The position numbers and the translations under genes are program-made. Under the pieces are notes generated by a model. It was not told where the DNA came from. It ran no database searches and was given only the letters and a program-made list of their open reading frames with translations. Positions 1 to 22,123 of a stretch of 22,123 nucleotides of DNA are shown here, in pieces; the stretch's first letter is position 1; every line of letters begins with the position of its first letter. This DNA is from a virus, in the IMG/VR virus record IMGVR_UViG_3300047477_000047, positions 1 through 22,123 of that record. One strand, 5' to 3'.

Positions 1-3000
1 CAGCAATTCTTGAAGCATTTACTTTACCAGCAATGTCGTTAAAATCAGAAGTCTTTGTATAATAACTTGGAAGTTGCCCACCAAAGTTATTAGAATCATT
101 TGCAAGATCAGCATAATTTACAGCAACCGTATGGATATCAGTTTGACTATCACCACTATCATTGTTATTGGTTATTCTCCATCCATTTCCATACCATTGT
201 CCCATAGTCCATGAATGTCTTAGATAATACGGACTTGCATCATCATCTCTATATAACCTATTATGAGTATGACCAATTGCTGAGTATGTGTTTGACAATT
301 GTGGCATTATTTTTGTACCAGATGGTCCAACATCAACAAGATTATTTGACGATTCTATTGTCAAGTTCCCAACAACATCTTCAAAGGAGTAACGAACAAT
401 TGCTTGTTGCATCCAAACTTGCATCCAAAATTCAATCACTTGAGCGTTTTTTGTAGCGTTTGTTACAACGGCAAATACATTATCACTACTCATATTACCT
501 GAAGATTCGTGATATAGAAAAGTGTCACATAATCCATCATACTTATTAACCACATATGAATAAGTGGCAACTCCTTGTCCAGTATAGCTGTAGTATATTT
601 TAATCTTACCTGAAGTAGAATCATACCCAGCACCCATATTAAGAGTTCCAAGTTTTTTGTAACCAATACGATATGAAGCAAATGCTGGGTTGTGTCCTGT
701 TCGTATGCTTATTCCATCTACGAAGCCATATGCAGTACCCCAATTAGCTATTTGAGTGCTATTAAAGTCAGTACTAGTCCAAATCTTACTCCAAGCAGTT
801 AATCCGTTTCCATTAGTGCTTCTGATTCTAAAGTCTTGGTTATAGAAATCAGCGGCTAATTGCATTGCAAAGTAGTTTGATCCGTTTTCGTGAGTTGATG
901 ACATCAAGTGCCACCAAGATCCGTTTGTTGGCCAACCTAATGCAGTTGTAGTAGGTTGGTGATTGTACCAACCTGAATCTATTCTTGCAGTGATGTCACC
1001 TACGTCTTTAGTTCTATTAGTTATTGAATTGAAGTCATGGTTATGTGAATAAGGAGCATATTTTGAAGATAGAGCTACACCATCTTCTTGAATAGCGTAA
1101 AAGTTTGAAACTCTGTTAGAATAGAATCCAGCAATAAAGTTACCACCATTATTAAGAATTTGGAAAGCCTCAGATCCATCATTATCGTCCCATAGAGTTA
1201 GATTTAACTTTCCAGCATTCACTGTTTCATCATAGGAGAATGCATAACCATCTGACCCACCAATAGCTCTGGATCTTGGAAGATAATCATGGCTTGCTTG
1301 ACTATGTGCATATGCAGTATTCCAATTACCTATTGCAAGATTAGCACCATAAACATTGCCATTCACTACAAGATTCTTTAAGACATTCATTCCAGAGATG
1401 TCCCAACGCGCTATTGTTTCAGTGATATTATCGCTATTTTCTGCATTAAGATTACCATAATAGCCATATCTTGCCGATATAATTACATCACCAAATTTAG
1501 ATGCCATGAATCCAGCATATCTACTTGAGCTTGTATGGATTCCAGTATACCCCATCCAGACCCAATCATCAGCAACATTACCAAGATATGACTTAACATC
1601 AAATAATGGAGTTCCTACTATTTGGGCTAATGTAGTTCCATGTGGATTTCCGTTAGTTTGGCTATGTGTATAAGCCGTATTCCAATTTGCTGTTAAAGTT
1701 GGAGTAATCTGCTCAAGTAATGTTAGATTGTTGTGAGTATGTCTCTGAGCATATGCAGTGTTCCAATTAGTAATATCAGATGCACCAAAGTCCAGAGAAG
1801 TCCAAATATTTCTCCATGCACCATATGTACCACCTGTCTTAGTGCGAACGTGATAACCTTCAGAGTTACCAGTACCTGTACCAAAGTTAGCAGCAATCTG
1901 GAATGCCCAATTAGTATCTCCACTATGATTACTGTGAATTACATGCGCCCAAGTAGATGCTACTGGAGAATCAGTTGCAGCATTAGTATTGTAGAATCCA
2001 GACTTGTTAATAGTTGCAAAGTTAGCACCTATATCACCTGTAGCATATCCATTAGTTCCGTAGACGAATCTACTTGAATCAATACCATCTAGCAAATCAG
2101 AATCAGATGCCTTTGCAGTCTTGCCAAGGTAAGCTGAATCGTGATTATGATTTCCATCAGCTTTGGAGTTCCAGTTAGCTATAGATCCAGAATCTGAAGA
2201 TGTATCTAATATTCTAGACCATTGTGCAACCCATTGGTCAGTATTTCCATTATATTTCCTGTAATACAATCCACCTTGATCGTATGGACTTACGATTTGT
2301 GTTTGTCTTGAAACATTTCCAAAAGAAATAACTGCATGATTTAGTGAGTTAGTAGGTGCAGTAGCATGAATCATACCATCAATATTATATGAACCAAGTC
2401 TATTCTTTTCGGCCCAAGCAGTAGCAACATCTGTTAACCAAGGATATAATGGAAAATAAGTTCCATTATGGTCGTGAACTACATTAGCTTTATCATTAGG
2501 ATTGAAGTTTCCAGCATCCCAAGCCAAATTACCTGCAAATGTCGGTCTTGTGTTTAATGATATATTGACACCATTAAATGACATTACCGTAGTGGCACCT
2601 ACATTGAAATATAATCCAGTGCCAGCCATCATAGAAATGCCATCAGAGCCTTGAATAAATCCTCCCCAAGTTCCGGTTGGAGGATTAAAACCTGAATTTT
2701 CTGAATTATACCCAAACCTTGCGTAGCTAGAATTTACACTAAGCGTTCCAATAGACGCACCGCCGAGATCAAATTTGCTTCCACCATTGAGAACACCACC
2801 TGCATTTATTTTTGCGAAACTTGCAGTCCAATTCCAATTTTGTCCAGCACCACCAATAGATCCTAAATTAAACAAAGCTAAACAATTGCTATTATCACCT
2901 GTTTGTAAACTTTGAATTTGGAATCCCCAACCTTGAGTGTTTTCTTGGTTTCTTAATTCCAATAAAGGTCCAGTTCCATAGTTAGTGCTTGTGATATTAT

Positions 3001-5932
3001 TTCTAATACCAACCATAGCATTATTAAATGTACTATTACCTTCAAATAGTCTAGGGTTGTTTTTATTTGCTGGATATGTGAACAAAGCAGTACTAGGAAT
3101 GCTCGTCACCATAGTCATATGAGAGTATTCTACATTACCAGAAGAAAATATAGGAGTCCAAAGAATATTAGAATAAGTTGCTTGGCATCTAAACCACAAT
3201 TCAAAAGTTTTAACTCCTGAATTATTGACAGTGCAAATGAATTTGAAGTTAGATTCATCGACTGACATACATTCTAACAAAGTCAAGTCAGCATATTCTG
3301 GATTATTGCTCATGCTTTGTTGTTGTTTTACTATTACTCGAACTCTTCCAGATATAGAATAATTACTAACATCACCACCAGCGAGTGAGAACATTATATC
3401 AGAATGTGCAGCACCATAAAGTGTAGTTATGTGTAATGTTGCAAACTTAGTCCAGCAATTAGCAGTTGCTATACTTTGCCCATAATAAGTTTTAGCTTGT
3501 ATTGGTGCATTTTGAACATTAGCCCACTCTACAGATCCAGCATAGTCTGCATTTTTTGAACTATCTACTCTAACACCATAAGTATTAGTTCCATTCCATC
3601 CCATCAATGTAGGATATGTTGCACTCCAAGCAATTTCAGAATTAGAGTTATTATGTGCCGAGCCATCTGGAGCAGTTCCTTGAGAAGCATCAAATATAGT
3701 ATGACCTACATAATTCTTCCAGCGAAGTAGTTTAGCGGTCCCTACGTCATAATTAGCATCTAACCATTGTGTTTGTCTATCAGTTACATTTAAAATGCTA
3801 TGTATGTGGCCGTTTAAAGAATAATCACCCACTGGTTGATAAGTGCCATTGTGATTATGGTCAGTATTAGACTTACTTGCAAATGCAGTTGAGATCCATC
3901 CTGTTGTGGATTCAATTTCTATTTGATTGTGACCATGAGAAGCAGCAGCGGCACCAACTTGAGAATATGTGGTTCCGTGAGGATTTCCCGTAGTTTGACT
4001 GTGACTATATCCTGTATTCCAATGAGCAATATCAACTCCAGAGAAATCATCTTGCATCCAAACACGCTTCCAACCTACAGAATCACTATTTCCTGCACCA
4101 CCACCAAAGAAGAATTCTGATCCATTAAATGCTATACAATATTGTGTGAAATTACCAATAGTAGTTTCTGGCATATTGATTGTAGCATAATATTGGCTTG
4201 TTCTTGGAGCACTTGGAGAGTTAAACATTCTAAAGAAAGATGTTCCTAAAGCATTCTTCGCAGCCATACCTAAAGCATCATCATTATTATAGATCGCAAC
4301 GCCAACTCTACTATTTGTTATTTGATAGTGTGTGTGTCCGTTTAAAGAATAATCGCCAGTTGGTTGATATGTTCCATTATGGTTGTGATCGGATAGAGAA
4401 TATTTTGAACTTAAAGCTACACCATTCTCACTCATAGACACAGAGTTGAAATTGCCTGTAACCGGATTGAAGTAAAGTTTAGACTGAGTTATAAACACAT
4501 CACCAATAGCAGGAGTTCCATTCCAAAGAACAGGGTAGTTGCTATTGGCAGAAGAGTTCTCTGTGATTACAACATTAGAAGCCTTATCGGCAGTAGCATG
4601 AAGACCTAGATAGACACCGTCATGATTATGTACCGCTGGCGCATATGCTGACAAATCAGTGTAATTAACTTTACCATTCCAGAAAGCTTTTTCCAGATCA
4701 TTCACTAAACGGAAATTCGAGTCTTGTGAAATATTTGCTGGGTTAAGTGCTGATGTAGAAGTTAAATACAATCCGTTGTGGTCATGTAACGCAGTTGAAT
4801 ACTTTGAATCAAACAAAGTATCGGCAGATGATATTCCATAACCAGTCAGTGTTGTTGGCTTTCCAGAGGTTATCTTGGTCCATGGAAGATTAGGAATATC
4901 AGCGGAAGTCATAGGGCCACCAGAAGTGACGTGACCAAAGGAGTTTGTTACAACTTTAACATAAGTTCCAGCAGTGCCGGTTGTTGAATGTGAGAATGCA
5001 CCAGTAGCTGATGTATAAACTATTGGAGTTGTCGCTGTAACGGAAGTTCTAACAGTGGTTGTAAAGTCAGATATAGTTGAAGCAGTTTGTGTTCCAACAT
5101 GATTAGCTCTATTTCTATCATAGGAGTGAGTATGAAGAGAAGTATCTCCGGCAGAAGTCAATCCTTGATACTGAGCATTTGATAAGTGATAATATTCTGG
5201 TCCAACGCCTTGCTTATTACCAAATGCATTATGGTCCGATAGCAATTCGGAATCATGTATAGATAAGTCTGCAGATGTAACATACTGAGGTCCATTTGAA
5301 AATGATGATAGATCTGTAGGAAATGTTCCTAGAGTTAAGTCGCCTTTAAAATATTGTGCAGAAGTCCCAGTTGTTATTTCATCTTGTTTGTTATTAAATG
5401 TATTAAAATCCGCAGAAGTAAGAACACCTGATGTGGTTGGACTTGCAGATGGTTTGTTTATTATGGAAACCCAATCAATATCTCCCGAACCAGATCCATC
5501 AAGACTTATCTTAATCTGTTTACCGTATGTCGGATCAGTTACGATTTCAAAAAGTGTTCCTGATCCTGCAACTAATTTGTGTTCTAATGTGGCTTGTATA
5601 TCGCCAACATCATTCACTGGATCAGATACCGCAATCTTGCCATAAGTTCCGAACTCTAATGTTGTTGCTGAAGTTGCTCCTACAGCTGTGATGAATATGT
5701 TATCAGACCCGATAAGCTTCTCTACAAGAGTCCCTGGGACGGTATCGACAGGGCTTGCTAATACTTTATGATCAGAGCTTCCTCCGCCTTGGATCAACGC
5801 GGAAACACCAGTCTCGTTGACTGTGTATAGATCACCATTAGTGTTGACCAGTAATTTCATATGGCCAATATCTGATGGTGCTAAAGAATTCCTCTTCTTT
5901 AGCTCAAGAGCACCTTCTTTAAAACCAGCCAT
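1..5932 (-). CDS. Giant tail fibre protein (3' end beyond the window)
   Basis: An uninterrupted minus-strand frame runs from an ATG at 5932 to the left edge: at least 1,977 codons with no stop. A GGAG ribosome site lies about 9 nt before the ATG. The N terminus (MAGFKEGALELKKRNSLAPS) is a compact part that could attach to the baseplate or fibre base; this is inference. The rest is Gly/Ser/Asn/Thr-rich and repetitive. It has three pyocin-knob-like modules (about residues 1181-1246, 1308-1383 and 1650-1722), two SHSQT.GNPHGTT segments, two HNHNGTYQP.GDYSLNGH segments, two GVALSSKY segments, and 13 His-x-His motifs spread over the chain. This is the usual make-up of long trimeric phage fibres such as T4 gp34/gp37, which bind host surface receptors. 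The receptor-binding tip and any chaperone domain would be at the missing C terminus. It is transcribed divergently from the 6029 gene. The fibre call is firm; an exact T4 counterpart cannot be assigned. Confidence 0.92.
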   Translation of the reverse strand, partial: MAGFKEGALELKKRNSLAPSDIGHMKLLVNTNGDLYTVNETGVSALIQGGGSSDHKVLASPVDTVPGTLVEKLIGSDNIFITAVGATSATTLEFGTYGKIAVSDPVNDVGDIQATLEHKLVAGSGTLFEIVTDPTYGKQIKISLDGSGSGDIDWVSIINKPSASPTTSGVLTSADFNTFNNKQDEITTGTSAQYFKGDLTLGTFPTDLSSFSNGPQYVTSADLSIHDSELLSDHNAFGNKQGVGPEYYHLSNAQYQGLTSAGDTSLHTHSYDRNRANHVGTQTASTISDFTTTVRTSVTATTPIVYTSATGAFSHSTTGTAGTYVKVVTNSFGHVTSGGPMTSADIPNLPWTKITSGKPTTLTGYGISSADTLFDSKYSTALHDHNGLYLTSTSALNPANISQDSNFRLVNDLEKAFWNGKVNYTDLSAYAPAVHNHDGVYLGLHATADKASNVVITENSSANSNYPVLWNGTPAIGDVFITQSKLYFNPVTGNFNSVSMSENGVALSSKYSLSDHNHNGTYQPTGDYSLNGHTHYQITNSRVGVAIYNNDDALGMAAKNALGTSFFRMFNSPSAPRTSQYYATINMPETTIGNFTQYCIAFNGSEFFFGGGAGNSDSVGWKRVWMQDDFSGVDIAHWNTGYSHSQTTGNPHGTTYSQVGAAAASHGHNQIEIESTTGWISTAFASKSNTDHNHNGTYQPVGDYSLNGHIHSILNVTDRQTQWLDANYDVGTAKLLRWKNYVGHTIFDASQGTAPDGSAHNNSNSEIAWSATYPTLMGWNGTNTYGVRVDSSKNADYAGSVEWANVQNAPIQAKTYYGQSIATANCWTKFATLHITTLYGAAHSDIMFSLAGGDVSNYSISGRVRVIVKQQQSMSNNPEYADLTLLECMSVDESNFKFICTVNNSGVKTFELWFRCQATYSNILWTPIFSSGNVEYSHMTMVTSIPSTALFTYPANKNNPRLFEGNSTFNNAMVGIRNNITSTNYGTGPLLELRNQENTQGWGFQIQSLQTGDNSNCLALFNLGSIGGAGQNWNWTASFAKINAGGVLNGGSKFDLGGASIGTLSVNSSYARFGYNSENSGFNPPTGTWGGFIQGSDGISMMAGTGLYFNVGATTVMSFNGVNISLNTRPTFAGNLAWDAGNFNPNDKANVVHDHNGTYFPLYPWLTDVATAWAEKNRLGSYNIDGMIHATAPTNSLNHAVISFGNVSRQTQIVSPYDQGGLYYRKYNGNTDQWVAQWSRILDTSSDSGSIANWNSKADGNHNHDSAYLGKTAKASDSDLLDGIDSSRFVYGTNGYATGDIGANFATINKSGFYNTNAATDSPVASTWAHVIHSNHSGDTNWAFQIAANFGTGTGNSEGYHVRTKTGGTYGAWRNIWTSLDFGASDITNWNTAYAQRHTHNNLTLLEQITPTLTANWNTAYTHSQTNGNPHGTTLAQIVGTPLFDVKSYLGNVADDWVWMGYTGIHTSSSRYAGFMASKFGDVIISARYGYYGNLNAENSDNITETIARWDISGMNVLKNLVVNGNVYGANLAIGNWNTAYAHSQASHDYLPRSRAIGGSDGYAFSYDETVNAGKLNLTLWDDNDGSEAFQILNNGGNFIAGFYSNRVSNFYAIQEDGVALSSKYAPYSHNHDFNSITNRTKDVGDITARIDSGWYNHQPTTTALGWPTNGSWWHLMSSTHENGSNYFAMQLAADFYNQDFRIRSTNGNGLTAWSKIWTSTDFNSTQIANWGTAYGFVDGISIRTGHNPAFASYRIGYKKLGTLNMGAGYDSTSGKIKIYYSYTGQGVATYSYVVNKYDGLCDTFLYHESSGNMSSDNVFAVVTNATKNAQVIEFWMQVWMQQAIVRYSFEDVVGNLTIESSNNLVDVGPSGTKIMPQLSNTYSAIGHTHNRLYRDDDASPYYLRHSWTMGQWYGNGWRITNNNDSGDSQTDIHTVAVNYADLANDSNNFGGQLPSYYTKTSDFNDIAGKVNASRIA
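3806..3864 (-). repeat. Copy 2 of a duplicated fibre segment (HNHNGTYQP.GDYSLNGH.H)
   Basis: This part of the fibre gene encodes DHNHNGTYQPVGDYSLNGHI. It repeats the segment at 4334-4392 exactly 528 nt (176 codons) away. A 17-nt core is identical in both (3810-3826 and 4338-4354 on the plus strand), while the flanks have drifted at synonymous sites. It is an in-frame internal duplication in a fibre shaft, which suggests module gain by recombination. Confidence 0.85.
4334..4392 (-). repeat. Copy 1 of a duplicated fibre segment (HNHNGTYQP.GDYSLNGH.H)
   Basis: Encodes HNHNGTYQPTGDYSLNGHTH in the fibre gene and is the partner of 3806-3864. The 17-nt identical core is at 4338-4354. The encoded segments differ mainly at a Thr/Val after QP and at a Thr/Ile near the end. 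Each copy carries two His-x-His motifs. Confidence 0.85.
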
Positions 5933-5973
5933 TTTTATAATCTCCGTTTGGACGCCCGAAGGCCATTATAAAT

Positions 5974-5981
5974 TATTTATT
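5974..5981 (-). promoter_or_regulatory. T4-type late promoter box AATAAATA for the fibre gene
   Basis: The minus strand reads AATAAATA, one base from the T4 late consensus TATAAATA, and lies 41 nt before the fibre ATG. Transcription would begin near 5968 if the spacing is as in T4. It is back to back with the plus-strand box at 5997-6004 in the divergent gap. The call rests on motif and position. Confidence 0.6.
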
Positions 5982-5996
5982 TGAAAGAAAGGGTGG

Positions 5997-6004
5997 GATA
6001 AATA
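5997..6004 (+). promoter_or_regulatory. T4-type late promoter box GATAAATA for the 6029 operon
   Basis: GATAAATA lies 24 nt before the ATG at 6029, leaving room for a start near 6010 and the AAAGGG ribosome site. It sits between two copies of AAAGAAAGGGT (5984-5994 and 6011-6021). Confidence 0.6.
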
Positions 6005-6028
6005 TTTCTAAAAGAAAGGGTCTACAAA

Positions 6029-6493
6029 ATGGCATTTAGAGAAAAGTTTCGCTTGTTTGTATCAGAAACTAAAGTGATTGAGCCTGAAATTAAAATAGAG
6101 CTTTCAGACCTAGCTAAGCCGGAAGCTAAAATGGAGGAATCTTGTGAGTCTAAAATTGAAACACACCAGGAGACCAAACCCAAGGAAGCCGAGAAGGTTG
6201 AGATTCCTGTCATTAACGAAAAGGAAGAGTTCGCGTCGTTAGACCTTTCTAAGGACGATATCCTTTCTTTGAAGCGTTTGGCATTTGCTGATATCCTTCA
6301 AGAAGAGATTACTATTTCTGAGTTGGTCGATCTTGTCCTTTTGGCAAAGTCTAATAAGGAAATCAAATCAAAAAACAGAGACTCTTTGTACATCAGAGAG
6401 TATGTTGATACTAAGGGCAAGATAACTACTAAGGGTAAAGTCTACCTTGAAGAAGATACTACAAAAACAAGACTAAGGGATATATTACAGTGA
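6029..6493 (+). CDS. Unrecognised Lys/Glu-rich protein, 154 residues
   Basis: I do not recognise this family. It starts at an ATG after an AAAGGG site. The first ~75 residues are low-complexity and rich in Lys, Glu and Pro, so probably extended or disordered. Residues ~78-110 look helical (DLSKDDILSLKRLAFADILQ and following), and the last ~45 residues are basic and compact (KGKITTKGKVYLEED). No signal peptide or membrane segment is visible. It is the first gene of the plus-strand operon and overlaps the next gene by 4 nt (GTGA), so the two are probably translationally coupled. Its neighbours are virion proteins, so a structural or assembly-accessory role is plausible but is inference only. 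Confidence 0.75.
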   Translation: MAFREKFRLFVSETKVIEPEIKIELSDLAKPEAKMEESCESKIETHQETKPKEAEKVEIPVINEKEEFASLDLSKDDILSLKRLAFADILQEEITISELVDLVLLAKSNKEIKSKNRDSLYIREYVDTKGKITTKGKVYLEEDTTKTRLRDILQ

Positions 6494-7269
6494 AATCATT
6501 TGTAGATGAAGATGACATTAAGGATATTCTTCAGCTTAAAATAATGGCATCTAATGACCATGTTTTCAAGCGTTATATCTACAACATAACTGAAGAAGAG
6601 CAGAAGCAATTCGGCTTTGAGTTCATAGGTCACCACACTAAAGCACCAGATCATACCCTTTACAACTTAAATACAACTTATAGGAATACTTACGACCGTA
6701 CAGTTTATATTAAAACTAAGAACGGTTGGGAAGTATTCTTAAAAGATGGTTCTGATGGTAAACAAAGTCCTTCTGGTGGTGGACTTGGCTTTGCTGATGT
6801 GTCCAAGTTGATAGACCAAAAGCTTAGTGGATTTGTAACGTCTGGTGGAACTAGTGGATTAAACTCTTCACAAGTTCAGCAGATGATTGATAACAGTTTG
6901 AATAACTATACCCCAGTGATAACATCTGACAGTATTGAAATATCCGGAACATTCTTAAACATTTCTGGAACCAATTTGACTCAGATGATGCACTCTGTAG
7001 ATAACAAGTTAAACAATATAAACTACCTTGAAAATTACAAAACTAAAGATTATGAAACTCTGGATGGAAGTCCTGAGATTATGTACGTTGGAAAATTGAA
7101 TCAATTTAACTATTGGTATGTGAGAAAAATAATCACTGATGTTAATGGTGTTATAACCCAATATCATTCAAACATCTCAAACAATCCAACGCATCTTACC
7201 TATGATGATGCTTGGGCAAATAGAGCATCCCTAATCTATGGGAATCTTGAAGATTTAATTTTTAATTAA
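6490..7269 (+). CDS. Putative virion/tail-associated protein, 259 residues
   Basis: It begins at a GTG overlapping the previous stop (GTGA), with AAGGG about 10 nt upstream. Residues 1-90 form an acidic, aromatic-rich domain. A short Gly/Ser-rich linker follows (GSDGKQSPSGGG, ~88-100), then a Ser/Thr/Asn-rich segment with predicted short helices (~105-180). The C-terminal domain (~190-259) has the pattern W.VRKI....G.I..Y......LTYDDAW.NRASLIYG, which I know as a small domain at the ends of various phage tail and fibre proteins. The layered, linker-rich build and the neighbouring surface proteins suggest a virion component. The exact function is unknown. Confidence 0.75.
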   Translation: MKSFVDEDDIKDILQLKIMASNDHVFKRYIYNITEEEQKQFGFEFIGHHTKAPDHTLYNLNTTYRNTYDRTVYIKTKNGWEVFLKDGSDGKQSPSGGGLGFADVSKLIDQKLSGFVTSGGTSGLNSSQVQQMIDNSLNNYTPVITSDSIEISGTFLNISGTNLTQMMHSVDNKLNNINYLENYKTKDYETLDGSPEIMYVGKLNQFNYWYVRKIITDVNGVITQYHSNISNNPTHLTYDDAWANRASLIYGNLEDLIFN

Positions 7270-7277
7270 GGAGTGTT

Positions 7278-7472
7278 ATGTTAATCGAAGTATTAGAAAC
7301 TACCGGTCACCACTTTGAGGGACTTAGATTTAATCTACCAACTGTAGGTGCCAAGTTAGTTCTTGGAGAGTATGCCTGGGACGTTATTGATATTATTGAT
7401 CATGGAGATTCGACTTATACTTTAGTTGATCCCAATTTTGTAGCATTAGTGAGAGAAGTTAAAGAGGAATAA
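7278..7472 (+). CDS. Small hypothetical protein, 64 residues
   Basis: It is a short acidic protein starting 8 nt after the previous stop, with a clear AAGGAG ribosome site. The sequence alternates hydrophobic and polar residues (LRFNLPTVGAKLVLGEYAWD, then VIDIIDHGDSTYTLVDPNF), as expected of a small all-beta fold such as an SH3-like barrel. No catalytic motif, membrane segment or signal peptide is seen. Its position between two virion genes and the tight spacing (3 nt to the next ATG) support it being real and co-expressed. It could be a small adaptor or decoration subunit; that is a guess. Confidence 0.7.
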   Translation: MLIEVLETTGHHFEGLRFNLPTVGAKLVLGEYAWDVIDIIDHGDSTYTLVDPNFVALVREVKEE

Positions 7473-7475
7473 TTT

Positions 7476-8765
7476 ATGGCATTTTCAGGATGGTTGAGCT
7501 ACTGTTCAATTACAATTCCTTCGTCAGCAACAACAAATGCAGCAGCATCGGTATCTGGTATGCCTGTGCTTTTAAACGCAACCAATTTTCCAGCAGCTCT
7601 ATTATCTGCTTCTGGTGGATGTCTTGCTACTGGAGCAGATATAAGATTCTCTACAACAAGTGGAGGAACGAACAGCTTACCACGAGAGATTGTAAACATT
7701 AACAAAACTGCCGGTGTGATTGCTGTCTATGTTAAAGTTCCAGTAATTACAAAGTCTGCGAATACAGTCATTTGGTGTTTCTGGAATAATGCAACAGCAT
7801 CTGAACCTGGTAAAGGCGACCCTGCACAGCTTGAACAGGTATGGTCAGATTTCTACGGAGTGTTTAACTTCCAAGGTGTTACTAATAAATGGAAAGGTAT
7901 AAATGACTCATCTGGTCAGTATACCAACATGTCACTTATCGGAACTACACCATCAGTATCAGCTGGTCCAGTTGCAGGAACATCCGCACTAAATTTAACT
8001 AATACTTGCGGAATGTCCTATAATGAGCTTGTATCATTTCCGGCAACTGCTACAGTGTCTGCTCAGGATTTTTCATTTTGGATTAACACAAATGGTACTC
8101 AGTCAGTTACAAACTTCGGTGCTGGTACTAATGGTATTTCATATGGACTATTAGCGGCTGGTCAGTTTGGTGTTTCTTGGGGCTTGTTTGCAACAACTAC
8201 CAATGCTATACCTGCAACTGGTTGGCATCATGTTTACTGTAGAGGTGTTAACGGAACATATACGATATATGTTGACGGTGTTTCAAATAACTCTGGTGGT
8301 TCAGGTGCAGCTACTGCATTTACAACATTTGGAATAGGTACAACAGCAAGCACAAACACTGTACCAATTTCTATATCCGATTTTAGAATGACCAGAAATA
8401 CAAACTTCTCGGTAGATGCTATAAAGTTAACCCATGTTAATACAACAAATATATCTGGATTCGCCAAGCCGGGAACTCCAGTCACTCAGTCTGCGCAGGT
8501 GTCTTTAACATTTACTGGTTTAGTATCTGGTACAGAGATTAGAATATATGATGCTGGAACTACTACTGAGAATGGAACTGGTGTAGAAAGTTCTACAACA
8601 TCTTATACATACAGTTATTCATATACTGGTGATAAGTTGGTTGATGTTACAATCTTTAATGTAAGATATATTCCAATCAGATACACCAACTTCACTTTAG
8701 GTGCAGCTAATACGACAATTCCTATCCAGCAACAGTTTGATAGAAATTATAAGAATCCAGCATAA
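7476..8765 (+). CDS. DUF2341/LamG-like virion surface protein, 429 residues
   Basis: ATG start with GAGGAA upstream. Residues ~25-125 match the DUF2341 pattern: MPVLL..TNFP, then GADIRF, SLPREI and VYVKVPVI, then W.FWNNA. Residues ~150-310 resemble a concanavalin-A/LamG jelly roll, with the typical GWHHVYCRGVNGTYTIYVDG strand pair. Residues ~325-425 form an Ig-like beta domain ending in QQQFDRNYKNPA. DUF2341 plus LamG is common in extracellular, carbohydrate-binding proteins, so adsorption to host glycans or virion decoration is likely (inference). There is no signal peptide, as expected of a virion protein. Its C-terminal RNYKNP recurs as RNYQNP at the end of the next gene. Its stop codon lies inside the ATAAATA box that precedes that gene. 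Confidence 0.82.
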   Translation: MAFSGWLSYCSITIPSSATTNAAASVSGMPVLLNATNFPAALLSASGGCLATGADIRFSTTSGGTNSLPREIVNINKTAGVIAVYVKVPVITKSANTVIWCFWNNATASEPGKGDPAQLEQVWSDFYGVFNFQGVTNKWKGINDSSGQYTNMSLIGTTPSVSAGPVAGTSALNLTNTCGMSYNELVSFPATATVSAQDFSFWINTNGTQSVTNFGAGTNGISYGLLAAGQFGVSWGLFATTTNAIPATGWHHVYCRGVNGTYTIYVDGVSNNSGGSGAATAFTTFGIGTTASTNTVPISISDFRMTRNTNFSVDAIKLTHVNTTNISGFAKPGTPVTQSAQVSLTFTGLVSGTEIRIYDAGTTTENGTGVESSTTSYTYSYSYTGDKLVDVTIFNVRYIPIRYTNFTLGAANTTIPIQQQFDRNYKNPA

Positions 8766-8768
8766 ATA
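8761..8768 (+). promoter_or_regulatory. T4-type late promoter box CATAAATA for the 456-residue gene
   Basis: CATAAATA overlaps the TAA stop of the preceding gene (8763-8765) and lies 28 nt before the ATG at 8797, with AAAGAGGAA between as ribosome site. It would allow separate strong late expression of the 8797 gene. Confidence 0.55.
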
Positions 8769-8796
8769 ATTAGAACAACATAAAGAGGAAAATTAA

Positions 8797-10167
8797 ATGG
8801 CACTTATTGTCGATCCAGACTTGCTAGCACAGGGAACATCAGTTGTTATCAGTGCTTCAGCAAAGACTATCAAATTAAATATCGCAGGAAACCTTTCCAC
8901 TGACGGTGTAACCGGTCAGTGTTTGTATTCCTTCCTTAAAGAGCAATGGAAGACAGATAATAACCTTATCAAATATTCCTTCCCGATGCTTTCAATTACC
9001 AATGAACAGTTCGAATTTTCTGACGGTTGGGCTCCTGCAGACCTTGCCACAAGAAAGTTAATCAGAACTGCTGGTTGGGCAGAAGTTAATACTGCTGGTC
9101 AGGTTAAGAGACAATACGCAGGTATCGTTTCTCTTGGTACCATCGGTGGAACTGACCAAGCTTATTTCCAGCAAGCTACTTCTGGTGCTGGTGCATCTGC
9201 TGTTAACTTCACTTACCAAGGTCCAGTTAATGAAGCTGTTCAGATCTTCGGAAGCTCAGCTTTGGATGCTGGTTCTGGCAACTTTGATTACACTACATCC
9301 TTCAAGATGTTTGCTCGTATTCAAGGTAAGAAATACGCTCAGTCACAGTTGAGTGATATCGGTGTTAGCACGATGTCTTATATTGTGTACCGATTCCCGC
9401 TTTCTAATGATACTGACCTTAAGATCACTCACGCTGACTCTGGTATCTCAGCAACATCTCCATATACAGGTGTTACAGTAACTTATTATGGAACTGATCA
9501 AAATATAACGATTGGTACATCTGCTTATCCTTACAGAATTATCATCACTGGTAATAATGCGACTGCTGAACAGATCTATGAGAAGGTTCAGTACCAACTT
9601 CGTCAGAATGCAGATATTGACGCAGGTGCTGGTACAGTTACTGGTAAGACTGCAGATACTCTTCTAAACTTCGTTGGTGATACTCTTGTAACTACTAAGG
9701 GTGTTTATATCTCTGGATTCAATACCCAGGATACGAATAGACTTCAGTTCACAGATTATAATAATAACGTAAGAACATTCCCGTACGTTGCTTCCTTGAC
9801 ACTAAACTTCAATGATAACCTTGTTAATGACGCTAATGCAATTTACCGTGTATTCTTCACAAATGATGATGCTGGTAATAATGCTGGAGCTGACTTTGGT
9901 ACATCTGCAGCAGTTATTGTCAACAACGCATCTTCAGCTCCGATGTCTGGCTCTGTTGGTGGAAATTCTTCACTATCATTCTCGTTCGACTATGATGGTA
10001 ATGCTCAGCGTGGAATCGCTTCTAAGGGCTTGGATGCTCCGATCACTGTCGTAGCTATCGGTCTTTCAACTGGTCAGTATGTTAAAGCTACTGGTACCAT
10101 TGCTCGATCAACGGCTAACCTTGTATCACTCGTGGCATCACTCGAGCGGAATTACCAAAATCCGTAA
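8797..10167 (+). CDS. Abundant virion structural protein, 456 residues
   Basis: ATG start after AAAGAGGAA. The protein is soluble, all-beta-looking and rich in Gly, Ala, Ser, Thr and Asn. The N-terminal ~110 residues carry ALIVDPDLLAQGTSVVIS, then AKTIKLNIAGNLSTDGVTG, YSFLKEQWK, and ITNEQFEF.DGW..AD..TRKLIRTAGW.E. I recognise this pattern from hypothetical structural proteins of many marine and environmental tailed phages; no precise role is known to me. The middle and C-terminal thirds look like further beta domains, and the end is LERNYQNP, shared with the preceding gene. Codons end in C or G more often than in the nearby fibre gene, as in the capsid gene. With its own upstream box and a terminator directly downstream, it looks like a high-copy protein, perhaps a tail, decoration or fibre-shaft subunit. 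Confidence 0.82.
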   Translation: MALIVDPDLLAQGTSVVISASAKTIKLNIAGNLSTDGVTGQCLYSFLKEQWKTDNNLIKYSFPMLSITNEQFEFSDGWAPADLATRKLIRTAGWAEVNTAGQVKRQYAGIVSLGTIGGTDQAYFQQATSGAGASAVNFTYQGPVNEAVQIFGSSALDAGSGNFDYTTSFKMFARIQGKKYAQSQLSDIGVSTMSYIVYRFPLSNDTDLKITHADSGISATSPYTGVTVTYYGTDQNITIGTSAYPYRIIITGNNATAEQIYEKVQYQLRQNADIDAGAGTVTGKTADTLLNFVGDTLVTTKGVYISGFNTQDTNRLQFTDYNNNVRTFPYVASLTLNFNDNLVNDANAIYRVFFTNDDAGNNAGADFGTSAAVIVNNASSAPMSGSVGGNSSLSFSFDYDGNAQRGIASKGLDAPITVVAIGLSTGQYVKATGTIARSTANLVSLVASLERNYQNP

Positions 10168-10200
10168 AAATATATTTCTAAAAATTATAAATATATTTTT
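10166..10200 (+). repeat. AT-only 12-bp inverted repeat after the 456-residue gene
   Basis: The arms AAAAATATATTT (10166-10177) and AAATATATTTTT (10189-10200) are perfect inverted repeats around an 11-nt loop. The first arm begins inside the stop codon. The RNA hairpin would contain only A-U pairs and end in five U residues. It lies just before the GC-containing terminator. Confidence 0.6.
10186..10193 (+). promoter_or_regulatory. Exact TATAAATA box ahead of a terminator
   Basis: This is a perfect match to the T4 late consensus on the plus strand, but it is embedded in an AT-only inverted repeat and followed directly by a terminator. It may be chance in very AT-rich DNA, or it may fire a short terminated transcript or feed partial read-through to the 10271 gene. 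Confidence is low. Confidence 0.3.
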
Positions 10201-10201
10201 G

Positions 10202-10229
10202 AAAAGGAAGGAGAAATTCTTCCTTTTTT
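10202..10229 (+). terminator. Rho-independent terminator after the 456-residue gene
   Basis: A 9-bp stem pairs AAAAGGAAG (10202-10210) with CTTCCTTTT (10219-10227) around an 8-nt loop. A run of six T (10224-10229) overlaps the 3' arm. It ends transcription of the abundant structural gene before the next box at 10248. Confidence 0.8.
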
Positions 10230-10247
10230 GTTTCCGTATTAGAGGTG

Positions 10248-10255
10248 AATAAATA
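10248..10255 (+). promoter_or_regulatory. T4-type late promoter box AATAAATA for the repeat-protein gene
   Basis: AATAAATA lies after the terminator and 15 nt before the ATG at 10271. A T4-like start would fall near 10261, giving a very short leader that still holds the GAGG ribosome site at 10262-10265. Confidence 0.5.
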
Positions 10256-10270
10256 TGATTGAGGTATCTA

Positions 10271-11149
10271 ATGAGTATTGCGTCATTTGATGGAAACACA
10301 AGAATTATGAGTTTAAATGTTGGTGTAATTAATTTTACAGTTTCATTACTTTATTCTGATTGGAAGAGATGGGCTGCTCTTGGTGATAACGCCAAGTTCC
10401 TACCTGCGTTTAGATATGTTGGTGGTGATCCTACTATTCCTGGTCAGTATCTTGGTTCTACTTACTTTATTATGAATGGTTGGAAGATTCGACCATATAA
10501 TGCTGACCATACTTTGATTGTAGATGGTAACTTATTCACGGAAGATCAATCATCTCCGTTTTTACCAGCTTTAGATCCTCACATGGTAGCTGTTCAAATG
10601 GCGTTCTCTAACTTAACTACAACCATTATTGCTGATGCTTCTGGAACTGTTATTACTCCGGAGAACATTGCATCCGCTGTTTGGGAAAAATCTAAAGAGA
10701 GTTCCGAGTTCAGTCTTCCTGGAACTATTGGCCACCATGTATTCGACACGACAGAATCTACAGTTGCAGGTGTTTTATCTGCGCCGGTTAGTGGAGCAGA
10801 CTTTGCAACTTCAGGAACTCTTGCAAACCTTATAAGAGATATTTCATCAGAAGCAGCTGTTAAAGTTTGGAATATAGAAACTTCTGGGTTTGCTCCTGGC
10901 ACTGTTGGGAAACTTCTTTTAGATAATCCTACACTCACCATTGATGGATTGTTGAATAAGCAAATATCTGATTTAGTCTTTAGCACTTCTGGAACATTCG
11001 GAACTTATGTTAAAGACATACCAACAACTACATCTGGTAAGGTTTGGAATACAAATATAAACGGTGCAGATTTCTCTACACCGGGAACTATTGCTGACTT
11101 TGTTAAGAATAAGTTGTTGACTGTTAGTAAGTTCTTAGGATTGTCCTAA
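10271..11149 (+). CDS. Virion protein with alternating ~31-residue repeats, 292 residues
   Basis: I chose the ATG at 10271 because a GAGGT site sits 5 nt before it; a TTG at 10259 in the same frame has no site of its own. Residues 1-115 form an aromatic-rich domain (LYSDWKRWAALGD, FRYVGGDPTIPGQYLGSTYF) seen at the start of various phage structural proteins. Residues ~130-285 hold five repeats centred on PGT/SGT at residues 150, 181, 209, 240 and 271. Units 1, 3 and 5 are preceded by VW; units 2 and 4 by V/I-x-G-V/L-L. Similar VW...GT.G repeats occur in phage tail or fibre proteins; their role is unknown to me. The 3' end overlaps the convergent 12207-11146 gene by 4 nt. Confidence 0.8.
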   Translation: MSIASFDGNTRIMSLNVGVINFTVSLLYSDWKRWAALGDNAKFLPAFRYVGGDPTIPGQYLGSTYFIMNGWKIRPYNADHTLIVDGNLFTEDQSSPFLPALDPHMVAVQMAFSNLTTTIIADASGTVITPENIASAVWEKSKESSEFSLPGTIGHHVFDTTESTVAGVLSAPVSGADFATSGTLANLIRDISSEAAVKVWNIETSGFAPGTVGKLLLDNPTLTIDGLLNKQISDLVFSTSGTFGTYVKDIPTTTSGKVWNTNINGADFSTPGTIADFVKNKLLTVSKFLGLS

Positions 11150-11160
11150 TAGTTACTTAC
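11127..11160. terminator. Interrupted hairpin across the convergent stop codons
   Basis: Inner stem TAGGA/TCCTA (11136-11140 and 11144-11148) has a TTG loop; outer stem GTAAGT/ACTTAC (11127-11132 and 11155-11160) is separated by unequal 3- and 6-nt bulges. It lies over both stop codons of the convergent pair. There is no T-run on either side, so it is not a classical terminator. It may be a bidirectional terminator or a 3'-end stabiliser. Confidence 0.4.
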
Positions 11161-12207
11161 GTTAACTTGGTCTATAACATTTATTATTGGACCATTTATA
11201 ACGTCAGAGTCTACGAATATATCTTTCAGAATTAATGTGAAGTGATATGTTCCTTTAGGAAATTGGAACGGATACTTCATAAACATTTCTTTGGTTGATG
11301 TACCAGACACTGATAGATTTCCATTACAATAAAGCTCAAAGCTTATGGTATCAAAATCAAGATCTGCCAAGTTAAACTCAACAAACTCTCTCTTGGATGG
11401 AAATGATGTGTGTGATTGGGTAACAAAGAATCCAGATGGAACATTGTCTTCAATTACATCAATATATAATGGTGCAGAAACTGCTGAAGCTCCAAATGAA
11501 TCAGTACCGGACACTACAAGAGTCTTTAACCCAGAGGTCATTGGTGTGAATGTATAATTTATAGTTCCAGTAGCAACGCCACTCGTTAAGAAGCTTCCAC
11601 CATTTGTCAAAGTCCAACTTACAGTGTCGCCATCAAAGTCTATAATGTTTATTGGTATTATAACATTCTTACCAATAACAGTAGTCTTATTTCCAATTCC
11701 AAATGTTAATGATGGTGGGTTATTTATACCGCCAAAGAAGTTATATGGAATAGTTTGAAGATTACCATCATTATATGTTATGGATGAATTGAAATAGTGA
11801 ACATTATCTGGTATAGTTATCTTTGTGGATAATTGTCTCTCTAAAGGATTATAATCAGATACAACTTCACCATAAACATTATCTATCTCAACTGAAGGGT
11901 TTTCATAAAAGTAAATGTGTTGGTCATCAATTGGATATTTGAAAGTAAGTTTAACGTATTTACCTTCAGCTTTTCGTTGGCCAATATTTCTTTCCGGTTT
12001 AAATTGAAGAATGGTATTATCTGACACATGAAGTCCTCTGTCATAAGGTCCAATGGAGATAATACCAGAGTTGGATATTTGAGATTGAACCAAAAAGGAT
12101 ATTTGCATTTGATCTTGCCCATTGGTACAATTTGTTTGGAATACATTTAACCCTTCAAACACAATACCATTGCTACTCCAATAATTTATGAAAGGTATTT
12201 CACCCAT
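11146..12207 (-). CDS. Ig/cadherin-like domain virion protein, 353 residues
   Basis: Starts at an ATG one base after the previous stop, with GGTGAG upstream. Residues ~1-160 are a beta-rich domain I do not recognise. Residues ~165-255 form an Ig- or cadherin-like domain (NPPSLTF, IPINIIDFDGDTVSWTL, then TSGLKTLVVSGTDSFGASA). The DFDGD motif is typical of calcium-binding bacterial cadherin-like repeats. Residues ~258-350 look like a second copy (LADLDFDTISFELY, then KGTYHFTLILKD). Tandem Ig-like domains on phage virions are generally thought to help weak binding to cell surfaces or carbohydrates. It is the last gene of the gp14-led operon and overlaps the convergent plus-strand gene by 4 nt. 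Confidence 0.78.
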   Translation of the reverse strand: MGEIPFINYWSSNGIVFEGLNVFQTNCTNGQDQMQISFLVQSQISNSGIISIGPYDRGLHVSDNTILQFKPERNIGQRKAEGKYVKLTFKYPIDDQHIYFYENPSVEIDNVYGEVVSDYNPLERQLSTKITIPDNVHYFNSSITYNDGNLQTIPYNFFGGINNPPSLTFGIGNKTTVIGKNVIIPINIIDFDGDTVSWTLTNGGSFLTSGVATGTINYTFTPMTSGLKTLVVSGTDSFGASAVSAPLYIDVIEDNVPSGFFVTQSHTSFPSKREFVEFNLADLDFDTISFELYCNGNLSVSGTSTKEMFMKYPFQFPKGTYHFTLILKDIFVDSDVINGPIINVIDQVNVSNY

Positions 12208-12208
12208 A

Positions 12209-13303
12209 TCATCTCACCACTTTCTCAGCAGCGATATTACCCATCAATACAAATGTTCTTCCGTTTTGTACAATTTCAGTTCCAGGCATAATAGCATCCA
12301 AACTTGATACTGATGCTACTGGACAATGGAATCCAAATGGCATTCGACCAATTAAAGAAATTCTTCCCGTACTTTCATGTCTTATATGGATCATTGGGCT
12401 ATACATGAATATTCTACCAGTTATAGAACAAACATATCCAGACAAGTCTTGCATACTTGTAAATGAATTTCTATTAGGAAAGGATGTGTATGTATAATCG
12501 TAAAAATTTCTTCCTTGTATTTGTGATGAATAATTACTATCGCCAACACACACATCTGGAAACAAAATAAGTTTTGTTACTGTTGATGCGTAACTGCCAA
12601 GAGTAGACACTAATGGCATCTCATATGATTGAGAACCATAATTGTGCTGGTACATTCCGGCCCAGACAGATTCTGTATTATAGGTAACATCTACAAACAT
12701 TCTTGGTGGATAGTTATAATCAGTTTCTCCAGTATTAGCCACCATCACTGGTGATGCTATCGTAACAGTGGTCTCATTGGCTGGAGTTGTTGGAGTATCG
12801 TATCCTAAATCATAACATGATACATACAAACCACCAACCCAACTTCCAAATCCAGTTTTATCTAACACTCCGAATTGGATAAGAGATGTTGAATCAAACT
12901 TAGTTCCTTTCTGTACAAAAATTTGAATATTTCCTTTCAAATCTCCAAACAAGTAGACCATTTTGCTTGTACCCTCAACATAAGTTATTTTTGGACTTAT
13001 TGTTGTATTGTTCCAACTTCTAGTTTGGTCGGGTTGATTATTCCAAGCGGAAGTTCCATTAAAACTTTTTGACGAATTTACATAAATTTTCTTTCCAGAA
13101 GTATCACTTTTAAATGTCAAACATCCAACTTCACCAGTCGGAAACGTGTATTGGTAATGTGACTTATACCCAGTAACACTAACAGTGTCGCTTGTAGGTG
13201 CCATATTTCTGGTATAGTTCATTGTATTAACCAACCAAGTATCAATAGTAGTTAGTAAATCAAGATCAGTATTGTATGTAGTTTTTAACCATAGATTAGC
13301 CAT
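12209..13303 (-). CDS. Putative tail/virion protein, 364 residues (paralogue of the preceding gene)
   Basis: ATG start preceded by AAGGAAATACT. The N terminus (MANLWLKTTYNTDLDLLTTI, then DTWLV) is followed by Ser/Thr/Asn/Tyr-rich beta-type sequence. Near the C terminus are YSPMIHIRHESTGRISLIGR and MPGTEIVQNGRTFVLMG. The same plan, with a short helical start, a beta-rich body, an IP/P-I-HI/YLR strand and a G..I..G/N final hairpin, appears in the 404-residue protein encoded just upstream. The two look like diverged tandem paralogues. Similar proteins occur in phage virions, but I cannot name a function. Tail surface or baseplate decoration is an inference from position. Confidence 0.75.
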   Translation of the reverse strand: MANLWLKTTYNTDLDLLTTIDTWLVNTMNYTRNMAPTSDTVSVTGYKSHYQYTFPTGEVGCLTFKSDTSGKKIYVNSSKSFNGTSAWNNQPDQTRSWNNTTISPKITYVEGTSKMVYLFGDLKGNIQIFVQKGTKFDSTSLIQFGVLDKTGFGSWVGGLYVSCYDLGYDTPTTPANETTVTIASPVMVANTGETDYNYPPRMFVDVTYNTESVWAGMYQHNYGSQSYEMPLVSTLGSYASTVTKLILFPDVCVGDSNYSSQIQGRNFYDYTYTSFPNRNSFTSMQDLSGYVCSITGRIFMYSPMIHIRHESTGRISLIGRMPFGFHCPVASVSSLDAIMPGTEIVQNGRTFVLMGNIAAEKVVR

Positions 13304-13312
13304 AGTATTTCC

Positions 13313-14527
13313 TTATGCCAGTTCAAATGCGTATGTGTTTGATACGTCAGCAACATAACCATTTTGAATAGTTACAATCTTTCTTCTTGTAGTATTATCG
13401 CGGAGAATTGTGTTGCCATTTATAAGTGAGCCATCAGTGTTAACACAAGGCATAAACTTAACGAATGGAATTACTCCAAAATATCCTTGCTCCCACATAT
13501 TTCCATTATCTGATGTTCCTGCGATATTGGATGTTCTTAAATAAATTGGTATAAATGGAACGGAACCATCAAGATTAACTTGAAACTTACTTCCATATCT
13601 ACCAGAATATATTGACATATGATCAGTGTTATCTCTTTCACTTGTATTGGTATCACAAACACCAGCCCATCGGCCATTTGGTTTAAACATATATAAAAAT
13701 GACGAAAGAACTCCATTACGTACAGTGCCTTTATCTGGCGAAGACCAACTTGATGATCCTTGAGCATATACAGGGCTTCTTACTGAGGAGTGTGACCATT
13801 GAACTTGTGTAGTAACCGATGAACCTAAAAGTAACGGTTGTTGATGTTGATCTGTAGAATGGAATGCGTCCATGAATCCAATACAACCAGCAGTAAATGT
13901 CGATCCGATCAAACATACAAAGTAACAAAATTGACCATCAGCTCTTGCAATCAAAGTACAAGCTTGACCTGCGGCTGGACCAAGAGGAACATTACCACCA
14001 GAAAATCTTTTCCATTGTGTAGAATGTGTTTTAGTTTGTTGCCAAGTTGGGAATCCGTAAACTGTAGCATTGAAATAATTTGATGAACCGTTTGATTCAC
14101 AAACTACTCCAACAACTGGACCATAGTTATTAGTATTTCCAGGCGCTCTCCAAACGTATGTAGATCCTTGAGAGTAAGTCAATGCTTCCCAAGGTGTAGT
14201 CATTTGAAGATGAATATAATCTCCATTAGCAAAAGGAGCACCAGCAGAAGTTACTGTAAACTTTAGGACTGAGGATGAGAAAAGATTCCCAACAGTTCCA
14301 GTTCCAATAGCACCGTTATAAGTTCCCGATACAGAAAAATCAGTAGGAGACGAAAAGGATACTTTGAATAATTCATAGGTACTTGCACTTGTCCCAATAG
14401 CATCATCAATATATCCACCACCCACGCAGCTATAAACTGGTGGAAGTGTATGACCTTTGATAAGGAACTGGTGTAGACCTTCGATTAATTCAAACCCAGT
14501 ATTAAATGTTGCAGATATACTACTCAT
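13313..14527 (-). CDS. Putative tail/virion protein, 404 residues
   Basis: The ATG overlaps the previous stop by one base (TAATG), indicating translational coupling. The N terminus (MSSISATFNTGFELIEGLHQ, then FLIKG) is helical. The remainder is Gly/Ser/Thr/Phe-rich with several Cys (residues ~34, 146, 188, 202, 206, 216), unusual among its neighbours. The C-terminal part carries VPFIPIYLRTSN, GYFGVIPFVKFMPC and GNTILRDNTTRRKIVTIQNG, comparable in order to the end of the next gene. No known enzyme motif is visible. It lies between gp15 and further surface proteins, so a structural tail role is likely; the family is not recognised. Confidence 0.75.
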   Translation of the reverse strand: MSSISATFNTGFELIEGLHQFLIKGHTLPPVYSCVGGGYIDDAIGTSASTYELFKVSFSSPTDFSVSGTYNGAIGTGTVGNLFSSSVLKFTVTSAGAPFANGDYIHLQMTTPWEALTYSQGSTYVWRAPGNTNNYGPVVGVVCESNGSSNYFNATVYGFPTWQQTKTHSTQWKRFSGGNVPLGPAAGQACTLIARADGQFCYFVCLIGSTFTAGCIGFMDAFHSTDQHQQPLLLGSSVTTQVQWSHSSVRSPVYAQGSSSWSSPDKGTVRNGVLSSFLYMFKPNGRWAGVCDTNTSERDNTDHMSIYSGRYGSKFQVNLDGSVPFIPIYLRTSNIAGTSDNGNMWEQGYFGVIPFVKFMPCVNTDGSLINGNTILRDNTTRRKIVTIQNGYVADVSNTYAFELA

Positions 14528-15354
14528 TATTGTTCCTCGTATATTATAACTGTTTCTAATGATTCAGGACTACCGACAACACTGTTGATCTTTAAGACCA
14601 CATAGTTATCGACTGGAATATTTGTGACGGCTAATGTAAACACGTCTCCAGTAGTAGTGCTTGTAACTGATTGTGTAGATATTTCAGTAGTTGTTCCAGA
14701 CATATCTCTATTAGGACTGTATGATACTGTTACATTTATAGTACCAGTACCGTTGATTACAGACTTTATTAAAAGCAATGATGTTGGCTTTGATGTGTAC
14801 AAGAGTGTGTAATCCATATCAGCTATTGGACTACCTATTGTCAAAATCTTATTATACTTTTGAGTGGTCTTATTCTCATTAAAGTTTAAGTGGAGATAAG
14901 TACCATCGTAGATTCCAACGCTTTGTTCAATTCCAGTATATGCTGAAGTTAAAGCATTTGCTGATGTTGAGAGGTATACTCGACCTCTGGTCAAGTTCTC
15001 AACTTTCCAAGATCCTTTCTGAGTCAAGTAAAGATCATCACCAACGACATCAAATACAAAGTGTGTTGCGTTTGAAGTGTTGGCTACAGATGATGCAGCA
15101 CTTGTGTAGAAGCCAGCATCATTCAATCTAATGACACTGTCTTTTATTATGGTATGTCCTGGAACTGTGATCTTAACATTAGTCCCATTACCAATGATAG
15201 ATGGTATCCTTTTAGGCGAACCAAATTCAGTACTGTCAGCTTCTTTGAAATAGAAGGACTGATCTTCTTTACACCATCCAAGCATTCTTTCTTTTATGGT
15301 GGATATCAATGTCGAGATTAAAGACGCTTGATACTGTTTAACTATTATTTTCAT
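14527..15354 (-). CDS. Unrecognised virion-associated protein with Ig/FnIII-like end, 275 residues
   Basis: The ATG overlaps the gp15 stop as ATGA (4 nt), so it is probably coupled to gp15. Residues 1-45 are amphipathic and basic-acidic (LISTLISTIKERMLGWCKED), residues ~50-165 are beta-type (VKITVPGHTIIKDSVIRLND, GRVYLSTSANALTS), and residues ~185-275 look like an Ig or fibronectin-III-type sandwich (TINVTVSYSPNRDMSG, VDNYVVLKINSVVGS). There is no signal peptide or long hydrophobic segment. It could be a tail-tube, baseplate or fibre-adaptor component. I do not recognise the family. Confidence 0.72.
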   Translation of the reverse strand: MKIIVKQYQASLISTLISTIKERMLGWCKEDQSFYFKEADSTEFGSPKRIPSIIGNGTNVKITVPGHTIIKDSVIRLNDAGFYTSAASSVANTSNATHFVFDVVGDDLYLTQKGSWKVENLTRGRVYLSTSANALTSAYTGIEQSVGIYDGTYLHLNFNENKTTQKYNKILTIGSPIADMDYTLLYTSKPTSLLLIKSVINGTGTINVTVSYSPNRDMSGTTTEISTQSVTSTTTGDVFTLAVTNIPVDNYVVLKINSVVGSPESLETVIIYEEQ

Positions 15355-16319
15355 AGGTTATCCGCATAGGTTCCGTCAATAAAGACATATTCATTAATAT
15401 TTATGGATTCTTCCCCACTGTCTGGGAACTCACCACGACCACCATTTATGTCGCTAATAGGTTGCGATTCAATAAAGAAGAAGTTGGATATATCGGAAAC
15501 ATTATTTCCACCATCCCAAGTTCCATCATTAGGCACTATAACAGTATCTTCAACCTTAGTATAATCTGTAGTTGTAGAATCGTGTTCAGTCTTGTATGAG
15601 AAATCTGTTGGAGGTGCTTCGTTGTTAGGAACAGCACTTGTTGTAAATGTCTCAGCATTAATTCTGTCATAGATGTAACTGGTCTTTATGTACTTGATAA
15701 CCTTAGCATAATCTATTGGTCTGTACATATAGCCGTGAACATTTAGATTGATTGTTGAATTGAAATATCTGGACTCTTCCTCACCCATCTCTTTAGGATA
15801 ATCCATATTTGTACCTTCGAGATACACTGCAAGATTTCTTTCCAGGTTAAGGAACTCAAACTCTTTAACTCTTAGGTGATTTGATGGATTGAAGAATGGA
15901 AGAATATTTTCAAGAATCTGGAACAAGTGATCCATAGATTCTGTTCGTATCTCTAAGGAGTATGAATAGTTGTATGGCGCAGGTTGAACATCTGACCAGA
16001 AATCATCAATCGTGTTTATGTTAACTGCTGGATTGTAAAATGATCTTAATTCATTAACAGATGTCGAGCGTGATGAATCATAAGTTATATTGTCCAGCGT
16101 CATCAACATGGATGGAATCTTAGGATAATATTTCTTACCAGATTTCAACTGAGTATCAAACAAGTGATATTTCTCACTAGGTCCATACTTCAAAGGTACG
16201 TCGATAACAGATACAGGTGTTCCAGCATTGTTGTAATTATAGACCTGTATCTTATTGAAGAGATCAAGCAACGCTACAAGAACCCCTCTGGATGATCGTG
16301 GATAATAAAATTGTTGCAT
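15351..16319 (-). CDS. 15: Tail completion / sheath stabiliser protein, gp15-like
   Basis: Resembles T4 gp15, which forms a hexameric ring at the top of the finished contractile tail, stabilises the sheath and provides the joint to the head's neck. The diagnostic stretch is SLEIRTESMDHLFQILENIL followed by PFFNP, comparable to the T4 pattern L-x-I-x-T-x-x-x-D-x-x-F-Q-I-x-E-x-I-L-P-Y-F-x-P. The N terminus (MQQFYYPRSSRGVLVALLDL) also matches the T4 plan of an aromatic start, an amphipathic helix and then VPLKYGPSEKY. LNVHGYMYRPIDYAK near residue 205 corresponds to the conserved NGWMYPP region. At 322 residues it is longer than T4 gp15 (about 270), the excess being an acidic C-terminal tail. The start overlaps the DUF1353 stop by one base. 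Confidence 0.88.
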   Translation of the reverse strand: MQQFYYPRSSRGVLVALLDLFNKIQVYNYNNAGTPVSVIDVPLKYGPSEKYHLFDTQLKSGKKYYPKIPSMLMTLDNITYDSSRSTSVNELRSFYNPAVNINTIDDFWSDVQPAPYNYSYSLEIRTESMDHLFQILENILPFFNPSNHLRVKEFEFLNLERNLAVYLEGTNMDYPKEMGEEESRYFNSTINLNVHGYMYRPIDYAKVIKYIKTSYIYDRINAETFTTSAVPNNEAPPTDFSYKTEHDSTTTDYTKVEDTVIVPNDGTWDGGNNVSDISNFFFIESQPISDINGGRGEFPDSGEESININEYVFIDGTYADNL

Positions 16320-16735
16320 TACTTCATCATCCCTCTATAATGATCTCTCGTCTCTCTACAATCTTCCCAGGCGTCTCCAGCGAAGAGTCTGACTGCCCAG
16401 TAGATTGTATATCGTTTGAAATAAGAAACGCCAGCATCTTTCATAGCTCTGAGGAATATATTATCACACTCAGTTTTTGAGAATAACATAGTGGCGTACA
16501 ACCAGTCATGTATAAGTGCTGCTGCATCATACGTCCCAACCTTTGGAACTAAGCTTTGAACTGATTCTGGAATGCTTGCCAAGTCAGAATCAAAATCTTT
16601 TGGGGCTGTAACATAACCATTTACATTATCGCAGTACATGAAAGGTTGTGTTAAAATTATCTTAAACTTATGAGCAGATAGTGATACATCAGTATAAACT
16701 AATGGGTATGGAAATGCTGTATAATTAGTCATCAT
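16319..16735 (-). CDS. DUF1353 family phage protein
   Basis: About 138 residues. The pattern VTAPKDFDSDLASIPESV, then AAALIHDWLY, then SKTECDNIFLRAMKDAGVS and YWAVRLFAGDAW is that of DUF1353, a small family common in tailed phages and prophages with no settled function. The conserved acidic and His residues (D-x-A-S-I-P, I-H-D-W-L-Y) suggest a metal or catalytic site, but none is proven. The start is within ATGATG; I use 16735, while 16732 is equally near the AAAGGTG site. A TTG at 16738 in the same frame is less likely. The gene overlaps the preceding gene by about 11 nt and the gp15 gene by one base. Confidence 0.82.
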   Translation of the reverse strand: MMTNYTAFPYPLVYTDVSLSAHKFKIILTQPFMYCDNVNGYVTAPKDFDSDLASIPESVQSLVPKVGTYDAAALIHDWLYATMLFSKTECDNIFLRAMKDAGVSYFKRYTIYWAVRLFAGDAWEDCRETRDHYRGMMK

Positions 16736-17099
16736 CAATCACCTTTAACAATGTGTAGTAATTTGGTATTGTAACCAAGTGGTCGCGTGCTATAATCTCA
16801 GCAAGCTTCTTATCTTTAGTATGCTCCATTTCGTGAGCAATGCCCATCTTCAATTGCTTGGCGTTAACTTCAGTAGCGCGGATTTTCGTCTTACGGTAAA
16901 TCATGTCTTGAAGTATCTCAGTTAGGATCTCGACCATCTCTTCAAAGGTCTTTCCTTCGCGCTTGGCTATGTCTTTAAGCTCTTTGTTTGTTACGGTCTT
17001 ATCTCTATTGAACCTATCAATGAGCTTGACTTTTAGGCGGGCTGGAACGACTTTGTGCTTGCGTGATTCATTCAGCTCGATGTATTCGGATAAGTTCAT
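16725..17099 (-). CDS. DUF5661-like small protein with capsid-targeting-like N terminus
   Basis: 124 residues. The C-terminal half (KMGIAHEMEHTKDKKLAEII, then ARDHLVTIPNYYTLL) matches the pattern G...E.EHT.D...A..IA.DHL...P.YY..L that I associate with DUF5661, found in phages and of unknown function. The conserved E-H and D-H pairs look like metal ligands, and here HEMEH also fits the HExxH zincin pattern. Residues ~25-65 form a basic helical region (RLKVKLIDRFNRDKTVTNKE). The first 12 residues, MNLSEYIELNES, resemble the start of the 18773 protein (MKKFSEYLNEQ) and the T4 internal-protein signal. The start overlaps the gp14 stop by 4 nt (ATGA) and has a GGAG site. A head-packaged or head-assembly protein is possible. 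Confidence 0.8.
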   Translation of the reverse strand: MNLSEYIELNESRKHKVVPARLKVKLIDRFNRDKTVTNKELKDIAKREGKTFEEMVEILTEILQDMIYRKTKIRATEVNAKQLKMGIAHEMEHTKDKKLAEIIARDHLVTIPNYYTLLKVIDDD

Positions 17100-17902
17100 T
17101 TGTCACTCCACCAGTTGTTGAATGGATCTTTTGGAGGACATTCCTTAGATCCGTCATATTCGATTTCTTCTTTATTAGTATGAGCATCTGAAGTAGTATT
17201 GATAAACTTACCAATATCAAACATATCTGTTTTATTGGTATACTTCCACATATCACCAAACATATCTTGAGTGTTACTTCCATCACCGGATGTTCCAGCG
17301 ATTGGTATACTCTTATCTCTATGTGTTCTTACAATCAGATCCCAAGCGTGCTGACCTTGGAGGAACTGTTCGGTTTGCTGTTTAACCATTACTATTTCAT
17401 AATAGGTATTATTAAACGCAGCACTTCTCAGTATATCATTTGGACTTGGAGTATCCGTGTCAAGTCTTGTATTTCTTGTAGGATCTTTAAGTTCATTGTA
17501 TGAAAGTCTTAGGATATCTCCAGCACGTGGTTGATATGTTTCTTCAGACATTATTCCATTCTTAAACTTACTGGCTTTTGTAAAATGTCTCTTGGATGCG
17601 TAGATGTGAAAGATGTCATTCCATCCCATACCCATTGTAGAGAAGTTTCTTATATCTCTTGGGAGTTCCAGATATGCCATGAAGTCGAAAGCTCTTAATA
17701 TCTGTCGGTCATTATCTTCACCAAAGATTCTGTCTTTATCAACATCATAGGAGACTACACTGTAAGTTAGCGATACTCCGTGAAAGTTAAATGCTTCTGT
17801 TAATAGCAAATCATATAACTTCCTTTCATTGTCATAGATAGGATTCAAGTGGTTGAAGAAACCTGTGTTTTGTAATCTGTTAAATCCTGAGAAGTTAGAC
17901 AT
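17096..17902 (-). CDS. 14: Neck protein, gp14-like
   Basis: Resembles T4 gp14, which with gp13 completes the head after DNA packaging and forms the neck to which the tail joins. The N-terminal region (FFNHLNPIYDNERKLYDLLL, TEAFNFHGVSLTY) and the later IFGEDNDRQ correspond to the family order: helical start, L...L..EA....G......, then a (Y/F)GED motif. I use the ATG at 17902 (268 residues). The frame is open to a GTG at 17935, but that codon lies in the loop of a terminator. The ATG lacks a well-spaced ribosome site and is only 5 nt after a late-type box. The protein ends with a Ser/Asp/Lys-rich tail and PFNNWWSDK. It heads an operon running to 11146. Confidence 0.82.
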   Translation of the reverse strand: MSNFSGFNRLQNTGFFNHLNPIYDNERKLYDLLLTEAFNFHGVSLTYSVVSYDVDKDRIFGEDNDRQILRAFDFMAYLELPRDIRNFSTMGMGWNDIFHIYASKRHFTKASKFKNGIMSEETYQPRAGDILRLSYNELKDPTRNTRLDTDTPSPNDILRSAAFNNTYYEIVMVKQQTEQFLQGQHAWDLIVRTHRDKSIPIAGTSGDGSNTQDMFGDMWKYTNKTDMFDIGKFINTTSDAHTNKEEIEYDGSKECPPKDPFNNWWSDK

Positions 17903-17907
17903 AAAAT

Positions 17908-17915
17908 TATTTATC
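17908..17915 (-). promoter_or_regulatory. T4-type late promoter box GATAAATA for the gp14 operon
   Basis: The minus strand reads GATAAATA directly between the terminator at 17921-17947 and the gp14 ATG. It is only 5 nt from the ATG, so with T4 spacing the transcript would begin at or near the start codon. Confidence 0.5.
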
Positions 17916-17920
17916 CCAAT

Positions 17921-17947
17921 AAAAAAGAGGCTCACGCCTCTTTTTTT
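17921..17947 (-). terminator. Rho-independent terminator after the acidic protein gene
   Basis: Stem GAGGC/GCCTC (17927-17931 and 17936-17940) has a 4-nt loop and is extended by paired A and T runs on both sides. It begins inside the stop codon of the 18773-17946 gene. A T-run follows on both strands, so it could work in either direction. Confidence 0.85.
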
Positions 17948-18773
17948 AAACTTCTGTCTTTATCCAAAGGTGCGCTGGATCATTGTGGTCATTGAAGGTG
18001 TAAAGTGTAACCCTCTGACCAGCTTTAAGTGCTTCCAACTTTTTCTTCATATCTCTTGGAGATCTGAATGATTTTAACTCACCAGTAGCAAGAGCAGCTT
18101 CTCTTGTTTCGGCTTCAAAAATCTTCAACTCTTTCAAGTCTGTCAATCCAATGAATCCAGAGATAGGCTCACCATCAATCTCTTCAGTTACGACAACTAC
18201 TACTTTAGTAGAACCGGCTTTCTCGGAAGCATCTTTAGAAGCTTCTTTTCTAACCTCATTGTCGAGCTTGTCAACATTCTTTTTCTCTACAGACTTAACT
18301 GCATCATCGTCTGGAATTTCATCATCAGACACAATTCGGTCATCATCTCCAGCTTTAGGTGTTTCCCTTTCGTCTGGAGCTTCTTTCTTCTCAGCCATTT
18401 TGATACCGATAGATTTTTCCCATGCTTCACGGTCTTCATCTGTAGCAGTACATGCTGTGAGATATTCTGTCAAATCTGGATCATCTTGTCCAACAAGGGT
18501 TAAGAACTTCATAATAGCTTGAGCTTCTTCCGAAGAGAAGTATGATTTTTCAGTAGCGGATGCTGCAAGAGCTTTCTTCAGAAGCTTAATCAATCTTGGA
18601 GTTCCAGCACTTGCGATTTCTTTCTTGTCTTCGCCTTCTGCAGCGTTTCTTACTTCGGATGCAATCTTACGGTACGTCACCAGTACATCTTTATGGATAT
18701 CGTCAAATCCTTCCACCAAGAGATCACCCTTCAGTAGATTCTGCTCATTAAGGTATTCACTAAACTTCTTCAT
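17946..18773 (-). CDS. Acidic head-associated protein with capsid-targeting-like N terminus, 275 residues
   Basis: ATG start with CGGAGAA upstream. I do not recognise the family. Residues 1-11, MKKFSEYLNEQ, resemble the T4 internal-protein signal MKTYQEFIAE and contain LNE, which fits the gp21 protease pattern (Leu/Ile-x-Glu). Residues ~20-125 are helical, residues ~128-190 are highly charged and acidic (GDDDRIVSDDEIPDDDAVKS), and residues ~190-275 form a mixed alpha/beta domain (TKVVVVVTEEIDGEPISGFI, then FRSPRDMKKKLEALKAGQR). It lies between gp13 and gp14, has its own box and ends at a terminator. It could be an internal head protein injected with the DNA, or a neck accessory. The role is inferred only from the N terminus and context. 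Confidence 0.8.
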   Translation of the reverse strand: MKKFSEYLNEQNLLKGDLLVEGFDDIHKDVLVTYRKIASEVRNAAEGEDKKEIASAGTPRLIKLLKKALAASATEKSYFSSEEAQAIMKFLTLVGQDDPDLTEYLTACTATDEDREAWEKSIGIKMAEKKEAPDERETPKAGDDDRIVSDDEIPDDDAVKSVEKKNVDKLDNEVRKEASKDASEKAGSTKVVVVVTEEIDGEPISGFIGLTDLKELKIFEAETREAALATGELKSFRSPRDMKKKLEALKAGQRVTLYTFNDHNDPAHLWIKTEV

Positions 18774-18791
18774 ATGTTCTCCGTTTATTTC

Positions 18792-18799
18792 TATTTATT
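18792..18799 (-). promoter_or_regulatory. T4-type late promoter box AATAAATA for the acidic protein gene
   Basis: The minus strand reads TAATAAATA, where the first TAA is the gp13 stop codon and the box is AATAAATA, 18 nt before the ATG at 18773. A T4-like start would leave the CGGAG ribosome site in the leader. Confidence 0.5.
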
Positions 18800-19559
18800 A
18801 TCCTATCATGAATATAGCTGGATCAGTTTCCATTCTGATAGCTTCAAGTGCTGCTGCTTCTTCTTCTTTAGCTGTGGCTATGATTTCAGAAGCATTAATA
18901 TTTCCGCCACCAGGGAGAGTCATTGAATACTTTCTTAGGATCTTGCCCCAAAGTATTTCAACTCTTGCTCTTGCCAATTTCTTCAGCAAGGAATTATTGT
19001 AAAGATTAAGTGCAGTCTCTTTTCTGTAGACAGTAATCATTGCAAGTGAATCTACATTTGGTGTTGGCCATATTCGGACAATAGAACTATTCGGATTGAA
19101 GTCGCAAGTATATTTCCTTGAAAAGTGATCTTCAATTTCTTTTAGATACACCATTGAAATATCATAATTACCCATCACCAGTGCTCCACCCATTCCAGCC
19201 GATCCACCACCACCACTTCCAGGGCCACCTGGATAATTTCCATTAACCCAATCATTGTATAGTAGGTTGTGCTGTGGTGTGAATAGATCATTTATTCCAT
19301 TGTTATTAAATGATAAGCTTATATCCAATATAGAATCAATCTCATCGCCAAGAGCGTAAGCACTCACACCTGCAGATAATGTAATTGTCATCACATCTCT
19401 ATAGGTAGCTTCTCCATAAGTGTATCTTTGGAAGTCTTGGATCGAATCTTCTATAATTTGATCAAACTGTTCATCAGCAACTTCTATATTAATTACTGGT
19501 TGACCTATTGTCACCTTTAGATAATTTCTAAATCCATCAAGTGTTACTATCTTAGCCAT
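18798..19559 (-). CDS. 13: Neck protein, gp13-like
   Basis: Resembles T4 gp13, a head completion protein at the portal-neck junction. The N terminus (FRNYLKVTIGQPVINIEVAD, then EQFDQIIEDSIQDFQRYTYGE) follows the family order L...LG.P.INVE....Q....I..AL....Y. The C terminus (WGKILRKYSMTLPGGGNINA, then SEIIATAKEEEAA and PAIFMIG) matches the T4 end, with its K/R...LPGG..I....I...A..E.E.L and final FxIxG. Residues ~108-124 are a Gly-rich loop (PGGPGSGGGGSAGMGG) where T4 gp13 has other insertion sequence. At 253 residues it is shorter than T4 gp13 (about 309). It starts 3 nt after the small AT-hook-like gene. Its stop forms part of the next box. Confidence 0.9.
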   Translation of the reverse strand: MAKIVTLDGFRNYLKVTIGQPVINIEVADEQFDQIIEDSIQDFQRYTYGEATYRDVMTITLSAGVSAYALGDEIDSILDISLSFNNNGINDLFTPQHNLLYNDWVNGNYPGGPGSGGGGSAGMGGALVMGNYDISMVYLKEIEDHFSRKYTCDFNPNSSIVRIWPTPNVDSLAMITVYRKETALNLYNNSLLKKLARARVEILWGKILRKYSMTLPGGGNINASEIIATAKEEEAAALEAIRMETDPAIFMIG

Positions 19560-19562
19560 TTA

Positions 19563-19841
19563 TTATCCCTTCTTTGGACGTCCTCTTCCGCGCTTAACTT
19601 CAAGGAGTTCCGCCGGAGTCTCGTCAATATACTCAGACTCTTCAATTGTCGGAACTGCTTCAATTACAAAAACATCAGACGTTGGTCTTGGTGCTTCGAG
19701 ATATACAGGTTCAAGCACAGAATCATATCTTGCTCCAATGTGTTCTGGAAGTTCACACAGTCCAGATGGATTTACAACTACAGCAAGACCTGATTCATTT
19801 ATTACTTGTATTGGATAAACTCGTGTATTTCTAAACAACAT
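19563..19841 (-). CDS. Small protein with C-terminal AT-hook-like motif, 92 residues
   Basis: I chose the ATG at 19841 because AAGAGGTAT is well placed before it; an in-frame TTG at 19865 has no ribosome site. Residues 1-55 look like a small beta domain (RVYPIQVINESGLAVVVNPS, LCELPEHIGARYD). Residues ~60-82 are acidic. The end, VKRGRGRPKKG, contains the AT-hook core RGRP in a basic context, a motif that binds the minor groove of AT-rich DNA in other proteins. It lies between the capsid protein and gp13, behind its own TATAAATA box and the capsid terminator. A DNA-contacting head or neck accessory is possible; a basic tail binding an acidic partner is the plainer alternative. The family is not recognised. 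Confidence 0.72.
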   Translation of the reverse strand: MLFRNTRVYPIQVINESGLAVVVNPSGLCELPEHIGARYDSVLEPVYLEAPRPTSDVFVIEAVPTIEESEYIDETPAELLEVKRGRGRPKKG

Positions 19842-19872
19842 ATTATACCTCTTAAATTGGTTCAATTACTTA

Positions 19873-19880
19873 TATTTATA
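19873..19880 (-). promoter_or_regulatory. T4-type late promoter box, exact TATAAATA
   Basis: The minus strand reads TATAAATA, an exact match to the T4 late consensus, directly after the capsid-gene terminator and 31 nt before the ATG at 19841. It should drive the small AT-hook-like gene and gp13. Confidence 0.7.
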
Positions 19881-19885
19881 CCAAC

Positions 19886-19915
19886 AAAAAAAGGGAACCG
19901 AAGTTCCCTTTTTAA
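19886..19915 (-). terminator. Strong rho-independent terminator after the major capsid gene
   Basis: An 11-bp stem (19888-19898 with 19903-19913) has a stable TTCG loop on the minus strand (CTTCGG) and is flanked by T-runs. It isolates the capsid transcript from the downstream neck genes. Confidence 0.92.
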
Positions 19916-19941
19916 GTTTACAATACTTACTCTAATTCAGA

Positions 19942-21231
19942 TTAAGGAATGAGAGTGTTGAGGTTAGTAACGCGGATTGCGCGGTAGTAACGACCAGAAC
20001 CAAGCAAGCTGTCGGTGATAGCGTAACGGCTCATCACGCCGATGTTCACACCGAAGTCATCCGGACGAACTGCACGATTGAACAAGCCAGTGATGTACGG
20101 GGAGTAGATCAAGCCTGTATCAGAAGTGGTAGGACCCTTATAACCAACAAGTGCGTAGTCAGAAGTGGCGTATGCATCGCGATATACAGTGATGGTGCCA
20201 TTCAACTTACCAATCTCTGCAACTGCGGTGGAAGCATTCACGTCAGCGGTATTCTGGGTGAACTGCGGTCCTGCAGCCTGAAGAGCGGTAGCAACGCGTG
20301 GGGACACGATAACAAAGTTACCAGCGCCACGGAAGGTTGCGGTTGCGATTTCATTGGACTTGCCGATGATTGCATTGACAAGAGTAGCGAACTTCTCTTG
20401 TGACCAGCGACCGTCAGAAGCGGATGCGTCGAACAAGCTTGGGACTGCTCCACCGTTGCCAGTGTTAAGAGCGGCCTGCATCATGCGACCAAGGATTTCA
20501 CGATCCAATTCTGCTGCAACTTCGTAGTTGAGGATGTTAAGCATTTCGCGCTCAATCTCGATACCCTGCATAGCCTTTAGATCCTGAGCGGACTCAAGAG
20601 AGAAAGCTGCGCCAAGCTTACGAGTGTTAGCCTGAATAGCAATCTTGTCAAGGAACAACTTCATGTTTGGCATGGTAGTTCCGACCTTCCAGAGTTCTGC
20701 GGCGGAAGTTACGGCACCAGTTCCGAACTGACCAACAGTTGCAGAGCTTGTGAAGTCGTAAAGACCATTTACAGCGCCAGAAGTAAGTGCGGAACCTGCA
20801 TTGGAACCAGTGTAACCAGAGTACTGATTAAGAGCCTTGAAACCAGCTTCATAGATGTCAGATCCACCGTTGAAGGTAGAGCCAGGAGGAATGCCTGCAA
20901 CGTCATAAGCATAGCGAAGGGCGTAAGCAAGACCGACTGGGGAGTTAAGAGCCTGAACACCGATCACCTTGTGAGCGAATAGGTCAGGGAATACTCTACG
21001 AACGAGAGCAAGAGCGATAGGTGAGAACTTAGCGCCGTCACCAGAGTTGGAACCGAAGTTAATGGTTGTGGACTGATCTTCATTCAATTCACGAACGTCA
21101 AGACGCTCCTGATTTTCAAGAAGGACAGACATGGTCTGACGAAGGGACTCATCACCGATTGAAGCAACAGACAATTTGCCTGGCATCTGCATCCACTTAG
21201 AGTAAGCGGCTTTTCTATCAAATTTTTCCAT
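19942..21231 (-). CDS. 23: Major capsid protein, gp23-like
   Basis: 429 residues, the subunit of the head shell. KFSPIALALVRRVFPDLFAH then KVIGVQALNSPVGLAYALRY corresponds to the conserved T4 gp23 stretch (MVRRAIPNLIA..I.GVQPMNSPTG). RKLGAAFSLESAQDLKAMQG matches K-A-A-Y-S-I-E-L-A-Q-D-L-R-A-V-H-G, and VGYKGP plus GLIYSPYI match the C-terminal region. The N-terminal ~51 residues look like the propeptide removed by the prohead protease: LNE at residues 49-51 fits the Leu/Ile-x-Glu cleavage rule and would leave a mature chain of ~378. It is ~90 residues shorter than T4 gp23 (521), so an inserted domain may be smaller. An AAGGAG site precedes the ATG. Base composition is richer in G+C than the nearby fibre gene, consistent with high expression. 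Confidence 0.95.
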   Translation of the reverse strand: MEKFDRKAAYSKWMQMPGKLSVASIGDESLRQTMSVLLENQERLDVRELNEDQSTTINFGSNSGDGAKFSPIALALVRRVFPDLFAHKVIGVQALNSPVGLAYALRYAYDVAGIPPGSTFNGGSDIYEAGFKALNQYSGYTGSNAGSALTSGAVNGLYDFTSSATVGQFGTGAVTSAAELWKVGTTMPNMKLFLDKIAIQANTRKLGAAFSLESAQDLKAMQGIEIEREMLNILNYEVAAELDREILGRMMQAALNTGNGGAVPSLFDASASDGRWSQEKFATLVNAIIGKSNEIATATFRGAGNFVIVSPRVATALQAAGPQFTQNTADVNASTAVAEIGKLNGTITVYRDAYATSDYALVGYKGPTTSDTGLIYSPYITGLFNRAVRPDDFGVNIGVMSRYAITDSLLGSGRYYRAIRVTNLNTLIP

Positions 21232-21257
21232 TTTAGAAATCTCCTTAATTATGCAAG

Positions 21258-21265
21258 TATTTATT
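21258..21265 (-). promoter_or_regulatory. T4-type late promoter box AATAAATA for the major capsid gene
   Basis: The minus strand reads TAATAAATA, where the first TAA is the scaffold stop codon, 26 nt before the capsid ATG. This allows capsid protein to be made in excess of scaffold. The motif and position match the box before the 18773 gene. Confidence 0.55.
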
Positions 21266-22123
21266 ACAGATAGTAATTAATTTTTTCCAGACGAATTTCG
21301 AGGTCATCTTTGACTGTTTCAGTCAATTCCTCTTTATTCTCTTCTTCATCTTCGGTCTCATCTTCGTTTAGGAACAGGTCATCATTGATTTCTGTTTCGT
21401 CCAACTCAAGAAGAGAATCCTTTTCCTCAAGAACTTCGATAAAGGTGTCAATCTTCTTGGCAACTTCAGAATAATTCTTTCCTTCAAACATTGCGCGAAC
21501 CTTAGCCTTAGCTGATTCAGTCAATCCTTCAGTCTTACGAGTAACAAGTAATGCAGTCTCAAGATTGTCAAGCTTCTCCTGAAGAGCTAGTTTAACAGTG
21601 TAGGACTCATTAAGCTTGCTGGTCATATCAGCAGCCTTTCTCTCTGCAGCGGCAACGATTTCCTGGGAGTCATTGTCAAGAGAGATGAAGTGGGATTCAA
21701 ACAAGGATTTGATTCCACCGATGATTGGCTTGAAGGTTTCGTTGATAGCAACGCTTTCCAAAAGAGAGTCAGAGATCTTGGTAGAGATTTCGATATCCAA
21801 GAAACGATCAAGATCACCGATAACGGTCTCTTCAAGCTTCTTGAGTTCGGCTTCGTACTCTTCATCAATCAACTGAAGCTTGGATTCAACAATTGCGGAG
21901 ACCTGCTCAGCGACATACTTCTCAGCATATCCTTCGATCTTCTCAACAGCTGCGGCCTTGAAACGCTCAGTCTTGTCAGCATAGTCAGCTTCCATCTTTT
22001 CGACAGCTTCGTTTAGACGGGAGACAATTTCTCTTTCAGTGAACTCTTCTGCAAGAGCCTCAATGCGAAGGGTCTCTTCAGATACAAGTGCTTCTGCACG
22101 GATCTTGGCCTTCTCATCAATCA
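21264..22123 (-). CDS. 22: Prohead core scaffold protein, gp22-like (5' end beyond the window)
   Basis: The frame stays open to the right edge, with about 285 residues visible; an internal ATG at 21995 is not the start. The protein is nearly all helical, rich in Glu, Lys and Ala, and predicted coiled coil. T4 gp22 is the main component of the prohead core that shapes the shell and is then cut up by the gp21 protease. IIGGIKSLFESHFISLDNDS then LNESYTVKLALQEKLDNLET and LTESAKAKVRAMFEGKNYSE correspond in order to T4 gp22 (LGGLKELFVEH, ELNKRD, LTESQKEKVSALVEGMDYSD). The last ~45 residues are very acidic (LDETEINDDLFLNEDETEDE). It lies directly upstream of the capsid gene, as gene 22 does in T4. 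Its stop is part of the capsid late box. Confidence 0.93.
   Translation of the reverse strand, partial: IDEKAKIRAEALVSEETLRIEALAEEFTEREIVSRLNEAVEKMEADYADKTERFKAAAVEKIEGYAEKYVAEQVSAIVESKLQLIDEEYEAELKKLEETVIGDLDRFLDIEISTKISDSLLESVAINETFKPIIGGIKSLFESHFISLDNDSQEIVAAAERKAADMTSKLNESYTVKLALQEKLDNLETALLVTRKTEGLTESAKAKVRAMFEGKNYSEVAKKIDTFIEVLEEKDSLLELDETEINDDLFLNEDETEDEEENKEELTETVKDDLEIRLEKINYYL

Follow-up and report, generated by a model that had tools for sequence, protein, structure and literature searches.

The concept of a capsid-targeting sequence (CTS) at the start of head-packaged proteins, and its use in T-even phages, is already known. Mutagenesis of the T4 CTS showed that targeting depends mainly on residues 4 and 7, and processing on residues 8 and 10 (PMC9026906). 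The T4 protease gp21 cleaves after L/I-x-E, and the first demonstration concerned a glutamyl-alanyl bond. The T4 internal proteins IP1-3 have only their N-terminal leader in common, and they block distinct type IV restriction enzymes (PMC12373910). The virion ADP-ribosyltransferase Alt of T4 is likewise packaged in the head, processed by gp21 and delivered together with the DNA. Such virion cargo is usually learned phage by phage with mass spectrometry.

A T4-like virion module with two candidate tagged proteins

The stretch of DNA analyzed here, referred to as the window, is a 22,123-base IMG/VR record from an uncultured bacterial virus of the T4-like type. A T4-like virion module (Table 1) lies on its minus strand, in the order gp22-like scaffold, gp23-like major capsid protein (MCP), a 100-aa protein, gp13-like adaptor, a 275-aa protein, gp14-like head closure, a DUF5661 protein, a DUF1353 protein and gp15. 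Both gp22 and gp23 are present, and the contig stops inside the scaffold gene, before gp21. The MCP is less than 60% identical to that of every annotated phage and 77–78% identical to those of two IMG/VR contigs, L008 and L009, the only sister contigs obtained in a search for related loci by MCP alignment. In these sisters, the place of the 100-aa, gp13-like and 275-aa genes is occupied by repetitive Cys-rich proteins that look zinc-finger-like by eye (L008:1591-3397 and L009:1600-3040), some of them with an HNH-like C-terminus, also by eye. Contig L009 additionally has, inserted before its DUF5661 gene, a fibre-like protein of 585 aa that includes a polysaccharide deacetylase domain (L009:3803-5560). 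In the window itself, the 100-aa protein located between MCP and the gp13-like adaptor (19563-19865, minus strand) contains many L/I-x-E sites and ends in the basic tail KRGRGRPKKG. Just past the 275-aa gene, at about 17915-17945 on the minus strand, an inverted repeat (AAAAAAGAGGC-GTGA-GCCTCTTTTTT) has by eye the look of an intrinsic terminator; a terminator scan of the window returned a different site, after the MCP gene (19913-19888).

Table 1. Features of the virion module and predicted tag and cleavage sites, in window coordinates.
Feature	Position	Strand	Basis
gp22-like scaffold, cut by contig end; three LNE, rich in L/I-x-E	21264..22121	-	PF25623 E=4.5e-16
gp23-like major capsid protein	19942..21231	-	PF07068 E=2.7e-83; phrog_138
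LNE at MCP residues 49-51, anticipated site of propeptide cleavage	21079..21087	-	alignment with T4 gp23
gp13-like head-tail adaptor Ad2, immediately preceding the 275-aa gene	18798..19559	-	phrog_211 E=1.5e-15
275-aa protein, predicted T4-type CTS, start MKKFSEYLNEQNLL	18773->17946	-	ORF, ATG start
Predicted CTS MKKFSEYLNE (residues 1-10), putative cut after Glu10	18744..18773	-	fits T4 IPIII positions
gp14-like head closure Hc2, between both tagged genes	17096..17902	-	phrog_679 E=8.9e-10; PF11649 E=2.9e-9
124-aa DUF5661 protein, predicted shifted CTS, start MNLSEYIELNESRKH	17099->16725	-	Pfam PF18905 E=6.6e-12
Predicted CTS variant MNLSEYIELNE (residues 1-11), putative cut after Glu11	17067..17099	-	sister conservation
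DUF5661 domain (residues 67-121)	16737..16901	-	Pfam
gp15-like tail sheath stabiliser, downstream	15351..16319	-	PF16724 E=2.4e-42

Two starts in the window compared with the T4 signal

The original prediction held that two proteins of this module open with similar peptides ending in LNE and resembling the signal MKTYQEFIAE of a T4 internal protein. Both ORFs begin as claimed, on the minus strand and with ATG, one with MKKFSEYLNE followed by Gln and the other with MNLSEYIELNE followed by Ser, and a GGAG-type ribosome-binding sequence precedes each of them, supporting the choice of start in both genes. The T4 signal is indeed present in the T4 record, where it opens IPIII and is followed by Ala. 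The start of the 275-aa protein and that of IPIII agree at all four functional positions in exact spacing: aromatic residues occupy both targeting positions (Phe4 and Tyr7), and Leu8 and Glu10 provide the L/I and the Glu of the processing positions. Lys2 and Glu6 are also common to the two. Judged by these residues, the 275-aa start is a strong candidate for a T4-type CTS, and it is the stronger of the two cases. The Gln after Glu10 is unusual, being found in 3 of 104 tagged proteins. Searches with the 275-aa protein gave no relative in PHROGs, annotated phages or IMG/VR and no Pfam match above the cut-off. AlphaFold2 models of the two proteins, with mean pLDDT of 63 and 53, were too poor for interpretation or searching; the low-confidence model of the 275-aa protein is helical over residues 25-121 and continues through a low-confidence linker into a strand-containing C-terminal part (190-275).

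In the second gene, the start overlaps the stop of the gp14-like gene lying upstream of it. The encoded protein had been labeled DUF5661-like, and it scores 46 bits against a Pfam cut-off of 27 for this family, whose Pfam entry gives no function. Its start is off the T4 register by one residue, with Leu3, Tyr6 and L-x-E at 9-11, and thus presents a shifted variant only of the arrangement at positions 4, 7, 8 and 10. Orthologs in the sister contigs (L008:4177-4530 and L009:5618-5971), at 34–35% identity, keep the start as MRFS[E/D]YTQLLLE followed by Ala, with S4, Y6 and L9 common to all three. A regex for the shifted form matched 8 of 2,759 gene starts versus 5 of 11,670 internal methionines, a small excess; the 8 genes that it marks in other T4-like records include one starting MNLKEYIIE and adjoining a gp23 gene. 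DUF5661 proteins elsewhere in phages are not always tag-initial. The cyanophages S-SRM01 and B23 share the domain with the window, but their copies lie in larger proteins near gp15/gp16, fused with DUF6321 and placed beside gp16. It could be argued, from the register shift, the small excess of the shifted form and homologs without a matching start, that only the 275-aa protein carries a true CTS and that the DUF5661 protein simply begins with an ordinary helix, specific to its lineage, in which SEY and LNE occur by chance. Such a reading has to contend with a start and L-x-E site conserved in 35%-identical orthologs, with the confinement of LNE in the window otherwise to head proteins, and with shifted tags on relatives of the virion protein GC190 (see below). 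We consider it doubtful, though worth keeping in mind, and see a moderate case that the DUF5661 start is a T4-type CTS in shifted form.

Propeptide cleavage had also been expected at an LNE at residues 49-51 of the MCP, and this tripeptide aligns with the T4 gp23 cleavage region, FLTE followed by Ala. The site is kept in the two sister phages and in a cyanophage. Of the proteins in the window, four from the head module (scaffold, MCP, 275-aa protein and DUF5661 protein; 1,113 aa) together contain six LNE, against none in the 6,124 other residues, and in 5,000 shuffles of these four proteins the count never exceeded four. Given that two proteins only are compared, and that the looser of our tag regexes was composed after the pair had been seen, the likeness of the two starts might be put down to chance. 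When the N-terminal 40 residues were shuffled in each of 20 window genes, however, the strict regex gave at least one match in 5 of 20,000 trials and the looser regex at least two matches in 7 of 20,000. Set beside the conservation among DUF5661 orthologs and the database-wide tag pattern, these figures make a coincidence very improbable. The likeness itself is confirmed by the ORFs, the shuffles and the concentration of LNE. Elsewhere in the window, a charged 154-aa protein (6029-6493, plus strand; start MAFREKFRLFVSE), for which a Pfam search gave no match, contains FxxFVxE, which resembles a CTS displaced by three residues in which L/I is replaced by V.

Tag-type starts across T4-like viruses

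A search for further starts of the SEY/QEF type had been proposed; extended beyond the window, it revealed many unrelated proteins opened in this way in T4-like viruses. A DNA pattern for MKxFxEYLNE was found in 88 IMG/VR stretches and the permuted motif MKxFxLNEYE in none. Among the 82 occurrences in 80 loci listed, about 74 (~90%, counted manually) mark the beginning of an ORF shortly after a stop, and those listed that do not are mostly EYFNE, which the YTN codon of the pattern permits. Of the records listed with 100 kb or more, ten carry an ORF-opening tag; nine of them encode Gp23, and the same nine encode the S77 protease. In 12 T4-like records, T4 included, the strict regex matched 38 of 2,406 gene starts versus 2 of 10,130 internal methionines (Fisher p=2e-25), where gene calls are naive longest ORFs, the records are often fragments and the regex was shaped by known examples. 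With the fetch motif left out, 29 starts versus 2 internal positions remained (p=4e-19). The strict form was used for this main count because variable-spacing regexes fitted more starts but also more internal positions. A looser nucleotide pattern built around the functional positions, in which only M1, K2, F/Y4, F/Y7, E10 and an NTN codon for residue 8 are fixed, matched in 9 of 11 named T4-like isolates, RB49 and S-PM2 being the two without a match, and gave 0 matches in SPO1, phiKZ, P1 and N4. In HTVC008M, one of the nine, the match is a 30-aa ORF; it was treated, like MKLFEEYFNE in another record, as chance or non-tag. The same pattern matched in 25 of 25 tag-bearing IMG/VR records and its reverse in none; as these records were found through the tag and were all selected for containing the seed motif, what is informative here is the difference between the pattern and its reverse. 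One IMG/VR record harbors three consecutive tagged genes (MKTFK[E/D]FLNE) between those for the S77 protease and the MCP (L139:5330-6504, G006).

In T4, the strict regex identified IPII, IPIII and the uncharacterised gp61.1. The last of these, annotated as hypothetical (NC_000866, 18966-19130, minus strand; L183), starts MKTFKEFIKE followed by Asp and is possibly a CTS protein that has gone unrecognised. IPI, IPII and IPIII resemble the tagged class in that the 10-residue M-K-x-[F/Y]-x-E-[F/Y]-[L/I]-x-E, with its gp21-type L/I-x-E cleavage site, opens otherwise unrelated late proteins. The window proteins differ from them in their unrelated bodies, in having their genes interleaved with neck genes and in the one-residue shift of the DUF5661 tag. 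Our literature search, conducted mostly outside subscription journals, found CTS in cyanophages or metagenomic phages undescribed beyond a general remark, and searching for the tag peptides by their letters returned no paper. The wide reach of the tag beyond T-even phages looks unreported in the literature searched.

Residue preferences were examined in tagged proteins that do not match the fetch motif (60 after removal of redundancy), selected with a pattern that leaves residues 6 and 11 free. Ala or Ser stood at residue 11 in 33 of them, where 8.5 would be expected (p=1.5e-13), and residue 6 was Glu, Gln or Asp in 54, against 9.8 expected. The preference for Ala/Ser, which recalls the Glu-Ala sites of gp21, would fit cleavage after the Glu. 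The codons of the tag vary synonymously (AAA/AAG, TTT/TTC, TAT/TAC, and 12 codons at residue 8). Genes commonly begin with A/T-rich early codons, and the shared start might on that ground reflect translation initiation or codon bias at the DNA level, with no peptide signal involved; free variation among synonyms and the absence of permuted or reversed motifs leave this idea hardly credible.

Tagged proteins and their proposed fate

The cyanophage S-SM1, whose virion proteome has been measured, yielded a single match among 225 naive genes, the putative cytidyltransferase GC190. Its start, MKKFSAFLNEA, matches with position 6 free and is missed by the strict regex. The main text of PMC3037559 places GC190 among the proteins newly detected in virions; its enzyme body is unrelated to the window proteins, and that main text does not report cleavage (PMC3037559). 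The GC190 homologs in Syn9, S-RS29, P-SSM2 and B23 can be aligned from residue 1 onward and retain a start of this kind, and the homolog in S-SRM01 retains one as well. In the copy of IMG/VR record G034, aligned from residue 2, the tag is shifted, and shifted tags on GC190 relatives are exemplified by MKFSQFITEA.

Overall, about a hundred proteins of related viruses, dissimilar to one another, carried the same kind of tag, which may for this reason mark proteins that are carried by, and possibly delivered from, the particle. The majority of 93 tagged proteins analyzed with Pfam are without a named domain. DUF6321, the domain joined to DUF5661 in the two cyanophages, is the commonest of those named (6 members), followed by AAA_33 and Zeta_toxin with 2 members each and DUF5872, S-AdoMet lyase, CTP_transf_like, DnaJ and GNAT with 1 each; an ART-PolyVal match fell below its cut-off. 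Candidate host-modifying or anti-restriction enzymes in the set would be the S-adenosylmethionine (SAM) lyase, zeta-toxin-like kinases, the DnaJ-domain and GNAT proteins and the weak ADP-ribosyltransferase match.

We consider it quite likely that both window proteins carry a T4-type CTS, are packaged, are cut by a gp21-type protease and are probably delivered. Matches at the T4 functional positions, conservation among DUF5661 orthologs and the concentration of LNE in head proteins support the CTS reading, as do the portability of the tag, Ala/Ser after the Glu and the head-gene neighborhood. The peptide would bind the scaffold core during prohead assembly and bring the attached protein inside, where a gp21-type (S77) prohead protease, presumably encoded outside the fragment, would cut after L-x-E (Glu10 and Glu11, respectively), a site of the same kind as those used on MCP and scaffold. 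The mature proteins would stay in the head after cleavage and probably enter the host with the DNA, where they might plausibly act early, against host defences or in modifying the host. For this phage, packaging and cleavage are what we infer from the sequences; injection and function in the host would lie a further step beyond. The scheme is that of T4 Alt, to which neither window protein showed a sequence relation.

The two proteins could instead be core- or scaffold-like structural components, the tag serving prohead entry and processing and the proteins not being delivered as effectors. T4 IPIII and gp67/gp68 have core roles, both tagged genes sit among neck genes, and the 275-aa protein is without a recognisable enzyme domain. 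Against this, ejection has been reported for T4 Alt and many internal proteins, the anti-restriction proteins IP1-3 are injected (PMC12373910), and tagged proteins elsewhere include enzymes that are unlikely as scaffold. A purely structural role appears unlikely to us. Returning to delivered cargo, early anti-defence roles are a fair guess on the grounds that IP1-3 block type IV restriction enzymes (PMC12373910).

More broadly, it seems reasonably likely that the T4-type packaging-and-cleavage tag is a general, portable address across Gp23/S77 phages, by which head cargo, including candidate host-modifying or anti-restriction enzymes, can be read from sequence. If so, testable lists of virion cargo could be drawn up for uncultured T4-like phages, the tag would point to early-acting anti-defence proteins like T4 IP1-3 (PMC12373910), and the virion-associated cytidyltransferase GC190 of cyanophages would gain a route into the head. 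One tagged protein from IMG/VR (L109:6344-7177, G017) starts with MKTFKQYLEE and matches S-adenosylmethionine lyase in Pfam at E=2.3e-9. SAM lyases are known phage anti-restriction enzymes.
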